Below are positions 1 through 64,000 of a stretch of 64,000 bases of DNA, piece after piece (position 1 is the first letter of the stretch; each line of letters opens with the position of its first letter). The position numbers and the translations under genes were made by a program. The stretch comes from a virus. The notes beneath the pieces were generated by a model. That model was not told the origin of the DNA. It saw only the letters and a list, made by a program, of their open reading frames with translations, and ran no database searches. The DNA is taken from positions 1 to 64,000 of the IMG/VR virus record IMGVR_UViG_3300021139_000005. One strand, 5' to 3'.

Positions 1-14
1 TTCATTTGGTTGGG

Positions 15-218
15 TTAAGGGTTAATAATTGGTTCTACTCTATTCCATTCTGATTCCATGATGATATACCCGCAGTTTACACAGGTATGAACGTATGAGA
101 CAAAGGGCCACATATACTCTACTTTGGCCGTATTAATGCAGTCGCATTTAGGGCAGATAATTTGCTCCGTGTGAAAAGGTATATCAACGTAATCCCATAT
201 TGGTTTAGTCTGCTTCAT
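15..218 (-). CDS. Small zinc-ribbon protein
   Basis: A 67-residue protein with two CxxC pairs, CPKC (residues 22-25) and CVNC (46-49), spaced as in a single zinc ribbon. Such small phage zinc ribbons usually contact nucleic acid or protein partners, but no specific role can be read here. It begins 3 bases after the stop of the 54-residue gene at 221-385, so it belongs to the same leftward operon. Another ATG follows at 5-3 on the minus strand and runs out of the window, suggesting the operon continues to the left. Confidence 0.7.
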   Translation of the reverse strand: MKQTKPIWDYVDIPFHTEQIICPKCDCINTAKVEYMWPFVSYVHTCVNCGYIIMESEWNRVEPIINP

Positions 219-220
219 GA

Positions 221-385
221 CTATAAGATTGAGTTGTCTTTAATAATTTGTAAGGTCCAAAATAGCCAACCGATTTCAAGTTGAAAATATCCCTTGCACC
301 AAAACACATTGATTGACGGAATGATATAAATCCCTTTAGTGTCTTTAATAAGGGAAATGTGAAATACTACTTCTACATTTTTCAT
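221..385 (-). CDS. Small hydrophobic protein, unknown function
   Basis: A 54-residue reading frame starting MKNVEVVFHISLI and ending ..IKDNSIL. Its ATG overlaps the stop of the upstream gene (ATGA at 382-385) and it stops 2 bases before the ATG of the zinc-ribbon gene, so it fits the tight leftward operon exactly. The C-terminal half (GYFQLEIGWLFWTLQII) is rich in aromatic and aliphatic residues and may be membrane-associated. No family recognised; the call rests on position and plausible composition. Confidence 0.55.
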   Translation of the reverse strand: MKNVEVVFHISLIKDTKGIYIIPSINVFWCKGYFQLEIGWLFWTLQIIKDNSIL

Positions 386-816
386 ACAATTTTCTTTAGG
401 TTAATAAAGGGTGTTACTCCATTCAATTTGAAATGCTGCGCCACCAGCGATGGTATAAGGACCTGCACCAGTACAGGTGTTACTCCATTCAATTTGAAAT
501 GCTGCGCCACCATACACTTGGTAAACGATTGAATATCATAGTAATTCATACCGAATTTAGATTCAAAAACAGACCAAAATCGTGTGTATGAACACCAAAA
601 AATGCCAGTTTTTTCATCGTGCTTAAACATAAATTGGCTTTGATTATTAAGCCAAATTAGCGAGTTTGAGTATTTAGTTCTGTCTTCCTTCCGCTCCAAA
701 TCTTTTACCAGTTCGGCAAAAACTGATTCCTTCGTTTCTATGGCCTCCGTTTGCAATACATAAACTTTACCGTCTATGGTAAATGTGCCGTCTTCATTTT
801 GAATTATAGATTTCAT
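382..816 (-). CDS. Conserved-looking phage protein with duplicated C-terminal motif
   Basis: A 144-residue protein of unknown function. Residues 1-105 look like an ordinary soluble domain, starting with a beta-strand pattern (EDGTFTIDGKVYVLQ) and later the aromatic stretch GIFWCSYTRFWSVFESKFGMNYYDI. The C-terminus carries the peptide VAQHFKLNGVTP twice, 22 residues apart, encoded by two identical 37-bp repeats. The frame overlaps the next gene by ATGA. The single copy of the motif may be the original C-terminus and the second a later in-frame duplication; alternatively the repeat has its own DNA or RNA role. Confidence 0.65.
   Translation of the reverse strand: MKSIIQNEDGTFTIDGKVYVLQTEAIETKESVFAELVKDLERKEDRTKYSNSLIWLNNQSQFMFKHDEKTGIFWCSYTRFWSVFESKFGMNYYDIQSFTKCMVAQHFKLNGVTPVLVQVLIPSLVAQHFKLNGVTPFINLKKIV
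410..512. repeat. Pair of identical 37-bp direct repeats with 29-bp spacer
   Basis: The segment at 410-446 recurs without mismatch at 476-512; the unit is 66 bp, so the duplication stays in frame in the overlapping gene. Each repeat starts GGTG and ends CACCA, and contains a near-palindrome (CATTCAATTTGAAATG). Length and spacing resemble a repeat-spacer-repeat unit, but only two copies exist and no cas gene is visible. Confidence 0.85.
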
Positions 817-854
817 ATACTGTTTTATTTTAGTGATTAATTTTCGGGTGTGGG

Positions 855-2147
855 TTAGAATGGATCATCATCGTTTCCGTAACTTCCTGTCTTAACATAT
901 TCCTTCGGTTCGTTCAGCTTTTTAATTTCTGGATTACCCTCCTCCTTGTCAATGAAAAAATACTGCAACGAATAGCTTTCAAAATCATATCTCCTGGTAT
1001 CACGAACATATTTGAACTCTATTGAGCCACGGTACCCGACAATCTTCTGCCGGCGTATCTTCTTCGTGTGAAGTTCACAGGTGTAATCTTTACTATCATT
1101 CGCATTCGGCCTGTGAAATACCAGTATGTTATCGGCTTTGTTATTCCACATTGCGCCCCCGGCCAGGTCAAATACATCTGGGCAATCAAACCCCTTTTTA
1201 TCATTCTTCTTCAACATTTTCGGATGCGCCACAATTATGAAGTAGATGTTGCTGCCTATTGCAAATCGGGTAAAGTCGGACAAAACCGTAGCCAAATACT
1301 TATCATCCCGTCCACCAGATGCCTGATAATCATTCTCCATTTGGTTGAACGGATCAATAACACAACCATCTATCTTCTCTTTCAGAACTAACTGCAGGAA
1401 CCGGCTTTTGATGTAATCCGGGGTAGGGCTAAGATCTTTTGGGTAAACGTAAAAGAAATGCTCCTGAATCCATTTGTACGCCTGGGCATACTTTATTTTG
1501 TCGGGCCTGAACAGGTTGGTTGGTGTGCAGTCGGCACCCACCAGTATCTCTACAAGGTCATGATAGAACTCATGTGAAGGAAAGTCCTCCGGGCCAAATA
1601 TTGCCCACTTAGTACCTTCTTTCACCGACTTGTTGACCATCATAAACTTTAAAAATGCCGTTTTACCCATGTTTCCTATCCCGGTAAGAACTGTTAACTC
1701 TCCCCTTTTGAACTTGAAAATCTTGTCTACCTCCGGAACTCCACTCTCTGAAACCGAAACATATCCATGATCGTAAATCTTCTCAGCATCCGCGTAAACG
1801 TCCTGGCCGTAAATAACATCTGCTACCTTTCCATTATCCAGTTCAATCTCTACCGGCTTTCCTGTGGCCTTATCAACCAGATTCTTTGACTTAAACTCTG
1901 CAGTTCCAAAAACCTTGTTGTCATAAACTCTGTCGGCCATGGCCATTACCTCGTCTACAAAAAATTCGCTGTCCTTGCTCAAATACCGGCTTTTAACTTC
2001 TGTCCGGGTAGTATCCTTGTCAACTCCCAACCTGCAAGCTCCTTCGATGATATGGTGAATGAAAATCCTCCGGTCACCGCTAGAAAATATCTCCTTCTGG
2101 TGCTCAACCCACTCTTCTATCAACTTAAATGTCATTTCACTTCTCAT
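855..2147 (-). CDS. DnaB/Twinkle-type replicative helicase
   Basis: A 430-residue RecA-fold ATPase of the DnaB/gp4 helicase class, expected to unwind the phage replication fork. The N-terminal ~125 residues are helical. The core then shows GELTVLTGIGNMGKT (Walker A, GxxxxGKT, near residue 160), a hydrophobic strand ending in D (DGCVIDPFNQM, Walker B), a histidine switch strand (IIVAHPKM), and a basic C-terminal segment (KKIRRQKIVGYRG) like the DNA-binding loop and arginine finger area of DnaB. It lacks a visible primase zinc finger or TOPRIM motif, so it is helicase only. It overlaps the upstream 118-residue gene by 4 bases. The start may be Met5. Confidence 0.8.
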   Translation of the reverse strand: MRSEMTFKLIEEWVEHQKEIFSSGDRRIFIHHIIEGACRLGVDKDTTRTEVKSRYLSKDSEFFVDEVMAMADRVYDNKVFGTAEFKSKNLVDKATGKPVEIELDNGKVADVIYGQDVYADAEKIYDHGYVSVSESGVPEVDKIFKFKRGELTVLTGIGNMGKTAFLKFMMVNKSVKEGTKWAIFGPEDFPSHEFYHDLVEILVGADCTPTNLFRPDKIKYAQAYKWIQEHFFYVYPKDLSPTPDYIKSRFLQLVLKEKIDGCVIDPFNQMENDYQASGGRDDKYLATVLSDFTRFAIGSNIYFIIVAHPKMLKKNDKKGFDCPDVFDLAGGAMWNNKADNILVFHRPNANDSKDYTCELHTKKIRRQKIVGYRGSIEFKYVRDTRRYDFESYSLQYFFIDKEEGNPEIKKLNEPKEYVKTGSYGNDDDPF

Positions 2148-2500
2148 ATATCCGACTTTAAATAGTTGATATCACGTTGTAATTCTTTTCCGGTGGAGGT
2201 GGCCGGACCCATTTTAAACACACAAAAATCATTCAGGTGGTTAGCATCTAGTTCTGTGACTACCTTTTGATACAGTTCAGCCAGGTAGTCCAAAGTTTCA
2301 AACCCTATCCAAAGTTCTTCGGTTTCCTTATCGATGATAAATTGGCTTGCATTCTCATTGGCAGCGTATTTATTGAGAGATTCTTGCTTTTTAGATAGCA
2401 TTGCCTCAAAAGCAGTGTACCTGTCCCCAAAGTCAGCTAATAGCGTCACAGACACCGGCAGGGGATAATTGTGCTTTTTGTAAAGTGATATGAGGCTCAT
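2144..2500 (-). CDS. Hypothetical protein between initiator and helicase genes
   Basis: A 118-residue, mainly helical soluble protein with no recognised motif (features: MSLISLYKKHNYPLPVSVTLL at the N-terminus, acidic and amphipathic centre). It overlaps both neighbours by 4 bases (ATGA), so it is translationally coupled to the replication initiator-like gene before it and the helicase after it. By position it could be a helicase loader or primosome accessory factor, but nothing in the sequence proves this. Confidence 0.6.
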   Translation of the reverse strand: MSLISLYKKHNYPLPVSVTLLADFGDRYTAFEAMLSKKQESLNKYAANENASQFIIDKETEELWIGFETLDYLAELYQKVVTELDANHLNDFCVFKMGPATSTGKELQRDINYLKSDI

Positions 2501-3417
2501 GATAATTGGCTTTTAGGGCGAACATCTGGCTTGAATCGATCATAATGGGCCTGTTCCTGTTCAGTAATTGGTACACCAACTTCAATTTTGTGCCGGATAT
2601 ACTCGAAATCGTTGTTGAAGTTCTGCTTGGGCTGTAGTTCTGGTTTTGGTTTTAATGATAATTGTAATTCAGGTAAAGAAACTTGACAAAACTTATCCAA
2701 CTTATCCGATCTTGTAAAGAACTCAGGAGTAAGGTACTTGAATCCATTTTCGATATGGTAAGATTCCTTGGAGGCGTTATTAACTGCAGATAATATTTCT
2801 TGCAAAGTACGCCCTTCTTTAATCCTGGCAATGAATCCTGTTTTGTCTTTTGTTGATCCTTTATACTTTTTACCCAAAAGAGAATTTATTCCCTCAATAT
2901 ACTGTTCGTAAGATTTCAAATAGGATTCAGATATCTCTTCTTTTCTTTCCTTCTTTTCTTTATTATCCTTCTTGTATGTGTCGAGTTGTTGTTGGTTCGT
3001 TGTTGGTTTGTTGGTTGTTTGTTGGTTGTTTGTTGGTTGTAGTCCTTGGTAACTATCGTATTTACAGATAGTTATCTTGGTGTATTTTGTAGTACTCTCT
3101 TGGCTAATCATTGCATCCTTTTTTAGCATGTCGAGGAAAGACCGCACTGCGCCTCGGTTCCAGCCCCACTCCATAGAGAGTTTTTCCTGAGAAGTTAATA
3201 GCTGCCCTCTTTCTAATTCTATAAGATCATAACCAACAGAACGCTTTTCAGGACTCCACTGAGCTTCCAGAAGAAGGTATATCCAGGCTTCAAGTTTGGA
3301 CTTCACCCGGCTTTCATTCCAAATCCAGTGTCCTTTAATGGACCTGAATACTTTAATGTAGCCGGCTTGATAATTTTCAGCAGGGTCTTCAAACAGCATA
3401 ACAAAAAATGGGCGCAA
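2497..3417 (-). CDS. Replication initiator-like protein (winged helix plus phage C-terminal domain)
   Basis: A 306-residue protein with a replisome-organiser layout. Residues ~15-115 look like a winged-helix DNA-binding domain (KLEAWIYLLLEAQW.. LTSQEKLSMEWGWNRGAVRSFLDML). A low-complexity N/T/Q linker follows, encoded by the TTGGTTTG-rich stretch near 2990-3045, then a lysine/glutamate-rich hinge. Residues ~175-245 match the pattern of the conserved phage C-terminal replication domain (INSLLGKKYKGS..IKEGRTLQEIL..YLTPEFFTRSDKLDKF). It probably recruits the adjacent helicase to an origin. Met7 is an alternative start. First gene of the leftward block, downstream of the minus-strand promoter at 3532-3539. 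Confidence 0.75.
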   Translation of the reverse strand: MRPFFVMLFEDPAENYQAGYIKVFRSIKGHWIWNESRVKSKLEAWIYLLLEAQWSPEKRSVGYDLIELERGQLLTSQEKLSMEWGWNRGAVRSFLDMLKKDAMISQESTTKYTKITICKYDSYQGLQPTNNQQTTNKPTTNQQQLDTYKKDNKEKKERKEEISESYLKSYEQYIEGINSLLGKKYKGSTKDKTGFIARIKEGRTLQEILSAVNNASKESYHIENGFKYLTPEFFTRSDKLDKFCQVSLPELQLSLKPKPELQPKQNFNNDFEYIRHKIEVGVPITEQEQAHYDRFKPDVRPKSQLS

Positions 3418-3531
3418 TCAAAGGGGTGCCGAACCAATAACCCGAAGGCAAGAAGTTTTCCCCTTTGACGCGCTTATCTTAAATATGAGTTCTGAAATGT
3501 CTTTTTCATAGAGTTATTGTGTTCGGCAGTG

Positions 3532-3539
3532 CAAATATA
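3532..3539 (-). promoter_or_regulatory. Leftward TAnnTTTG promoter
   Basis: Minus-strand TATATTTG matches the Bacteroidota -7 element; a TTTG lies 21 bases further upstream (around 3561-3564) at the position of the -33 element. It would drive the replication operon 2497-15 leftwards, with a leader of about 115 bases. Confidence 0.65.
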
Positions 3540-3607
3540 AACGAACAGTTTTCATACCACCAAATTTATTTTCACTTTATTTTTATCTTCACTCTTAAAA
3601 CTAACTG

Positions 3608-3639
3608 TTGTAAAAAATATTTTACAAATTATTTGTAAA
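3608..3639. promoter_or_regulatory. Overlapping palindromes, candidate operator
   Basis: Two inverted repeats share bases. TTGTAAAA-AATA-TTTTACAA lies at 3608-3627 (8-bp arms). TTTACAAAT-T-ATTTGTAAA lies at 3621-3639 (9-bp arms, perfect). The second contains the TTTG (3632-3635) that serves as the -33 element of the rightward promoter, so a bound dimer would block it. A regulator such as the XRE protein at 5786-6121 is a possible ligand, by inference only. Confidence 0.6.
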
Positions 3640-3656
3640 TCCAACTAAGAGTTGTT

Positions 3657-3664
3657 TATCTTTG
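3657..3664 (+). promoter_or_regulatory. Rightward TAnnTTTG promoter of the recombination operon
   Basis: TATCTTTG with a TTTG at 3632-3635, 21 bases upstream: a complete -33/-7 pair. The ATG of the RecT-like gene follows 17 bases after the element. Confidence 0.75.
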
Positions 3665-3681
3665 CTGAAAATACACACACC

Positions 3682-4455
3682 ATGGCAGAAGAAAAACAAG
3701 AATTATCAGTGCTACTTGACAACGAAGTAAGCCTGGTAGTCAACCAAAAAAACATCGAAGGATTCCAGATGGCTATCTCGGTAGCAAGGGGAATGGCAAG
3801 GCTTAACAGCATGATCACGGATGATTATATGAAGGAGATCATGCCCCTTCAGAACACATCGTTAGGTTTTAAGACGGACAAGCCGGAAGGATATCCACTA
3901 GCGGTAGCGAAGAAGTGCTTGATGGAGGCGGTACTTTGGGGCGTTCAACCTTGGGGTAACCAGTTCAATATTATCGCATCGAACATGTACATCACTGGAG
4001 AGGGATTTACCTACCTGCTGAAGAAGGTATCTGGCCTGTGGTATGAGATAATTGCCGGCATCCCGAAGATAGGGGACAAGAGCGCGGAGGTAGAAATGAC
4101 GATCAACTGGTCATTGAACGGTGGTACGAAGGAACAGCGTAAGCTAACCTTTGTTGTAAAGGTCAACTCATACATGGGTGCGGATGCGGTAATAGGCAAG
4201 GCAAAGAGAAAATCAAAGTGCTGGCTATTTAACACGCTTAATGATGTTGAGATAGTAGACGCTGATGCTGATGAACTTAAACAGGAGGTTATTCAGATTC
4301 AGGAAGAGAAGTACGATTGGGCCGACCTGGAATTATTGTATGACCTGAAAAAAGAAAAGCTGACTGAAAAGCAGAGAGCAAGTTCAGAACGGATCATAAA
4401 GGCACAGGAAAAAACTGGTTATAAGAAGCTGCAGGAGTTTTTAGCCGGTATATAA
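3682..4455 (+). CDS. RecT-like single-strand annealing protein
   Basis: About 257 residues from the ATG at 3682. A longer frame reaches back to 3652 but would start inside the promoter. The protein resembles RecT-family annealing proteins: an N-terminal helical region, then the YPLAVAKKCLMEAVLWGVQPWGNQFNIIASNMYITGEGFTYLLKK core typical of RecT substrate-binding strands, and later WLFNTLNDVEIVDAD. It should coat resected single strands and anneal them to homologous DNA. The next gene is a YqaJ-type exonuclease, which gives the classic exonuclease/annealase pair. Expressed from the promoter at 3657, probably under the palindromic operator. Confidence 0.78.
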   Translation: MAEEKQELSVLLDNEVSLVVNQKNIEGFQMAISVARGMARLNSMITDDYMKEIMPLQNTSLGFKTDKPEGYPLAVAKKCLMEAVLWGVQPWGNQFNIIASNMYITGEGFTYLLKKVSGLWYEIIAGIPKIGDKSAEVEMTINWSLNGGTKEQRKLTFVVKVNSYMGADAVIGKAKRKSKCWLFNTLNDVEIVDADADELKQEVIQIQEEKYDWADLELLYDLKKEKLTEKQRASSERIIKAQEKTGYKKLQEFLAGI

Positions 4456-4462
4456 AGAATAG

Positions 4463-4535
4463 TGCAGTTCGATTCTGCTCGTTGGCCGAGGATTGGTATT
4501 TGCTGTGTATTAAGGTTCGATTCCTTAAGTCCAAA
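4463..4535 (+). other. Intergenic pair of T-arm-like hairpins
   Basis: Between the RecT-like and exonuclease genes lie two hairpins with the same 7-base loop TTCGATT, the canonical tRNA T-loop. One is GCAG/CTGC at 4464-4478, the other TTAAGG/CCTTAA at 4510-4528. TTGGCC (4482-4487) could pair 5 of 6 positions with GTCCAA (4529-4534), which would give a ~53-base tRNA-like fold lacking an anticodon arm. It could be decayed tRNA sequence, a tRNA mimic or a processing signal. Confidence 0.4.
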
Positions 4536-4587
4536 ACGACAAGGTTAAGACAGCGGCTATATTTTTTAATTATACAATCAAACAAAG

Positions 4588-5345
4588 TGAGTTCAACCAT
4601 AAATCAATCAGAAATCAGATGCGGAAATTTCACATCAAGTGAGATACACCGATTAATGAGTAACGGTAAAAAGGCAGGAGAACCCGGTAAACCGTTCTTT
4701 ACATACGTAGAAGAGAAACAGATGGAGCGCAGGCTTGGACGTTCCATATCGGAAGATGTGACAGCGAGGTCGTTATCATGGGGACTGTTGCTTGAAAAGA
4801 GAGTTTTTAACCTGTTAGGCATTGACTACAAAGAGAGCAGTCAGGAAACGATAGTTCACCCGAGATATAACTTTTGGGTAGGTAGCCCGGACGGTCAGGA
4901 GTTCGACGAAGCAGGGGATAAGCTGGCCGAAATTAAGTGCCCACTAACATTAAAATCGTTCTGCCAACTGGTAGACTGTATCAAAGAAGGACTTAGTGGT
5001 TTGGAAATCATGAACTTGATTCGTGAAAACCATACGGACGGGGATAAGTTCTACTGGCAGTGTGTTAGTAATGCGATACTTACCGGTTCAAAGTATGCTG
5101 AACTGATAGTTTATATGCCATATCAGAGTGAATTGGCGGCAATCAGGTTCCTTGCAACGAATTACGATGGCTTTGACCAGTGGAAATTTAAGTGGATAGA
5201 CCAGGCAACGGATGAAGAATTGCCGTTCCTTGTTGAAGGAAACTACTACAAGAACCTGAATAAAATCATGTTCGAGGTTCCGCAGGAAGACAAAGATTTA
5301 CTCACTGAGCGCGTGTTGATGGCTCATAAATTGATAACTGGCTAG
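4588..5345 (+). CDS. YqaJ-like viral exonuclease
   Basis: About 252 residues from GTG 4588 (VSSTINQSEIRCGNFTSSEIHRLM). The frame opens further upstream at 4482, but that part overlaps the T-arm-like hairpins and looks non-coding. The PD-(D/E)XK nuclease signature is clear: FWVGSPDGQEFDEAGDKLAEIKCP, giving the Asp and the E-x-K of the active site. The N-terminal SSEIHRL and WGLLLEKRVFNLL helix fit YqaJ/lambda-Exo folds. It would resect double-strand ends 5'-3' and load the neighbouring RecT-like protein. Confidence 0.75.
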
Positions 5346-5367
5346 TGCCAATCGTAGAAAGGGGAAA

Positions 5368-5395
5368 CCGGGGATAGCAATGTCGCTGTCCCCGG
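5368..5395 (+). terminator. Strong 11-bp hairpin after the exonuclease gene
   Basis: CCGGGGATAGC pairs with GCTGTCCCCGG (one G-U pair) around a 6-base loop. There is no T-run after it, so it may be an RNA-processing or mRNA-stability hairpin rather than an intrinsic terminator. Confidence 0.5.
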
Positions 5396-5421
5396 AATAA
5401 GGAAAGTAACCAAAGAGTACC

Positions 5422-5805
5422 ATGAATAGGCAGATGTCCAACCAAGAAATCGAGCGCATCCTGCTTAAAATTAAGTTAGGGTCGCTCGTTTCTAAGACAC
5501 CTGAATTCATCGCCCAGGTAATCATAAAGCGGTTCAATCAGGAAGGGGTTAAGATGTATGTGGAGGAGGACAAGAAGACGGTAAAGGTGGACGCAGTTAC
5601 CCGGTGGACAAATGATATTGTAAAGAGGAATACTGGCTTTGTTTACGAGGAGTTCAATGGGTTCGAGGGGGAGTTACTAAGTGAAAGAGAGGCAAATGGT
5701 TCTATATTGTGCAGGGTGAGGATAGGGAAGGTAGGTGGTAGAAAGTTTGTAACTGAGATTTTAAAACAGGATTTAATTATAACCAATGGTAAAGAAGAAA
5801 GTTGA
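5422..5805 (+). CDS. Hypothetical protein
   Basis: A 127-residue soluble protein, not recognised. N-terminal helices (MSNQEIERILLKIKLG..TPEFIAQVIIKRFNQEG) precede a beta-rich half (GFVYEEFNGFEGELLSEREANGSILCRVRIGKVGGRKFVTEILKQDLII). It overlaps the XRE regulator gene by 20 bases, which suggests co-expression with that regulator. Confidence 0.6.
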   Translation: MNRQMSNQEIERILLKIKLGSLVSKTPEFIAQVIIKRFNQEGVKMYVEEDKKTVKVDAVTRWTNDIVKRNTGFVYEEFNGFEGELLSEREANGSILCRVRIGKVGGRKFVTEILKQDLIITNGKEES

Positions 5806-6121
5806 ACTTGAGGAGCCTATAAGGCCAGTGTTCGATCAGAGATTGGAGAAAAGGGACCGGAGAGAGTTCGTCCGTCAGCTATCACAACGTGGGATGAGTA
5901 TTGGTCTTTATGAAGGTTTGTTTGAAGATATCCGAAAGGCTATTGTAAAGGCAAGGACAGATACCTTACCTATGCTATCAAAGAAGCAGCTTGCTGATAA
6001 GGTTGGGATCAGCAGGAGCTCCATAGATTACCTGGAAAAAGGTGAAAGAAGGCCATCCATATTTAACCTGTTTATGATAGCTAATGCAACGGGTAAACGC
6101 TTAACAATCACACTGGAATGA
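5786..6121 (+). CDS. XRE-family helix-turn-helix regulator
   Basis: A 111-residue protein whose C-terminal half is a Cro/C1-type HTH: LSKKQLADKVGISRSSIDYLEKGERRPSIFNLFMIANATGKRL, with the recognition helix around SRSSIDYLEKG. The N-terminal ~50 residues are charged and helical, perhaps for dimerisation. It overlaps the genes on either side. It is a candidate for binding the palindromes at 3608-3639 upstream of its own operon, giving autoregulation (inferred). Confidence 0.72.
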   Translation: MVKKKVELEEPIRPVFDQRLEKRDRREFVRQLSQRGMSIGLYEGLFEDIRKAIVKARTDTLPMLSKKQLADKVGISRSSIDYLEKGERRPSIFNLFMIANATGKRLTITLE

Positions 6122-6534
6122 ACGTATTTGTAGATGCATTATTGGCCTGTTTATTTGTCCTTTTTGTAGGTGTGATACTTTGGTACATGTTCAAGACGTT
6201 GTTCCATAAAAAGCATGGGGAGGCCGCTGAGGAAACGATTGAGCCATCAGATGCAAAGGACATCAAGGAGGAGGAGTTGGCCGATGATACCTGGGTATTT
6301 GTCAAGCACCGTGGGATTGTTCTTCCGATGCGTAAACATGAGAAGATTAACCTTTGGGATTGCTTATCAAGGGAAGGGAGAAATGAACAAGTAGCGGAAA
6401 TGAAATCTGCAATAAAAAAGGGGAAGATACAAGAATATTGGGTAGACAAAGATACATGCCTGTATGTGCCCAAAAAGGCAAATCTTATCAAAATTAGAGA
6501 TCAGTACCTACTATTCAAGCAAGGAAAACTATGA
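6118..6534 (+). CDS. Membrane-anchored protein
   Basis: A 138-residue protein starting with one clear transmembrane helix (MNVFVDALLACLFVLFVGVILWYMF) followed by a cytoplasmic-looking acidic linker (EAAEETIEPSDAKDIKEEEL) and a soluble domain (DTWVFVKHRGIVLPMRKHEKINLWDCL). The last half, with lysine-rich segments, is unrecognised. It overlaps the XRE gene by 4 bases and the following frame by 4 bases. Function unknown; it may act at the inner membrane during early infection. Confidence 0.6.
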   Translation: MNVFVDALLACLFVLFVGVILWYMFKTLFHKKHGEAAEETIEPSDAKDIKEEELADDTWVFVKHRGIVLPMRKHEKINLWDCLSREGRNEQVAEMKSAIKKGKIQEYWVDKDTCLYVPKKANLIKIRDQYLLFKQGKL

Positions 6535-7265
6535 TTAAACTTCTTATATTTGCATTGCTGTTTAACGAAGTCTATGCAAACCAAACTCATAACGAAAATA
6601 AACCCTGCCGTGATGCAACCTGCCTTCTGGCTTCGTTGAACAGCCATTACGGTGGGGCTAACTTTTTTATGAAACTTATACCTCTCAACACTCGAAAAGG
6701 AAATAGGTACCATGGAAAATATTTTGCTCAGGTAGATGATGCAGATTACGATTGGTTGATGCAATGGAAATGGTGTATTTGTAAAACAAAAAAAACTTTG
6801 TACGCGACAAGAACCGATAGAACAACTGGTGACTATAGGAGTGGTGGAAAGCATACTAGGGTAGTAATGCACCGTCAGATAGTGGGTGTTACTGATCCAT
6901 CCAAACTTGTTGACCATATTGACCACAATGGCCTAAATAATCAACGAAACAATTTAAGGGAAGCAACGAAGATGCAGAACTGTAAAAATAGAACCTCTAG
7001 CGATGGTTCATCGTCTAAGTTTTTAGGTGTTTGCTTATTTAGAAGCGGAGGTATTAAAATACCAGAAAGAATTAGGTGGATTGCTGCAATTGCTATTGAT
7101 GGAAAGTCAAAACACTTAGGCATATTTGAAAATGAAGAGGATGCTGCTCGAGCATATGATGATGCTGCAAAAATACATCACGGACAATGGGCAAATTTAA
7201 ACTTTAAAGAGAATGATGAAACCTGGAGAAGCAATGGTGTTCGTAGAGATACCACCGGCAATTGA
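6531..7265 (+). CDS. HNH homing endonuclease with AP2 DNA-binding domain
   Basis: The recognisable part begins at MKLIPLNTRKGNRYHGKYFAQVDDADYD (ATG 6669). It holds the HNH core (VVMHRQIVGVTDPSKLVDHIDHNGLNNQRNNLREAT, with the DHIDHNGLNNQRNNLR signature) and a C-terminal AP2-like module (SKFLGVCLF..RWIAAIAIDGKSKHLGIFENEEDAARAYDDAA). Such proteins nick DNA to copy their own gene. The first 46 residues (MIKLLIFALLFNEVYANQTH..) look like a signal peptide plus a short extracellular piece. They are foreign to this family, so they may be the 5' remnant of a small secreted-protein gene into which the endonuclease inserted. The end overlaps the next gene by 53 bases. Confidence 0.82.
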   Translation: MIKLLIFALLFNEVYANQTHNENKPCRDATCLLASLNSHYGGANFFMKLIPLNTRKGNRYHGKYFAQVDDADYDWLMQWKWCICKTKKTLYATRTDRTTGDYRSGGKHTRVVMHRQIVGVTDPSKLVDHIDHNGLNNQRNNLREATKMQNCKNRTSSDGSSSKFLGVCLFRSGGIKIPERIRWIAAIAIDGKSKHLGIFENEEDAARAYDDAAKIHHGQWANLNFKENDETWRSNGVRRDTTGN

Positions 7266-8232
7266 TTCTATTAATACGGCAGCGGGTAAACTGTACGTAG
7301 ATACTAGCTACAATGTTGGCCAATACGCAAATGTATTCGCCACAGTCCTAGGTGTTCCTGATAAGATAAACTCACGTTCAGCAAGGGCAAACAAGGGCAA
7401 ACAAGGCCATTTCAGTCCTGATGAAGACATGCGATTAAAGGTCGGTGACACTGTTTATTTCAGCTATCTTACAATTACTAATGCTAAGAAGAACTTTGAC
7501 AGGGGGAAGTATTGGGAGGAGGATGGTAAAAGGTTTGCACTGCTTCCATATGCATCTTTATTTTTCGCTGTAAGGAAAAGATGTATATCGGCAATGTCTG
7601 ATTCCCAAATAGAGAGATTAGCTAAAGATGGCTCACTTTTATCAGAATACATCATGCTTAACCAGTGGATTCTAATCGAACCGGTAGGCATAAAACAGCA
7701 CTCAGAAACGTTTGAACGCTATGGTACCGTAATGATTGACGATGAACGTTCTACGGGGAACATTGCTGTAATAACAGACAACCCATTCAAGAGCTCAGAA
7801 GGTATCGTTGCACATTGTCCTGCCGGATTAGGCATACAGCCCGGTGACAACGTAATATTCCAGAAGGAGAGCGACATACCGGTTGAATACGAACTGTGCA
7901 GGACTTTGGACAAGCCATACTGGAGAATGGAGTGGAAAGACATCGTAGCCAAGCGTAATGGCCGTGGTGTTGATTTGGTCGATAATTACTGCCTGGTTAT
8001 ACGCGATGAACCTGATACTAAGACCTCATTCGATATCTTTGCTGAGGAGCAGTTCACAGGAGTTATTGTTCAGGTAGGCCCAAAGGTGGTGGGATTAACT
8101 GTCGGCCATCGGGTATTATTTGTTCACAATGACTATGTAGAGTTCCCTCACAGTGATGGCAGAACAGGTATTTTAGTTCGGGAGGGGGAGATGTTGATGG
8201 ATGCCAAGGAACATAAAATTGTAAGGGTGTGA
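7213..8232 (+). CDS. Protein with tandem GroES-like (co-chaperonin) modules
   Basis: A 339-residue protein whose segments repeatedly follow the GroES pattern. The last module (residues ~255-339) reads FTGVIVQVGPKVVGLTVGHRVLFVHND..ILVREGEMLM, close to GroES GKVVAVG..VKVGDKVLF..ILRE. A middle module (~150-245) has SSEGIVAHCPAGLGIQPGDNVIFQK. The N-terminal part (~35-110) has ANVFATVLGVPD..MRLKVGDTVYFSYL. It may cap host GroEL for folding of capsid proteins, as phage gp31-type proteins do. Alternative starts are ATG 7216 and ATG 7234; the latter would reduce the overlap with the HNH gene. Confidence 0.65.
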   Translation: MMKPGEAMVFVEIPPAIDSINTAAGKLYVDTSYNVGQYANVFATVLGVPDKINSRSARANKGKQGHFSPDEDMRLKVGDTVYFSYLTITNAKKNFDRGKYWEEDGKRFALLPYASLFFAVRKRCISAMSDSQIERLAKDGSLLSEYIMLNQWILIEPVGIKQHSETFERYGTVMIDDERSTGNIAVITDNPFKSSEGIVAHCPAGLGIQPGDNVIFQKESDIPVEYELCRTLDKPYWRMEWKDIVAKRNGRGVDLVDNYCLVIRDEPDTKTSFDIFAEEQFTGVIVQVGPKVVGLTVGHRVLFVHNDYVEFPHSDGRTGILVREGEMLMDAKEHKIVRV

Positions 8233-8324
8233 TAGATTACAAGAAACTTCTGATTAAGTATATCGCCCATGTAGAAGACACAGAGGGGATAAACTTTGGC
8301 AACTATATACTTATTCAACCCTAG
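8229..8324 (+). pseudogene. Small gene fragment cut by the methyltransferase cassette
   Basis: GTG at 8229 opens a 31-residue frame (VIDYKKLLIKYIAHVEDTEGINF then GNYILIQP-stop) that overlaps the end of the GroES-like gene. The KKLLIKYIAHVEDTEG start looks like a small conserved phage protein, but the frame stops inside the left 27-bp inverted repeat. It is most likely the 5' part of a gene interrupted by the insertion at 8298-9190. Confidence 0.5.
8298..8324 (+). repeat. Left 27-bp inverted repeat of methyltransferase cassette
   Basis: The segment starting GGCAACTATATACTT reappears as its reverse complement at 9164-9190 with 26 of 27 bases identical. The two copies flank the C5-methyltransferase gene with nothing else between. 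Confidence 0.9.
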
Positions 8325-8373
8325 AGAAAGTCGAGGGCGCTGATTTTAATGAAGCTTTGAAAATATTGTCAAA

Positions 8374-9153
8374 ATGAACCATGCTTCTCTTTTTTCTGGA
8401 ATTGGTGGTTTCGATTTAGCGGCTCAATGGATGGGGTGGGAAAATGTTTTTCACTGCGAATGGAATGAATTTGGACAAAAGATTTTAAAACACTATTGGC
8501 CGAAGGCCGTAAGCTATGGAGATATTACAAAAACAGACTTCACTATTTGGAGAGATAGAATTGACATTCTATCAGGGGGATTCCCATGCCAACCGTATTC
8601 AGTTGCCGGTAAAAGGAAAGGCAAAGAGGACGAACGCCATTTATGGCCCGAAATGCTTAGAGCAATATGCGAGATTCAACCGCGCTACATCGTGGGGGAA
8701 AATGTTGGCGGAATCGTTAGTTGGAACCGAGGAATGGTTTTCGAGGAAGTGCAAACTGACTTGGAGGGTGCGGGGTACGAGGTTTGGCCGTATATTCTTC
8801 CAGCTTGTGGTAAAGACGCACTCCACGAGCGCGAAAGGATTTGGTTTATTGCCCACTCCGGCAAAAACTTTGGGAGATTTTCCGTTCAGTCCGAAAACCC
8901 TGGAACTTCAACAAAACGGGAATGGACTTCGTCCTTCGGGTGCGAAAATTGGGAGCAGTTTGAATTGGCACCCGATAGCGTTACCACACTTACGAGATGG
9001 GCTAATAGACCCGCTACTGTTGAATTTTATGATGGGGTTTCCCCCAGATTGGACATTGAAGCCTTTTTTAGAGGCTCAAACAACGGATACGGAAATGCAA
9101 TAGTGCCACAAGTGGCATTGGGAATTTTTAAAGCAATAGAAAAAACCTTTTAA
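8374..9153 (+). CDS. C5-cytosine DNA methyltransferase
   Basis: A 259-residue enzyme with the ordered C5-MTase motifs: I (SLFSGIGGFDLAA), IV with the catalytic cysteine (GGFPCQPYS), VI (GENV), VIII (HERERIWFIAH) and X (GNAIVPQVALGIF). It would transfer a methyl group from S-adenosylmethionine to cytosine, probably to shield phage DNA from host restriction. The target-recognition region between VIII and X is short (~80 residues), so it is a compact member. No restriction partner is adjacent. It sits alone between two 27-bp inverted repeats and interrupts a small gene, so it looks recently acquired. A second long frame (8516-9103) overlaps it. Confidence 0.88.
   Translation: MNHASLFSGIGGFDLAAQWMGWENVFHCEWNEFGQKILKHYWPKAVSYGDITKTDFTIWRDRIDILSGGFPCQPYSVAGKRKGKEDERHLWPEMLRAICEIQPRYIVGENVGGIVSWNRGMVFEEVQTDLEGAGYEVWPYILPACGKDALHERERIWFIAHSGKNFGRFSVQSENPGTSTKREWTSSFGCENWEQFELAPDSVTTLTRWANRPATVEFYDGVSPRLDIEAFFRGSNNGYGNAIVPQVALGIFKAIEKTF
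8516..9103 (+). CDS. Overlapping-frame protein inside the methyltransferase gene
   Basis: A 195-residue frame lies wholly within the methyltransferase gene, in the +2 frame relative to it. Its text resembles a recurrent phage protein type: GPKCLEQYARFNRATSWGKMLAESLVG, then LTWRVRGTRFGRIFFQL, then GLLPTP, and near the end LNFMMGFPPDWTLKPF. The first half could merely be the shadow of conserved methyltransferase motifs. The C-terminal part (LLPTP..MGFPPDWT) looks like independently conserved coding sequence in the region where the methyltransferase frame is least conserved. Its expression is unproven; the start ATG 8516 has no obvious promoter. Confidence 0.4.
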   Translation: MEILQKQTSLFGEIELTFYQGDSHANRIQLPVKGKAKRTNAIYGPKCLEQYARFNRATSWGKMLAESLVGTEEWFSRKCKLTWRVRGTRFGRIFFQLVVKTHSTSAKGFGLLPTPAKTLGDFPFSPKTLELQQNGNGLRPSGAKIGSSLNWHPIALPHLRDGLIDPLLLNFMMGFPPDWTLKPFLEAQTTDTEMQ

Positions 9154-9163
9154 AAAAATGCAA

Positions 9164-9190
9164 CTAGGGTTGAATAAGTATATAGTTACC
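9164..9190 (-). repeat. Right 27-bp inverted repeat of methyltransferase cassette
   Basis: Reverse complement of 8298-8324 with one mismatch; lies 10 bases after the methyltransferase stop codon. Confidence 0.9.
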
Positions 9191-9303
9191 AACGAATAAT
9201 TCAGGGTGGTATAGAAGTTGGTAATACGGTTCATGCATCTGATAAAGTAACCATTATAGCAGAGATAGAAGCAGTAAATAGAAAACACGATGAAATCAAG
9301 TGA
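9178..9303 (+). pseudogene. 3' remnant of the interrupted small gene
   Basis: An open frame without a proper start codon reads VYSYQRIIQGGIEVGNTVHASDKVTIIAEIEAVNRKHDEIK and stops at 9301-9303, overlapping the ATG of the next gene (9290). Its composition looks coding. It is a candidate for the 3' part of the gene beginning at 8229, although removing exactly the inverted-repeat-bounded segment does not restore a common frame. Confidence 0.4.
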
Positions 9304-9886
9304 CTTCGAACAAATGAACTGGCGTATTGACCTCATACCTGACCGTATTGTCATTGAGGAGTATGAGGAGATAAACCAACGTTTCCGCAAGTTCGCCCTT
9401 GACTCTGTGAAGATATTCAAGGAAATAACCAACGACCAACTGGTCCGTTTTATCATTTACTCTTACCACAAAAATTCTCCCTTTGTCAGAAAAATCACTG
9501 AACCAAAGCATCGTAAGAATCAAGCCTTATTAGAGGCCGGTGTAGACCTCAAACTCGATGAGGTAAAAGAGATAGTAGCCTGCGAAAACGAAAAGGTTGC
9601 TGAGTTGATATATGCCTTCCTGATTGGCGAAAATAATATCAAGTTCAGCACCCTCATGATGCAGACGGATGCCTACTATAAGATGAACTTCAAACTCGCA
9701 TATGGCGAGACCAACATCACAAAAAGCACTATAGAGTCCATCAAACTTCTTGAACAGAACCTGGAGTCCCTCGCACATGACGTTTTCTTTGGGGAACGGG
9801 AAATGGCTAACTTCGCCATGGGGATAGCGAACCGAGGACTGATCCTGTCTCCCGAAATGAATGCCGCCCAAAACAAAAAAGTTTAG
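9290..9886 (+). CDS. Hypothetical protein upstream of terminase, candidate small terminase
   Basis: A 198-residue, mainly helical, charged protein (LIPDRIVIEEYEEINQRFRKFALDSVKIFKEITNDQLVRFIIYSYHKNSPFV..). It immediately precedes and overlaps the large terminase gene by 26 bases, the usual place of the small terminase subunit. It has no readable helix-turn-helix, so the assignment is positional. Other pre-terminase proteins would fit equally. Confidence 0.5.
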   Translation: MKSSDFEQMNWRIDLIPDRIVIEEYEEINQRFRKFALDSVKIFKEITNDQLVRFIIYSYHKNSPFVRKITEPKHRKNQALLEAGVDLKLDEVKEIVACENEKVAELIYAFLIGENNIKFSTLMMQTDAYYKMNFKLAYGETNITKSTIESIKLLEQNLESLAHDVFFGEREMANFAMGIANRGLILSPEMNAAQNKKV

Positions 9887-12101
9887 CTACGAAGAATGGC
9901 AAGCTACAAGGAAGATTAAATCCGGCATCGCGGACCTTGAGCCATATACCATCCAATTTCCAACTCCTCCGGCTCCGGAACTATTTATCAATTATGGACT
10001 CCCTGCAAAAGAACAATTCTTTGTAAGAGAGGAAAAACCTGAGTGGTTAGACCGGCTCAATAGAATGAAGCGAAGTGAGGCCATGTCAGTGGTCAAAGCC
10101 AACCAGTATATGGCCGAGTGGATAGACAGCCAGTGGAGGAAGCGGAATGAGGGGGTATTCATGTATATCAAAGGCATCCCACTGTATATACCCGGTAAGT
10201 ATTGGTTCTACATGAACTATTACTATCAGAACACAGCAAACGGGGTGGCGCTGGCGGACTTCCGGATGCCAGACTTAGAGTGGTTCTGGATATGGTGCCT
10301 GTTCGTATTACCCAACCCAAACATCTACGGAATAATTGAGTGCACCCTTCGTCGGGATGGGAAATCAGCGCGTAGCTTCGGTGAAGACCTTGAGGAGATA
10401 AGCAAGGAGGCCAACGTAAAGGCCGGCGCTCAGAGTAAGACCGACAAGGATGCCAAGGATACTTTTCAGGAGTTTATTGTTGAGCCTTGGCGAAGGCTAC
10501 CCTTCTTCTTCAACCCCATATTCGACAACAAAACATATCCGTCAAAGGAAATAAACTTCAGGTCACCATCGACATCAGGTGAGAGCCTGGATGCATCTAT
10601 ACTCGCGGAAGCGGTAATGGATGAGCTGGGCAGTTCAATTGAGGTAAGGGCCACCGTTGACAATGCATTTGACGGTAGAAAACTTCGTCGGTACACCTTG
10701 GACGAGGCAGGTAAGATTGAAGAAATGGATGTGTATGAGGCATGGCGTATCCACAAACAGTGCCTCAGAGTAGGTCAGAAGATGGTAGGTAAGGCCAAGA
10801 TCACAACTACTGTTGAGGAGATGGTTAAGCTGGGCATGGAGCCATTCTGGAGGATATGGGACGAATCAGACCGCAAGCCGGAGAAGATGACCAAGCTGAA
10901 TCAAACCGTCAGCGGACTTGTACCGATATTCAAGCCAGCGCATGAGGCATACATCTACGATCAATACGGGTTCCCAATAGCTGACGAACCAACACCAGAG
11001 CAGGCAGAGTATAGGAAATCTGTTCTTATTGCCGAGAATCGTTTGGAGGAGGTAAAGCAGGGACAGCACTTCCTCGGAGCCAAGGAGTTATTAAAGATGG
11101 AGGAGGAGTCTCTTTCGGGGAAAGCAAGGCAATCATTCCTCCGAATGTATCCACCATCTATATCAGTGGCCAGGAGGTCAAACAGCACAGAGTGTGCGTT
11201 CCCCGAGCATCAGGAAATAATTGAAAACAGGTTGGATGAACTTCGGTTTGGTCAGGACGATGTGTATGTCGGGAACCTTGAGTGGAAGGATAACATCCAG
11301 GATAGTGAGATAGTGTGGGTACCATGCAATCACAGGGATAGGCAGGGTAAGGTTTATGGGGATGAGTGCCCTCGGTGCCGGTTCAGATTCTTTACAATGG
11401 ATCACCTGAGATATGTCAACAACAACTCCAGGGACTCGATGGGGTATCTGATGCCAGGAAATAAGGGGAAGGGCATGGTATCAGCGGATACGTTCAAGTA
11501 CGCTAACACTTCAGGGAACCGAAAGTCTCAGGCCGCATCTCATGGCTATTGGGAGTTCGATTTAGAGGTTGATCAGGGCAGGGACCACGTTGACCAGGTA
11601 TCCGATGACTTCATCTTTGAATACTTATTCAGGCCCAAAACACCGGCAGACTTCTGTGAGGACATGGTAAAGGTCTGTTTCTGGCTGGGCTGGGAGATGT
11701 TCCCCGAAATAAACCTTGCTACTGTGTGGGACTACTTCCTTGCCCGGGGATATGAAAACTTCCTGAAGTTCAAGAAAATGTTCAAAATCGTTGACGGAAA
11801 GTATAAGATAGAGGAGAGCAAAACACCGGGGATGGTTACGCTCGGGGATCAATCAAAACTTCCGACGTTCGCAGCGGTAGAGACCTACCTGGACAAAAAC
11901 GGATACAAATGCAAGGCTCGTAAATTCCTTCAGGACTGCAAGGACGTAGAGTTCTCAAAACTGACCAAATATGATGCCTTTGTGTCTGGCTCTCAGTGCC
12001 TTTATGCAAGGTCTCCGGTCCAAAGATTTAAGCCAAAAGTGGAGGTAAAGACGCGAACAGGACTCGACGGAGCATTTATGCTCAAGCAGGCAGGTACTTA
12101 A
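9861..12101 (+). CDS. Terminase large subunit
   Basis: A 746-residue packaging motor ATPase/nuclease. After an N-terminal region including VREEKPEWLDRLNRMKRSEA, the ATPase shows the deviant terminase Walker A LRRDGKSARSFGEDL (near residue 160). The sequence RRYTLDEAGKIEE (near residue 275) supplies Walker B with the catalytic glutamate. A Cys4-like segment, PCNHRDRQGKVYGDECPRCRFRF (near 490-515), is an unusual insertion and may bind zinc. The C-terminal third contains WEFDLEVDQGRDHVDQVSDDF and other acidic positions that could form the nuclease site. It is long for a terminase. Followed by the portal gene from its own promoter. Confidence 0.78.
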   Translation: MPPKTKKFSYEEWQATRKIKSGIADLEPYTIQFPTPPAPELFINYGLPAKEQFFVREEKPEWLDRLNRMKRSEAMSVVKANQYMAEWIDSQWRKRNEGVFMYIKGIPLYIPGKYWFYMNYYYQNTANGVALADFRMPDLEWFWIWCLFVLPNPNIYGIIECTLRRDGKSARSFGEDLEEISKEANVKAGAQSKTDKDAKDTFQEFIVEPWRRLPFFFNPIFDNKTYPSKEINFRSPSTSGESLDASILAEAVMDELGSSIEVRATVDNAFDGRKLRRYTLDEAGKIEEMDVYEAWRIHKQCLRVGQKMVGKAKITTTVEEMVKLGMEPFWRIWDESDRKPEKMTKLNQTVSGLVPIFKPAHEAYIYDQYGFPIADEPTPEQAEYRKSVLIAENRLEEVKQGQHFLGAKELLKMEEESLSGKARQSFLRMYPPSISVARRSNSTECAFPEHQEIIENRLDELRFGQDDVYVGNLEWKDNIQDSEIVWVPCNHRDRQGKVYGDECPRCRFRFFTMDHLRYVNNNSRDSMGYLMPGNKGKGMVSADTFKYANTSGNRKSQAASHGYWEFDLEVDQGRDHVDQVSDDFIFEYLFRPKTPADFCEDMVKVCFWLGWEMFPEINLATVWDYFLARGYENFLKFKKMFKIVDGKYKIEESKTPGMVTLGDQSKLPTFAAVETYLDKNGYKCKARKFLQDCKDVEFSKLTKYDAFVSGSQCLYARSPVQRFKPKVEVKTRTGLDGAFMLKQAGT

Positions 12102-12108
12102 TTTTCGA

Positions 12109-12116
12109 TACTTTTG
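12109..12116 (+). promoter_or_regulatory. TAnnTTTG promoter before portal gene
   Basis: TACTTTTG ends 15 bases before the portal ATG at 12132. Confidence 0.6.
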
Positions 12117-12131
12117 TCGTAAACAAGCAGC

Positions 12132-14489
12132 ATGCAGTTCACTCCTGAAACCCTACCAGATTGCCCACCAGAATTTGACGGATCATTTCCATCGCATTTG
12201 GTGGACCCGGGTAGAAAAGACAAGGCATGGCACCTGGCATATGTCCGTGGGATGTATTATCAGTGCAAGAATAACCTCGGATATTTCAGCAATGATCGAA
12301 AGTATGATTGGGTGGATGCAAGACTATATGCTGATGGTAATCAACCAGTTGAGAAGTATCACAAGTGGTCATCAAGGCTAACAGATGGAGCCGGAAATGT
12401 GGTAAGTTACATGGACTTAAACTGGAAGATTGTATCCCCTCTTCCAAAGTTCTGCGCGGTATTAAAGGGTTACTTCTCGAAGCTCCAATACAAGATTCAG
12501 GCAACCTCGATCAACCCGGAGGCATCAGATGACAAAAACAAAATCAAGGAAAGCATATGGGCCAGCAAAACCCTTAAACCATTCTTCGCTGAACTTGAAC
12601 AGATTGCTCAACAGAGCTTTGGGGAAAATCCCATCCTTCCATTTGTACCGGACACCAAAGAAGAGCTTGAAATGTTCTTCAAAATGAGTTACCGTGACCA
12701 GGCTGAGATGGCTATGGAAATGGGACTTCGTCAGGTATTTTACGAGAACGATTGGGATACCATGTCGGATGAGCTGTGGGATGACGTTATCCGTTTGGGA
12801 GCGCTGGGCACATGCACGTATGTTGACCGCATCAGCAAGAAGATAAAGATGCGCTACTGTGATCCGGTAAACATGATATTGGATACGTTCAGGGGTCATG
12901 ATGGTGAGTCTATGGAGAGAATCGGTGAGTTCAGATTGATGACCATACAGCAATTGAAGCTGGCTGCGGGGGATCAGTTTACTGAGGCTGAATATTACGA
13001 CATGGCCTATCGCCATCGCGGACAGTATGGAAACCAGAACAACCTGGTGCCCTATGCTGACTATGTGAACACGGACTCGCTGTATACTTACAACCAGTGG
13101 GATAATTACCAGATACTTGTGCTTGAATTCTACACCGATAGCTGTGATAGAATAATGCGCGAAAGGAAGCCGGTAAAGGGGGTAAACTACTACTTCAAAA
13201 AACCTTTTGACACTCCTCTTGGAAAGAAGCAGGTGACCGACGAGTCCGGCAAGATGTTGTATGAGAAAGAGGTTTTCGCTACCGATACCAAGACCGTCTA
13301 CGGAGGTGTTTGGATTGTGGGGACCGACTATATCTACGATTGGGGAAAGACCACCGATATATCCAGGCCAAAGGATAACAGGAAGGAAGTAATGAAGCCA
13401 ATGCGCTTCTACCGCTGTGAGAACCAATCAAGGATAGAACTTGCTATCCCTTTCGCGGACTCATACATGCTGTCATGGCTCAAGATTCAGAACCTGAAGG
13501 CTCGGGCAATTCCAAAGGGAATCATGATCGAGATTGGGGCATTCGAAAACGTTGCTCTGGATGGTAAGATTCAAAGCGCCAGGGAGTTGCTGGAGCTGGC
13601 CATTCAATCAGGTATAATTGTCTACCGGAAGAATTCAACAATCGATGATGAAAACTACGACACTTCGCATCCAATAACGGAGACCAAGGGTGGTATGGGA
13701 GCCGAGTTCAAGGAGCTTATCGAGTCCATGGCAAATGACCTTATGAGCATTCGTGAGGTAATGGGGATATCTCAGATGTTTGATGCATCACAGCAGAATC
13801 CAAAACAACTTGTCGGTACCGCAGAGATGGCATACGAGGGAACAGAAAATGCCTTGGCACCATTAGTCAAGGGCTATCAGTGGATGCACAAAAAATGTGC
13901 TCTCGATGTGTGTTTGAAGTTCCAAATATTGGCCAGGTATATGGACCTAGAAGTGTATGAGCCAAGCATCGGAAGGGGACCGGTTCAGCGTTTGAAGATG
14001 GGCAAGGATATATCCTCTGTTACATACGGAATCGAACTTGAGGCACTGCCTACACAGGAGCAGAAACAGCGGATACTTGAGGCTGCAAAAGGAGCGCTTC
14101 AAAGCACGAACGATCCTACTAAGGGAGGTATTGATTGGTCCGACTATCTCAAGATTGAGAAGTGGGTCATCAATGGGGATTGGAAGCTGGCCGATGCTTA
14201 CTTCGTTTACCGGGTTAAACAGTCCAAACAGGAACTCGCTAAACAGGCTCAGGATAACATCAAGGCCCAGGGAGAGCAGAACCAGAAACTGCAACAGGAA
14301 AAACTGCAGGCAGATGCTCAAAATATGCAGATGGAAATCAAGGGCAAAAAGGAGCTCAGCGACAACCAGGCACAGAACGATATGAAGGTCATTGGGTTCG
14401 AATATGACAAGAAGAAAGAGCTTCTTGGAATGGACCATGGGCATGACCTGGCGGTTGCCAGAGGGGAACGCGCAAATGCCAAAAAATAA
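12132..14489 (+). CDS. Portal protein
   Basis: A 785-residue portal-type protein placed directly after the terminase. The layout fits large podovirus-like portals: an N-terminal wing (SRLTDGAGNVVSYMDLNWKIVSPLPKFCAVLKGYFSKLQYKI), a mixed middle, and a long C-terminal helical and Q/K-rich coiled region (ELAKQAQDNIKAQGEQNQKLQQEKLQADAQNMQ) typical of the portal barrel. It forms the dodecameric DNA entry channel and contacts terminase, scaffold and tail adaptors. A hydrophobic helical stretch near residues 520-560 (ELIESMANDLMSIREVMGISQMFDAS) resembles the portal crown/stem area. Confidence 0.75.
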   Translation: MQFTPETLPDCPPEFDGSFPSHLVDPGRKDKAWHLAYVRGMYYQCKNNLGYFSNDRKYDWVDARLYADGNQPVEKYHKWSSRLTDGAGNVVSYMDLNWKIVSPLPKFCAVLKGYFSKLQYKIQATSINPEASDDKNKIKESIWASKTLKPFFAELEQIAQQSFGENPILPFVPDTKEELEMFFKMSYRDQAEMAMEMGLRQVFYENDWDTMSDELWDDVIRLGALGTCTYVDRISKKIKMRYCDPVNMILDTFRGHDGESMERIGEFRLMTIQQLKLAAGDQFTEAEYYDMAYRHRGQYGNQNNLVPYADYVNTDSLYTYNQWDNYQILVLEFYTDSCDRIMRERKPVKGVNYYFKKPFDTPLGKKQVTDESGKMLYEKEVFATDTKTVYGGVWIVGTDYIYDWGKTTDISRPKDNRKEVMKPMRFYRCENQSRIELAIPFADSYMLSWLKIQNLKARAIPKGIMIEIGAFENVALDGKIQSARELLELAIQSGIIVYRKNSTIDDENYDTSHPITETKGGMGAEFKELIESMANDLMSIREVMGISQMFDASQQNPKQLVGTAEMAYEGTENALAPLVKGYQWMHKKCALDVCLKFQILARYMDLEVYEPSIGRGPVQRLKMGKDISSVTYGIELEALPTQEQKQRILEAAKGALQSTNDPTKGGIDWSDYLKIEKWVINGDWKLADAYFVYRVKQSKQELAKQAQDNIKAQGEQNQKLQQEKLQADAQNMQMEIKGKKELSDNQAQNDMKVIGFEYDKKKELLGMDHGHDLAVARGERANAKK

Positions 14490-14495
14490 AAATCT

Positions 14496-14503
14496 TAGTT
14501 TTG
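14496..14503 (+). promoter_or_regulatory. TAnnTTTG promoter before scaffold-like gene
   Basis: TAGTTTTG ends 20 bases before ATG 14524. Confidence 0.5.
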
Positions 14504-14523
14504 TAACCAATTAAACCAAGTAT

Positions 14524-15741
14524 ATGACACCAACAGTAGGGTCAAAAGGAAAAGAAGCGGGTATTGTCGCTGCAGAAATGGGCATTGTCGTAAAATCGGG
14601 ACCCGAAATGGGAACTGGCGGCAATGGTCAGAATCAGGACAATAACTCAACAGCCAACGAAAAACCTGCCGGCAACGGACAAGGATCAACGGAGCAGAAG
14701 ACGGTCGTTCAGCCCAAAGTGATAAACATTGGGAAGAAACCGGTGGAAACGCCGGCAAAAACAGTAGTTCCCGAGAAAGGAACCGAAACAGCACCCGCAG
14801 TAGTTGCGGACGATTTTGATACCAGATTTGAGTCTCGTTTGAGCGAAATGTTCGGGCATGATTCGAAGAAGTTATCAGAAGTGTTGGGCCGGGTACCAGT
14901 TCTTGAAGAACAACTAAACGCAGACCCTTACAAAAATCCTTTTACTAAACAGTTGGATGACTTGCTTGGAAAGGGAATACCGGTAGAAACAGCGGTTAAG
15001 TATTTGACCACTGACTCAACCAAACTGTCGCACAAGGAGCTTATGGCTTTCAAAATGCAACAGGAATATCCGGAAATGGCAATCGAGAAGATCGTTCGCC
15101 AGATAGACCGGAAGTATAAATTGGGTGACTTCGCGCCCACCAAGAAAGTTGATGGCGAAGACGTACCTGACGAATCAGATGGACTTGAACAATTGGAATT
15201 CGATGCCCAGCCTATCAAAAAAGAGTTCGACGCTCTGAAGGGCCAGATGTTGGAGACCGGTAAATCAAGGGCAGATGTAGTAAATCAGCAACGAGAAGTA
15301 GAAAGAGTAAAGTCATGGGCACCGGTAGCTCAGAAGGTCGTAAATGATTTCGATGCAATCGAAGCAACAATGCCTAATGGCAACGTTCTGAAGTTCGCGG
15401 TTGAAATGACCCCTGAAGAAAAAACGGCCTATGAGGGACAGATTGCTCAGTTAATCAAGAGCACTCCTGGCCTGGGAACAGATGAGGCTGGCATTAAAAC
15501 CGCAAGAGCCGTAGTTGAAACTCTTTACGTAGCAAAGAACTGGCAAAAGATGGCAATCGCATTTGCTGAACAAGGTCGGACGATGTCTGACGAGGAGTGG
15601 ATTGCCGAAATACATAACCCTAGCCTTGGGAATACGGCTGCTAAACCTTATACCGGTACCAAGCCAAAAGCTGACCGGGATGACCAGATAGTAGGCCATA
15701 TCGAAAAAGTAGAAGGCAGGGCAAGAACGAGAACCAAGTAA
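14524..15741 (+). CDS. Scaffold-like capsid assembly protein
   Basis: A 405-residue acidic protein between portal and major capsid genes, the normal slot for a scaffolding protein. The first ~110 residues are low-complexity (G/N/Q/P/V/T rich, disordered). The rest is helical and charged (ESRLSEMFGHDSKKLSEVLGRVPVLEEQL.., EFDALKGQMLETGKSRADVVNQQREVERVK) and ends in a basic tail (KVEGRARTRTK), as scaffolds use to touch the capsid protein. No protease motif is seen. Confidence 0.65.
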   Translation: MTPTVGSKGKEAGIVAAEMGIVVKSGPEMGTGGNGQNQDNNSTANEKPAGNGQGSTEQKTVVQPKVINIGKKPVETPAKTVVPEKGTETAPAVVADDFDTRFESRLSEMFGHDSKKLSEVLGRVPVLEEQLNADPYKNPFTKQLDDLLGKGIPVETAVKYLTTDSTKLSHKELMAFKMQQEYPEMAIEKIVRQIDRKYKLGDFAPTKKVDGEDVPDESDGLEQLEFDAQPIKKEFDALKGQMLETGKSRADVVNQQREVERVKSWAPVAQKVVNDFDAIEATMPNGNVLKFAVEMTPEEKTAYEGQIAQLIKSTPGLGTDEAGIKTARAVVETLYVAKNWQKMAIAFAEQGRTMSDEEWIAEIHNPSLGNTAAKPYTGTKPKADRDDQIVGHIEKVEGRARTRTK

Positions 15742-15763
15742 ACCTCTTTATTTCTAACCGAAA

Positions 15764-17125
15764 ATGATACCACAAACCAATGTGCCGTCCGCAGTTGTCG
15801 CGAATGCAACGGACGCGTATATCTCCACATTCGACATACACATGCCGAGCAAGCGTAACAAACTGTTCAAACGCTTCGGTAAGCAGGGTGTAGGCTTCTT
15901 CAATACTCTCGAAACCCTGGGATTTGTTGATGCCGTTAACCAAACCAACTGGAGCCATTATGAAGAAGACTACTGGCATGAAACATTTACCGTTCAGACA
16001 TCAGTTGCCGATCCCGGTGCTGGTAACCCGGTAAATATTCGTCTTGCCGCTTCGAACGTAAACAGCTCTGGCTATTTCTACGTAAGACTTTATGATGACG
16101 TTTTATTCCCTAACCAGGTAACCGGTAAGGTAGTTGCAATCGATACCACATCGTTCGCTACTCCACAGATAACTGTTCAACCTCACGTTGCAGCTTCTGA
16201 TATTGGTGCGCTTGCTGCCGGTCAGGAACTTTCTATTTACTCTAACGGCTTCCAGGAAGATACTGATCAACCTGATGGACGTATCGCTGGGGTATCTGAG
16301 TTCTCTTTCGGTGCTAAGATCATCAAGGAAACCTTTACTGTATCAGGAACGGAAATGACGAACAAGGCATGGTTTGATACCGATAGCGATGGAAACTACA
16401 TCGGCGCTTACTACCTTGACGGACAGCTTCAGGCCGATTACCGTATTGCCCTTCAAATTGATGGTGCCTCTCTTTGGGACTCTCCTATCACTAATACTGT
16501 GTTGTCGAATGCCGGCCACAGGAACATGACAGGTCTGATTCCATGGATGACTACCAATAGCCCTACAGCAGTTTATACTGGCGGTCTGTTCTCAATGTCT
16601 AACGTTGATTACATGATCAAGAGATTCACCAAGCTGTTCGCTACTGACACCTATATGTGGATGAACGGTATTGACCTGAGCATCGAAGTAGAAAACGTAT
16701 TGACTGACTTCTTCGATCCGAACCCTAAGATTTTCGCGGGTTCTGTTGAGGGAAGTACTTCTCAGGAACTGAACATCGGTTTCTCGGGTATTAAAAAGTC
16801 TGACTTTACCTTCTACCTGAAGAACATGGGTGTGTTCTCTAACCCTAAGACCTATAACATCGCTGGCTATAACGTAACCGGCCTGGGCTTAGTAACTCCG
16901 CTTGGTACCGCAAAAGACCCTAAAAAGGCTGTGAATATTCCTTTCATGGGAATGCGTTACAAAGAAATGGATGGATACTCTCGTAAGATGGAGGTTTGGC
17001 CTTTATCCGGTGCCGGTAACGGGCCGAAGAATATCAGCCGTGACCGTCACACCATCAACATGCGTTGTGAAATGGGAACAGAGTTCTTTGGATCAAACAA
17101 CTTCTTCCTCTGGCAGAAGGCGTAA
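15764..17125 (+). CDS. Major capsid protein
   Basis: A 453-residue protein with balanced alpha/beta composition and strict, biased codon use typical of a highly expressed gene, located after the scaffold-like gene. It contains an N-terminal arm (PSAVVANATDAYISTFDIHMPSKRNKLFKRFGKQG) and a long mixed domain consistent with an HK97-type shell protein, but the fold cannot be proved by eye. A strong terminator (17142-17175) follows directly. Confidence 0.75.
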   Translation: MIPQTNVPSAVVANATDAYISTFDIHMPSKRNKLFKRFGKQGVGFFNTLETLGFVDAVNQTNWSHYEEDYWHETFTVQTSVADPGAGNPVNIRLAASNVNSSGYFYVRLYDDVLFPNQVTGKVVAIDTTSFATPQITVQPHVAASDIGALAAGQELSIYSNGFQEDTDQPDGRIAGVSEFSFGAKIIKETFTVSGTEMTNKAWFDTDSDGNYIGAYYLDGQLQADYRIALQIDGASLWDSPITNTVLSNAGHRNMTGLIPWMTTNSPTAVYTGGLFSMSNVDYMIKRFTKLFATDTYMWMNGIDLSIEVENVLTDFFDPNPKIFAGSVEGSTSQELNIGFSGIKKSDFTFYLKNMGVFSNPKTYNIAGYNVTGLGLVTPLGTAKDPKKAVNIPFMGMRYKEMDGYSRKMEVWPLSGAGNGPKNISRDRHTINMRCEMGTEFFGSNNFFLWQKA

Positions 17126-17141
17126 TTGCAAACAAATAAAA

Positions 17142-17175
17142 GGTAGGCCGGCTTGTCCGGCCACCTTCTTTTTCA
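17142..17175 (+). terminator. Intrinsic terminator after major capsid gene
   Basis: GGT-A-GGCCGG..CCGGCC-A-CC hairpin followed by TTCTTTTTC, 16 bases after the capsid stop codon. Confidence 0.75.
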
Positions 17176-17197
17176 AGAATAACTAAATTTAAAAACT

Positions 17198-18148
17198 ATG
17201 TTGTACCTCAACGAAAAACAGTGGGACAAAAAGGAATGGATGGTCGAACTATCGAAACACTTCGATGTTAAGGCCAACAAGAAGAAAGAATTTGCTTTTC
17301 ATTTAACCGATCACTACCGGGGAGTAAAGTATGTAGATAACAAGGCTGTTCCTACGTATCCCGAATCGCTCAATTACCCAATGCGTTATGCAATGAGGAT
17401 GAATGGCGAAGATGTGCAGTTGAGATATGCGGTTAACCCGAGCCTGGTAAAGCCGGCAAAGGGGGGTGGAACGACCACCGTTGATGATGCAGACCGTATC
17501 ATCTTCAACAACGGAGTATTTAGAGTAAAGGCTGACCAACTGGATTTGTATCTGTTCATGCTGTTAGCACCGAACAATTACACCAACCCTTATTACTTCA
17601 ATTACGAGAAGAGAAAGGGACAGCCTGATTTGATGGTAAGGAACGATGAGGCGGTGCCTACAGGCGTTCAGATGATGTTCAAAGAGAAAAATGCAGAACT
17701 GGAACAGGCCGATGCCTTTGATCAGGCGAGAGCGAAATATACTGCGGAGAATCACATCTTCTCAGTGTTGACCGAGGGCGAGTGCAGGGAACTTTATAAA
17801 AACTACGGGGAGCATGACTACGCTGAGTCAACCCTGAAGAGGATCAAAAACTTCCTGTTAGGGAAGGCTTCTGAGAATCCAACGTTGTTCATGGAGAACG
17901 TTAACAGCGATGTGAGGACCATCAAGACCAAGGTGGTAGAGGCCATCAATGCAGAATTGATAGTCTTTGATTCGAAGTCAAGCTGGTGGAAGTGGACAGG
18001 TCCGAAGGGTGAGAGGATCATCCAGGTGGCAAGAGGCCAGGATAATATCTTAGCTTTGGTTCGCTATATCAACGAAAAAGATGACGGTTCTTTACTGGCC
18101 GCATTGGAGGAAAAGGTAATAGCTGCTGAAAAAGAAATGGCAGAGTAA
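17198..18148 (+). CDS. Hypothetical head-associated protein
   Basis: A 316-residue protein directly downstream of the capsid gene. Its N-terminal ~110 residues are strand-rich and aromatic (KEFAFHLTDHYRGVKYVDNKAVPTYPES); the middle is rich in Tyr/Asn (YLFMLLAPNNYTNPYYFNYEKRKGQ); the C-terminal half is helical (LKRIKNFLLGKASENP..VVEAINAELIVFDSKSSWWKW). No family recognised; by position it may be a head decoration or head-completion protein. Confidence 0.6.
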   Translation: MLYLNEKQWDKKEWMVELSKHFDVKANKKKEFAFHLTDHYRGVKYVDNKAVPTYPESLNYPMRYAMRMNGEDVQLRYAVNPSLVKPAKGGGTTTVDDADRIIFNNGVFRVKADQLDLYLFMLLAPNNYTNPYYFNYEKRKGQPDLMVRNDEAVPTGVQMMFKEKNAELEQADAFDQARAKYTAENHIFSVLTEGECRELYKNYGEHDYAESTLKRIKNFLLGKASENPTLFMENVNSDVRTIKTKVVEAINAELIVFDSKSSWWKWTGPKGERIIQVARGQDNILALVRYINEKDDGSLLAALEEKVIAAEKEMAE

Positions 18149-18153
18149 CAATT

Positions 18154-18169
18154 GGGCTTCGGCCCTTTT
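18154..18169 (+). terminator. Short UUCG tetraloop hairpin with T-run
   Basis: GGGC-TTCG-GCCC followed by TTTT, 6 bases after the preceding stop. It is short but of terminator form; it may attenuate rather than stop transcription. Confidence 0.5.
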
Positions 18170-18181
18170 AAAATTTATATC

Positions 18182-19936
18182 ATGTTGGTACCGTCGCAAA
18201 TATTAGCTGCCCTTAAACTAAGCAGCGCTGTTGTTTTAAACAATGCAACGGCTCCGTTCAACACGATTCAGACCAGCGATATTACAAACTGGTCTGGTGC
18301 TTTGGGTTTAAATCCTGCAACGGATTCCGCGAAGCTCATATTCAACATAATTAATCCGCTGGGTATTCCGGTCTACACAAACGTAGGCTGGAATACTTCC
18401 AGTTTTGCTGCTCCGGATACAGTGTTCAGCAATACACCTAACCTTACTGGTCCATTGGAGACATTGCCGGTATTGACAGGGAGTCCAACAAATGAGGTTC
18501 TTTCAGGAGCCTATAGCGTGTATGTAATGTTCTCAGTAGTTCAGGGAGGCAATCCTGCGGTTACCGGGGAGGGGGTGTTCACTACAACCATTAACGCTGA
18601 CCTGCTGCTGCCTAATCCTACGATTACTGGCACCTATGCATGCAACACATCTCCTACAACGTTTACCGCTACAGATACCACGGTTCTTGCAACCACTCTT
18701 TATTTATTCTCTTCAGCGGTTCAGAGCATCACAGTAACTCCACCGGTAGTATCGGGTCAAACTCCTACAACTGCGTCAGGAAACACTGTTACAATCAATA
18801 ATTTGTGGGCACCGGCTCCTTATCAGTATAACTCATCAGGAACGATAAACTATACCTTGGGGCTTGATACCTTCGCTGTAAACTATACTCAAAGTGGATA
18901 TACTGATGTTATATGCAACACTGTCCTCTGCGCGATGTACTGCTGGCTTACGCAGATATCTAAGGATTTTGCATGCGAACGTAACGCAACTACTAAGGCG
19001 CTTTTAGAGCAGAGATTGATATTGGGGGATGTATACTATGCTCAGGCACTAAGGGCGCAGGTTTGCGGTGATTCTGGCGGTTTCCAGAGCGCTATTGCAA
19101 TGTTCAACAAGGTTACCTGGTTTGATGGTAACTGCACTTGCTGTGATAACCTCCCTCCAATGCCGGTTATACCTTCAGGTCAGGTTGGTCCAGCGGGTCA
19201 GAATGGTTTGACTCCTATCTTCCAGTTCGCTGGCGGGTGGTTACAATACAAGTATACTACGGGAACACAGCCATGGACGAATCTTTATCAGCCACCGGCA
19301 GGTGTTCCGGGGCCAGCGGGAGCGAACGGATCGAATGGCGCTGCTATTCTTTGGAATGACTTCACTAATTCGGTTAATACCTTAACCACTCCACAACCTG
19401 TTAAAACATATCAGCTTGCCGGGAATACTGTAGTAGGGATTGGGTCGCAGATTCTCATTTTTACGAGAGCAGAGATTATTCAGGCAAACATAATGACCGC
19501 GACAGTAACTTTTGGCGGTTTAACGCTGGCCACAGCTACATTGAATTTGAATACTGGCCAAAATCCTGAAGTATATTTTGAAATTTCTGTTGCAAATACG
19601 GGAGTAGGATTGGGAGAGGTGGTGTTCAAGATTTATACGCTCGATGCGGGAGGAGGAGTGATGCATCAGGTAATATCAGAACCTACCGGAATTGCACCTG
19701 ATTGGACGGTAAACAACAATATACAATTGGTAATTACTGCCGATTCTACAACAGCACCAGGCGGGGCAGTATGCAAGCAATTAACCGTTAAGTTGGAGCA
19801 GATAGGTGTTCCGGGAGCAGGCTTGGCGCCAGCGGGGATATATGCAAACGATGCTGACGCTGCGGCAAATGGTGTTCCTTTAAACGGATGGTATACAACA
19901 GCAGGTAACGGATATTTAACTCAAAGACTCACCTAA
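18182..19936 (+). CDS. Structural protein with short collagen-like segment
   Basis: About 584 residues from ATG 18182. The frame is open 30 bases further upstream, but that part is the UUCG hairpin. The first ~240 residues are Thr/Asn/Pro-rich beta sandwich-like sequence ([30 protein letters not shown]). A helical, cysteine-containing segment follows ([51 protein letters not shown]), then collagen-like pieces ([24 protein letters not shown]) and a C-terminal beta domain ending [29 protein letters not shown], as in phage fibre tips. Probably a head or tail fibre. It touches the next gene at ATGA-type overlap. Confidence 0.6.
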
Positions 19937-21462
19937 TGAAAAAGCTAATTTTCATCTCTTTACTCTTGATGGTAAGAGTATTTGTCAGTGCTCAATATCC
20001 TAATGCAATACCTGGGAAGGGAATCATTGTAAGCCGGTATGATACTTTAAGACAGTCAACTATTGCAGATAGCTTTCATACGGTTGGGCAGGTAATGACC
20101 TGTATCGATAAGTATGGAGACTTGGTGCTTAAACCGGCTAGTGGTGGTGGCGTAACTGGTCCAACAGGAGCAACAGGAACAGGAGCAACAGGTCCAACAG
20201 GACCAGCAGGAGGGCCAACGGGACCAAGTGGTGGAACCGGAGCAACGGGTCCAAGTGGCGGTCCGGTAGGGCCAACAGGATTAGCAGGCCCAACAGGCGC
20301 GGTAGGTGCAACGGGCATTGCGGGTGCAACCGGTCCAACAGGAAGTATATCAGGAGCATGGTCATTAACAGGAAACGCAGGCACAACACCGGGAACAAAC
20401 TTTATTGGAACGACCGATGGACAAGATTTAGAATTTAAGGTTCATAGTAACTTTGCGGGAATCATAGACCAAGCGAGTTCTAATACATCTATCGGGTATT
20501 CATCTAATAGCAACAACGGGTCAACTTCTACTGCCATTGGGTATGCCGCTATGCTATATCAAAACTTAACGGCATCAAATAATGTGGGCATTGGTAATCT
20601 TGCGCTAGAATCGGCAGCGGGTTCATCATATAATGTGGCTATTGGTTCTAGGGCAATGGTAAATACTAGCAACGGACAAAGAAACGTTGCAATAGGGTAT
20701 CAAGCAGGACAGCAAATATCCACCGGGCAAAGCAACGTAGCGATTGGGTATGGGGTAATGCAACAGTCATTTGCGGGTTCTTATAACGTGGCGATAGGTG
20801 CAAACAACCTACCGTATTGCAATGGATGTAATCAGAATACATCATTAGGTCTAGGCGCATTAAATAGTGTTGCAAATGGCACTCTTAATACCGGTGTAGG
20901 ATATGGTGCAGATATTGTAGGTAATGGGCAAACAGAATCTACTGCGATAGGAGCAGAGGCTGTTGTTGGTGAAAGTTACGCAATCTCATTAGGCGATACA
21001 ACAAACTCTTTGCAGGTAGGTATAGGAACAGCTTATCCACAAGCGTTACTTGACCTGGAAGTTGGTTCGGCTCAATCAGGAGAGGTAGGGTTTAGGTTAC
21101 ACGATGGGACACAGGGAACGGGCAAGGTGCTCACTTCAGATGCAAATGGTAATGCCTCATGGGTATCATCCCCATCCTTAAATGCCCAAATCGATACCGT
21201 CACTAATCTTACCGGCTCAACTCTAACCCTAACCAAAAACGTATTCAATATCGTTACGAGCGCATCACAGATTTTATCTATAACGCTTGCTTTGCCGGCA
21301 GGAGTAACGGGGGATGCTATAGGTGTTCAGCTTATTTACGCGACAGCTAACCTGATAGCAATAAGTGGCGCAAATACGGGAACGATTTCAACGATACAGC
21401 ACACAAACGTAAAAAACGGGTATCAAATTATTTTACATAACATCAACGGAAACTGGTATTGA
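19936..21462 (+). CDS. Collagen-like, YadA-head-like fibre protein with signal peptide
   Basis: A 508-residue protein. It starts with a Sec signal peptide ([20 protein letters not shown], cleavage after SAQ), then a collagen-like G-P-T/G-A-T region (residues ~72-137). About 170 residues of trimeric-adhesin head repeats follow (NVAIGSRAM.., [11 protein letters not shown].., NVAIGYGVM.., NVAIGANNL..), then a C-terminal beta domain. The layout is that of secreted Bacteroidota adhesins or tail fibre-domain proteins. A cleavable signal on a gene inside a virion operon is unusual: it may be exported to the cell surface, or the signal may be kept as an assembly segment. Confidence 0.7.
20150..20345 (+). 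repeat. Collagen-type GXY coding repeat
   Basis: About 65 codons of tandem Gly-x-y triplets ([19 protein letters not shown]..) encoded by near-repeats of GGTCCAACAGGAGCAACAGG type; prone to slippage and length variation. Confidence 0.8.
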
Positions 21463-21463
21463 C

Positions 21464-22918
21464 ATGCGAACACTAACTTTTATCATCGCCCTTCTATTTG
21501 ACCTTGCCGTTTACGCGCAGGGCACTGTTTTTATGGTACCTGCCATACCGAGTGGAGGTCAGGTGTATCCAATGGATAGCACAGCGTCTCCATCAGCGGT
21601 ATACGTTGGAACCGGTAATGCAGCGGTGAACCTGGGAAGCAACAGTTATTCGTTGCAGTTCAATGGAACACCACCGTCAGGGACACAGTTTATTTGCCGT
21701 TTCGATGCGACACAGTTAACGGCGGTGGCAGCGAATGTTTCGATATTCGGTTTAACTCCATTGGTAGACTATCCTAATCAGGGTGTTTACTACATCAGAT
21801 ATTTGGTATCAGGAACAAGACCCAACAATAAGACGGTGTATGTAAGTTATACAAGCAGCATGGTACAGTTGCAGAATGTCAATGGAACGGTAACTTTTAA
21901 TGGTGGCGTTTATAGCAACGATAGCCTTGTGGCAAAACGGTTCAGGTTGAGTCCACAGACATCATTAACACCTGGCAATGCAATAATCAACGGAGATAGT
22001 TCAGGAAATACAAAGTGGGGGTGTCCGGCATGCTCATGGGGCGTTCTTGGAAACACAGGGTTAAATGGCTCAATTAATTTTTGGGGAACCACAGATACGT
22101 CCAGCTTGAGTATCAGACTGAATAATCTACCGGCAGGAATTCTCAGCTACAATAACCTTAATAGTGCTATTGGGATAGCTTCTCTTTATCAAAATACATC
22201 TGGTACTAACAATACGGCATTTGGTGCAGACGCGCTAAAGTCTGTGACATCTGGATCGAATAACACTGGATTAGGTTATAATACCTTGGCACTTACATCA
22301 ACTGGTGGGAATAATACTGGAGTAGGAGCGACATCTTTAAGTGGGCTAACTACAGGCAGTTACAATATTGGAATTGGAGCAACATCAACACAGGCCAGCA
22401 ATACGCAATATAGTGTTGCAATTGGTCAGGGAACAACTGCAGCAAGCTATAGCATGGCTTTAGGTCCAAATGCGATTGCACAGAGTCAGAATCAGCTTGC
22501 TTTAAGCCCGAACTATCAGAATATATTATGGCAAGGCCACCCATCGGCAATAAACTATTTCCTTGGTGATTCAACAGGAAGTGGTAACCTTGTTCTAATG
22601 GCATTACCAGGTAGTGGGGAAACATACTTTACCCCCGTTACCGGCGATAGCATTCTACCTCTGACTCAGGATATCGGAGTTAATCCCGCTGGAACATTGG
22701 CCAATCTTACCATCATTATGCCGGCGCTGTCATCTGGTATTACCAAGATTGCAATCAGCACCAGCCAGGTAATTACGAGCCTTCACTACAGCGTAATACT
22801 TGAGGCGGGAAGCACAGTAAGTCCTAACGCTCCTGCATCTATTTTAACTGTTACCGGAGGTCAGGGTGTAGTGCATCTAAAGTATCAGCCGAACACCTCA
22901 AGCTGGCAACCGTATTAA
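21464..22918 (+). CDS. Secreted head-repeat fibre protein
   Basis: A 484-residue protein starting with a signal peptide (MRTLTFIIALLFDLAVYAQ). An immunoglobulin-like beta region (residues ~25-160) precedes trimeric-adhesin head repeats around residues 245-335 (NNTAFGADAL.., NNTGLGYNTL.., NNTGVGATSLSGL.., YNIGIGATST.., SVAIGQGTT..) and a C-terminal beta domain. It lacks the collagen stretch but otherwise parallels its upstream neighbour, with only a 1-base gap between them. The two probably arose by duplication and divergence. Confidence 0.65.
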   Translation: MRTLTFIIALLFDLAVYAQGTVFMVPAIPSGGQVYPMDSTASPSAVYVGTGNAAVNLGSNSYSLQFNGTPPSGTQFICRFDATQLTAVAANVSIFGLTPLVDYPNQGVYYIRYLVSGTRPNNKTVYVSYTSSMVQLQNVNGTVTFNGGVYSNDSLVAKRFRLSPQTSLTPGNAIINGDSSGNTKWGCPACSWGVLGNTGLNGSINFWGTTDTSSLSIRLNNLPAGILSYNNLNSAIGIASLYQNTSGTNNTAFGADALKSVTSGSNNTGLGYNTLALTSTGGNNTGVGATSLSGLTTGSYNIGIGATSTQASNTQYSVAIGQGTTAASYSMALGPNAIAQSQNQLALSPNYQNILWQGHPSAINYFLGDSTGSGNLVLMALPGSGETYFTPVTGDSILPLTQDIGVNPAGTLANLTIIMPALSSGITKIAISTSQVITSLHYSVILEAGSTVSPNAPASILTVTGGQGVVHLKYQPNTSSWQPY

Positions 22919-22924
22919 TTTTGA

Positions 22925-22932
22925 TACCTTTG
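22925..22932 (+). promoter_or_regulatory. TAnnTTTG promoter, 4 bases before ATG
   Basis: TACCTTTG-AACC-ATG(22937); predicts a leaderless or near-leaderless message. Confidence 0.65.
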
Positions 22933-22936
22933 AACC

Positions 22937-23650
22937 ATGGACGTAAATCAGCTTTGGTTATGGATGCAATTTTTAACCAAAAAATTACTTTCTGGTGAGA
23001 TTCAGCCTGATGCATTCAATCTCGCGCTGAATGCGGTTAACATCGACTTCTTCAATTTAAAGTGTGGTCTTCCACAGGAGTATCAGCCTAATCATCCAAT
23101 GCCAAGGCAAGCGTATGAGGTTAGCACCAGGATAACTGATGATATTCAGCACCTTCGTAAGAGAGCAACCATTGCAAATAATGGGTTCAACATTTATACC
23201 ATCCCAACAGATTACGGAGCCTTTTCTTCTATGAGATACCCAAGGTATATTCAGAAGAGAGGTGTACAGAGCATTGATTGGAGAACGATTGATATCCTGA
23301 CCGATGAGGATTACAACGAACGGTTGGAGTCAAATTTATTGCCTATTACCGCAAAGAGTCCTTTTGGATGCTACGTTCAGACGGTTAGTGGAACTGGTTG
23401 GGAGGTTCCGTTGTCAGACATTACCACTATTCAATTAACCTATCTGAGATTACCGAATACACCGGTATTTGGGTATAACATGGTTAACGATGAGCCGGTT
23501 TATGTTCCTGCAGCGTCAACACAACTTGATTGGCCGGTAACCTGTCATCAGGACTTCGTGATTGCACTGTGCAGGTATGTCGGTATCTACCTCAATGCTC
23601 CTGAGATATTGCAGATGCTTGGAGCCAGGGCACAGTCAGGACAGGCCTAA
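22937..23650 (+). CDS. Tail adaptor-like protein A
   Basis: A 237-residue protein in the position of a head-tail connector or tail tube protein. Features: MDVNQLWLWMQFLTKKLLSGEIQPDAFNLALNAVNIDFFNLKCG (helical N-terminus), then a mixed domain with YTIPTDYGAFSSMRYPRYIQKRG and a strand-rich C-terminal part ending in a helical tail (CRYVGIYLNAPEILQMLGARAQ). No specific family can be named. It is expressed from its own promoter. Confidence 0.6.
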   Translation: MDVNQLWLWMQFLTKKLLSGEIQPDAFNLALNAVNIDFFNLKCGLPQEYQPNHPMPRQAYEVSTRITDDIQHLRKRATIANNGFNIYTIPTDYGAFSSMRYPRYIQKRGVQSIDWRTIDILTDEDYNERLESNLLPITAKSPFGCYVQTVSGTGWEVPLSDITTIQLTYLRLPNTPVFGYNMVNDEPVYVPAASTQLDWPVTCHQDFVIALCRYVGIYLNAPEILQMLGARAQSGQA

Positions 23651-23662
23651 TAAACTTAGCCT

Positions 23663-23670
23663 TATATTTG
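23663..23670 (+). promoter_or_regulatory. TAnnTTTG promoter, 4 bases before ATG
   Basis: TATATTTG-AGCC-ATG(23675). Confidence 0.65.
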
Positions 23671-23674
23671 AGCC

Positions 23675-24280
23675 ATGGAAATAGAGAAATACGCAGAACT
23701 CGCTACCAGGGCACTCGGTTTCAACAATAATGAGCGTATTGAGGAGAGGGATGTGCTGGGTATCGCGGAGGTGGTTCTCGGAGAACTGATCAAGGAGATG
23801 CTGAGCAATGGAGGCGGTTTGACTGCTGAGTATTACCACCGGTTCACATCAACATTGGAGTTCGATACTCAAATGAAGCTCCCTTTCATCTACAAGCCAT
23901 GCGACATTTTAAACCTTCCAAAGCATCAGTCTTATCGTTACGTTGGTACAGGTGATATTGAGAACTCGTTCATCCCGATGACATGGGGTGAGATAGCAAC
24001 CTACAGCCGGTTAGAGGCTGGTCAGGCAGGCGGCAGAACAGTATTTGCTCCGCTGGGTGACAAGATTTACTTCCGCTACATGCAGGAGCCAAAGCCTTGT
24101 GAGATTGTTACTATGATAGTTCCTTCATTGCTGTGGCTGTATGATAACCGCGATAACGTAAACTTCGTTGGAACCACTGATGTGGAGGGTGTTCTGTTTG
24201 ACCAGGTGTTGCAGAAGCTGCAGTTACGCAAACAGATGCCGGTAGACAATTACAATAACAATAGCCCCGATAACAAATGA
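23675..24280 (+). CDS. Tail adaptor-like protein B
   Basis: A 201-residue protein with an N-terminal helical part (MEIEKYAELATRALGFNNNERIEERDVLGIAEVVLGELIKEML) and a beta-rich body (FDTQMKLPFIYKPCDILNLPKHQSYRYVGTGD..FAPLGDKIYFRYM). The pattern resembles phage tail tubular A-type connectors, which are similarly small, but similarity is only general. It overlaps the next gene by 4 bases. Confidence 0.55.
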   Translation: MEIEKYAELATRALGFNNNERIEERDVLGIAEVVLGELIKEMLSNGGGLTAEYYHRFTSTLEFDTQMKLPFIYKPCDILNLPKHQSYRYVGTGDIENSFIPMTWGEIATYSRLEAGQAGGRTVFAPLGDKIYFRYMQEPKPCEIVTMIVPSLLWLYDNRDNVNFVGTTDVEGVLFDQVLQKLQLRKQMPVDNYNNNSPDNK

Positions 24281-25224
24281 GACACGAAGAAGAAAAAGCC
24301 GGTGTTTGGTTAAAGGACCTGTGGTATGTTGTAGAGTCTGTAAAGGCGAACTTCGGCATAGACTCAACCTCTTTTGACATCAAGTTCTTCAAGTGGGCCA
24401 TGGATGTTTACCGGGATATGAGTCTTGCTAACGTGATGAAGTCTGCATCCAGGACGATCCACATCCCTATTCCAAAGTACTATTTCGAAGATGAGAATCA
24501 GCAGGAGCCGGCAGTTTGGCCGCCAGTAGGGCCACCACAGGGTTACCATGTAAAGAGGCAGCATAAAAAGATCAGGATTCAATTACCGGTAGACTTTATC
24601 GATTACCAGCAGGTTGGTATCGATTGCCATGGCTATATCCAGCCCTTAGATTACAATGAAAGGATAATAACCACAGAGATGCCCGTAAGCAACTGCTGTG
24701 GGGACGAACTGGAGCAACAACTGGAAAGAGACCGGCTGTGCAACTGCGGGGGAGAAAGTCCTCACGGTGGTTTCATAGGTGACGGATATTACGATTGGGG
24801 TTTCAGTCCTTTCTGGAAGAACGGTCAATTTGTTGGAGGGGCCTATGGCCGGTCAGCGTATCGTTACAAGGGAGCCTTCACAATCGATTGGGATACCAGG
24901 GAGATTGTTCTGGATAGGTGCACACATCCTCGCCACGGCATCGTCCTGACGTATTTAAGCAACGGAATAGGCGAAGGCAATGTCAACATACAGAACGGAA
25001 CAGAAGATGCGCTAATTGCAGGCGTAGAGGCTAAGAAGGCATATTACGAGTTCCAGGCAAAGCCTGCAAGGGAGCAGGGAAAGGTAGGGATGGCTTTTGT
25101 TTCCTTGGCTGATAAGAAATATCACAAACACGTTAAGAGGGTAAATGCCAGAAAAATGGCCATGACCACGGATGAAATCCGAAATGCATGGAATCGTTCC
25201 ATCAAGCAGTCTCCTAAACGATAG
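24277..25224 (+). CDS. Hypothetical tail protein
   Basis: A 315-residue protein coupled by a 4-base overlap to the preceding adaptor-like gene. The N-terminus is helical (GVWLKDLWYVVESVKANFGIDSTSFDIKFFKWAMDVYRDM). The middle is beta-rich with clustered cysteines (NCCGDELEQQLERDRLCNCGGE) that could bind a metal. The body ends with a strand-helix unit (LVLTYLSNGIGEGNVNIQNGTEDALIAGVEAKKAYYEF). Probably part of the tail stub; exact role unknown. Confidence 0.55.
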   Translation: MRHEEEKAGVWLKDLWYVVESVKANFGIDSTSFDIKFFKWAMDVYRDMSLANVMKSASRTIHIPIPKYYFEDENQQEPAVWPPVGPPQGYHVKRQHKKIRIQLPVDFIDYQQVGIDCHGYIQPLDYNERIITTEMPVSNCCGDELEQQLERDRLCNCGGESPHGGFIGDGYYDWGFSPFWKNGQFVGGAYGRSAYRYKGAFTIDWDTREIVLDRCTHPRHGIVLTYLSNGIGEGNVNIQNGTEDALIAGVEAKKAYYEFQAKPAREQGKVGMAFVSLADKKYHKHVKRVNARKMAMTTDEIRNAWNRSIKQSPKR

Positions 25225-25227
25225 TAG

Positions 25228-25235
25228 TATATTTG
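25228..25235 (+). promoter_or_regulatory. TAnnTTTG promoter before giant tail gene
   Basis: TATATTTG ends 17 bases before ATG 25253. Confidence 0.6.
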
Positions 25236-25252
25236 GGGCATAAAATCCCAAT

Positions 25253-28200
25253 ATGGCTGACAATCCTTCGATTAAGTTAATCTCCATAGGAGGCTTGGAC
25301 CTAGATTCTGATCCATCTAAAATAGCCAACACCGACTACCTCATCGCGTATAACATGCGTAACAGCATCAGTTATGGCAATCAACAGGAGGTTCCGTGTA
25401 ACATGAACGGGAACGAACTGGTCGCTTATACACTTGGGAACGCCACCTATCAGTGCCTTGGTAGCCTGGAGGACAAACAGAACAGCATCTTTTACTTCGT
25501 ATGGGCATCTGACGGTAAGCACAGGGTCCTCAGATATTACCCTGGTAATGTGAGTGTGAACCCGCTGGGTGAGATACAACTGGTCTATGAATACAACTTT
25601 GGATGGTCTCAATATGAGAGAATCACCGGCATTGATTTTGTAAACGAGCAGTTGCTGTATTGGGTGGATAGCGTAAAGCCTCGCAAAATAGATGTGGTTA
25701 AGGGTAATACCACTAACAAATTCAAGACATGGGACATCACCATGCCGGTTAACGCATCAGGAGCCTATGGGTTCGTTATAGATGCGGTAAACCTCAACAC
25801 CGGAGCGATTACATCTCAGATAGTAAATATCAGCGGAACCAACAGGGAGGCGATACTTCAGGCGCTGGCCACGGCCATCAATACCCAGGGACTTCAGAAT
25901 ATATTCAACGCTGAGGCCTGCAGTTGCAGTGTAACCCTTACGGAGAAGGTGGCAAATACCTACAACGTTATCTTCTCGCTGCCTGATTTTAAGGTAGTAC
26001 CACTGAATTGGTATGGGGTAAACCTGATTGACCGGTTCAGCGATGCATGCAAGTATCCCAACCAATATCCACCGCTGGTAACATACATACAGGATGCAAC
26101 GAAAAACTTCAACTTCGTAAAGGGGCACGTATTTCAATTCAGGACTGAGTATATCTTCGACAACTACGAGCAGAGCGTTCTGAGCCCTATTTCGAATATC
26201 GCGGTGAATAATCTGAACTGCGATGGAACAAACAATATCCTGTACAATGCCATCGAGGTAAACTTCAACGATTCGCTTCTTCTTGATCCAAACACATGGG
26301 TATTGGTAAAGAAGGTCAATGTGATGGTCCGGGAATTAAACACCGGTAATTGGCTCCAAATTAACCAACTTGACTACTGTGACTTCATCTACCAGGTAGG
26401 CCTGAATACAGTTTGTAAGTGCGACTTCTACAACAATGAGCTGCCGCTATCTGTACCACAGGTGCTGGCTGGTCAAAATTTCGATAACCTTCCAATAAAG
26501 GCAAATGCTCAGAAGTTTGCCAGTAACCAGCTTGCTTATGGTGGGATTACGGAGAACTATACAGGACCGGACTGCGTGGAGGCTGACTATCGCATCACAA
26601 TAGGGCCAACTCCAGACAAAAAACTGTATAAAGTTACTTTCAAAATACGGGTATTATCAATTCCACTATTTCCCGGCCCAACAGGAAACACAGAAAACCT
26701 ACCTAGTCTTTATCCATTTTTCAACACATCTCCATTTTGGAACCCATCTGACAATAACCTAAATTATACTATCCAAAGGGGGATTATAGGGCATGACACC
26801 AGTAGAAATACACCATTTCAACAGTTTTATGGTGGGGGTGGGTTTAGTGGTAATAATGCGAACGATTTTGGGATAAGATCCGGAATGGAAACAACATGGG
26901 ATCAGAGAATACCAATGGGAGGGTGGCCAATCTACCTAGCAGGAACTCCTTTTTACGGAATATCTAGGCAAGTGAATATAAATCTTCCAATTGATGGCAC
27001 CGGGGCATTAGACACCTCTACGGCAGCTTTTCGGCAGGCAATAGGCGCATATCTATTGTCTGGTGGTGATGTGTTCAGTGAGGTGACCATGCTTGTTCCC
27101 GAGGGGGAATACATAGCAAGAGCAGCAAGCCACTGGTGTGGGATAAATGACCCATTAGGTAAGGGGTTTCTTTATGATTTGAATGGTACAGCATGGCAGA
27201 AGACTTCGGCAAACGTATGGGGGGTATATGCCCCTGGGAGTGGAACTCAGCCAATGTTTACACCCAATTCTTGGCAGTTTACCAAAGAAATAAAAATTGT
27301 AGTTACTGGGGATATGCCAGATGCGGGAACATTCTTAATAGCGGACCTTGCGCCACCATTTTTTGTAGACCCCACACCGGGAACAGGTACAACTACTTGG
27401 ATGCCAATCAACGCATATCTGTATGATTCTAATAATAATGGTGCAGTTGATACCGATGTAAATGATATTCAGTTTAATGGAATTCCGGTAGAGAAGACCA
27501 TCATTGAGTATGTTGGAACCAATGCACCTGACGGAACATTTGATCCAGCAGACGCAATATTTAATTCATGCACTACTGACGCTAATGGCTACTGGTTCGG
27601 GATAAGTCCTAAGCAACCAATCAATAATGCGGTACCGCCATTTGACAGCCATAATGCTGTTGGATTAGCAGGTCAGTTTTCTTTCAGGGCCCTGCAGATA
27701 AACAGCAATATTATATCCAATACAACTTTATTTTGGAATGGTTCTTTGTCGGCCATGATTACCAAAACTATGTCTCCGATAGACTTTAACTTGGCGGTAT
27801 CAAACTCATTGGTTTTTGGGGTTCTAACTACAACAAACGGAACAGGAAGAACATCCTGCGCTGCAACTATAAAGGGCAGTGTATTTAATTTGCTAAACCA
27901 ACCTCTTCCTGGGATTGCAGTTATTTACCAAAACGGGGCCACAGGATATACCAACACAAACGGGGCATTTGAACTATTATCCTGGGGAGATCAGGTAACT
28001 CCAAACATAAATATATTCAAGTTCCTAAATCGTGCCTTTGCAAGCGGCACAGGAAGGACCGTTGATGTACTTCTATATCAGGCAAACCCTCTTTGTATAA
28101 CGGCCTATCCGAACGGCCATGAGTCTGTTGCCCTGAATGTTAATCCCATTAATACGAACCCATCATTACTTCAGGGACCTCCTTACTCAGAGACAGCGTT

Positions 28201-30454
28201 TTTCCTTGCGCTTGACTTTACAATTGATGAGTCTGCGCTTGGGACAATAATTGCCCGGAAAAGAGGTGGGAAGTATATCGACGGAGTTGCCTACTATGAC
28301 GCTGCAGGTAGAGAGACTGCTGTTAGTAAAATGTACGAAATATACATTCCGTTCGAAACAGAAGACCTGAGCTTATTTCCTAAAGTAGTTCAGGGAAATG
28401 GGTTACCCTACCCACCGGGAAGTTATGTGGGCGGTATCCCAACTATCGAATGGTTTATCACATCAGCACCACCAGAATTTGCTGTAACATACCAAATATT
28501 AAGAACACTTAACAGTGCACAAGGGAGATACCTTCAATGGGCAGTGAACTCTGTTCAATATTTAAGCAAGACCTCTTACATATCCGGATCCATTAATGAG
28601 CCTCAGATTAATACATCATATGGAAATGATGATGCTGTGGCCATTGATTTGAGCCTTGAAAATATCTCTGAGTATAATAGAGTCTATCCTCAAAGCGATA
28701 TAGCATATTCACCAATGAAGGGAGATCGGCTGAGGTTGATATACGACAGTAATGTAAAACTTATTGATGGGCTGTATGACTTTGAGGTGTTGGGAGCAAA
28801 TCAAGCGGGAACAGGGATAATCATTGCATCGCAACTAATCCCATTTGAAATAAAGCCTGGTTTTTTGGTAGAGATTTATAATGCAAAAAGTCTACTAACG
28901 ACAACTCAGCAAATATTTTATGAAACAGGAAATGTGTTCCCATGTACAAACCCAGGACAACCAAATAATCAGCATAGTCAAACGAGTGGATTTTTTGCTG
29001 ACGGAGATACATACTGGAGGGGTAGACTGATTGTGGTGGACGATCCAATTTCTGGATTCGCTGCGGCACTACCATTGGTTGTAGAAGATGCCAGCGTAAG
29101 TGATTTTTACTTATCGTTAGCCGAGGACATAGGTAGATTAAACAAAATAGACCCCTTCCTCATTCAGATATACAAATACACGGCCATCAGGGTGTCGAAC
29201 AGCTTTGTTCCTGATAGCCAGATCAACGGGCTCAGTGCCTTTCAGAACGTTGACGATATTCAGCTTGACATGGCGTTTGGGCCTATCATGAGACTGATAG
29301 CAACAGGATTTGTGCTTGGTGCCGTATGCCAGAATAAGTTCGTATCAAATTACCTGGGGGCAACACAGGGTGCCAAGCCTGACGGAACCCTGCAAATAGC
29401 ATCACAACAAGGTTTTGTAGGAGACTCAAGGCCACTGTTGGGGGACTATGGCACTCAGCATCCGGCCACAATAATTGAGAAGGATGGCCACGGATGGGGA
29501 GCAGACTTTCAGAGGGGTATTGTGTGGGAATACTCAGACAATGGGTTAGAGGAACTGCAGAAATTGAAGGTTCGTAACTTCTTCCGTCAGTTCATGATAT
29601 CGGGGGTATGGGATGCTCATGCCGGGTATGATGCATTCTACGGCGAGTATATCCTGACTGCATGGGTAAACGACAATGACTCAGCAACTTTCTTTTCAAA
29701 GAATGCAAGCATTTATGGTTTCCACGTTACAGACCCTGCGGGATATAGTGTGGGAGAATTGGTTCAAATAACTTTTGTCAATCAGGCTACGCAACAGACC
29801 GTAACTCTGAGCCTACCAATACTGATCCTCAGCCAATCTGATATCTACTTCAACTTTGGCACAGATAATTACACCTTTAGCGCAGGAGAAGCGGTATCGT
29901 TTGTATCAAAGGGACAAGGGTATACTATCGCATTCCAAAAGGACAAGCGCCGGTGGACAACGTTCTACAACTTCTGGCAGGACTCGATGTGTGGTGTAGG
30001 TATGAACTTCGTTACATGGAAATCGGGTCAGTTGTACCTGCATGACAGGGGACCGATAAACACATTCAACGGGGTATACTATCCTTGGTTACTAAATGTT
30101 GTAGCAACCCAATTCCAACTTCAGAGCCAGCCAATTAAGGTTTGGACCGCTATGTATATCCAGCAGCTTGAGGGAGCAACAGACACGTTGTTTAACTGGT
30201 CTATACCGGTAATAACAAACGAGAAGGGGCAGCTATCCAGGTTGATTAAAACCTTGTTCCAAAGGCTTGAGCAGTGGTGGCATACCGCGATGAAGAAGGA
30301 CCTGAATACTACCTCGGTTACCAATCCTATCGTCAATGGCCGGGAAATGCGTTCACAGACACTTACACTCAACATGATCAACGACTCAACCAACCGCGTA
30401 GAACTGCGGGAAGTGAACGTTGTATACCAAGACTCAGTGGGAAATACGAAATAG
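25253..30454 (+). CDS. Giant tail protein (tail tubular B/hub-like) with carrier domain inserts
   Basis: A 1733-residue beta-rich protein. The N-terminal ~460 residues and C-terminal ~430 residues (from about ITALGAVCQNKF.. to the end) look like one ancient scaffold: blade-like repeats (GSLEDKQNSIFYFVWASDGKHRVLRYY; DKRRWTTFYNFWQDSMCGVGMNF), as in propeller-type tail nozzle proteins. The middle, about residues 465-1300, contains extra beta domains including a carboxypeptidase-regulatory-like fold (ATIKGSVFNLLNQPLPGIAVIYQNGATGYTNTNGAFELLSW, ~870-920). The middle seems to use different codons from the flanks (more AT-rich, runs of GGGG), suggesting domain exchange, perhaps linked to host range. 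Confidence 0.65.
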   Translation: MADNPSIKLISIGGLDLDSDPSKIANTDYLIAYNMRNSISYGNQQEVPCNMNGNELVAYTLGNATYQCLGSLEDKQNSIFYFVWASDGKHRVLRYYPGNVSVNPLGEIQLVYEYNFGWSQYERITGIDFVNEQLLYWVDSVKPRKIDVVKGNTTNKFKTWDITMPVNASGAYGFVIDAVNLNTGAITSQIVNISGTNREAILQALATAINTQGLQNIFNAEACSCSVTLTEKVANTYNVIFSLPDFKVVPLNWYGVNLIDRFSDACKYPNQYPPLVTYIQDATKNFNFVKGHVFQFRTEYIFDNYEQSVLSPISNIAVNNLNCDGTNNILYNAIEVNFNDSLLLDPNTWVLVKKVNVMVRELNTGNWLQINQLDYCDFIYQVGLNTVCKCDFYNNELPLSVPQVLAGQNFDNLPIKANAQKFASNQLAYGGITENYTGPDCVEADYRITIGPTPDKKLYKVTFKIRVLSIPLFPGPTGNTENLPSLYPFFNTSPFWNPSDNNLNYTIQRGIIGHDTSRNTPFQQFYGGGGFSGNNANDFGIRSGMETTWDQRIPMGGWPIYLAGTPFYGISRQVNINLPIDGTGALDTSTAAFRQAIGAYLLSGGDVFSEVTMLVPEGEYIARAASHWCGINDPLGKGFLYDLNGTAWQKTSANVWGVYAPGSGTQPMFTPNSWQFTKEIKIVVTGDMPDAGTFLIADLAPPFFVDPTPGTGTTTWMPINAYLYDSNNNGAVDTDVNDIQFNGIPVEKTIIEYVGTNAPDGTFDPADAIFNSCTTDANGYWFGISPKQPINNAVPPFDSHNAVGLAGQFSFRALQINSNIISNTTLFWNGSLSAMITKTMSPIDFNLAVSNSLVFGVLTTTNGTGRTSCAATIKGSVFNLLNQPLPGIAVIYQNGATGYTNTNGAFELLSWGDQVTPNINIFKFLNRAFASGTGRTVDVLLYQANPLCITAYPNGHESVALNVNPINTNPSLLQGPPYSETAFFLALDFTIDESALGTIIARKRGGKYIDGVAYYDAAGRETAVSKMYEIYIPFETEDLSLFPKVVQGNGLPYPPGSYVGGIPTIEWFITSAPPEFAVTYQILRTLNSAQGRYLQWAVNSVQYLSKTSYISGSINEPQINTSYGNDDAVAIDLSLENISEYNRVYPQSDIAYSPMKGDRLRLIYDSNVKLIDGLYDFEVLGANQAGTGIIIASQLIPFEIKPGFLVEIYNAKSLLTTTQQIFYETGNVFPCTNPGQPNNQHSQTSGFFADGDTYWRGRLIVVDDPISGFAAALPLVVEDASVSDFYLSLAEDIGRLNKIDPFLIQIYKYTAIRVSNSFVPDSQINGLSAFQNVDDIQLDMAFGPIMRLIATGFVLGAVCQNKFVSNYLGATQGAKPDGTLQIASQQGFVGDSRPLLGDYGTQHPATIIEKDGHGWGADFQRGIVWEYSDNGLEELQKLKVRNFFRQFMISGVWDAHAGYDAFYGEYILTAWVNDNDSATFFSKNASIYGFHVTDPAGYSVGELVQITFVNQATQQTVTLSLPILILSQSDIYFNFGTDNYTFSAGEAVSFVSKGQGYTIAFQKDKRRWTTFYNFWQDSMCGVGMNFVTWKSGQLYLHDRGPINTFNGVYYPWLLNVVATQFQLQSQPIKVWTAMYIQQLEGATDTLFNWSIPVITNEKGQLSRLIKTLFQRLEQWWHTAMKKDLNTTSVTNPIVNGREMRSQTLTLNMINDSTNRVELREVNVVYQDSVGNTK

Positions 30455-30455
30455 T

Positions 30456-30463
30456 TAACTTTG
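30456..30463 (+). promoter_or_regulatory. TAnnTTTG promoter, 4 bases before ATG
   Basis: TAACTTTG-GGCC-ATG(30468); lies across the end of the giant tail gene. Confidence 0.6.
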
Positions 30464-30467
30464 GGCC

Positions 30468-30812
30468 ATGTTCGAATGTTCACAGTGCGGCTTATGCTGC
30501 AGAAACACCGGAAAAGTAGTAGCTGACGCAAAGAAGGCACTATCCGAAGGAAGCAAATCAGTTCTAACCAGGATAACATCTGAGTTCCCATTTGGAGCAA
30601 AGGAAAATGGTTCCTGTGAAAAACTTGGAGAAGATGGCCGATGCACTGTTTATGAGAACCGGCCAGACATCTGTAATGTTGAGAAGAGCTTCGAAACTGT
30701 GGGCGCAGGAATGACGAAGGAGCAGTATTACTCATTGCAGGGAACTTGTTGCAATGTGATGATAAAAGAGGCCGGAATGGACGAAAAGTATTTAGTCAAA
30801 CAAAACTACTAA
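30468..30812 (+). CDS. CxxCxxCC metal-cluster protein (YkgJ-like)
   Basis: A 114-residue protein starting MFECSQCGLCCRNTG, the CxxCxxCC signature of the YkgJ/UPF0153 family thought to bind zinc or an iron-sulfur cluster. Further cysteines (CEKL, RCTVYENRPDICNV, GTCCNV) follow the family layout, including the C-x-V/I-Y-x-x-R-P-x-x-C motif. The role of this family is unsettled. Its place inside the tail operon, with its own promoter, is unexpected; it could be a virion maturation factor or a cargo gene. Confidence 0.75.
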   Translation: MFECSQCGLCCRNTGKVVADAKKALSEGSKSVLTRITSEFPFGAKENGSCEKLGEDGRCTVYENRPDICNVEKSFETVGAGMTKEQYYSLQGTCCNVMIKEAGMDEKYLVKQNY

Positions 30813-30813
30813 C

Positions 30814-31524
30814 ATGGCAGGTATTGGAGCAGGATTAGGGGGATTTGCAAGCCTCATTACTAACCTGATTAGCGCAGGTGAAAAAAACGCTCAAGCCAAG
30901 AAACAACAGGGTAAGGCTGCTGAGCTTGAGGCACAGGCCAATGCTGTAACACCAGAGAACCCCCTCAATGACCCAGCGTATAAGATGAAGGCATTCCTCG
31001 CTGCTGCTGGTCTTCCAGGGTATGAACAATACAAGGAGGGTTACAATCAGGATGAGGCCAATGCTGTCGCGCATGCGGAAAAGGATACTAACAGCAGTGG
31101 TGCTTTACTTAACTTTTTGGCTGCAAGCGAAGGCCAAAAGAACAAAGCTGTTACCAGTTTAAATACTCAAAATGCAGCTTATATTGAAGGTAAAAAGGTA
31201 GCTCTAGCTGATCAGTATGAAACCGAGAAGATGAACTTTGACCAAATAGCAAGGGAGCCGAAGGCGAAGCTGAACTATGCGGCCACATCATACGAGAATG
31301 CTGCTCTTCAGGAAAAACAAGATGGTCAAGACCAAACTTTAGGAGCCATCGGTAAGGCCGGTTCGGATATCGGTTCATTACTTGGAACAATAAAGAAGCC
31401 GGTTCCTTCGCCAACATTCGATGCGACAAGCCAAACAGGAGGAGTGAGTAATGCGGTAATTCAACAGGTAATAAATGCGATTCTGAAAAAGGGCAATGAT
31501 GCCGCTGTTCCGTCAGACTTTTAA
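30814..31524 (+). CDS. Internal virion-type protein
   Basis: A 236-residue protein with a glycine/alanine-rich hydrophobic N-terminus (MAGIGAGLGGFASLITNLISAGEKN) followed by a long alanine/glutamine-rich helical region. This layout is common for podovirus ejection proteins that cross membranes during DNA entry. It starts 1 base after the preceding stop and is followed by two larger virion proteins. Function inferred from layout and position only. Confidence 0.55.
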   Translation: MAGIGAGLGGFASLITNLISAGEKNAQAKKQQGKAAELEAQANAVTPENPLNDPAYKMKAFLAAAGLPGYEQYKEGYNQDEANAVAHAEKDTNSSGALLNFLAASEGQKNKAVTSLNTQNAAYIEGKKVALADQYETEKMNFDQIAREPKAKLNYAATSYENAALQEKQDGQDQTLGAIGKAGSDIGSLLGTIKKPVPSPTFDATSQTGGVSNAVIQQVINAILKKGNDAAVPSDF

Positions 31525-31533
31525 TTTCAAACT

Positions 31534-33648
31534 ATGCCAGATCCAGGTTTAACATACGTCAGCGGTAATTACACAGCAGGGCCAGGTATCAGCGCTCCAT
31601 CTAAAGTATTTGGACCTGAGCAGGTAGCGGAGTTAACCAACAACCGGCTAGACCAGTATGTGCAGGACAAAAAGCAGGAACAGGCCAAGAACCAGGCCAA
31701 GCTCGGGAAGATGCTTTCTGACCTCGATGTAAAACCAACGGGCATGTTCGAAAAGGATTTGCCCGAGTTTGTTAAGGCCAAGCAAGCACTGGAAGACTTC
31801 TATACTCAAGCCCAGGTAGCCGGTGTTGATCCTAATAACCCAAGATTTTTGGAGCAGTATACCAAGGCTAAGAAGTATAAAGATGGTCTTCAGGCTATGG
31901 TACAGCAGAGCGTTAATAACAACAAGGAGTTTATAGAGGCAGTAAAAAAGCTGGATAGCAATAAGAATGATCAATTTGATTTTGACAGTAGCCAGAAGAA
32001 TCTGGAAGCCTTTAAAAATGGAACGTTTGAGGAAAGGAATAAGTTAATAGGTAATCTATTAGTCCCAAACAACACAGATTATGAGCATAAATTCATGCTT
32101 GACCTGTATAAGAATGGATTGTTAAAGCCAGACACAACAAAGGTGGCTCTTGATGCAAAGAACCCTGTAAAATATGATAAGGCAAGACTGAAGGAACTAG
32201 AAGCCCTTGACTCATCAGGTAACTTAAAAGGGGATGAGCAGAATGAGTTAAAGGACCTTCGAATCAGCAGAGATGAGAATCAAAAACTTGTCGAAGGATA
32301 TGATGTATCAGAGACGAATGTGAAGTATGGGGACGATATTACCTTTAAAGCCAAAGATGCTAACGGAAACGTAGTTGACCAGATGAAGTTACCCTCTCAA
32401 ACATTGGGGGCGGCAAGAGAAATGATGGCACCCGGAAATAAGGCAGGGGATAAGAGTAGGAGAGAGCTGATAAATTTAAGTAATGGGAAGGATGCCTCTG
32501 GTCAAATACCGCAAGTACAAGACCCAAACTATCCTAATGACCCCACAAAAACAATTGATGACCCCATTGCACAGGAAACCTACCGAAATCTGTATTACAA
32601 CCTGCAAAAGATGGCGGCAGGGTATGGCATGTTTGGTGGACAACCTATAACCGGAGATGAGCTTTACGCGGCTCAAAAGATATCAGCTCACGCTAATGGT
32701 ATCAAGAGGGCGTTTGAGGCAAAAGAAACACCCGCACAGGCAGCCAATGCGAGATACTGGAACTCTGGTGCCGGAAGGAAAGAGAAGGAGCAAACGTCAT
32801 TTGCTGATGACATTGTTAACCAGGCATACTCTTGGCTTACAGGAGATCCTAAGCACGTTCATATGGACTCAGATGGCAGGAATGTAGCCGACCTTGTTGG
32901 CTATAATAGTTACCTTGGGGCAGAGTATAAAAAAGGATTTGGAAACCGAGTTGAAGACGCTCAATTCATTAAAAGACCTGATGGAACAACGGTCCTCCGG
33001 GTGAAATCATCTGCAAGCAAAGCAAAGGCAGCGCAGAATCCTACAATAACGGCACAGTACGAAGCAACAACGGCTCAGGTTGAGGCGATTGAAAACAATC
33101 CGAAGGTTTACGACAAAAATAATCCTATAAATCCGTGGAAAGATATCAGCCAGAAGGCCGATTATGAGAAGTTACAGAACCACCTTACCGAACTAGAAAA
33201 GGCTGGCGGTAGCGGATATACAACTTATACCGTTGATCAACTTGGAACGCTGGCACAGGAACGAGTTATGGGTATCATGCATGGACATGGTGATCTCGCT
33301 ACAGTACTTGGCGAGGTTAAAGATGCGGTGGACAGAAAGCTAAAATCTGTTGCTGGAAAGAACCCCAGTTACGGGGCAATAAAATCATCAGATAAGGCTG
33401 CATTACAGCAGCAACTTGAGGACAACTTGGATAAGATGAATTATATGTCTGAAGGACCAGATAAGGCAGACTTTGTAGCAGAAAATACTCGCCTTCGGGA
33501 AAAAATCAAGGCTATTGAGGATAAAGAGGTCGGCACCAAAACATCAACCAAAAAGACACCTCCTCCAAAGACGGGTGATGTTGTATCCGGACATAAGTTT
33601 AAAGGAGGAGACCCAAACAAACCAGAAAATTGGGAGGTTGTAAAATAA
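31534..33648 (+). CDS. Large virion protein, probably internal
   Basis: A 704-residue, strongly helical, lysine/glutamine-rich protein (LTNNRLDQYVQDKKQEQAKNQAKLGKMLSDL; KAKKYKDGLQAMVQQSVNNNKEFIEAVKKLDSN) with no membrane segment and a low-complexity basic C-terminus (TKTSTKKTPPPKTGDV). It lies in the cluster of internal virion proteins between the tail and the 2544-residue gene. No catalytic motif was found. Confidence 0.55.
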   Translation: MPDPGLTYVSGNYTAGPGISAPSKVFGPEQVAELTNNRLDQYVQDKKQEQAKNQAKLGKMLSDLDVKPTGMFEKDLPEFVKAKQALEDFYTQAQVAGVDPNNPRFLEQYTKAKKYKDGLQAMVQQSVNNNKEFIEAVKKLDSNKNDQFDFDSSQKNLEAFKNGTFEERNKLIGNLLVPNNTDYEHKFMLDLYKNGLLKPDTTKVALDAKNPVKYDKARLKELEALDSSGNLKGDEQNELKDLRISRDENQKLVEGYDVSETNVKYGDDITFKAKDANGNVVDQMKLPSQTLGAAREMMAPGNKAGDKSRRELINLSNGKDASGQIPQVQDPNYPNDPTKTIDDPIAQETYRNLYYNLQKMAAGYGMFGGQPITGDELYAAQKISAHANGIKRAFEAKETPAQAANARYWNSGAGRKEKEQTSFADDIVNQAYSWLTGDPKHVHMDSDGRNVADLVGYNSYLGAEYKKGFGNRVEDAQFIKRPDGTTVLRVKSSASKAKAAQNPTITAQYEATTAQVEAIENNPKVYDKNNPINPWKDISQKADYEKLQNHLTELEKAGGSGYTTYTVDQLGTLAQERVMGIMHGHGDLATVLGEVKDAVDRKLKSVAGKNPSYGAIKSSDKAALQQQLEDNLDKMNYMSEGPDKADFVAENTRLREKIKAIEDKEVGTKTSTKKTPPPKTGDVVSGHKFKGGDPNKPENWEVVK

Positions 33649-33659
33649 GTAAAAGTTTA

Positions 33660-33667
33660 TACCTTTG
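33660..33667 (+). promoter_or_regulatory. TAnnTTTG promoter, 4 bases before ATG
   Basis: TACCTTTG-AAGC-ATG(33672). Confidence 0.65.
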
Positions 33668-33671
33668 AAGC

Positions 33672-33914
33672 ATGAGAATGCCCAGAAAAGTAAAAAAAAG
33701 ACTACAAAAACGAGTTGCTAATGGGGCTACGTTTGATGAATTTATGTTTGAATTCATGCACAAAAAAAGAAATATTTTGTTTAAGAGGTTTGGTAAACAA
33801 TCACCCATGTCTGCTGGAAAATTTATAGTTGCTAATTATATGTCTCCCGATCTAACTAAAATAGAGGGTAATGCATTTGATGATGTATTATTACCTTTGA
33901 ACAATGGCCGATGA
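33672..33914 (+). CDS. Small basic protein
   Basis: An 80-residue protein with a very basic N-terminus (MRMPRKVKKRLQKRVANGATFDEFMFEFMHKKRNILFKRFGKQSP) and a mildly acidic end. It has a dedicated promoter and overlaps the next gene by 11 bases; that next gene has its own promoter inside this frame. It may bind nucleic acid in the virion or be a minor structural protein; not recognised. Confidence 0.55.
   Translation: MRMPRKVKKRLQKRVANGATFDEFMFEFMHKKRNILFKRFGKQSPMSAGKFIVANYMSPDLTKIEGNAFDDVLLPLNNGR
33892..33899 (+). promoter_or_regulatory. TAnnTTTG promoter, 4 bases before ATG
   Basis: TACCTTTG-AACA-ATG(33904), inside the end of the preceding 80-residue gene. Confidence 0.65.
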
Positions 33915-36585
33915 CAAAAAACCATGGGAAGTAGAGTATGACAAGGGTAGCTCAGATAGCAAACAAGCTACCACAGAGGCAAAGCCTTGGGAAATAGATT
34001 ATGACAAACCGGCTTCCAAGAAAGAAGATGCACCCGTAAACTCTAATGAAGAGGCCCAAAAGAAACTACAAGATGGTGGTAAATTACCTGGACTACAGGA
34101 TAACAAAACACCTGGGAAAGAGTCTAATGAGGCGGTTCCTGTTCACCCACAGAACGAACGCCTTCCTGATCCAATAAAGAAAAAGGTAGGCGATAAAAGC
34201 GTTGAAACCTACGTCGCTGAAAAGAATCATGAGCAGTTCAAGAAGCAGGGAGAGATGTCGGATATTGCCGGCAAGCTGAATCAGTTTCAATATTCTGATA
34301 ACTGGAAACAGTTTTTAGCCCTCAGCGAATCATTCGCAAGCCCCAACTTGAAGAAAGGGACTCCAGAGTACGATGCGGCAGTTAAGAAGCATGATGAACT
34401 TATGGATAAGCCGTTCGACTATAACTCCGTTCAGTATGAGTGGGGGTCTAATCCTACACCGGCATCCACCTCTGAAAAAAACTACGTTAAGCCAGCGACA
34501 GAAACTACCTTCAATAACAAGGTTCCAAAAGAATTTGCCAGTGTAAAAACAGTTGGTGATGCTGTAAAAGTTTGGAATAAACTGAGTGCTGATGGGAAGA
34601 AGCTACAGGAAGAGCATAAGCAGGTAACTGCTGATAAGGATGAAACAGTCAAGGCCGCGAGAGATATTGCCGGCATCAAGATAAACCAAGCCGGAGAGCA
34701 TCAGATAAACCAGTACGAGTCCTTCGTTGATGGGCTTGTTGGTTCGTTCAGTTCAATAAAGAAAACGACTGACCTGCTTACTTCATCTCCAGAGGAACGT
34801 GCACAGATAGGTTTGCAGGGCGAAGGAGAGCAGCTTATTGATCCAAAGGTCCCTACAGGATTTGGGGCAGGAGCTTTTCAGGCGGCAGGTAGCCTTATCC
34901 CGTTGGCCATGCCTGGGATTGGGGCAGAGGCTGCGTTTGGCAAGGGAATGTTAGCTGCCGGTGGTGCAATGTTCGGACAGGGCCTTATCATGCATATGAC
35001 AGGATATGCACCTGCATGGCAGGAGATGTTCAGCAAAACATTTAACGAAACGGGGGATAAGATGTTGGCTGTAGACAAAGCCGACAAGACTGCAGCAGTA
35101 CATGGAACGGTGGACTTCATAGTAGGTGCTGCCATGCTTCCAATAGCTACTAAATTAGGAGGAATAGCAGGCAGGGCTATACTTGGGGAAGAGGCTGCGA
35201 ATTACCTCACCAAAACAGGAGAACTTAACGCAAGCAGGATGCCGTTAGGCCGGTGGGTAGAATACCAGTTGGCTCATCACAGTATTGCATCGAGTCCGTT
35301 TTACGCGGGTAAGGTAGTTACAAATGCCTTTGATATTGCCAGCGGGGAAAAGAAGGGATACCTGGATGGAGCCGCCGATCAATACATGGGTGCTATGTTG
35401 TTGGGGTTCGGAATGGATGGATTCATGTATGGCAAAGGGAAGGTAAGGGATATGTGGGGTAAAACCCTATCAAAATATGCTCCGGATGCTGCTGTTCAGT
35501 TCATCAACAAAATGATTGGCGAAGGCAAGATGGGCCAGAAGGAAGGCACTGACATGGTAGGAACCATAGAAAATCAGGCCCGGGCATACAAGATGATGCC
35601 AGATGGAATTACCATCGACCACGAAGGCGAGATTCTTCCTATCCTGATGGAGAATGATCAGCTAATGCGCCAAAAGAATGAAGGAGACCTTTATCCTGAC
35701 GTTGTTACCATGGATAAAATCCGGAAGAACAACCAGAAGATATTGGAGATTACTCAGTCTCCACTATCGTACGAAGAGTTAAAGGATAGGGCTAAATTGA
35801 AGGAACAGGAGAAGGCAAATGGTGGAAGACTTCCACAGCATGACCGGGATATGTTATCGCACTACGACCGCAGGCTGGATGCTATTGAGGCTACCAAGGC
35901 TGAAATGGCTAACCGGAAACAGAAGGCTATCGATGACATGATTGATAAGCTGTCTACCGGTGATAAGGTAGAGGCTACTCCAGAAGAACAGAAATTCTAT
36001 GAGGAGAATAAAACAGCAATCGATAAAGGTCTGGAAGATAAACAGACCGCTATTGACACGGAGAAAAAGGCATCCATTCAGAACAAGATAAATGCTGGGG
36101 AAGAAATTACCGGCGATGAGCTTGCTGACAAGAAGAAGTTCGAAGAGGAAGGATACGAGTTCAGGCCCAAACCTGCTGCTCCACCGGCACCTGTTCCCGC
36201 ACCTGAAGAGGTTCAACAGCACATAGCCAACAACTATAAAGCTGATTTGAATGCCATCGACGCAAAGATGGAGTCAGGAGAACTTACCCATGAGCAAGGG
36301 GAGGCAGAGATTCAAAAGTTGAAGGATAAGGCAGTAAAAGACCTGGCCGATAAGAAGGCTGCGGAGAATAAAGCTACGCGGGAATCGCTTGAACCAGACA
36401 TGAATGCCTTCAGCGAATACGAAGCACTTCAAAAGAAAAAGGGTATCAAAAAGACCAACGGCATGGCCGACTTCCTTGAAAAGATGGGAAGGAAGGGTGC
36501 AGCTATAAAGGCTATCTCAGACAATTGGAGTGAGCTCAGCAAAGAACTTGAGAAATCAGGCATCTTGGAAGTTGACTGCCCATAG
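33904..36585 (+). CDS. Large virion protein with membrane-active centre
   Basis: An 893-residue protein. Residues 1-75 hold a repeat (KPWEVEYDKGS.., KPWEIDYDKPA..) typical of Pro/Trp/Asp repeats on phage virion proteins. The centre (~320-430) has several hydrophobic Gly/Ala segments (TGFGAGAFQAAGSLIPLAMPGIGAEAAFGKGMLAAGGAMFGQG; GTVDFIVGAAMLPIATKLGG) able to span or insert into membrane. The rest is charged coiled-coil. The layout suits an ejection protein that forms part of a trans-envelope channel with the 2544-residue protein. Confidence 0.6.
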   Translation: MADDKKPWEVEYDKGSSDSKQATTEAKPWEIDYDKPASKKEDAPVNSNEEAQKKLQDGGKLPGLQDNKTPGKESNEAVPVHPQNERLPDPIKKKVGDKSVETYVAEKNHEQFKKQGEMSDIAGKLNQFQYSDNWKQFLALSESFASPNLKKGTPEYDAAVKKHDELMDKPFDYNSVQYEWGSNPTPASTSEKNYVKPATETTFNNKVPKEFASVKTVGDAVKVWNKLSADGKKLQEEHKQVTADKDETVKAARDIAGIKINQAGEHQINQYESFVDGLVGSFSSIKKTTDLLTSSPEERAQIGLQGEGEQLIDPKVPTGFGAGAFQAAGSLIPLAMPGIGAEAAFGKGMLAAGGAMFGQGLIMHMTGYAPAWQEMFSKTFNETGDKMLAVDKADKTAAVHGTVDFIVGAAMLPIATKLGGIAGRAILGEEAANYLTKTGELNASRMPLGRWVEYQLAHHSIASSPFYAGKVVTNAFDIASGEKKGYLDGAADQYMGAMLLGFGMDGFMYGKGKVRDMWGKTLSKYAPDAAVQFINKMIGEGKMGQKEGTDMVGTIENQARAYKMMPDGITIDHEGEILPILMENDQLMRQKNEGDLYPDVVTMDKIRKNNQKILEITQSPLSYEELKDRAKLKEQEKANGGRLPQHDRDMLSHYDRRLDAIEATKAEMANRKQKAIDDMIDKLSTGDKVEATPEEQKFYEENKTAIDKGLEDKQTAIDTEKKASIQNKINAGEEITGDELADKKKFEEEGYEFRPKPAAPPAPVPAPEEVQQHIANNYKADLNAIDAKMESGELTHEQGEAEIQKLKDKAVKDLADKKAAENKATRESLEPDMNAFSEYEALQKKKGIKKTNGMADFLEKMGRKGAAIKAISDNWSELSKELEKSGILEVDCP

Positions 36586-36587
36586 TA

Positions 36588-36595
36588 TATATTTG
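36588..36595 (+). promoter_or_regulatory. TAnnTTTG promoter, 4 bases before ATG
   Basis: TATATTTG-CTAC-ATG(36600). Confidence 0.65.
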
Positions 36596-36599
36596 CTAC

Positions 36600-37223
36600 A
36601 TGGTAGCAGTAGAATTCATCATCGACGTAATCCTGGACGCACCATTTGAATCGATATATCCTGAAGAGATGAGAATCCCTTCCGAGATCAAGCATCAGAT
36701 GCTGCATAAGACCCAGGCAACCTTCATCACAATGATCAACAAGGAAACCAGGGAGCCAATTGGCGAGACGTATTACCTCCCGTTGGACTTGCTTGAACAA
36801 CACATGACCGAGTTACAGGCCGGGGCATGGATGGGAAAACAAGCAGCATACATCTACAAGAACACAATTCTTCCTGAATATCAGGGTAAAGGGTATGGAA
36901 AGATGCTCACCGATTTCAGGCTCTCTCATCTCAAAAAACAAGGGTATAAATACTCCATCGGTCACGCGAGACACAACAGGTCAATTAAGCAGGCGCGTAT
37001 GTTCGGAGCCACGGTCATTTCAGAGATTGATAACTGGTCAGGCGGTAGCGAAACGGTATCTCTTTGTGTGCTTGATTTAACCAAGTTCAGTGATCATGAG
37101 ATTGACCGGGCAGCAGTAAAGGCCGGTATCGAATCAGGATACAAATACACAGAAAAGATAGCTTATCAGGACGGTTACCGGGCAGGTATTATCTTTGCTC
37201 AACAAAATGGCTATAACTCCTGA
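36600..37223 (+). CDS. GNAT-family acetyltransferase
   Basis: A 207-residue protein with the GNAT acetyl-CoA-binding motif A near residues 88-105 (TILPEYQGKGYGKMLTDFRLSHLKKQG; Q-x-x-G-x-G) and the later strand-helix (YSIGHARHNRSIKQARMFGATVISEIDNW). The N-terminus (MVAVEFIIDVILDAPFESIYPEEMRIP) is extended. It would acetylate an amine on a protein, peptide or small molecule. The next two genes overlap it: a 41-residue acidic peptide and an ATP-grasp enzyme, hinting at a modification cassette. Confidence 0.75.
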   Translation: MVAVEFIIDVILDAPFESIYPEEMRIPSEIKHQMLHKTQATFITMINKETREPIGETYYLPLDLLEQHMTELQAGAWMGKQAAYIYKNTILPEYQGKGYGKMLTDFRLSHLKKQGYKYSIGHARHNRSIKQARMFGATVISEIDNWSGGSETVSLCVLDLTKFSDHEIDRAAVKAGIESGYKYTEKIAYQDGYRAGIIFAQQNGYNS

Positions 37224-37332
37224 CGATAACATGGATGGCATCGATGAAGATGCAGACTTCGTAGAGACGGAAGAAACAGGCTATGAGGATATCGAAAGTG
37301 ATTCTGAGGACGATTCAAACGAAGATTGGTAA
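37207..37332 (+). CDS. 41-residue acidic peptide, candidate modification substrate
   Basis: The frame starts MAITPDDNMDGIDEDADF and ends ..SDSEDDSNEDW; it is very rich in Asp/Glu with scattered Thr/Ser. It starts inside the end of the acetyltransferase gene and its TAA shares bases with the ATG of the ATP-grasp gene (TAATG), so the three are translationally coupled. Such a peptide between a GNAT and an ATP-grasp gene recalls precursor peptides of graspetide (microviridin-like) clusters, but it could also be a simple acidic virion linker. Confidence 0.5.
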   Translation: MAITPDDNMDGIDEDADFVETEETGYEDIESDSEDDSNEDW

Positions 37333-38612
37333 TGGACAAAGAACTGCTCAAAAAGAACGTCATCATAGTTGACAATGGCTCCCACATCGGATTTGCCCAA
37401 AGACTTTCGCGTGAATTCGGGAAGGTATACTACCACAACCCATCAGGGAAATCATCTTATCCGGCAGAGCATGACGCAGCCGTAGGGGAGGGCATGAAAG
37501 GAATTACAGTAAGCTATGATTTCTACGATGACCTGAAGGATAGCGATGCAGTATTCTTCCTTGACCTGTACCATGATGATTGGCAACAGCACCTTGTGGA
37601 CATCGGATATCCGGTATGGGGCGCAAGGGAGGGCGAGGAGATAGAGACTGAGCGAATAGAAGCAAAGAAACTGATGAAGAGGCTTGGCCTACCGGTAAAC
37701 AAATACGATATCGTTAAGGGACTTGACAACCTCCGCGAGTATTTGAAAAAGAATGATGATGTCTTCGTTAAGGTATCCAGATGGCGGGGTGATGGCGAAA
37801 GTTTTCACTCAGAGAATTACCAGGCTATTGAGAATAAGCTGAACCACATGCAGGTATTTTACGGCGCAATGGCAGACACGAAGGAATTTGTAGTTGAGCA
37901 GCCCATTGAGGCAGTTTGTGAGGTTGGTTTAGACCTTTACTGTATTGATGGTGTTTTTCCAGATATAGTGCCGTTCGGGTTCGAGGCCAAGGACTGCGGA
38001 TATGTATGTACTGTGATGCCATTTAAAGAGATATCCCCATTGCTCACTGACCTTCCAATGAAGATGGCCGATACTCTGAGAGAGTTACAATACCGGTCAG
38101 ACTTCTCCACAGAGCACAGAATAACCAAGAAAAAGGTGTCTTACTGCATAGATATTGTAGCGGGTAGAAAGCCTTCTCCTCCATCAGAACTGTTACAGGA
38201 GCTCATCCTTAATTGGGGGGAGATAATGTTCTACGGAGCCCAAGGAAAGATGATTCAGCCAGAGTATGCAGCAAAATTTGGAGCCGAGATAATCATTCAC
38301 TGTGCCGATGCTGAAAAGGAATGGGTAACAATTCAAATACCAGAAGAGATTCGCCAGTGGGTAAAACTAAAAAACGTGTGTTATTACAACGATGCGTTTC
38401 AGTACATACCACAAGCGTTTGATATGGAAGAAATAGGGGCGGTTGTAGCTATTGGCGATAGTATTGAGGAATGCATTGAGAAGGTAGGGGAATACTGTTC
38501 TATGATTACAGCACATGGCTTAGAGATGAATGTAGAACCCATTATGGCTAAATTACAAAAGGCCATTGCCGATGGGGAGTCCGTGGGTATTAAATTTGGT
38601 CAGGAAATATAG
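37332..38612 (+). CDS. ATP-grasp ligase-like protein
   Basis: A 426-residue protein from ATG 37332. The N-terminal ~110 residues form a Rossmann-like pre-domain (NVIIVDNGSHIGFAQRLSREFGKVYYH). The middle (~115-330) fits the ATP-grasp fold: EAKKLMKRLGLPV, DVFVKVSRWRGDGESFHS (ATP-binding lysine strand), EFVVEQPIEA (EEx-type strand) and GEIMFYGAQGKMIQPEYAAKFG. The C-terminal domain (IGAVVAIGDSIEECIEKVGEY) recalls PurD. It would form amide or related bonds using ATP; the substrate is unknown. Translationally coupled to the acidic 41-mer. Confidence 0.65.
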   Translation: MDKELLKKNVIIVDNGSHIGFAQRLSREFGKVYYHNPSGKSSYPAEHDAAVGEGMKGITVSYDFYDDLKDSDAVFFLDLYHDDWQQHLVDIGYPVWGAREGEEIETERIEAKKLMKRLGLPVNKYDIVKGLDNLREYLKKNDDVFVKVSRWRGDGESFHSENYQAIENKLNHMQVFYGAMADTKEFVVEQPIEAVCEVGLDLYCIDGVFPDIVPFGFEAKDCGYVCTVMPFKEISPLLTDLPMKMADTLRELQYRSDFSTEHRITKKKVSYCIDIVAGRKPSPPSELLQELILNWGEIMFYGAQGKMIQPEYAAKFGAEIIIHCADAEKEWVTIQIPEEIRQWVKLKNVCYYNDAFQYIPQAFDMEEIGAVVAIGDSIEECIEKVGEYCSMITAHGLEMNVEPIMAKLQKAIADGESVGIKFGQEI

Positions 38613-38614
38613 CC

Positions 38615-38622
38615 TAAATTTG
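38615..38622 (+). promoter_or_regulatory. TAnnTTTG promoter before 2544-residue gene
   Basis: TAAATTTG ends 7 bases before ATG 38630. Confidence 0.6.
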
Positions 38623-38629
38623 CCTTCAT

Positions 38630-41600
38630 ATGGCAAAATCACCTTCACCGTGTATCCACATTGACCTACGTACCGGAAAAGTTTATTCCGAACAGCAGTT
38701 TAAGGCAATGCTGGCAAACGATCTTCCTGAATTACTTGAAAAACTACCAGAGTTTAAGCCGAAGTATGAGGCTGTAGCAGCAAAGGTAGATGAGCTGGGC
38801 GGGACCAGTGTAATCATAGCGCCATTTTACGATAAGCGAGCGGCCACCAGAGAAGAGGCCGATATGCTTAACAACTCCCCTGCGGTTCAGCAGCATCTTC
38901 AGAACATGCGTGACTTGGCGAAGGCCATGGGGATCGGGGTCAAGAGTATTAAATCTAACCTGGGAAAGTTTGTAAACAAGGAGAAAAAAGAGGTTTACGA
39001 ATTAAGCCATACGGTTCAGTTGGATACAAAGGATTTAGACAAGGCAACGACATTTGCTGCACTTATGGGCGTAATGGGGCCAGAGGTTCAGCAGTCTACT
39101 ATTGCGGGAAGGGTGCTTTCAGAAAATGAAATCGGCTCAGACTCCCATACGGCAAATAGATTCGATGTTAACTTTTCTTCTGAAAAAGATTTTGATAGGG
39201 CAGTGGAACTCGCAATTGCTTCAGGATTAGAGTATTCTGCCAATATTGAGAACCGAACGATATCTTTTTTGGATTTTTCTAATGGGAAAGATACCAAATG
39301 GTTGTCAAACTTTAATACCTTTGATTCTCAAATCGTAGACAATGGAATCGACGGAGAATACGCAGTCACCCCAATTGAATCAAGACTCATCGAAGCAACC
39401 CCAAAGCCAATCTATGAAGGAGGCCCGCTCTCGAGTGGAAGAGATGCCATTCTTCAAGAGGGGCAAAGGCAAGTGGAACTTCAAGGGGGCGGGGGATTGC
39501 TTCGTCATGCCTTGGACGAGGCAGTCACAAGAAACAACGACTTCCTCAAACAACAAGAGCTAGAACCGGTCCGCAAGGAATACGCCGATCTACGACAAAA
39601 AGAAATCGATTTAGGGGAGAAGGGAGAGCGCTTAACTGATGAAGAGGTTAAGAAGAAGGATGAGCTGTACAAAAAACTCTTGCCTGAAGTAAAGACCACA
39701 GTAGCCAAGGCCGCAGATGCATACAGTGAGGCTAAGGAGGAGATACAGAGCGTAGGGAAGAAGGTTGTAGGGAAGAAAGGCTTTGTCGTTCCGTTCAACA
39801 TAAAAAGGGCTGAGAGGGCAGCGGTTAAGATACTTCGCTGGTATCAGGGTAAGGCACAGTGGCTCGGGGATGGTGCCAGGACAACAATAGTGGTACACGA
39901 TGCCGCTGACATCCATGATGTTGTTGAAGACCTGAAAAAACAATACGGTGGCGGGATTGAACGCGATGAGACTACCGGTGAAACAGACCTTGGATATCCA
40001 AAACAATTACTTGAGGTAAGGACTAAAAACGGTCGCATAGCTGAGTTCCAGGTAATGACTCCAGAGGGTTACTTAGCTAAAGATGGCATAACCAATTTCC
40101 AACCAGAGAAACAAGGTTACGCTAAACAGGTTCTGAATGCTATTCGTGATCGACTTGGCTTTGATATTCCGGATGGTGCCGGCCATTATTTGTATGAAAT
40201 CAGCAGAGACTTTAACGTTCCAGGTGAACTACGCGAGGAGGCAAACCGGTTAAGCAGGCAGTATTACGATGCCATGACTAACGAGAACAGCACACTCGAT
40301 GGTAAGCAGTTTGAGAAGGACATGAAAGCATTCGTTGATAAGGTTGACGGTGCCGATAAATCTGGATGGGATGAGGGTAATAAGGGAGTTGCTCCTGAGC
40401 CGGTAAGAGAGTTTATCGGTGCAGAGGAAGCGGACAAAAACCTTCCTACATACACAGCAAAAAATGTTGGTTCGATAGATACTAAGGATAGGGAAGGCGC
40501 ACAGAAAAAGGTTCTGGAAGATGCAAAGAGGGTGATTAAGGCGGTCTCTGGCATCGTTAAGAAGGGTACAGGACTTGATCTGAAGGTCGTTGTTCATGAT
40601 GATCCGGAATCGTTCGCTAGGGCAGTAAGGAGAGCAGGGGGAAAGAGTCAGAACGCAGGTGCCCGGGGATTCTATATGGGGCCAGATGGAGCGATACATC
40701 TCAACATGGACAAGGTTACTACCGACACAATGCTCCATGAAGGATTTCACCCTCTCCTTGATTATATAGCAGCACAGAAGCCGGAAGAGCTCGACAATCT
40801 TTATAAGCAACTCAAAAGCGTTCCGGGCGCAGAGGACATTGTGGACCAGGCCGATATAGACTACACCGGAGATGTCACTCGTAAGAAGGAGGCCATCACT
40901 GATTTCATCGCCAAGGTAGCTAACGGAGATATCAAAATCGAGCCAACTACTATCGATAAAATCAAGGACTTCATCAATAAAGCGCTTAACGTTGTAGGCT
41001 TAGGAAAGGCTCCTGTTGACATGGGACTGGACATGAGTAATGCTGAAGACTTGAAGGCATTGGCAAAGGGGATAAGCCAAAGTTTCGCAACCGGAAAGGA
41101 AATAAAGCCATCGGACATAGTTCCAGATTGGTTGCAAGGGAAGGGAACAGAGGGGAACGCTGACCAACCTATACAGCTACAGGCTGACTTCACTCACAAA
41201 GAAAGTGGATTAGAATGGCAGTACTTTAAAAACTCAAATAAGTTCAAAGACTTGGTTGATCGGGGATATGTAACCTTTGATAAAACCATCCACGACTTTA
41301 AAGGGGCGGTAGTATTCCACATGCCCGATGCGGGGTTTTCGGGTAGAATATTAAAGGATGGGGTATTGGTTTCTGAGGGAAAGGGGGGCGTATACTATCC
41401 ATTAGTTTTCCATGACAATGGAGACTTTTGGGCAGCTACATCACGCGGGGCAGCGTCATTGGCAAAGAGGTTAAATCAGGCTAGGGCCGCATCGCCGGAC
41501 GGAAAAATAAGGATGGTATTGGTCTCTTCACCAATAGACAAACTGATGTCTTCCTCGCTAAATGGAATAGGACTTGTAGATATGCTAACATCAAAAGCAT

Positions 41601-44600
41601 TTAGCGATAAGTCTGGGGTTACCCCCACTCAACTAAGGAAAGCAATCATATCCGCTGTTGAGAAGACCGAGGAGTCAAGGAAGCAAAAAAAGGATGGAAT
41701 GAAGCCATCACAAAAGCCATTATTTAAAGTTAAGGCTGGGGATACGATGGCTGATCTACACATTAAATTAAGGGAATACTACCCACCAGAAAACAGCGAT
41801 TTTGCAGTAAGAAAAGCTCTAAATAAGAACATACTTGGAGAGCTTGCGGGTTCTATATCCGGGAAGACAGCAAAGCAACTAAACGACTTCTTAGGTGCCG
41901 GTACATTTAATAGGGCGTTAAAGTCTAAAGGAGAGTCAGTGTCAAAAGCTAGTTTATCGGAAGGGTTTTCTAATATCCTTGCAGAGCCAATGCTTAGGGG
42001 GGAGGAGTCAGGGAAAATGTATGCAGTTATTGAGTTAGGTGCAGATGTAGAGCCAGTAAAAACATCGGACCACGAATCTTATCCTTACACCTTAAGGTCG
42101 ACGGACCCCAACGAAAAGCCAACAGTACATATTTTAAAAGAAAGAGATCACTGGTACAATCACGCAACAGATGAGGGGGGGGATATTATAGGTGATGACA
42201 AAGATAAGCAGGCATCAACGTTGCCGACAAATGCAGGGATATCTAATGTTGTTGATTTGAAGCCACAGGGCGAACCAAAGAAAAGCAAAGAGGCTCCTCA
42301 ATTCCAAAAAGACACATCGAAAGAAGAGGATGAAAAGAATCTCCCATCTCGGGCAGAGATGATCCTTCAGGGCAAAACAAAGGCTGAAATTGATGCTGAG
42401 ATTCAGAGAAGAAAAGACCTCGGATTAACAGCGGCCAGGTTCCCTCAAAGAGTGATAGGAGCAAGGAAAGCGGATATCGAAAAAGACCTTGAGGAATTAG
42501 GACTTTCACCACTTGAAAAAGCCGAGGTGAAGGCCAACCAAATGGTGTGGGACAAGGCAGTAAAAGAGGTGAACAGCGGGAAGGTTCAGCCACTTGATAT
42601 TGCAGACAGGATCAACTCTTCATCAGACGCTACAATCACTACAGAGGAAAAGGCTGCGCTACTATATGAACGAGGGAAACTACTCAATGCCCATGATGAG
42701 GCGGTAAGCAATATGAACAAGGCAATTGACTCTGGAGATGACTCCGGAGTTTTGAGTTCATTGGAGGACATGGCCCGAATCACTGATCAATACAACCAGG
42801 TTGCAACCGCAGCAGTAAAGGGAACGAGCGAAGCAGCCAGGGTGTTGCAGTTGGGTACCAGAGATACTGATGCTAACTATCATCTTTTGGAGGTAAAGCG
42901 CCGGCTGAATGAATTCGTTCCTGCCGATGCAAAGACTCAGAAAAAGGTAGAGGGATTAGTTGCTAAATTGAAAGAGGCAACAGACCGGTTGGAGCACAGC
43001 CGTCAAAAGGAGGCAGACCTTCAACGTGGTCAGGCCATCCAGGATGAGATCAACAAGCAACTCAAAGAACAGGTAAAGCTGGGCGGTGGTAGGCTGCGCG
43101 GGGATGCTCTGATAGCAGATGCCACAGAAGACTTTGCGAAACTGTTTGGCCTGATTGATACCAAGCCACAGTTCCAGAAGGCTGAGGACGAGAAGAACGT
43201 AAGTTTCTCTAACGCGGTAGCTAAATTGGCGAAAGGCTTTGCTGATAAAGGATTCAATGGAGATGCTATTTGGGATAAGGTTAAAGAGCATGTCAAGGAA
43301 AAGACCGGCAGAGACATACCTGAAATATACAAGGACGATGCCCTGGTAGAAGCCAAAGATACCGGTGAGGCAATCAAGGAAAAAGTAGCTGAGAAGGTTC
43401 AATCCGGAGATACAGACCTGAAGGATATGAAGGGAGAACTGAAGAAGCGCCAGCGCGAACTGGTAGCTGATGGCATGAAGAAACATGAGGAGGTGACAGC
43501 GGCCATAACCAAGGAACTGAACGATGCTGCCGGTGAAGACAAGTTCGATGAGCGCGATGTGAGGGATGTATTATCTGGATACGGTGATGTGAAAAAGCCA
43601 TCTGCTGACGAGCTGGATAAAGAAATCCGTGAGCAGAATGTGAAGATGAGACTTGCCTCTTCGAAAGAAGATGTGATCATCGGTAATGCTCCTTTAAAAA
43701 GTGGATTCCAGCGTGATGCACCAACTCAGGAGATCAGGGAGTTACAGCGTGAAGTGCAGAGGATAATGAAGGATAAAGGCATTCAGGATGGCCGTAGTCC
43801 AGAGCAAAGATGGAAGACCTCATTAGAGGCTATAAAAACAGGGCTGAAGCGCCAGATAGAGGATTTGACCAAGCAGTTAAATACAGGGGTAAAAGAAACC
43901 AAGAACAAGGCCAAGACACCTTACGATGATGAAGCGAAGAATTTACTTGCTCTACGCGATCAATTACAATCAGAGGCAGACAGAATCTTTGGTAAAACTG
44001 AGTTGAGTGATGAGCAGAAGGTTAAAATGGCCATGGACTCTGCAGAGAAGAGCTACCGTGAATATCAGCGCCGGCTAAGAGAATCTGACTTTACTCCTCA
44101 GCAGAATAGCACAACACCTGAAACACCTGCCCTGAAGCAATTACGTGATGCCAGGGACAACATGCGTAAGGCATATGAGAAGGCTAAAAAAGCGGCCCAG
44201 GGTAAGGCTCCGAAGTCACCTGAACAGAAGGCGCTTGACCGGGTAGAAAAGGAACTTGATGACCTGATTCAAAAGGTTCAGGATGGGGAAACTGCTGAAC
44301 GATTAAAGAGCACTACTCCGGAAACTCCGGAACTGAAGCAAGCAATAGAACTTCGTGATAAGCTGAAGCAGCATATGGAAAACATGCGTAACGCTGCTGA
44401 TCCATTCAGAGAGGAACGTATGGCTCTGGACACATGGAGGAAGCGCAAACAGGCTGAAATTGAGAAGAAGAAGGAAAGGCTGGACCTGATAAATAAAGGC
44501 ATTGAACCTAATCCTCCTAAACCTAAAATTGAACCAAGGAGCGCTGCGGATATTGCATTACAGGCCGAGGCAGAAAGGCTCAAGATTCAGATAGACCGGG

Positions 44601-46264
44601 CGATTGAGAAACAACGGTTGGAGGCAAGATCGGAGCTAGAGAAAAAACTGGCCATCGCTTTCAGAATAAAAAGGGCAACAATTTTAGCCAGGGCATCAGT
44701 GTTCGTTAAGTTATCGTGCGCTGCAATGTGGCAGGCGGGTATTATTACTCCTACAACTAAAATGGTTCAAACAGGGATTGGAAAGATTCCAGGTCTTAGG
44801 GACGTATCATCTAACTCACCAACGCAGGGAAATTATTCTTTGGATGCTGCCGCTGCAAACTATAAGCAGTTTTGGGGTAAAGAAGTATTAGCTGACATCA
44901 ACAAAACATGGAAGACCGGCATCATGGATATTGATGCTATTGATGGGAAACAGCCTCAGATAGAGGAGCATTGGGAAGACATCATAGGCAACTCTCACGC
45001 AGCAGTCAAGGTAATACCGGCAAGGGCAGAATACTTTTCTTCAGCACAGTCAGTAGCGGAGTGGGCAGTGCGTAACAAACTTCGTTTGGATAGTCCGCAC
45101 ACTCAGGAGATAATCCATGAGCTTTCTTATGATAATGCACAGAGGAATATCTTCAAGAATCCAAACGCGATATCTAAGGCATACAAGGAGTTTATCAACC
45201 AGGTAGCTGATAGAGGTGGTCCGATAGGTAAGATAGCCAAGACCATGCTGTTTGATGAGAATCTGCCGATCATTACCGTACCAACCAACATCGCCATTGA
45301 TGGAGCAACGTATGCCTTCGGTGCTGCCAGGGCCTTGGCTGATGCATATGAGTTAAAGGCGCTGGGCGGTCCGAAAGGAGTAGAGGGCGAGAGCAAGGAG
45401 AATACGATCAAGAGGTTGAAACTGAATGATGATATCATGAGAAGCCTTGGTAAGCAAACTGTTGGTCTCCTTGGTTTGGCTATGGGGTATTCACTTTATC
45501 ACTCTCTTGGCGGGTTATACAACAAGGGGGAAAAGAAGAAGATTGATGACTTAAAGCCAGGTGAAATTCAGGCAGGAAACTGGAAGATATCTCCACTGTT
45601 TACCCACCATCCAGGGTTCTATTCATTACAGATTTCGGCAAACTTCCAGAGACTTTTGGAGGCACATAAAGCAGATAAAACCAAGGCAGGTAAGGAGCCG
45701 TTTAACTGGTCAGATGCTTTGGCAAAATCTGTTCTTGCTACAGCGAAAGAGATTCCTTTTGTAGAATCGATGGATGCTCCGGAGAAGGTTCTTGCCAGTG
45801 GCCAGGGTGTGGTTATGGCGGCAGGACAAACTTACCTTGCAGATAACATACCAGGATTTTTGGAGGAAATCGCAAAGGCTACCGATCCGGAGGCAAACAG
45901 ATACCCTCAAAGCGTATGGCAGGAAATAGAGAAAAAAATACCGGTGTTACGCGAGAATGTACCATCCGAGAAACCTGGCGCACAGAGAGGTGATCCGTTG
46001 AACAAAGCGATCAAACAGGAGAAGGAACTTGTTAAGGATAAGGAAGACAGGGGCAAGGGCACATCCAAGGAAGAAAAGGAACTGCAGGGCTTACAGGGTA
46101 AAAAGGAGAAGCAGGTTCAGGACCAGGCCAAGGAGGTAGCAAAAAGATTCAAAACCATGGAAAAGGGTAAGGCCAAGGCATCACTGAATAAAATGGTGAA
46201 GGACAAAGACATACCCGGTGCCGTTCGTGATGAGGTGTTCAGAGAACTGGAGATTGATAAGTAA
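38630..46264 (+). CDS. Giant internal virion protein with embedded enzyme-like domains
   Basis: A 2544-residue mosaic. Near 385-525 a RelA/SpoT-like nucleotidyltransferase pattern appears (KRAERAAVKIL..GARTTIVVHDAADIHDVV..DLGYPKQLLEVRTKNGRIAEFQVMTPEGYLAK..GHYLYE). Near residue 703 is a zinc-metalloprotease-type HExxH (TMLHEGFHPLLDYI). Residues ~845-1205 are a more AT-rich module of unknown type (WQYFKNSNKFKDLVDRGYVTFDKTIHDFKG..). Long coiled coils fill ~1215-2020, and the C-terminal ~500 residues include hydrophobic helices (GLLGLAMGYSLYHSLGGLYN). It probably forms part of the ejected core and acts in the host envelope or cytoplasm; enzyme activities are inferred. Confidence 0.6.
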   Translation: MAKSPSPCIHIDLRTGKVYSEQQFKAMLANDLPELLEKLPEFKPKYEAVAAKVDELGGTSVIIAPFYDKRAATREEADMLNNSPAVQQHLQNMRDLAKAMGIGVKSIKSNLGKFVNKEKKEVYELSHTVQLDTKDLDKATTFAALMGVMGPEVQQSTIAGRVLSENEIGSDSHTANRFDVNFSSEKDFDRAVELAIASGLEYSANIENRTISFLDFSNGKDTKWLSNFNTFDSQIVDNGIDGEYAVTPIESRLIEATPKPIYEGGPLSSGRDAILQEGQRQVELQGGGGLLRHALDEAVTRNNDFLKQQELEPVRKEYADLRQKEIDLGEKGERLTDEEVKKKDELYKKLLPEVKTTVAKAADAYSEAKEEIQSVGKKVVGKKGFVVPFNIKRAERAAVKILRWYQGKAQWLGDGARTTIVVHDAADIHDVVEDLKKQYGGGIERDETTGETDLGYPKQLLEVRTKNGRIAEFQVMTPEGYLAKDGITNFQPEKQGYAKQVLNAIRDRLGFDIPDGAGHYLYEISRDFNVPGELREEANRLSRQYYDAMTNENSTLDGKQFEKDMKAFVDKVDGADKSGWDEGNKGVAPEPVREFIGAEEADKNLPTYTAKNVGSIDTKDREGAQKKVLEDAKRVIKAVSGIVKKGTGLDLKVVVHDDPESFARAVRRAGGKSQNAGARGFYMGPDGAIHLNMDKVTTDTMLHEGFHPLLDYIAAQKPEELDNLYKQLKSVPGAEDIVDQADIDYTGDVTRKKEAITDFIAKVANGDIKIEPTTIDKIKDFINKALNVVGLGKAPVDMGLDMSNAEDLKALAKGISQSFATGKEIKPSDIVPDWLQGKGTEGNADQPIQLQADFTHKESGLEWQYFKNSNKFKDLVDRGYVTFDKTIHDFKGAVVFHMPDAGFSGRILKDGVLVSEGKGGVYYPLVFHDNGDFWAATSRGAASLAKRLNQARAASPDGKIRMVLVSSPIDKLMSSSLNGIGLVDMLTSKAFSDKSGVTPTQLRKAIISAVEKTEESRKQKKDGMKPSQKPLFKVKAGDTMADLHIKLREYYPPENSDFAVRKALNKNILGELAGSISGKTAKQLNDFLGAGTFNRALKSKGESVSKASLSEGFSNILAEPMLRGEESGKMYAVIELGADVEPVKTSDHESYPYTLRSTDPNEKPTVHILKERDHWYNHATDEGGDIIGDDKDKQASTLPTNAGISNVVDLKPQGEPKKSKEAPQFQKDTSKEEDEKNLPSRAEMILQGKTKAEIDAEIQRRKDLGLTAARFPQRVIGARKADIEKDLEELGLSPLEKAEVKANQMVWDKAVKEVNSGKVQPLDIADRINSSSDATITTEEKAALLYERGKLLNAHDEAVSNMNKAIDSGDDSGVLSSLEDMARITDQYNQVATAAVKGTSEAARVLQLGTRDTDANYHLLEVKRRLNEFVPADAKTQKKVEGLVAKLKEATDRLEHSRQKEADLQRGQAIQDEINKQLKEQVKLGGGRLRGDALIADATEDFAKLFGLIDTKPQFQKAEDEKNVSFSNAVAKLAKGFADKGFNGDAIWDKVKEHVKEKTGRDIPEIYKDDALVEAKDTGEAIKEKVAEKVQSGDTDLKDMKGELKKRQRELVADGMKKHEEVTAAITKELNDAAGEDKFDERDVRDVLSGYGDVKKPSADELDKEIREQNVKMRLASSKEDVIIGNAPLKSGFQRDAPTQEIRELQREVQRIMKDKGIQDGRSPEQRWKTSLEAIKTGLKRQIEDLTKQLNTGVKETKNKAKTPYDDEAKNLLALRDQLQSEADRIFGKTELSDEQKVKMAMDSAEKSYREYQRRLRESDFTPQQNSTTPETPALKQLRDARDNMRKAYEKAKKAAQGKAPKSPEQKALDRVEKELDDLIQKVQDGETAERLKSTTPETPELKQAIELRDKLKQHMENMRNAADPFREERMALDTWRKRKQAEIEKKKERLDLINKGIEPNPPKPKIEPRSAADIALQAEAERLKIQIDRAIEKQRLEARSELEKKLAIAFRIKRATILARASVFVKLSCAAMWQAGIITPTTKMVQTGIGKIPGLRDVSSNSPTQGNYSLDAAAANYKQFWGKEVLADINKTWKTGIMDIDAIDGKQPQIEEHWEDIIGNSHAAVKVIPARAEYFSSAQSVAEWAVRNKLRLDSPHTQEIIHELSYDNAQRNIFKNPNAISKAYKEFINQVADRGGPIGKIAKTMLFDENLPIITVPTNIAIDGATYAFGAARALADAYELKALGGPKGVEGESKENTIKRLKLNDDIMRSLGKQTVGLLGLAMGYSLYHSLGGLYNKGEKKKIDDLKPGEIQAGNWKISPLFTHHPGFYSLQISANFQRLLEAHKADKTKAGKEPFNWSDALAKSVLATAKEIPFVESMDAPEKVLASGQGVVMAAGQTYLADNIPGFLEEIAKATDPEANRYPQSVWQEIEKKIPVLRENVPSEKPGAQRGDPLNKAIKQEKELVKDKEDRGKGTSKEEKELQGLQGKKEKQVQDQAKEVAKRFKTMEKGKAKASLNKMVKDKDIPGAVRDEVFRELEIDK

Positions 46265-46302
46265 GAAGTTTCTATTTTTACACAGTAAATTAAACCAACG
46301 AT

Positions 46303-46848
46303 ATGCAATTCATCAGTCCCAACTCGGTAACGGTAACGAATGGTGTAGGAAGCTACCCTGCAAGTTTTAATTACGTTTGGGGCGATACTACGAGCCCTGC
46401 ATTTACAGTTGACTCTGCGGTTAATACCGTGATTCACGTAACCAACTGGCAGGGAACGGAGCAGCAGTTTGAGTTATTGGTCGGCGGTTATTTCGTTGAC
46501 TACACCAATAAGGCAATTTATCGCATCGTTGCAAACAAATATCATGCTCCTGACGGATCAGGAAAGGCGATAGACCTGTATGTGAACAAGCCAGTGGTTT
46601 TGAGTTCACCAACTACAGTTTTCCAGGTAGTTCCATTTAATTTGGTAGCGGGTATCTTCTCTGTTATGGTTCGCCTTGAATCAGGTGTCGCTACAATCAG
46701 AAATGCGAATGATAACACTACCTCAAGTTTGGCAGCGGTCAATCAGCGTATCACTATTTCTCCGGCCAGCAACATCAGAGGCTATGTGGAAGCGATCCTT
46801 ATCGACACAACCGCAACAGGCGTAGCCGAAGCCAGTAACTCTAAATAA
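46303..46848 (+). CDS. Beta-rich hypothetical protein
   Basis: A 181-residue protein composed almost wholly of strand-like, Thr/Val/Asn-rich sequence (QFISPNSVTVTNGVGSYPASFNYVWGDTTSPAFTVDSAVNTVIHVTNW). It has no signal peptide or membrane segment. It may be a minor fibre, decoration or baseplate protein. A near-match to the -7 element (TATTTTTA at about 46273) precedes it. Confidence 0.55.
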   Translation: MQFISPNSVTVTNGVGSYPASFNYVWGDTTSPAFTVDSAVNTVIHVTNWQGTEQQFELLVGGYFVDYTNKAIYRIVANKYHAPDGSGKAIDLYVNKPVVLSSPTTVFQVVPFNLVAGIFSVMVRLESGVATIRNANDNTTSSLAAVNQRITISPASNIRGYVEAILIDTTATGVAEASNSK

Positions 46849-46851
46849 TCA

Positions 46852-47106
46852 ATGATGAACTGGCTGAAAACATTCTTTGAGGAAAATCCGAATTTTGCCA
46901 GCGCAATGCGCCTCATCTACATTTTTGGTAGTGCTTGGCTCATGGCTTTCGTTACGGTATCTGTGTTCACAGGGAAATGCACCTTCGTTGAAGGGTGCCA
47001 GTATTTCGTTATTATTTTCGGCCTTCTACAAGGAGGTAAGACTTTGTCAAAACATCTTGAGAATAATTCGCCACAGGAAGCTCCCCCGGCTCCTAAAACA
47101 GAATAA
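46852..47106 (+). CDS. Holin-like small membrane protein
   Basis: An 84-residue protein with two hydrophobic helices (AMRLIYIFGSAWLMAFVTVSVFTG and QYFVIIFGLLQGG) and a proline-rich charged tail (NNSPQEAPPAPKTE). Size, topology and position just before a lysozyme-like gene fit a class II holin or phage-holin-like protein. Adjacent to another small membrane protein. Confidence 0.6.
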   Translation: MMNWLKTFFEENPNFASAMRLIYIFGSAWLMAFVTVSVFTGKCTFVEGCQYFVIIFGLLQGGKTLSKHLENNSPQEAPPAPKTE

Positions 47107-47108
47107 AT

Positions 47109-47351
47109 ATGCCTACAACAATGATTGACGCTTTGATCCATTTAGGATTGCCTGGGTGCATGCTTGCTTTCTTTATTTGGTACCTTGTGAAGAAAGATAA
47201 TGACCATGCAGAGGAGAGAAAAGAGCTGAGTGCTCAGAACCAATCAAATACACAGAGGTTCATTGCTGTGGTAGAAAAGAACACAGATGCCCTGATAAAA
47301 ATGGAGGTCCGTGTAGAGAATGCGGAGTGCAAGTTTGGAGCAGGCCGTTAA
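47109..47351 (+). CDS. Small membrane protein, holin/spanin-like
   Basis: An 80-residue protein with one N-terminal membrane helix (MPTTMIDALIHLGLPGCMLAFFIWYLVKKD) followed by a charged coiled helix ([43 protein letters not shown]). The layout resembles an i-spanin or accessory holin. It overlaps the lysozyme-like gene by 32 bases, in line with a lysis cassette. Confidence 0.5.
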   Translation: MPTTMIDALIHLGLPGCMLAFFIWYLVKKDNDHAEERKELSAQNQSNTQRFIAVVEKNTDALIKMEVRVENAECKFGAGR

Positions 47352-47865
47352 GATCATAACTCATTTCGGGAAAGGCCTACAGCAGACTCCGTCCGGCCAT
47401 TGGGCATATAACGGCCATGTGCTGTATAACTTCATTGCCTTACGTGGAATCAAGGGTCTTGAAATGCGCGGGGAGGCCGAAAGGTTTGCTTCTCAGTATT
47501 CAGAGGAACTCACAAACAAGCTCGTTGACATGGAGACGGCCATCTACAAGAGGGAGGTGGCAGAGTGTATTAAGCCGGGTATCCATCTTGAGCATTACCA
47601 GGTAGCTGCCCTTATCAGCTTTGCCCACAGTATTGGTATCTCAAACTTCGCACATTGTGCTACGGTTAAGTGCATCAACGAGGGTAAATCCTTAGAGGTC
47701 GCAGCGGATTTTATGCTACAGTGGGTGAAGGTCAATACACTCGGATTATCCCATAAAATGCTACTCAACAACAAAGAAACTTTAAAACTATCACCGGAAC
47801 TCATCGGTAGAAGAAAGGCAGAGAAAAACCTGTTTTTGACAGGAATACTATCTTTGCCTTCGTGA
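47320..47865 (+). CDS. GH24-lysozyme-like protein without obvious catalytic glutamate
   Basis: A 181-residue protein whose C-terminal half follows phage GH24 lysozymes ([47 protein letters not shown].., ending [16 protein letters not shown]). At the N-terminus, where active enzymes read ..FEGLRLKAY..TIGYGHT, it reads [26 protein letters not shown]. The expected catalytic Glu is Gly, and the GYGHT stretch is not recognisable. It may be a binding or regulatory derivative; the M15 peptidase at 50146 may do the wall cutting. It overlaps the upstream membrane protein gene. Confidence 0.65.
47849..47856 (+). promoter_or_regulatory. TAnnTTTG promoter, 5 bases before GTG start
   Basis: TATCTTTG-CCTTC-GTG(47862), within the end of the lysozyme-like gene. 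Confidence 0.6.
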
Positions 47866-49754
47866 AGCAGATAACATTCATCCTATTACTTATTACGGCT
47901 GCAATACAGGCGCAAAACATATCTGGAACGGTAACTGTGGTCAACGGTACCGCAACGCAGCAAACAAGCCCCAATCCAAGCCCTCTTTTAATTGTCAGAG
48001 GTACTAACCAGGTTCCACCTCCACAGGGTCAGTTTTCGAACGGTGCATGGTTCTATGATGCTAAGTTGAAATATTGGTATCAATTGTCAGGGGGAACAGG
48101 TGCTACTGGAGCAACAGGGGCAGGTGCCACTGGAGCAACGGGATCAACCGGAGCTACAGGTGTTACGGGTCCAAGTGGTCAGGATGGCGCAACAGGCGCA
48201 ACAGGCGCAGGCGGTGGAACAGGCACATCAGGACCAACTGGTAGTAGTGGACCTACCGGAGCATCAGGCCCGACAGGTAGCAGTGGCGCAACGGGAGCAA
48301 GCGGTAGCGGTGGACCGTCAGGTGCAACGGGTGCAACAGGCCCCACCGGATTACAGGGTATTACCGGACCAACAGGAGTTACCGGCATTACAGGTACCAC
48401 AGGCGCAACCGGCATCACCGGCGCAACCGGATTACAAGGAGTTACGGGTGTTACCGGCCCAACCGGAGCAAATGGCAGCAATGGAACAAATGGGGCGACG
48501 GGCAGCACAGGCGCGACAGGAGCCACAGGAGCCACAGGAAGTAGCGCAAATAACTGGTTGCTTACAGGTAATACAGGCAATGTGTTTGGCACAAATTTTA
48601 TTGGCAATAAAGATTCAATAACCTTTCAAGCCATTGATAGCGGGATACCGGTTATTACCACGCAAGTTACCGGCAACCAATTTATAGGCATCGGCAAAAG
48701 GGCGGGGCAGAACAATACAGGCGCAAATAATTTAGCTATTGGTAATTATGCAATGCGTTATAATCCCGGTGGAACAAACCTGATAGCCATAGGTAACAAT
48801 GCGCTTGCTCAAACAGCGTATAATACTCAAAACAACAACTACGATATTGCTATTGGTAATTACAACATGATTTTGTCGAACAATGAAAATTATGTTGTTA
48901 GTATCGGTTATGGAGCATTTAGCGGAACAAATCAGAATGCAAGTTTCAGCACCATCATAGGTGCGGGTGCTTTTAATGGTAACTTTGGTAATAATAACAA
49001 CACACAAAATTGCGCTATTGGTTATGCAGCTTTACAAAATGGTGGCTATAATAATGTTGCTATTGGTTATTACTCCTTATGGAATGCCAGTGGCACATCT
49101 AGTAATATAGCCATTGGTTCGGGCGCACTTGCGAACTCTGGTGGCTCTAATATCTGTATTGGCAATGCGGCAAACACAAGCACACAATTTCTTAATGGAC
49201 AATATAATGTTATCATAGGCAATTTAAGCAATGTAAGCAATTCATCGGGTAACAACTCTGTATCGGTCGGGTATAACTTATCTGTTCCTCCATCGGCAGT
49301 GGCTTTTGGTATGACAAACGGCTTTAACGGCATGGGTGATACGCTGATATATATTAATACTCCAACGCATACCCTTTTATTCACGGATACGTTTGCTTAC
49401 AAGTTGGCAGAATCAGCAGCAGATACCAATGTTGTAAACTATTTAAATCAAGTAAGGAGAGATGTAGCATTAACTGGGTCATTAGTATTAACAACAGCCT
49501 CTGGTGTAAATACTCTTTCAGTAAACTATTCATATTATGATAGAACTGGAGCATATAAAACAGGAACATTTAAATTAACAAATACATCAGGAATTACAAC
49601 AACAGTAACTTCAGTTGCAGATACATATTCTTTTGGAATAGATGATATAGTTACTAATCCATTACCTATTGTAATAAGAGTATCATCGACAGGCGGCTCA
49701 CCTACATATGATATTTTTGCACGAATCACGAACATTACAACTACCAACAAATAG
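47862..49754 (+). CDS. Collagen-like, head-repeat secreted fibre protein
   Basis: A 630-residue protein from GTG 47862: signal peptide ([18 protein letters not shown]), short beta domain, a ~150-residue collagen-like region (residues ~77-228, GATGATG.. and GPTGSSG.. repeats), then ~200 residues of trimeric-adhesin head repeats ([13 protein letters not shown].., [10 protein letters not shown].., [13 protein letters not shown].., [10 protein letters not shown]..) and a C-terminal beta domain. Same architecture as the gene at 19936, in a second, separate position. It probably trimerises through the collagen part. The signal peptide implies export, possibly to coat the infected cell or to serve as a fibre assembled after secretion. 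Confidence 0.72.
48090..48545 (+). repeat. Long collagen-type GXY coding repeat
   Basis: About 150 codons of Gly-x-y triplets (G-A-T, G-P-T, G-S-S) encoded by near-repeats such as GGCGCAACAGG; the antisense and shifted frames are open only because of this low complexity. Confidence 0.85.
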
Positions 49755-49756
49755 CC

Positions 49757-50134
49757 ATGAAAAAACTACTTTCAATATTACTGATATTTATAACAGCCAC
49801 TTGTTACTCACAGGGACTAAAGATAACGGGTAAAACATTTACCAATAATAGCGACAGTTTAACCATTACGGCTATTTATGTGTATCCACTGCTTACCAAC
49901 TATAACACATTTGACAGCTCCTTTTCTATCTGTTTCCCTGCATTTTACAGAAGTGCATACGCGGCAAAAAATCAGTTACTGCCAACCGTTTCGTCCTTAG
50001 ACATAAGGGCATGGGGCATTTCAATTAATAATTATCAGGGTAAAAGTTCTATTGGTATTCCAACCCCGGCTTATCTCAATTCAACAGTTACTACTTATTT
50101 GAATAGCTATGGTTTCACGGTAACGACTTTTTAA
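49757..50134 (+). CDS. Small secreted beta protein
   Basis: A 125-residue protein starting with a signal peptide (MKKLLSILLIFITATCYSQ) and followed by a Thr/Asn/Ser-rich beta domain (LKITGKTFTNNSDSLTITAIYVYPLL). It starts 2 bases after the collagen-like gene and is the fourth signal-peptide gene in the window. It may be a partner or chaperone of that fibre, or a surface-exclusion factor. Confidence 0.6.
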   Translation: MKKLLSILLIFITATCYSQGLKITGKTFTNNSDSLTITAIYVYPLLTNYNTFDSSFSICFPAFYRSAYAAKNQLLPTVSSLDIRAWGISINNYQGKSSIGIPTPAYLNSTVTTYLNSYGFTVTTF

Positions 50135-50145
50135 AATTAACGAGC

Positions 50146-50637
50146 ATGGCAACACAGATATCAAAGTATTTCTCGCTGGAAGAATTACTTGCAAGCAATA
50201 CAGCAACTGCAAAAGGCATTACAGCCAATTTTAACCCGCCTGCATCGGTTGTGGCTAACCTTACAGCACTAGCAGTAAACGTCCTTGATGCTGTTCGTGA
50301 ATTGATTGACATGCCACTGATGGATAGCAGTGGTTATCGTTGTCCTGAACTGAATTCTTATGAGGGAGGTATGCCTAATTCACAGCATCTTTTTGGAGAG
50401 GCTGCTGATATTTTCTGTGCGCTTACTCCTGATGAATTGTACGCTAAAATCAAGGCATCGGACATCGTTTTTGATGAACTCATCATTGAGCATGATAAAG
50501 AGGGTCATCGCTGGGTGCATATAAGCTACGATCCTAACAAGGTTTCTCAGCGCGGACTGTGCATGAAAGGTGAGCTACAACCTGGCGGTGGAACTGTTTG
50601 TGTAGCAGATGGCTACGGAGCCTTTAAAAACGCATAA
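50146..50637 (+). CDS. M15-type peptidoglycan D,D-carboxypeptidase (endolysin)
   Basis: A 163-residue protein of the M15 peptidase 3 type: ISKYFSLEELLAS at the N-terminus (family signature), then SSGYRCPELNSYEGGMPNSQHLFGEAADIF containing the zinc ligands (H in SQH, D in AADI) and WVHISY with the third ligand histidine. It cuts the D-Ala-linked peptide bridges of the cell wall. As the only wall enzyme with an intact active site seen here, it is the likely endolysin or a virion wall-opening enzyme. A possible 14-residue frame (MPINTDIEFIDSVS) follows at 50640-50684. Confidence 0.82.
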   Translation: MATQISKYFSLEELLASNTATAKGITANFNPPASVVANLTALAVNVLDAVRELIDMPLMDSSGYRCPELNSYEGGMPNSQHLFGEAADIFCALTPDELYAKIKASDIVFDELIIEHDKEGHRWVHISYDPNKVSQRGLCMKGELQPGGGTVCVADGYGAFKNA

Positions 50638-50689
50638 CCATGCCTATAAACACCGATATAGAATTCATTGACTCAGTAAGCTAATAGCT

Positions 50690-51016
50690 ATGGAACTTGC
50701 GCCTTACGATAATGCGATAACAGAACTATTCACCTTCCTTCAGCCACTATCAGCGTCCTTTGTGGCGATGATAACGGATAGGTTGGCGGTTAATAAAGCG
50801 AGAAGAGAGCAACGTGCTCTTGACCGGCGTATTCGTAAGGTTCAGAAACAGGTTAAGTCCGAACTATTGCCGGGGTTGAGTATTGGCGATAATTCTCTGA
50901 TGATTGCCAACAAGGTGAACATCGAGTTTGGCCAGCAGGGAGACACGAAAGAGATGCGCGTTGAAATCACGAACCAGTTCAATTGGGAGTTACTTCACCT
51001 TCCGATACCAGAATAG
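50690..51016 (+). CDS. Hypothetical protein
   Basis: A 108-residue protein with a helical N-terminus (APYDNAITELFTFLQPLSASFVAMITDRLAVNKARREQRALDRRIRKVQKQVK) and a strand-rich end (KVNIEFGQQGDTKEMRVEITNQFNWELLHLPI). Not recognised. It lies in the late operon after the M15 peptidase. Confidence 0.5.
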   Translation: MELAPYDNAITELFTFLQPLSASFVAMITDRLAVNKARREQRALDRRIRKVQKQVKSELLPGLSIGDNSLMIANKVNIEFGQQGDTKEMRVEITNQFNWELLHLPIPE

Positions 51017-51019
51017 TAT

Positions 51020-51027
51020 TACTTTTG
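51020..51027 (+). promoter_or_regulatory. TAnnTTTG promoter
   Basis: TACTTTTG, 31 bases before ATG 51059, so this gene would have a short leader unlike the 4-base cases. Confidence 0.5.
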
Positions 51028-51058
51028 GCCATTCTTCAAAAACAAAAAATCATATACC

Positions 51059-51814
51059 ATGAACACAAGTTTGGATATCCAGAAAATTACCGATGCAGGC
51101 ACCAAGATTTCCATCTTCGGAGCACAGAAATTAGCGAAAGCATCTAAACAACCTGACCTGGTTGGAACGTTAACCAAGATAAAGGCGGCCATATCTCAGT
51201 TGAACGGAGAAGGAACCGTAACCAAGGACCAACTGGTTACTGCTATCTTCCAGATACTATCTGCCGGCGCTGATCTGAGCAAGAGTCTTTATGTTCAGGA
51301 CCTTGAGAGTCTGGCAAATCAATTGTATTTGATCGTTACTGGTGGAGGAGGAAACTTCGGCACCGTGTGGGCTGATATTCAGTTGCTGTATAACGGCAAG
51401 CTGAAAGGCCTTCCTTCTGCGGAACCAAACATTGAGGCTGATGCCCAGGCATTGGAAACCGGCTTGATCACTGTTTTGGGATACTTGCTGCAGAACCTGA
51501 AATTATCTGGCGCTGTTGAGGCTGATATTGCTTCTGTTGTTGCAGGCATTACTTCAGGAATAGACGCATTTGATGCTACGGTTGAGATTACTACTGATGT
51601 AGCGGTTGCTGCTCTGTATGAGGTATTAGAAGCTATCGCTGACCTTACCGGTAGCCATACCCCACTGGCAATTGAGCAATTGCTTCAGAAGATATATCAG
51701 ATCATTGAGGGCAACCAGAGCAACTTCGTGAAGTTCTTCCAGAGCATTGGAGTACAGATACAGGCAGCTATACTGGCCAAGAAAGCAGCAAAGGAGGCAA
51801 AGGCTGCACAATAA
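51059..51814 (+). CDS. Helical hypothetical protein
   Basis: A 251-residue, almost wholly helical, acidic protein with internal repeats of leucine/alanine helices (LVTAIFQILSAGADLSKSLYVQDLESLANQLY; ALETGLITVLGYLLQNLKLSGAVEADIASVVAGI). It ends in a Lys/Ala-rich tail (AAILAKKAAKEAKAAQ). It has its own promoter and terminator, so it forms a single-gene transcription unit. Function unknown. Confidence 0.6.
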   Translation: MNTSLDIQKITDAGTKISIFGAQKLAKASKQPDLVGTLTKIKAAISQLNGEGTVTKDQLVTAIFQILSAGADLSKSLYVQDLESLANQLYLIVTGGGGNFGTVWADIQLLYNGKLKGLPSAEPNIEADAQALETGLITVLGYLLQNLKLSGAVEADIASVVAGITSGIDAFDATVEITTDVAVAALYEVLEAIADLTGSHTPLAIEQLLQKIYQIIEGNQSNFVKFFQSIGVQIQAAILAKKAAKEAKAAQ

Positions 51815-51835
51815 GTTTTTAGTGTGATTTAATGG

Positions 51836-51870
51836 TCCCGCGTAGTTTGGTGTGCTGCGCGGGATTTTTA
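51836..51870 (+). terminator. Intrinsic terminator
   Basis: TCCCGCG-TAG..CTG-CGCGGGA stem followed by TTTTTA, 22 bases after the stop of the helical protein gene. Confidence 0.85.
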
Positions 51871-51885
51871 TTTGTAAAAAAGGAT

Positions 51886-51893
51886 TATTTTTG
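51886..51893 (+). promoter_or_regulatory. TAnnTTTG promoter after terminator
   Basis: TATTTTTG, 76 bases before ATG 51970; the intervening leader includes a GC-rich GAGAGCCTCGGCCTC stretch that may fold. Confidence 0.55.
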
Positions 51894-51969
51894 TTCTACA
51901 AGGGGATGAATACTACGGTATATTCCAAGCACTAACGAGAGCCTCGGCCTCAACTAAAACAATAAACAC

Positions 51970-52542
51970 ATGCTACCAGCACAAGCATTTTTCAGCGGCC
52001 TTCAGGCTATAAGCTGTAACTCAGATTTTTATAACACCGCTGCACCTTGCTTGCAGGATTTCAATACCTGGCAGGTAGCGTCTATCGTTGCTGCGTATGG
52101 CAATGATATCAATGGCAACAAGGTAGGGGTGTTCCACTACGTTTACTCAGAACTCAAGAAGAAAGTAAACAGTGTATTGCAATTCCCGCGTCCTGACTTC
52201 AACAGCGATATCACAGTTGCTGCGCTGAAGACATGGTTCGATGCTAACGTTCCAAACAACCAGTTAAGGCTGTATAAGAACCTGATATGCATCGACAAGA
52301 ATCAGGCACAGTTAGCCAACATCAACGGGGCGAACTATTCGGACGTTCTGTTGAATGATCTGAAAGTTATGCGCCGGGAATATGATCCTACATGGGTTCA
52401 GCCAAGCACATCTCCAAATAATCCTACTGTTACACCGGCTACGCACATTTATGTGTATCAGGGTAATGAAACGGATTATAAGATTTTTACTTGCCTTGGC
52501 GACCAAACTTTTGCCGGAAACGGTTACTATGGTAACTATTAA
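51970..52542 (+). CDS. Hypothetical protein
   Basis: A 190-residue protein (MLPAQAFFSGLQAISCNSDFYNTAAPCLQDFNTWQVASIVAAYGND..) with a mixed fold and C-terminal strands (THIYVYQGNETDYKIFTCLGDQTF). No signal peptide, membrane helix or catalytic motif. It is transcribed between its own promoter and the next promoter at 52548. Not recognised; perhaps a minor late structural protein. Confidence 0.55.
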   Translation: MLPAQAFFSGLQAISCNSDFYNTAAPCLQDFNTWQVASIVAAYGNDINGNKVGVFHYVYSELKKKVNSVLQFPRPDFNSDITVAALKTWFDANVPNNQLRLYKNLICIDKNQAQLANINGANYSDVLLNDLKVMRREYDPTWVQPSTSPNNPTVTPATHIYVYQGNETDYKIFTCLGDQTFAGNGYYGNY

Positions 52543-52547
52543 TTGAT

Positions 52548-52555
52548 TATATTTG
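52548..52555 (+). promoter_or_regulatory. TAnnTTTG promoter of structured leader and HNH gene
   Basis: TATATTTG; with the usual start 5-7 bases downstream, the transcript would begin at about 52560-52562, exactly at the first base of the structured leader. Confidence 0.65.
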
Positions 52556-52560
52556 TCTTA

Positions 52561-52646
52561 TGATGTCCGCTAGCATCAGAAAGATATTTAACTTTTAAAT
52601 TCCCTTATCGAAAGGTGTCTAGCGGCATCCGGAGGTAGGGGAATTT
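52561..52646 (+). ncRNA. Structured leader RNA with kissing-loop pseudoknot
   Basis: Hairpin 1: TGATG/CATCA (52561-52565 with 52574-52578), loop TCCGCTAG. Stem 2: 52597-52607 with 52636-52646 (11 pairs, one G-U). Inside stem 2 is hairpin 3, GGTG/CATC (52614-52617 with 52626-52629), loop TCTAGCGG. The loops of hairpins 1 and 3 are complementary over 7 bases (CCGCTAG with CTAGCGG). The 3' strand of stem 2 ends 6 bases before the ATG, and a GGAGGT lies just before that strand (52631-52636, its last base within the strand). The fold could therefore control translation of the HNH gene, or be a ribozyme or riboswitch-like RNA. Confidence 0.6.
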
Positions 52647-52652
52647 CTTTTT

Positions 52653-53195
52653 ATGAAAACAATAACAGTTCATAGTAAAACTCATGGCATTTATCAAATT
52701 TTAGTAGACGATGAAGATTATAAAATAGTCTCTAAATACAAATGGTCAGTAATAAAACGAGAGCACACCCTTTATGCATTTACTAGTAAAAACATTGGGA
52801 ACAAGAAAACACTGGGGATTACTATGCACCGTATGCTTATGGGAGATAGCGCAAAAAATATGCAGATAGACCATAAAGATGGAAATGGTCTTAATAATCA
52901 AAGAGGAAATATTAGATTGGCTACAATTAGCCAAAACGCTATGAATCGTAGAAAGCATAGATTAACTTCATCAAAGCACTATGGAGTAAGCAAAAAGACT
53001 CAAATAAAACACTTTAAAAGAGTTGACGGAGGTGTTACTACTGTAAAATATGAATGGTGGAGAGCTTCTATTACGATTGAAGGGAAGGTTGTTTCTAAAA
53101 TGGGATTCAAATCCGAAGAAGATGCTGCTAAATGGAGAGATGAATTAGCAAAAAAGCATCACGGAGAATTTGCTAACTTAAACTTTAAAGATTAG
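52653..53195 (+). CDS. HNH homing endonuclease with AP2 domain, second copy
   Basis: A 180-residue protein of the same type as the one at 6669-7265: VDDEDYKIVSKYKWSV, the HNH signature MHRMLMG..QIDHKDGNGLNNQRGNIRLATISQN, and an AP2-like C-terminus (WWRASITIEGKVVSKMGFKSEEDAAKWRDEL..EFANLNF). The two share overall layout but differ widely in sequence, so they are separate arrivals or old duplicates. The base composition looks more AT-rich than that of neighbouring late genes. Preceded by a promoter and a folded leader; followed by a bidirectional terminator. Confidence 0.82.
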   Translation: MKTITVHSKTHGIYQILVDDEDYKIVSKYKWSVIKREHTLYAFTSKNIGNKKTLGITMHRMLMGDSAKNMQIDHKDGNGLNNQRGNIRLATISQNAMNRRKHRLTSSKHYGVSKKTQIKHFKRVDGGVTTVKYEWWRASITIEGKVVSKMGFKSEEDAAKWRDELAKKHHGEFANLNFKD

Positions 53196-53218
53196 AATTT
53201 GGGGAATCTAAATGAAGC

Positions 53219-53246
53219 GGCCGTTCAAATGCGAACGGCCTTTTTT
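53219..53246 (+). terminator. Bidirectional terminator between convergent blocks
   Basis: GGCCGTTC/GAACGGCC stem with T-run on the plus side; on the minus strand the same stem lies at the stop of the 53225-53521 gene. It separates the rightward late block from the leftward block. Confidence 0.8.
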
Positions 53247-53521
53247 ATTTTATCTACCCTGGCAGATAGATTTGTGTCAACGGAGATAGCCTCCTTTATA
53301 ACCTTCCTGTAATAGATGGCCATGTTCTTTCCTTTCCGGTTGAGGCATTCCCTTATTTCATCATTGGTCATGTCGGTAAACTCGCACAGTAATAGGGTCA
53401 GTACCTGTCTGGCCAGCATGAGGTCATCGTTCCTCCTTGGGCTGCGGAGTTCGTGCATGGTCAGGTTGAACTCCTTGCAGGTCTCGGCAACAACTCTTCG
53501 GTATACAGCGGACTCGGTCAT
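53225..53521 (-). CDS. DnaA domain IV-like DNA-binding protein
   Basis: A 98-residue protein resembling the C-terminal DNA-binding domain of DnaA: ETCKEFNLTMHELRSPRRNDDLMLARQVLTLLLCEFTDMTNDEIRECLNRKGKNMAIYYRKVI. This corresponds to the basic loop/arginine-x-x-x-A-R, helix-turn-helix and dHtTV-like region (here NMAIYYR). Without the AAA+ part it could bind DnaA boxes as a regulator of host or phage replication initiation. It overlaps the glycosyltransferase gene by 1 base (TGATG) and ends inside the terminator. Confidence 0.65.
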   Translation of the reverse strand: MTESAVYRRVVAETCKEFNLTMHELRSPRRNDDLMLARQVLTLLLCEFTDMTNDEIRECLNRKGKNMAIYYRKVIKEAISVDTNLSARVDKIKKAVRI

Positions 53522-55692
53522 CAGTTGTGTATTAACAGGGTGCCGTTAACCTTTACCCATCTGTTCTTGCCGTATTCGTCGATCAGGCTGGAGAAGTACG
53601 TCCAATCGCTGCTGTGGCTCATATCGTGCCATCCTACCTTGCATGCAGCCTCTTTCCTTACCATTACCCCAGCACAGTCAATGTGGCCCAATTCGAGCTT
53701 TGTATCGATTGTTCCGTATGGGTGAACGATGTCGGTGCCATCAGGCTTTACCTGGTGAGTCTTGTAGTGGGTAACGAACTTGTCACAGTATACGGCAATG
53801 GTATCGTCCTTGAATCCGCGTAGCATGGTATCGATGTAGGTAGGGACATGGTAGTTGTCTGCATTTGTAATTACGACGAAGTCAGCCTTAAATGTCCCTT
53901 GGTCGATTGCATCCAATGCCCACCTACGGAGAGGGTGTCCCCATTGCTCCTGCCGTTCATCAGTCTCAATAAACCGTATTCTGGGATCGTTGACGTGTGA
54001 GATAAAAGCAAACAGGTTTGTATCATTTGGCCCATCATGAATCAGCAACAACTGCCAGTTTTTATGAGTCTGGCACAACAGGGAAGAAACTATCTCAGGA
54101 AAGGTATTGTATACCGGGCAAATGAAAGTGACCAGCTTGTCTTCATTGGGTTTGAATACGTCGTAGTGCTCATCGATGCGATGTTTTGTAGCCGGGTAAT
54201 CTATATCGCACAGGTAGGACTCCTGTAGCTTGGATGGAATGATAGCGGTGAGTCCCATGGCCTCTATCTGCTGAAGAAGGTTATTCTTCTCCCCATGTTC
54301 AAATTCATAGCAGTCTTCCTTGGTAACTATTGGCGATGCCGGGAATGTTAGCCTCTTCGCTACGTCCATAGTGATGGCAAATCCTGTGGTACGGATGTGT
54401 GGTCGAACCTCGTTTGAGATATGCATGCATGAGATACCGACACCGGGTTTAAGTAGCTTGGCGCAGTAGTGCTCAACAAAGTCTTTGTGCATGGGCAGGC
54501 AGTCATCAGTACACCACAGAATCATATCAAATCTTTCCGGCGTAATTTTACCATCACATAGGTCTTGGAAGGCCCCTATATCATAGCCTACATTGCCTCT
54601 TGTAACTACTTTCACAGAGGGGTATTCCATGAATGGGAAGGCCTCCTTTATGTGGCTTGCAGAGTTTGAATTTACTAATACCATCAGGGCCGCAGTCAGG
54701 TTGTTGCTCTTGTCCCATGCCTTCAACCATAGCCTAACGTTTTCTACTCTGTCATAGACCATTACCACAACGAGGATTTTCTTCGCGTAAAGGACATCTC
54801 GCTGCGCTTGGGTTACCGGACTCAGGTCATAATACCGGTCAGCCAGCGTAGCTTTCTTGGTAGCATCGAAGTGAAACTTCTGATTAATGCCGTATTGCGC
54901 TCTGTAATAGTCTGAGAGCTTGTTATAGAGCGATACTACCTCTGGAGCATGGTTTATATCTCCGGCCATAGAAAAGCCATTAAAACGATGCTGGATGTAT
55001 GATTCGTCGATGGTCTCTGAAAATACCTGTAGGTAGATGGGGCGGTATGGCACTTTAAGAAGAGGATAGTTGTAATACATTAGAGCAGTATTGAAGCAGA
55101 ACTCCTCGTTTACAAAACCTCTGAACAGGGTAACCATGTCTTTGTGTCCAAAGTATATCATTGCTCTTTGAAATATTCCACAGGCGGTATCGCTTCGTCT
55201 GAAGTATATCCATGAGGCATTGATGGCCGGCATCTTATCTGGTGAGATATTTCCTACAACCTTGGCTACTGCGATAGGATCACACCAGAACTGAACCTTA
55301 TCCCTGTCGGCCTCCCCCTTTTCGTAATCAAAGGCAGCATGATAATAAGCCATAAAATCCTGTTCCTGTTCGAACCACGAGGTAAGGTCTTTTCCGGGTA
55401 GAATCAAGGTATCAGCATCTAGCATGATGCATTCATCGAACACATTCATGGATATGTCATATGCCTGTAGTTTTAGGAGGGATGCAAACTCCATAGGTGC
55501 CATATTACTGGTTACAGATACATGGTAATCGAATATCCGTTCTACCCTGCTTTCTATTCCCTCAATAGCCGAGGGTGTGTGTACGAGCATTACCGGCCAG
55601 TTGCCGTTGCTCTTAATTGATAGGGCGCAGTTCAGCGCCATGTTGCCATAGGTAGGTGTGCCAGTGGCGATGATGATAAATCCTCTTTTCAT
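53521..55692 (-). CDS. Three-module glycosyltransferase
   Basis: A 723-residue protein with three transferase-like units. Residues 1-290: GT8/GT-A type with MLDADTLILPG (DxD metal motif) and KLQAYDISMNVFDECI. Residues ~305-470: a GT2-like segment with VVVMVYDRVENVRLWLKAWDKSN, NVGYDIGAFQDLCDG and ILWCTDDCLPMH. Residues ~515-723: a classical GT2 (KLVTFICPVYNTFPEIVSSLLCQTHKNWQLLLIHDGP, then VITNADNYHVP as the DxD-equivalent). It may glucosylate or otherwise glycosylate modified phage DNA, virion proteins or the host surface. The triple fusion is unusual. Confidence 0.75.
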   Translation of the reverse strand: MKRGFIIIATGTPTYGNMALNCALSIKSNGNWPVMLVHTPSAIEGIESRVERIFDYHVSVTSNMAPMEFASLLKLQAYDISMNVFDECIMLDADTLILPGKDLTSWFEQEQDFMAYYHAAFDYEKGEADRDKVQFWCDPIAVAKVVGNISPDKMPAINASWIYFRRSDTACGIFQRAMIYFGHKDMVTLFRGFVNEEFCFNTALMYYNYPLLKVPYRPIYLQVFSETIDESYIQHRFNGFSMAGDINHAPEVVSLYNKLSDYYRAQYGINQKFHFDATKKATLADRYYDLSPVTQAQRDVLYAKKILVVVMVYDRVENVRLWLKAWDKSNNLTAALMVLVNSNSASHIKEAFPFMEYPSVKVVTRGNVGYDIGAFQDLCDGKITPERFDMILWCTDDCLPMHKDFVEHYCAKLLKPGVGISCMHISNEVRPHIRTTGFAITMDVAKRLTFPASPIVTKEDCYEFEHGEKNNLLQQIEAMGLTAIIPSKLQESYLCDIDYPATKHRIDEHYDVFKPNEDKLVTFICPVYNTFPEIVSSLLCQTHKNWQLLLIHDGPNDTNLFAFISHVNDPRIRFIETDERQEQWGHPLRRWALDAIDQGTFKADFVVITNADNYHVPTYIDTMLRGFKDDTIAVYCDKFVTHYKTHQVKPDGTDIVHPYGTIDTKLELGHIDCAGVMVRKEAACKVGWHDMSHSSDWTYFSSLIDEYGKNRWVKVNGTLLIHN

Positions 55693-55970
55693 AGTTTAAT
55701 TATTGAGTTGTCGTTAAGGAATCTTTTTACTCCTGCGCCTTCTACAAATGGGATAGCATTGGCCTCTACATGATTTGCTATACCATCAGATAATTCATCT
55801 CTCATAAAATCAGGTGGACGAGTGCCATCTGAGGACATCTCGGCAATATCATCTATCGAAACATGAACAATAGGCCAGTATCTTGGTACTGACCAATACC
55901 GGTATTCTGCGGCACACATCTGGATTTCTGTTTGCCTCCATTTTTCTAAAGTTTCTGATGAAATTCTCAT
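55689..55970 (-). CDS. Small hypothetical protein
   Basis: A 93-residue protein (MRISSETLEKWRQTEIQMCAAEYRYWSVPRYWPIVHVSIDDIAEMSSDG..), acidic in the middle, not recognised. It overlaps both the triple glycosyltransferase gene (4 bases) and the upstream 142-residue gene (4 bases), so it is translationally coupled and probably works with them. Confidence 0.55.
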   Translation of the reverse strand: MRISSETLEKWRQTEIQMCAAEYRYWSVPRYWPIVHVSIDDIAEMSSDGTRPPDFMRDELSDGIANHVEANAIPFVEGAGVKRFLNDNSIIKL

Positions 55971-56395
55971 GATATTATTTTTTGAATCAGGTTCTTCTTC
56001 TCAACTCCTTGCCTCTCATACGATGGTACAGGGAAAGGGAATCCGGGTTTATTCCACAGGGTAACGATTTGCGCGTTATCATCCTTGAAACTATCGTTCG
56101 GATACAGGGTGAAGACATTGTCTCCTTCTCCATGCCAGAACATATTTCTTAAGGCCTTGAGCTCATCATGTGTTGGATAACGAGGTGGCCCAGGTCGTTG
56201 AACGGTAACTGCTACCTGTTCAAAGAAGTCATGGTCTGAGACAACACAGATGAACATGACAGGGGATTTTACTGGTTTTTCATCCACATAAAGTATTTCT
56301 TGGCCGGCTATTCCAAAGACTCCGTTGTTGCCAAATGATGCGGTAGTTTTCAGGCCACCTTTTCTGATTCTTCTGTTTTCTGGTACTCTTAACAT
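55967..56395 (-). CDS. Hypothetical protein
   Basis: A 142-residue protein, strand-rich (KTTASFGNNGVFGIAGQEILYVDEKPVKSPVMFICVVSDHDFFEQVAVTVQRPGPPRYPTHDELKALRNMFWHGEGDNVFTLYP). The HDELKALRNMFW..DNVFTLYP part looks like a known type of small phage protein, but its activity is not known to me. It sits upstream of the coupled 93-residue and glycosyltransferase genes. Confidence 0.6.
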   Translation of the reverse strand: MLRVPENRRIRKGGLKTTASFGNNGVFGIAGQEILYVDEKPVKSPVMFICVVSDHDFFEQVAVTVQRPGPPRYPTHDELKALRNMFWHGEGDNVFTLYPNDSFKDDNAQIVTLWNKPGFPFPVPSYERQGVEKKNLIQKIIS

Positions 56396-56406
56396 TGTTA
56401 TGGTGT

Positions 56407-57510
56407 TTATTCTGGCTGTAATTGCTTGCCTGAGTTACGAAATTTTGTTCCTATTCCTTCTATCATATTTTGCATAGAGTAAATTGTAATGCTCTTTCTA
56501 TCAGGATCAATTCCGAGAATTGCAAATGCAGTGTTGTTTTCGTCAAATATCACATCACCGTAATGATGGTATTTGTCAATAGGATCATTAAAACTAAGGC
56601 TATAAATTCCTTCTGAGTATGATAATATATCGCATGGCTCAAGTGCTTCTGGTATACTTATACTATCTAAGTTTCGGTCAATTTTCCACCAATCATCTTT
56701 TCCTATGGAGCCATCTGAGTAAAATGGAGTACCCAATTTATTGAACCTTTTAAAAATGTTTTTAACATTATCTGACATCTGTGGGAACTGACCAATTTCA
56801 TCTGCCACCAATTTGTTTTGCTTGCCACCTACGTAGGAGTCTGTAGTAGTCTCAGCAAACAGCAACTTGCTTGATGATTGTATTATCTGCTCCCGTTCTC
56901 TTTCGGAAGCCTCTTTTCTCGCATCAGCAAACATATCCAGTTGCTCCATTTCGATTTCTGGTTTAATGCCTATATCTAAAGGCATGATCCATACACCGGG
57001 TGAGTCTTTGTCTACGCTGTATAAAGGAAGGCCACCTAATATATTTGCCATAACCGGGATAAAAACCACATTGGCAATGTCATCAACATCTATCCATTGT
57101 GTAGCTACCATTGGTATTTTTGGGTGTTTCTTCCAGTAACTACCGGAAATACAATCAGCAATAGCTTCTACAGCATTACCAAAATCGAACATAGCCTTTG
57201 TTTTTCGCACAAAATGTAGCTGAATGATATAAGGCTTCGGCATCCCCTTTACAAGCTCCTTAAACCGCTTCTTATTGTCAATTATCTGCTGAACAATATC
57301 CTTGATGTATTCCTCTGTTTGGTCGGAACTACGTAATGAGGGCGTAATGGCTTTAAATTCTCCATTCTTTTTAAAATACCAAGAACTTTCTTCACCTGAT
57401 TTTTTGTAGTAGAACCCAATCATTTTGGAATTCTTTGCGGAAGGTACGGCACCCGATAGAAATATGGATTTTTCGGGGTTAATGTGGGGAGGCGGTGTTG
57501 GTGTTTTCAT
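56407..57510 (-). CDS. RusA-like Holliday-junction resolvase with C-terminal extension
   Basis: A 367-residue protein. Residues ~12-155 follow the RusA layout: FLSGAVPSAKNSKMIG, YIIQLHFVRKTKAMFDFGNAVEAIADCISG (D-x-x-N metal site) and a downstream acidic strand WIDVDDIANVVFIP. It would resolve branched recombination or replication intermediates. Typical RusA proteins are ~120-150 residues. Here the extra ~200 residues (KLGTPFYSDGSIGKDDWWKIDRNLDSISIPEALEP..) have no recognised fold and may hold another domain. It overlaps the next gene by 4 bases. Confidence 0.65.
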   Translation of the reverse strand: MKTPTPPPHINPEKSIFLSGAVPSAKNSKMIGFYYKKSGEESSWYFKKNGEFKAITPSLRSSDQTEEYIKDIVQQIIDNKKRFKELVKGMPKPYIIQLHFVRKTKAMFDFGNAVEAIADCISGSYWKKHPKIPMVATQWIDVDDIANVVFIPVMANILGGLPLYSVDKDSPGVWIMPLDIGIKPEIEMEQLDMFADARKEASEREREQIIQSSSKLLFAETTTDSYVGGKQNKLVADEIGQFPQMSDNVKNIFKRFNKLGTPFYSDGSIGKDDWWKIDRNLDSISIPEALEPCDILSYSEGIYSLSFNDPIDKYHHYGDVIFDENNTAFAILGIDPDRKSITIYSMQNMIEGIGTKFRNSGKQLQPE

Positions 57511-58190
57511 GTAAATAGTGTTTGTTGAACTGATTTAATATTTGTCCATTGTTCTGCCATTGCTCGTGCTATGCCTGGAAAAGTTTTACTTCTTATTTCG
57601 CCCCTTAATCCGTCTTTCTGTGATGCCTTTGCGTACCACGTTGGTTGACTTTTCTTTTTACCTGTTTTGCTATCAATCCAAAAATATCTTTCTTCGGGTG
57701 TTACCTTAACTTCCCTTGAACTTCTTAGCAGGGGTAGATTCTTTAGCCAAAGGCAGGTAGCTTTATGATATGGGTCACCAAACATATACGGATGAATAAT
57801 TTGGTCTGCTGGCCTCCAAATACTTGACATGCAGCCAACAGGATTTTCAATACATACTTGGTAAATATCACATTTTGCAATCTGCATAAAAAAATCAACC
57901 GCCTCTCTCCTAGCCTCTCTCCTAGCCTTACCAACCAAAGCCCCTGATTTTAATTCAGGCTGGTCTTTCAGCCATTTATTTGCAGTAACAGTAAGGTAAG
58001 TACATGGAGGATGCATAATTCCTAATTGTGGTTTAACCAGCTTTATAGCCTCAAACAAATCCATTTGTAAGTGCCATTCAGGGTGTCCACCACTACAAGG
58101 CTTTAAGTCACACGAATATGCTTCATGCCCTAATTTTCTGAACTCTATGCAAACTGCCTGCGATTCTTCGCAGCCTACCAATACTACCAT
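57507..58190 (-). CDS. DNA methyltransferase-like protein (C5 family)
   Basis: A 227-residue protein matching a phage Dcm-like family. It starts MVVLVGCEESQAVCIEFRKLGHEAYSCDLKPCSGGHPEWH (SAM-binding motif I and acidic loop). MHPPCTYLTVTANKW has the P-C pair at the catalytic position, and CIENPVGCM matches motif VI. A basic C-terminal (SKTGKKKSQPTWYAKASQKDGLRGEIRSKTF) follows. It would modify cytosine. Alternatively such proteins may act on nucleotides or DNA in hypermodification. It is the second methyltransferase type in the window, in the early/middle block. Confidence 0.65.
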   Translation of the reverse strand: MVVLVGCEESQAVCIEFRKLGHEAYSCDLKPCSGGHPEWHLQMDLFEAIKLVKPQLGIMHPPCTYLTVTANKWLKDQPELKSGALVGKARREARREAVDFFMQIAKCDIYQVCIENPVGCMSSIWRPADQIIHPYMFGDPYHKATCLWLKNLPLLRSSREVKVTPEERYFWIDSKTGKKKSQPTWYAKASQKDGLRGEIRSKTFPGIARAMAEQWTNIKSVQQTLFT

Positions 58191-58519
58191 TTCTTTTGTT
58201 TAAGTGTCAATAAAAAGCGCCTTCTTGAGAAGAGTTTGAGTGCTTTGGAGGTAAAAGTAAAGAGCAACTCCCCCTGCCCCCTGAACAGAAGAAGTTGCTA
58301 CTTTACCAAACATTCCGTCGATGAGAATCGGCCCCGTATGGCTGTAAGCGGGAAGAGCGTTGCACAGCCCAGACCTTACATTTAAAAAGAGATAATTTTT
58401 CGTAATTAAAAACGCACCCAATGTTTTCACAATCGGAGTGCCTTGCTTATCGTTTTACCGCAGCGCAAGGATAGGGAGGAAACGCACCGAACAAGTATCA
58501 GGTTTTAATCCAATACAGG

Positions 58520-58584
58520 GTAAGACACGGCTACGTTTCCAGAAGATTCTTTGTGGTTTGATAGTATATGAGGCCGTGTCTTAC
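58520..58584. repeat. 12-bp inverted repeat
   Basis: GTAAGACACGGC at 58520-58531 and its exact reverse complement GCCGTGTCTTAC at 58573-58584, separated by 41 bases; could form a long hairpin in RNA. Confidence 0.8.
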
Positions 58585-58611
58585 TTCGGTTTGTTCACTT
58601 CTATCTTGACA

Positions 58612-58619
58612 CAAATGTA
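58612..58619 (-). promoter_or_regulatory. Leftward TAnnTTTG promoter
   Basis: Minus-strand TACATTTG; transcription would start near 58605 and run through the 58200-58600 stretch. No clear TTTG -33 partner. Confidence 0.5.
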
Positions 58620-58628
58620 ACCAATATT

Positions 58629-58901
58629 TTAAAGAACGTTTCTCTTAGCTACCAACTCCTTCAACTTGTCATTAAACTGCCTGATACCCGGGCCTTGATG
58701 TGAAATAGTATGGCAATGATGGCAAAGTGCAATAAGGTTACTCCAATGGTCTTGTTCATGTTTTCTCTTGCTTCCAAACTTTGACCTAGGTATTACATGA
58801 TGAATATCAACGGCTACCGCATTACAAACCTCACAGAGAATGACATCTCCCTGCGTATAGTTAAATTTGGTGTAGTAGTTGAATGTGTGGCGCTGCATCA
58901 A
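58629..58901 (-). CDS. HNH endonuclease
   Basis: A 90-residue HNH nuclease: CEVCNAVAVDIHHVIPRS contains the first CxxC and the catalytic DIHH, and NLIALCHHCHTISHQG supplies N, C, C and H of the motif. No DNA-binding domain is attached, so it is the bare nuclease type often used in phage packaging or as a stand-alone homing nuclease. It is far from the terminase, which makes a packaging role less likely. It overlaps the upstream gene by 4 bases. Confidence 0.8.
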   Translation of the reverse strand: MMQRHTFNYYTKFNYTQGDVILCEVCNAVAVDIHHVIPRSKFGSKRKHEQDHWSNLIALCHHCHTISHQGPGIRQFNDKLKELVAKRNVL

Positions 58902-59128
58902 ACAAGTTTTTTACAGGTTGAATCATTGGTTCTAAGAATGTGACCACACAGGATACATTCCATTTGAGGCATGTCCACACCATTCATTGCTTCTGAGATA
59001 TTACGATGGAATAAGGTGCCTCCACAGACCTCTGTTCCCTTTTGCTGATCAGGTTCCAAATACCCAAGGTCTTGCATCAACTTTGTCATTCCCTTTTGCC
59101 TGCTTCCTAAAACTAATATATTACTCAT
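58898..59128 (-). CDS. Small cysteine-containing protein
   Basis: A 76-residue protein with MECILCGHILRTNDSTC at the end, giving a C-x-x-C plus a third cysteine, perhaps part of a zinc knuckle. The N-terminus (MSNILVLGSRQKGMTKLMQDLGYLEP) is helix-strand type. It overlaps the HNH and RNase H genes by 4 bases each. Function unknown. Confidence 0.55.
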   Translation of the reverse strand: MSNILVLGSRQKGMTKLMQDLGYLEPDQQKGTEVCGGTLFHRNISEAMNGVDMPQMECILCGHILRTNDSTCKKLV

Positions 59129-59772
59129 AGCAGTATAAATTTTTGTTTGTCAAACTCATCCTTACTCAATATTTCAGCCTTACCTTTAGATGGCTTAAGC
59201 ACAATAGTACCGCTGGTGGGGTATTTCTGCAATACCTGATACCTGGTAACGATGTCTTGAAACTTACCCGGCTTCCATGTGACTACCGTATCATTCAGGT
59301 TCACCTTGATGTAGGACACTACCTGCTGCTCTTTAAACGCATTGGCGGTCTTTCCTGCAATAGCGTCAGCAAACCTGTTCAGTTGATCTGTTGAGTGCCC
59401 CTTTACCCATGTTAACGGCTTCCTGTTGTGCCGGTATAGTTCAAATATTTCCTTCCACAGACCGATGTTTTTGATGTCACCGTTCCATTTCTTTTTTGCC
59501 CAGCTATGCTGCCAGATGTTGCTTCCATCAACGACATACTTTGAGTCACAGAATATCTCTATACCAGTAAGACCTTCCTCCTTTATCCACCTCAATGCCT
59601 CCAGAACACCGTTCAGTTCAGCCTGATTGTTGGTAGCTACGGGGAATCCTCCTGTGAAGAACCTGGTCTTCTCTGTTACGGTTATCTCATCAATGGGGGA
59701 GATAATTACTGCCCATCCAGAAGGTCCCGGGTTAGTGAGAGAACTGCCATCGGTATATATTTTAACGCTCAT
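59125..59772 (-). CDS. Ribonuclease H type 1
   Basis: A 215-residue protein whose first ~150 residues are RNase HI: IYTDGSSLTNPGPSGWAV (first catalytic Asp), NNQAELNGVLEALRW (Glu), IFCDSKYVVDG (Asp), WVKGHSTDQLNRFADAIAG (His and last Asp), so all four active-site residues are present. It removes RNA primers or RNA-DNA hybrids in replication. The C-terminal ~65 residues are an extra segment of unknown role. It overlaps the neighbours by 4 bases. Confidence 0.88.
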   Translation of the reverse strand: MSVKIYTDGSSLTNPGPSGWAVIISPIDEITVTEKTRFFTGGFPVATNNQAELNGVLEALRWIKEEGLTGIEIFCDSKYVVDGSNIWQHSWAKKKWNGDIKNIGLWKEIFELYRHNRKPLTWVKGHSTDQLNRFADAIAGKTANAFKEQQVVSYIKVNLNDTVVTWKPGKFQDIVTRYQVLQKYPTSGTIVLKPSKGKAEILSKDEFDKQKFILL

Positions 59773-60362
59773 GACCTGTAGATTCTTTTACTGCGTTCGA
59801 AAACTGCTCTGAACTTATCAGCACCTACCTCAGCGAGAAGTTCGTTAATCAGGATGGTATCCAGTGCTGACTTGTAGAGAACCGATAACTCCTTTTCCTT
59901 TTCATCAAGACCTAACTGCTCAGCCATTAAGTTCTGCATCACAACAATTTTGCTTGCTCTATCAGATGCCTCAACAGACTTTACTATCACCTCCATCCGG
60001 CTAAATACCTTCTGGCATGTGTTAAGGCTCTTTTTAGTAAGACCTTCAACAACCAGTTCTTTAATGAGGTAAAGCGCTTCCTGGATTTTAATCTCGCGCA
60101 TGGGCCGGCTAATCTCAATCTGGATAGACTTTATCCTCGGCGCTAACACAGCTTTACGGGATTTTATCATCACCAGGCTCTTGCTCAGTTCGTCAGATGT
60201 AAAGAACCCTGTTTCAAACGCATAGGCTGGCGATTTGAGGGCACTTGTGTGTATCTCTGATGTCATGGCCTTGGAGGTGCATAGGAAACACTTATCGAGC
60301 TTCTGAATGCTTGGTAGGGTAATACCTCTGATGGAGGCGCATGTGGAACATATTGTGATCAT
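59769..60362 (-). CDS. Helical protein with N-terminal zinc cysteines
   Basis: A 197-residue protein starting MITICSTCASIRGITLPSIQKLDKCFLCTS: CxxC plus CxxC make a probable zinc site. The rest is helical and charged (IQIEISRPMREIKIQEALYLIKELVVEGLTKKSLNTCQKVFSRMEVIVK..). No enzyme motif. It overlaps genes on both sides, as part of the tightly packed leftward operon. Confidence 0.55.
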   Translation of the reverse strand: MITICSTCASIRGITLPSIQKLDKCFLCTSKAMTSEIHTSALKSPAYAFETGFFTSDELSKSLVMIKSRKAVLAPRIKSIQIEISRPMREIKIQEALYLIKELVVEGLTKKSLNTCQKVFSRMEVIVKSVEASDRASKIVVMQNLMAEQLGLDEKEKELSVLYKSALDTILINELLAEVGADKFRAVFERSKRIYRS

Positions 60363-60529
60363 CCTTTCTTCTTTTTATCCAAAATGATACTGTTGTGCTC
60401 TTTGATATAGTCCTCTAACACTTTCTTAATTGCCGGGTGCTCACATATTTGCCTGATTCTACGGTCATAAGCCTCGTGGTAGTCTTCACTACTCTGTCGC
60501 ACCATTTCCTCAAACTCTTTTTTGGTCAT
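60359..60529 (-). CDS. Small charged protein
   Basis: 56 residues from ATG 60529 (MTKKEFEEMVRQSSEDYHEAYDRRIRQICEHP..), ending in a lysine run. A longer frame exists upstream, but the start at 60529 overlaps the stop of the 45-residue gene in the TGATG arrangement used throughout this operon. Helical, function unknown. Confidence 0.55.
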   Translation of the reverse strand: MTKKEFEEMVRQSSEDYHEAYDRRIRQICEHPAIKKVLEDYIKEHNSIILDKKKKG

Positions 60530-60666
60530 CAAAGCCATTTTGCTGCGGTTTTTTTGCTCGTTACAAAATACCATCCTTTACGATAAAGCCATGCTACTTC
60601 AAAGCCACGGAGTGACCACTGAGCGTAATACCAATAGAACGTAAGGAGGTTACGGGTTGAAATCAT
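60529..60666 (-). CDS. 45-residue aromatic basic protein
   Basis: A short frame (MISTRNLLTFYWYYAQWSLRGFEVAWLYRKGW.., ending SKKTAAKWL) with ATGA overlap to the upstream gene at 60663-60666 and TGATG overlap to the downstream gene. It is too short for most gene finders but fits the operon. It may be membrane-associated; function unknown. Confidence 0.5.
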   Translation of the reverse strand: MISTRNLLTFYWYYAQWSLRGFEVAWLYRKGWYFVTSKKTAAKWL

Positions 60667-60965
60667 AGTTTTTTTTGACCTAACATTTTAGACATCTGAT
60701 TATAGATATTAGATAGAATTTTTAATTTTTTCTTTTTATCTCCCCTTGATGTTTTTATCAGGTCTTTTAAGATAATCTCCCCTGTTTTAATCATTATCAA
60801 ATCCTCCCGAGTTGCCTTAAACTGCTTAACATATAGCTCTGCTGCTTTGTCATACATATCAGTAATGTGAACCCCACTTTTTCCAGTATCCAATGGAACC
60901 TCATCAAAAGTTTTGTAGTAATATTTCCTAGCTATAATGTTCTTGCAATCATTGTATGTATTCAT
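60663..60965 (-). CDS. Helical basic protein
   Basis: A 100-residue protein (MNTYNDCKNIIARKYYYKTFDEVPLDTG.. then a long lysine-rich helix TREDLIMIKTGEIILKDLIKTSRGDKKKKLKILSNIYNQMSKML). Not recognised. It overlaps the next gene by 4 bases. Confidence 0.5.
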   Translation of the reverse strand: MNTYNDCKNIIARKYYYKTFDEVPLDTGKSGVHITDMYDKAAELYVKQFKATREDLIMIKTGEIILKDLIKTSRGDKKKKLKILSNIYNQMSKMLGQKKL

Positions 60966-60977
60966 GGTATTTGTGTT

Positions 60978-61184
60978 TTAAAAGTTAACATTACAAGGAG
61001 GCAACGGATTAATCTCTGGTAACGGCCTCATGACCAGTTTATGACCCTTACCTATGCCTACGGTATAGCCAAGCTGTTTTAGCTGTTCCCGTAGCTCCTG
61101 TGCCGGTTTTATGTTACCTGCATGATACGGGATACACTTTGCGTCCATTGCCTTAATCTGTGCGAATATTTCTTCTGCTTTCAT
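60978..61184 (-). CDS. Small hypothetical protein
   Basis: A 68-residue protein (MKAEEIFAQIKAMDAKCIPYHAGNIKPAQELREQLKQLGYTVGIGKGHKLVMRPL..). The helix-then-basic-strand layout suggests a small nucleic acid-binding or modulatory protein. It overlaps the upstream 55-residue gene by ATGA. Confidence 0.55.
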   Translation of the reverse strand: MKAEEIFAQIKAMDAKCIPYHAGNIKPAQELREQLKQLGYTVGIGKGHKLVMRPLPEINPLPPCNVNF

Positions 61185-61348
61185 TTTACCTCCCTGAAAT
61201 ACTCAGGCATTTGTCTGAATGTTTTCTTAATATCTTCAATCAATTCTATACACACATTTGGATGAAGCCACATTAATTCCCATACTTCAGGAAAATTGCA
61301 AGTTTTCATCTCAAATCTGAATCCTCGTTTAAAATCTTGTTCGGTCAT
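61181..61348 (-). CDS. 55-residue hypothetical protein
   Basis: A frame starting MTEQDFKRGFRFEMKTCNFPEVWELMWLHPNV and ending FRQMPEYFREVK, coupled by ATGA to the following gene. It starts 13 bases downstream of the tRNA gene. Short and unrecognised, but position and composition support it. Confidence 0.55.
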   Translation of the reverse strand: MTEQDFKRGFRFEMKTCNFPEVWELMWLHPNVCIELIEDIKKTFRQMPEYFREVK

Positions 61349-61361
61349 AACCTAAATTTTG

Positions 61362-61451
61362 TGGAGAGTATTGGGCTCGAACCAACTTCCTTCTTGGTGA
61401 AACAAAGCCATTTGAAAAACCAAGATGCTCTACCTAATGAGCTAACTCCCC
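61362..61451 (-). tRNA. tRNA with 24-base anticodon loop (17-base insertion), tRNA-Glu-like if spliced
   Basis: A 90-base cloverleaf reads leftwards. Acceptor stem GGGGAGT/ACTCTCC (one G-U pair), D-arm GCTC-ATTAGGTA-GAGC, T-arm GTTGG-TTCGAGC-CCAAT and a 5-base variable loop are all normal. The anticodon arm is abnormal: stem TCTTG/CAAGA closes a 24-base loop instead of 7. The stem can extend to 7 pairs, and an inner CAAA/TTTG hairpin is possible. Removing any 17-base stretch in the 5' part of the loop leaves GTTTCAC, the standard loop for anticodon UUC (Glu). As written, the gene could not read codons normally. Confidence 0.75.
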
Positions 61452-61514
61452 TGCCATTGCTTACACTATTTAAAAACAGGGGAGTTTCTGCCTCTCCCCC
61501 GAAAGAACGATCTA

Positions 61515-62612
61515 CTACAGTTTCTCAATTTCTGCCTTCCAACTGTCAATCTGCATGTTTAGCATGTTATCTATCGCCTCATGGATACTTTTTGCCTCTG
61601 CTGACTTTAATTGAATTGGAGCATTAACAGGTATTGTTTTCAGATAGGCTAACAGTTTGACCTTATCAGGCTGTCTTGCTGCCTTCTTTGCCGCCTTTTC
61701 TTCCTCTGCGATCCGTTTGGCCTCTTTCTCCTGCGCCTCCCGTTCAATGCGCTGGCGCTCCTGCTCTTTGGCAAGTTCTTTAGCTTGTTCCAGTTCGGCC
61801 TCACGCTTCTTTTCTTCTGCTATTCTCCTTGCCTCTGCTTCCTTTTTGTCCTGCTCGGCTTTGATCGCTGCTTCGAGTTGTTGTTCCTCACGTTTCAGCC
61901 TTTCTTCGCGCTCAGCTATTTCGCGTTTTTTGGCCTCAATTTCTGCCTGACATTTACGCTGCTCTTCTTCCTTCTGCGCTTGCTCCTGGCGTTGTTGCTC
62001 TAACTTCTCAGCCTCTTCACGCTTCCGGTTCTCTTCTGCTAATCTTTCAGCTTCTACCTGTTCAAGTCTGGCCTGTTCCTTATCGTAGGCTGCTTTTACC
62101 TCACCTTCAATAAGTTTGGTCCATCCTTCATCTGTAAGGTTCCTGATTTCCATTATCTGAACATTGCAACCTTGCAGGCTATACCCGGCAGCCGTGAGGA
62201 CAAACCCGAAACTTATCAGCTCCATTAAACGGTCGTTGGCCTTTGCCTCTTCTTCTTCAGCTTTGATTTTAGCTAGCCTGGCCTGTTCTGCCTCCACCTG
62301 GGCCTCGTAACCTAAAAACCTGTCTTCTTCGGGCTGTATTAAGGCCACAATCTCCTTTTCCTTTGAGATAACGTTCTTGGAGAAGGCATTTGCTCCGTCA
62401 CGGACGTTTTTCATGAACTTCTCAATACCTACTCTGGTATTCTTGAACTCAATACGGGCAGCTTTAATCATTTTTAGCTGCTCTTTGTCGTTCAGGTCGG
62501 TTAATACAAGTCCCTCGTGTTTCTTTTTGAGGGCTTCGATTTCTGCAAGGTATTTTGGTACCATTACAGGGAGCTCATTCTTGAACTCTACTACTTCTGT
62601 TGCTGTGCTCAT
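61515..62612 (-). CDS. Long coiled-coil protein (TolA-like central helix)
   Basis: 365 residues from ATG 62612 (MSTATEVVEFKNELPVMV). The N-terminal ~175 residues form a folded helical domain (EALKKKHEGLVLTDLNDKEQLKMIKAARIEFKNTRVGIEKFMKNVRDGANAFSKNVISKEKEIVALIQPEEDRFLGYE). A ~145-residue Glu/Lys/Arg/Gln-rich coiled coil follows, then a C-terminal domain (KVKLLAYLKTIPVNAPIQLKSAEAKSIHEAIDNML). The N-terminal part resembles phage DUF1351-type proteins found near recombination genes. Not membrane anchored, so not a TolA. Confidence 0.6.
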   Translation of the reverse strand: MSTATEVVEFKNELPVMVPKYLAEIEALKKKHEGLVLTDLNDKEQLKMIKAARIEFKNTRVGIEKFMKNVRDGANAFSKNVISKEKEIVALIQPEEDRFLGYEAQVEAEQARLAKIKAEEEEAKANDRLMELISFGFVLTAAGYSLQGCNVQIMEIRNLTDEGWTKLIEGEVKAAYDKEQARLEQVEAERLAEENRKREEAEKLEQQRQEQAQKEEEQRKCQAEIEAKKREIAEREERLKREEQQLEAAIKAEQDKKEAEARRIAEEKKREAELEQAKELAKEQERQRIEREAQEKEAKRIAEEEKAAKKAARQPDKVKLLAYLKTIPVNAPIQLKSAEAKSIHEAIDNMLNMQIDSWKAEIEKL

Positions 62613-62631
62613 TTTGGTGTGGTTTATGTGA

Positions 62632-62877
62632 TTAAAGTTTACGTCTTTCAATTACAACTAAAGAATCCGAAGCAGAAATTATCCGGTCCAGTTCATTCTC
62701 CGATTTCTTATAAAGTTCTATGGCCTCCTCATACTGTGCTTTCTGTACCAACAAAGCATCAACATAATCCTGTTGCGCTCTTATCATCTGCTCCTGGGCC
62801 GCGTTCTTTTCACGCAGAAACAGACAATAGCAAAAAGCGACTAAAAAAGCGATAACGAAAATGGTTTCTGCGTTCAT
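62632..62877 (-). CDS. Small membrane-anchored coiled-coil protein
   Basis: An 81-residue protein with one N-terminal membrane helix (MNAETIFVIAFLVAFCYCLFL) and a long amphipathic helix (EKNAAQEQMIRAQQDYVDALLVQKAQYEEAIELYKKSENELDRI). The layout resembles spanins or membrane-tethered phage proteins. A near-consensus promoter (CAACTTTG with TTTG 20 bases upstream) lies just before it on the minus strand. Confidence 0.55.
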   Translation of the reverse strand: MNAETIFVIAFLVAFCYCLFLREKNAAQEQMIRAQQDYVDALLVQKAQYEEAIELYKKSENELDRIISASDSLVVIERRKL

Positions 62878-62923
62878 ATTAATGCAAAGTTGTCAACTAT
62901 ATGTTGCATTTCCAAATGAATGG

Positions 62924-63187
62924 CTATTTTTTTTTTACAACCTCCAGTTTTCTTATTTCGGCTGCAATTCGGTAATACTCATCCATGTTGGCCTGAACTT
63001 TGGCATCGTAGGCTCTTATACAAACTGCTTCTGCCTCTATTTTCTTCCGGTAGGATGTGATGTTTCGAACTGACCTGCCCCGCTGATGGCTGAAGTCCTC
63101 GTTCTCCTTGGTGATGCGATCCAGTTTATCCTTGTAATCCTTCAGCATCTCTTCCCTGAATTTTTCCATGTGTTCCATAGGGTTCAA
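62924..63187 (-). CDS. Small coiled-coil protein
   Basis: An 87-residue, fully helical charged protein (MEHMEKFREEMLKDYKDKLDRITKENEDFSHQRGRSVRNITSYRKKIEAEAV..). Met4 and Met7 are alternative starts that would shorten the overlap with the upstream frame. Function unknown. Confidence 0.5.
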   Translation of the reverse strand: MNPMEHMEKFREEMLKDYKDKLDRITKENEDFSHQRGRSVRNITSYRKKIEAEAVCIRAYDAKVQANMDEYYRIAAEIRKLEVVKKK

Positions 63188-63344
63188 ATTTTAGGTTTTC
63201 GTTGGTTAGCTTCCTGTACCGTTCAAGGTCTTTATCAGTTGGCCTGTTCCACTTTTCAGCATTGGATGGAGAAGCTGTAAAGAGGAGGTCAGGTTTTAGA
63301 TAGACTGGCCGGCAGTAGTCGTGGGTTACAAGTACATAGTGCAA
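63126..63344 (-). CDS. Small hypothetical protein
   Basis: A 72-residue frame (MHYVLVTHDYCRPVYLKPDLLFTASPSNAEKWNRPTDKDLERYRKLTNENLKFEPYGTHGK..) overlapping the next gene by about 60 bases. The first 50 residues look coding; the tail lies in the overlap and is less certain. Unknown function. Confidence 0.45.
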   Translation of the reverse strand: MHYVLVTHDYCRPVYLKPDLLFTASPSNAEKWNRPTDKDLERYRKLTNENLKFEPYGTHGKIQGRDAEGLQG

Positions 63345-63383
63345 TGTTTCAGATTTTGTGGATTAGAAAATGTGCGTTTCCCG

Positions 63384-64000
63384 TTAGGCTACCTGGCGCT
63401 TTATCTCAAAGCTATACTGCTCTGAGAATCCCTGTGTGAGTATCTGCTCCAGCTTCTCAGCCTCGGAAGCGCTCAGAGGTGTTCTCCATCCGAAGGAAAA
63501 CTTATCCGTGTGGCTGTAGTATATCACGTTGTTGAAATCAACATTGTGCTCTATCAGCCATGTGAACGCTGCCTTCTCCTTGATGGCATTCTGGATGTCC
63601 TTATCCAGTTGCTCCAGTTTACGCTTCTGAGACTCTTCCAGCCTCTTTTTACGGGCGATTACCTGCTCGGATCGGTATAGGCCAAGGATGCCCTCCGGAA
63701 CAGCGCCATTGGTCTTGTATTTGCCCAATATCGGCTTCAGTTCAAGCATATACAGCCTGTCCTCGGTCAGGTGCTCACCACCGATGCATTTAATGCAAAA
63801 TGCAGCCGTAGGGTTATGGTATTGAGCGCCACAATACTGGCATGCCCATGTCTCCTTACGGATGGCATTCATTTCCTCCGTTATCTCTAACCAGTACCCC
63901 CTCTTGATCTTCCGGTTGGGATAGATAGACTCTGCCCATTCATGCAGGCGCAGGCCATCTGTAAAGCCCTTTACGCCAGCAGTGTTCCACTGGTCATCAA
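63384..64000 (-). CDS. Zinc-ribbon and coiled-coil protein, cut by window edge
   Basis: The frame is open to the window edge; upstream of the internal Met at 63872 it continues with ..GLRLHEWAESIYPNRKIKRGYWLEITEE, so the true start lies beyond 64000. It contains a zinc ribbon (CQYCGAQYHNPTAAFCIKC), a central Lys/Gln/Glu-rich helix (ARKKRLEESQKRKLEQLDKDIQNAIKEKAAF) and a C-terminal alpha/beta domain (NVDFNNVIYYSHTDKFSFGWRTPLSASEAEKLEQIL). Function not recognised. Confidence 0.6.
   Translation of the reverse strand, partial: DDQWNTAGVKGFTDGLRLHEWAESIYPNRKIKRGYWLEITEEMNAIRKETWACQYCGAQYHNPTAAFCIKCIGGEHLTEDRLYMLELKPILGKYKTNGAVPEGILGLYRSEQVIARKKRLEESQKRKLEQLDKDIQNAIKEKAAFTWLIEHNVDFNNVIYYSHTDKFSFGWRTPLSASEAEKLEQILTQGFSEQYSFEIKRQVA

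Follow-up and report, generated by a model that had tools for sequence, protein, structure and literature searches.

A kissing-loop leader RNA before an HNH endonuclease gene and before unrelated genes of Bacteroidota phages

In the lambdoid phage HK022, transcription of early operons is affected in cis by the put RNA, a promoter-proximal leader of two hairpins which is not known to have a terminator hairpin or loop-loop pairing and acts on the polymerase directly. In pT181-type attenuation, a kissing contact works together with an intrinsic terminator located ahead of the coding region. Engineered versions of such kissing attenuators have been described (PMC3753616, PMC4878617), and the stand-alone phage homing endonucleases mobE and segB are controlled by hairpins in their leaders (PMC3014915). 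In this work we have analysed a leader at positions 52561-52646 of a 64-kb window, the whole stretch of DNA examined, which belongs to a 72.4-kb virus record. Like the leaders of the T4/Aeh1 homing endonucleases (I-TevI, mobE, segB), it places RNA structure directly before the start codon and has its own promoter. However, those leaders mask the ribosome-binding site, whereas the start region of ours lies outside the helix, and the U-run, the loop-loop pseudoknot and the use before other genes are features of the leader studied here. With transcription attenuators and terminator-type riboswitch leaders it shares the succession of promoter, folded leader, intrinsic-terminator signature and gene, but it is without a known aptamer, leader peptide or antiterminator, and the loop of its first hairpin pairs with the loop of the putative terminator itself. 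The combination of a kissing contact with a predicted intrinsic terminator ahead of a coding region recalls pT181, with the difference that pT181 uses a separate antisense RNA as kissing partner and our leader a partner in cis. The likeness to put, as a promoter-proximal two-hairpin phage leader, is one of architecture, the putative terminator hairpin and the loop-loop pairing being features of our leader. Two hairpins in loop-loop contact within a leader are also seen in the purine riboswitch class, but our leader has no three-way junction, conserved core or Rfam match.

Fold and promoter of the leader

By similarity search, the closest counterparts of the structural protein and terminase of the window are found in Flavobacterium elemo and Cellulophaga phages, and a Bacteroidota host is therefore likely. 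The leader lies on the plus strand between an ORF at 51970-52542, for which a search found no relatives, and a gene at 52653-53195 encoding an HNH_3 endonuclease of 180 aa (PF13392, phrog_99). It is preceded at 52548-52555 by TATATTTG, a TAnnTTTG -7 box of the primary sigma factor of Bacteroidota. This promoter motif has been described (PMC9723704, PMC7366714) and occupies -12 to -5 (PMC9723704); the predicted +1 is about 52560, one base before the first hairpin, which agrees with the proposal of the initial annotation that transcription from this box would begin at the first base of the fold. In HNH leaders such boxes are concentrated about 100 nt before the ATG, with window examples at 52548 and 6545.

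The first hairpin, P1 (52561-52578), recognised from sequence and fold, has the form TGATG-TCCGCTAG-CATCA, with arms at 52561-52565 and 52574-52578, and its loop carries the 5' strand of the loop-loop helix, Xa (CCGCTAG, 52567-52573). A linker at 52579-52596 contains AAGATATT, an A-rich motif seen again in relatives. It is followed by the terminator-like outer stem P2, whose 5' arm Ya (AAATTCCCTTATC, 52597-52609) and 3' arm Yb (GGTAGGGGAATTT, 52634-52646) were located by folding and pseudoknot scan and enclose the inner hairpin P3, GGTG-TCTAGCGG-CATC (52614-52629; fold). The loop of P3 holds the 3' strand Xb (CTAGCGG, 52619-52625), which, like Xa, was identified by pseudoknot scan and partner swap. 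The U-run TTTCTTTTT (52644-52652; U-run count), a terminator signature, abuts the ATG. The length of the predicted leader RNA is about 93 nt. The nested hairpins are the minimum-free-energy fold (-32.6 kcal/mol, z -3.6, none of 200 shuffles equally good), and scored as a pseudoknot the leader reaches z -4.2 to -5.2. CCGCUAG and CUAGCGG form seven Watson-Crick pairs with P = 0.004 when both loops are shuffled; since shuffling gives such a match in 0.4% of cases, the single example by itself is only suggestive. The two hairpins with loops complementary over 7 bases are thus present as had been reported, and so is the outer stem, although it comprises 13 pairs including G-U rather than 11. Its 3' strand does end 6 bases before the ATG. 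The GGAGGT noted beside the stem exists at 52631-52636, but 16 nt from the ATG it is too far away for a Shine-Dalgarno role.

Relatives, covariation and downstream genes

Copies of the HNH family are scarce in Bacteroidota chromosomes (14 of 395 genomes), and the survey therefore rests on viral contigs; in all, 280 distinct leaders of HNH relatives were gathered from viral contigs and genomes. They were examined with a scanner that compares two crossing helices with dinucleotide shuffles, using contiguous helices and simple stacking energies. A pseudoknot z below -5 was obtained for 23 of the 280, compared with none of 700 leaders that belong to other genes of the same contigs, and a clear feature was seen in only 40 of the 280. 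Most members of the leader family are metagenomic, and the sets used overlap one another. A pattern search with the exact loops hit four contigs, all of them chance matches within a single coding gene, in antisense. The same kind of fold precedes the first HNH gene of the window (ATG 6669, plus strand) and is among the best of the 280 (z about -10): the box TATATTTG (6545-6552) is followed by P1, TTTGCAT...ATGCAAA (6549-6580), with Xa (6557-6572) within its loop, and then by Ya (6603-6615), Xb (6629-6644) and Yb (6645-6657), CTAACTTTTTT and the ATG, as located by the pseudoknot scan (z -10.5) and the U-run count.

So that the test would not be circular, the promoter box, the stem with U-run and the ATG served as the criteria for choosing 40 leaders, and the loop-loop helix was ignored in the selection. 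A helix of -10 kcal/mol or better is formed by the cognate loops of 32 of these 40, compared with 8.9% of non-cognate pairings in a partner swap; in 22 leaders no other partner scores better than the cognate one, against an expectation of 1. The 36 members which bear the helix have 35 distinct Xa strands, and all four types of Watson-Crick pair occur at each of the six core positions. Three cultured sister phages of one Flavobacterium host have three different complementary loop pairs at one locus: GUGGAGG/CCUCCAC in elemoE, UGAGAGC/GCUCUCA in elemoA 7-9A and GUGAGAUG/CAUCUCAC in elemoA 2-5C. In these orthologous leaders, read by eye, P1 is altered yet still paired, and all of them lie upstream of one shared small gene adjoining a replication gene. 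The kissing-loop fold at 52561-52646 is confirmed. The two hairpins, the outer stem and the loop-loop helix persist in homologous leaders while their sequences change; a lack of compensatory changes, named in the initial annotation as the outcome that would speak against the fold, was not observed. There is strong support for a structured leader RNA of regulatory type which carries its own promoter and a loop-loop pseudoknot, and the covariation makes its structure secure ahead of experiment.

The relatives differ in architecture. In class A, to which the leader at 52561-52646 belongs, the 5' strand lies in the loop of P1. Class C has no P1; its 5' strand runs from the predicted +1 and pairs over 10-17 bp into the loop of P2, and only a short linker (0-13 nt) separates the pseudoknot strand from P2. 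The two classes are united by architecture and the A-rich linker, and are likely of common descent. A AANAUAUU-type linker is kept in many members, and outside it sequence conservation is absent. A third form (L174, L379, L280) consists of two plain hairpins which kiss over 7 bp; the second of them looks like a textbook terminator. The leader before the VapE gene of Cellulophaga phage phi46:1 has the promoter box and no clear kissing fold. Many class C leaders (L147, L169, L082, L196, L369, L269, L372, L380, L256, L341, L352, L184, L331) have an ATG immediately 3' of the 5' pairing strand, and the reading frame of 25-36 codons that it opens runs in frame into the HNH start or overlaps it. Leader-peptide control, which these frames suggested, was rejected: in phi46:3 the frame is cut early by an extra T that is uncompensated relative to phi19:3, and class A members have short frames or start-stop codons, so the upstream frame is not a constant feature. 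In two relatives without a folded leader, a promoter box almost abuts the HNH ATG (L003 upstream of 2983, TATATTTG; L007 upstream of 2965, TAGGTTTG), which suggests leaderless or nearly leaderless HNH mRNAs.

Which genes stand behind the leader? A pattern scan that required only TATATTTG, AAGATATT and a later TTTNATGA found the fold before genes for a VapE-type primase/helicase (L405), replication initiation proteins (L442, L446, L448), an endonuclease-VII-like protein (L425, L430), a CoiA-type nuclease (L431), a DUF6378 protein (L393) and unknown small proteins. A second descriptor, which required neither the linker motif nor an ATG, gave 36 matches in real DNA with a score below -32, compared with 1 in shuffled DNA. 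Nearly every high match precedes an ORF, for example that of a GpA terminase (L404), and in nearly all matches the gene starts 6-23 nt after P2. Among cultured phages, Cellulophaga phi19:3 and phi13:2 carry the leader before a gene for a 222-aa protein, itself upstream of a DNA replication protein, and in phi46:3 an almost identical leader precedes an HNH endonuclease (PF01844) unrelated to that protein. A comparison of phi46:3 (KC821622) 2400-3009 with phi19:3 (NC_021789) 3329-4110 reveals the same leader before different genes, both starting ATGGCTAAA, and a gene swap at the boundary of leader and gene is probable. The supposed tie to a homing endonuclease is not supported, as the same RNA is found before unrelated phage genes for primase/helicase, replication initiators, terminase and others; the strict association with nuclease genes expected of a HEARO- or omega-RNA-type element was not found. 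Since near-identical leaders stand before unrelated genes, the leader behaves as a portable module. It is probably a portable on/off control part listed in no RNA catalogue so far, because the same device precedes many unrelated genes in Bacteroidota phages, including cultured ones. The timing of genes in these phages is little understood. The leader is widespread and structurally defined; in the cultured phages elemoE and phi19:3 it precedes replication operons, and mobile endonuclease genes have picked it up.

The outer stem and possible modes of action

At least 6 T among the 8 nucleotides after P2 were counted in 67.5% of 40 pseudoknotted leaders, compared with 6.7% of HNH leaders without a pseudoknot, 3.5% of control leaders and 11.7% of shuffled tails. 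Two features expected of an attenuator leader are present: the promoter lies directly upstream of the fold, and a U-run follows the stem ahead of the coding sequence. In non-Bacteroidota relatives (L341, L352, L251, L295, L189), which have sigma-70-like promoters and use Shine-Dalgarno sequences, the order is hairpin, U-run, Shine-Dalgarno (GGAG) and ATG, with the GGAG 3' of the U-run and outside P2; the U-run is therefore distinct from the ribosome site, which the stem leaves uncovered. Bacteroidia ribosomes ignore Shine-Dalgarno sequences (PMC9976891), and intrinsic terminators have been annotated in the transcriptomes of B. thetaiotaomicron and F. psychrophilum (PMC7366714, PMC9723704). T4-type masking would place a Shine-Dalgarno sequence or the AUG inside the helix; neither was found there in the leader at 52561-52646 or its relatives, and masking of the ribosome site by the outer stem was rejected, given the distance of the GGAGGT from the ATG and the place of the GGAG in relatives. 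Because the U-run is separate, Shine-Dalgarno sequences go unrecognised in Bacteroidia and the GGAGGT is so far off, the outer stem is better read as a putative intrinsic terminator than as a ribosome-site mask. A generic terminator scan with a loop limit of 8 did not report P2, whose apical loop is larger than that of a standard terminator. As the X and Y helices have no bases in common, a classical antiterminator is not apparent, and inspection revealed none.

What the sequences show is a promoter motif, a fold that is conserved and covaries, a U-run, their position and the use before unrelated genes; premature termination, its promotion by the loop-loop helix and switching by a phage or host factor are our inference. 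We lean somewhat towards a promoter-proximal transcription attenuator, in which the loop of a terminator would be captured by the first hairpin. RNA polymerase would start at the TAnnTTTG promoter and P1 would fold first; the P2 loop (Xb) would pair with the P1 loop (Xa) as the apical part of P2 leaves the polymerase, and P2 would then close to form, with the U-run before the ATG, an intrinsic terminator. P2 alone has a large apical part (about 24 nt), and capture of Xb by P1 would pre-organise it and could speed its closure. The loop-loop helix would set how often polymerase halts ahead of the gene, possibly by promoting rather than preventing termination, and some phage or host factor, perhaps reading the A-rich linker, would change the outcome. 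The U-rich stretch before the ATG could, however, serve translation instead. More tentatively, these leaders may form an unlisted phage RNA family, a portable part for replication, packaging and homing endonuclease genes in which a loop-loop helix formed in cis with the first hairpin would gate an intrinsic terminator, the A-rich linker being the likely contact of the switching factor.

Could the short RNA itself be the product? A stable molecule of about 90-100 nt, its two ends paired in helices, might act as a regulator or as a stabilised 5' end, with the gene expressed by read-through. Such a product would fit the predicted +1 at the start of the fold and the U-run at its end, the paired 5' end of several members in which Xa starts at the predicted +1, and the divergent loop sequences with conserved shape, which suit a structural role; nevertheless, a gene start so regularly placed 6-23 nt after P2 would be needless for a stand-alone RNA gene, and we consider this unlikely, though plausible. 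The closeness of P2 to the ATG, only 6 nt, and the leader-hairpin control of mobE and segB (PMC3014915) would also agree with translational control, in which P2, clamped by the loop-loop helix near the start codon, keeps 30S subunits off like the hairpins of phage T4-type homing endonuclease genes. This has a small chance of being right, as the start codon and the Shine-Dalgarno sequence both lie outside the helix, with the GGAG of relatives 3' of the U-run, the U-run is left unexplained, and, in contrast to the read-through arrangement of T4, a promoter of its own stands at the first base of the leader.

A further reading is a riboswitch-like sensor, in which a ligand, or a protein of phage or host, would be bound by the pseudoknot and the A-rich linker and the terminator gated in this way. 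The AANAUAUU-type linker is conserved in many members and loop-loop contacts are common in sensor RNAs, but no sequence is conserved outside the linker and the downstream genes share no pathway, which makes a sensor improbable. Still more so is a self-cleaving ribozyme or a HEARO/omega-RNA-like partner of the HNH enzyme: the position directly upstream of an HNH gene and the superficially HDV-like nested-pseudoknot topology of class C recall such RNAs, but there is no Rfam match and no conserved catalytic-like position, and the same RNA precedes non-endonuclease genes. As for a chance complementarity of two unrelated hairpins, one 7-bp loop match at P about 0.004 is not extreme for a 64-kb window; this reading is nevertheless refuted by the covariation among orthologues, the scan controls (0 of 700 leaders; 1 shuffled match against 36 real ones) also speaking against it, and is hardly credible.

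Database comparison and other features of the window

The Rfam/Infernal search proposed in the initial annotation was run on the window leader, and with the Rfam 15 covariance models, at gathering and permissive thresholds, no family matched it or the relatives tested. Of the suggested riboswitch-, ribozyme- or autoregulation-type RNA, the structured leader of regulatory type stands, while no ribozyme or riboswitch family matches. A ribozyme identity was rejected for want of an Rfam match and a conserved core; an HDV-like P4 and J4/2 catalytic region and an HDV match were likewise not found. A kissing-loop terminator leader was not found in the open literature searched, and an earlier description is possible among the many subscription papers outside that scope. 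A second, different leader RNA, a three-way junction beginning at the promoter, occurs before related HNH genes (L024 upstream of 649, L027 of 1504, L032 of 1501, L074 of 1465, L115 of 1465, L134 of 1462, L162 of 1471 and L171 of 1462), and its members L024, L032 and L035 have no Rfam match. It contains AUAG-(hairpin)-UGA around a conserved loop, and its third loop has two complementary sites on the 3' side, the first immediately following the junction and the second shortly before the ATG; these two alternative pairings look like a switch.

Incidental Rfam matches elsewhere on the contigs were to tRNA, tmRNA and weak or below-threshold families (pan motif, Plastid-ycf2). A permuted tmRNA (RF04321, over the gathering score) lies near an HNH gene on a viral contig (L032:2960-3193), and the window has a tRNA gene (RF00005) at 61362-61451 on the minus strand. 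Also on the minus strand, 53225-53521 encodes a small protein with the C-terminal DNA-binding domain of DnaA (PF08299), which occurs in Cellulophaga phages too. Two further window genes, at 47862-49754 and 19936-21462, encode proteins with collagen-like Gly-X-Y (GATG) repeats and N-terminal signal-like sequences, which are probably phage surface or adhesion proteins.
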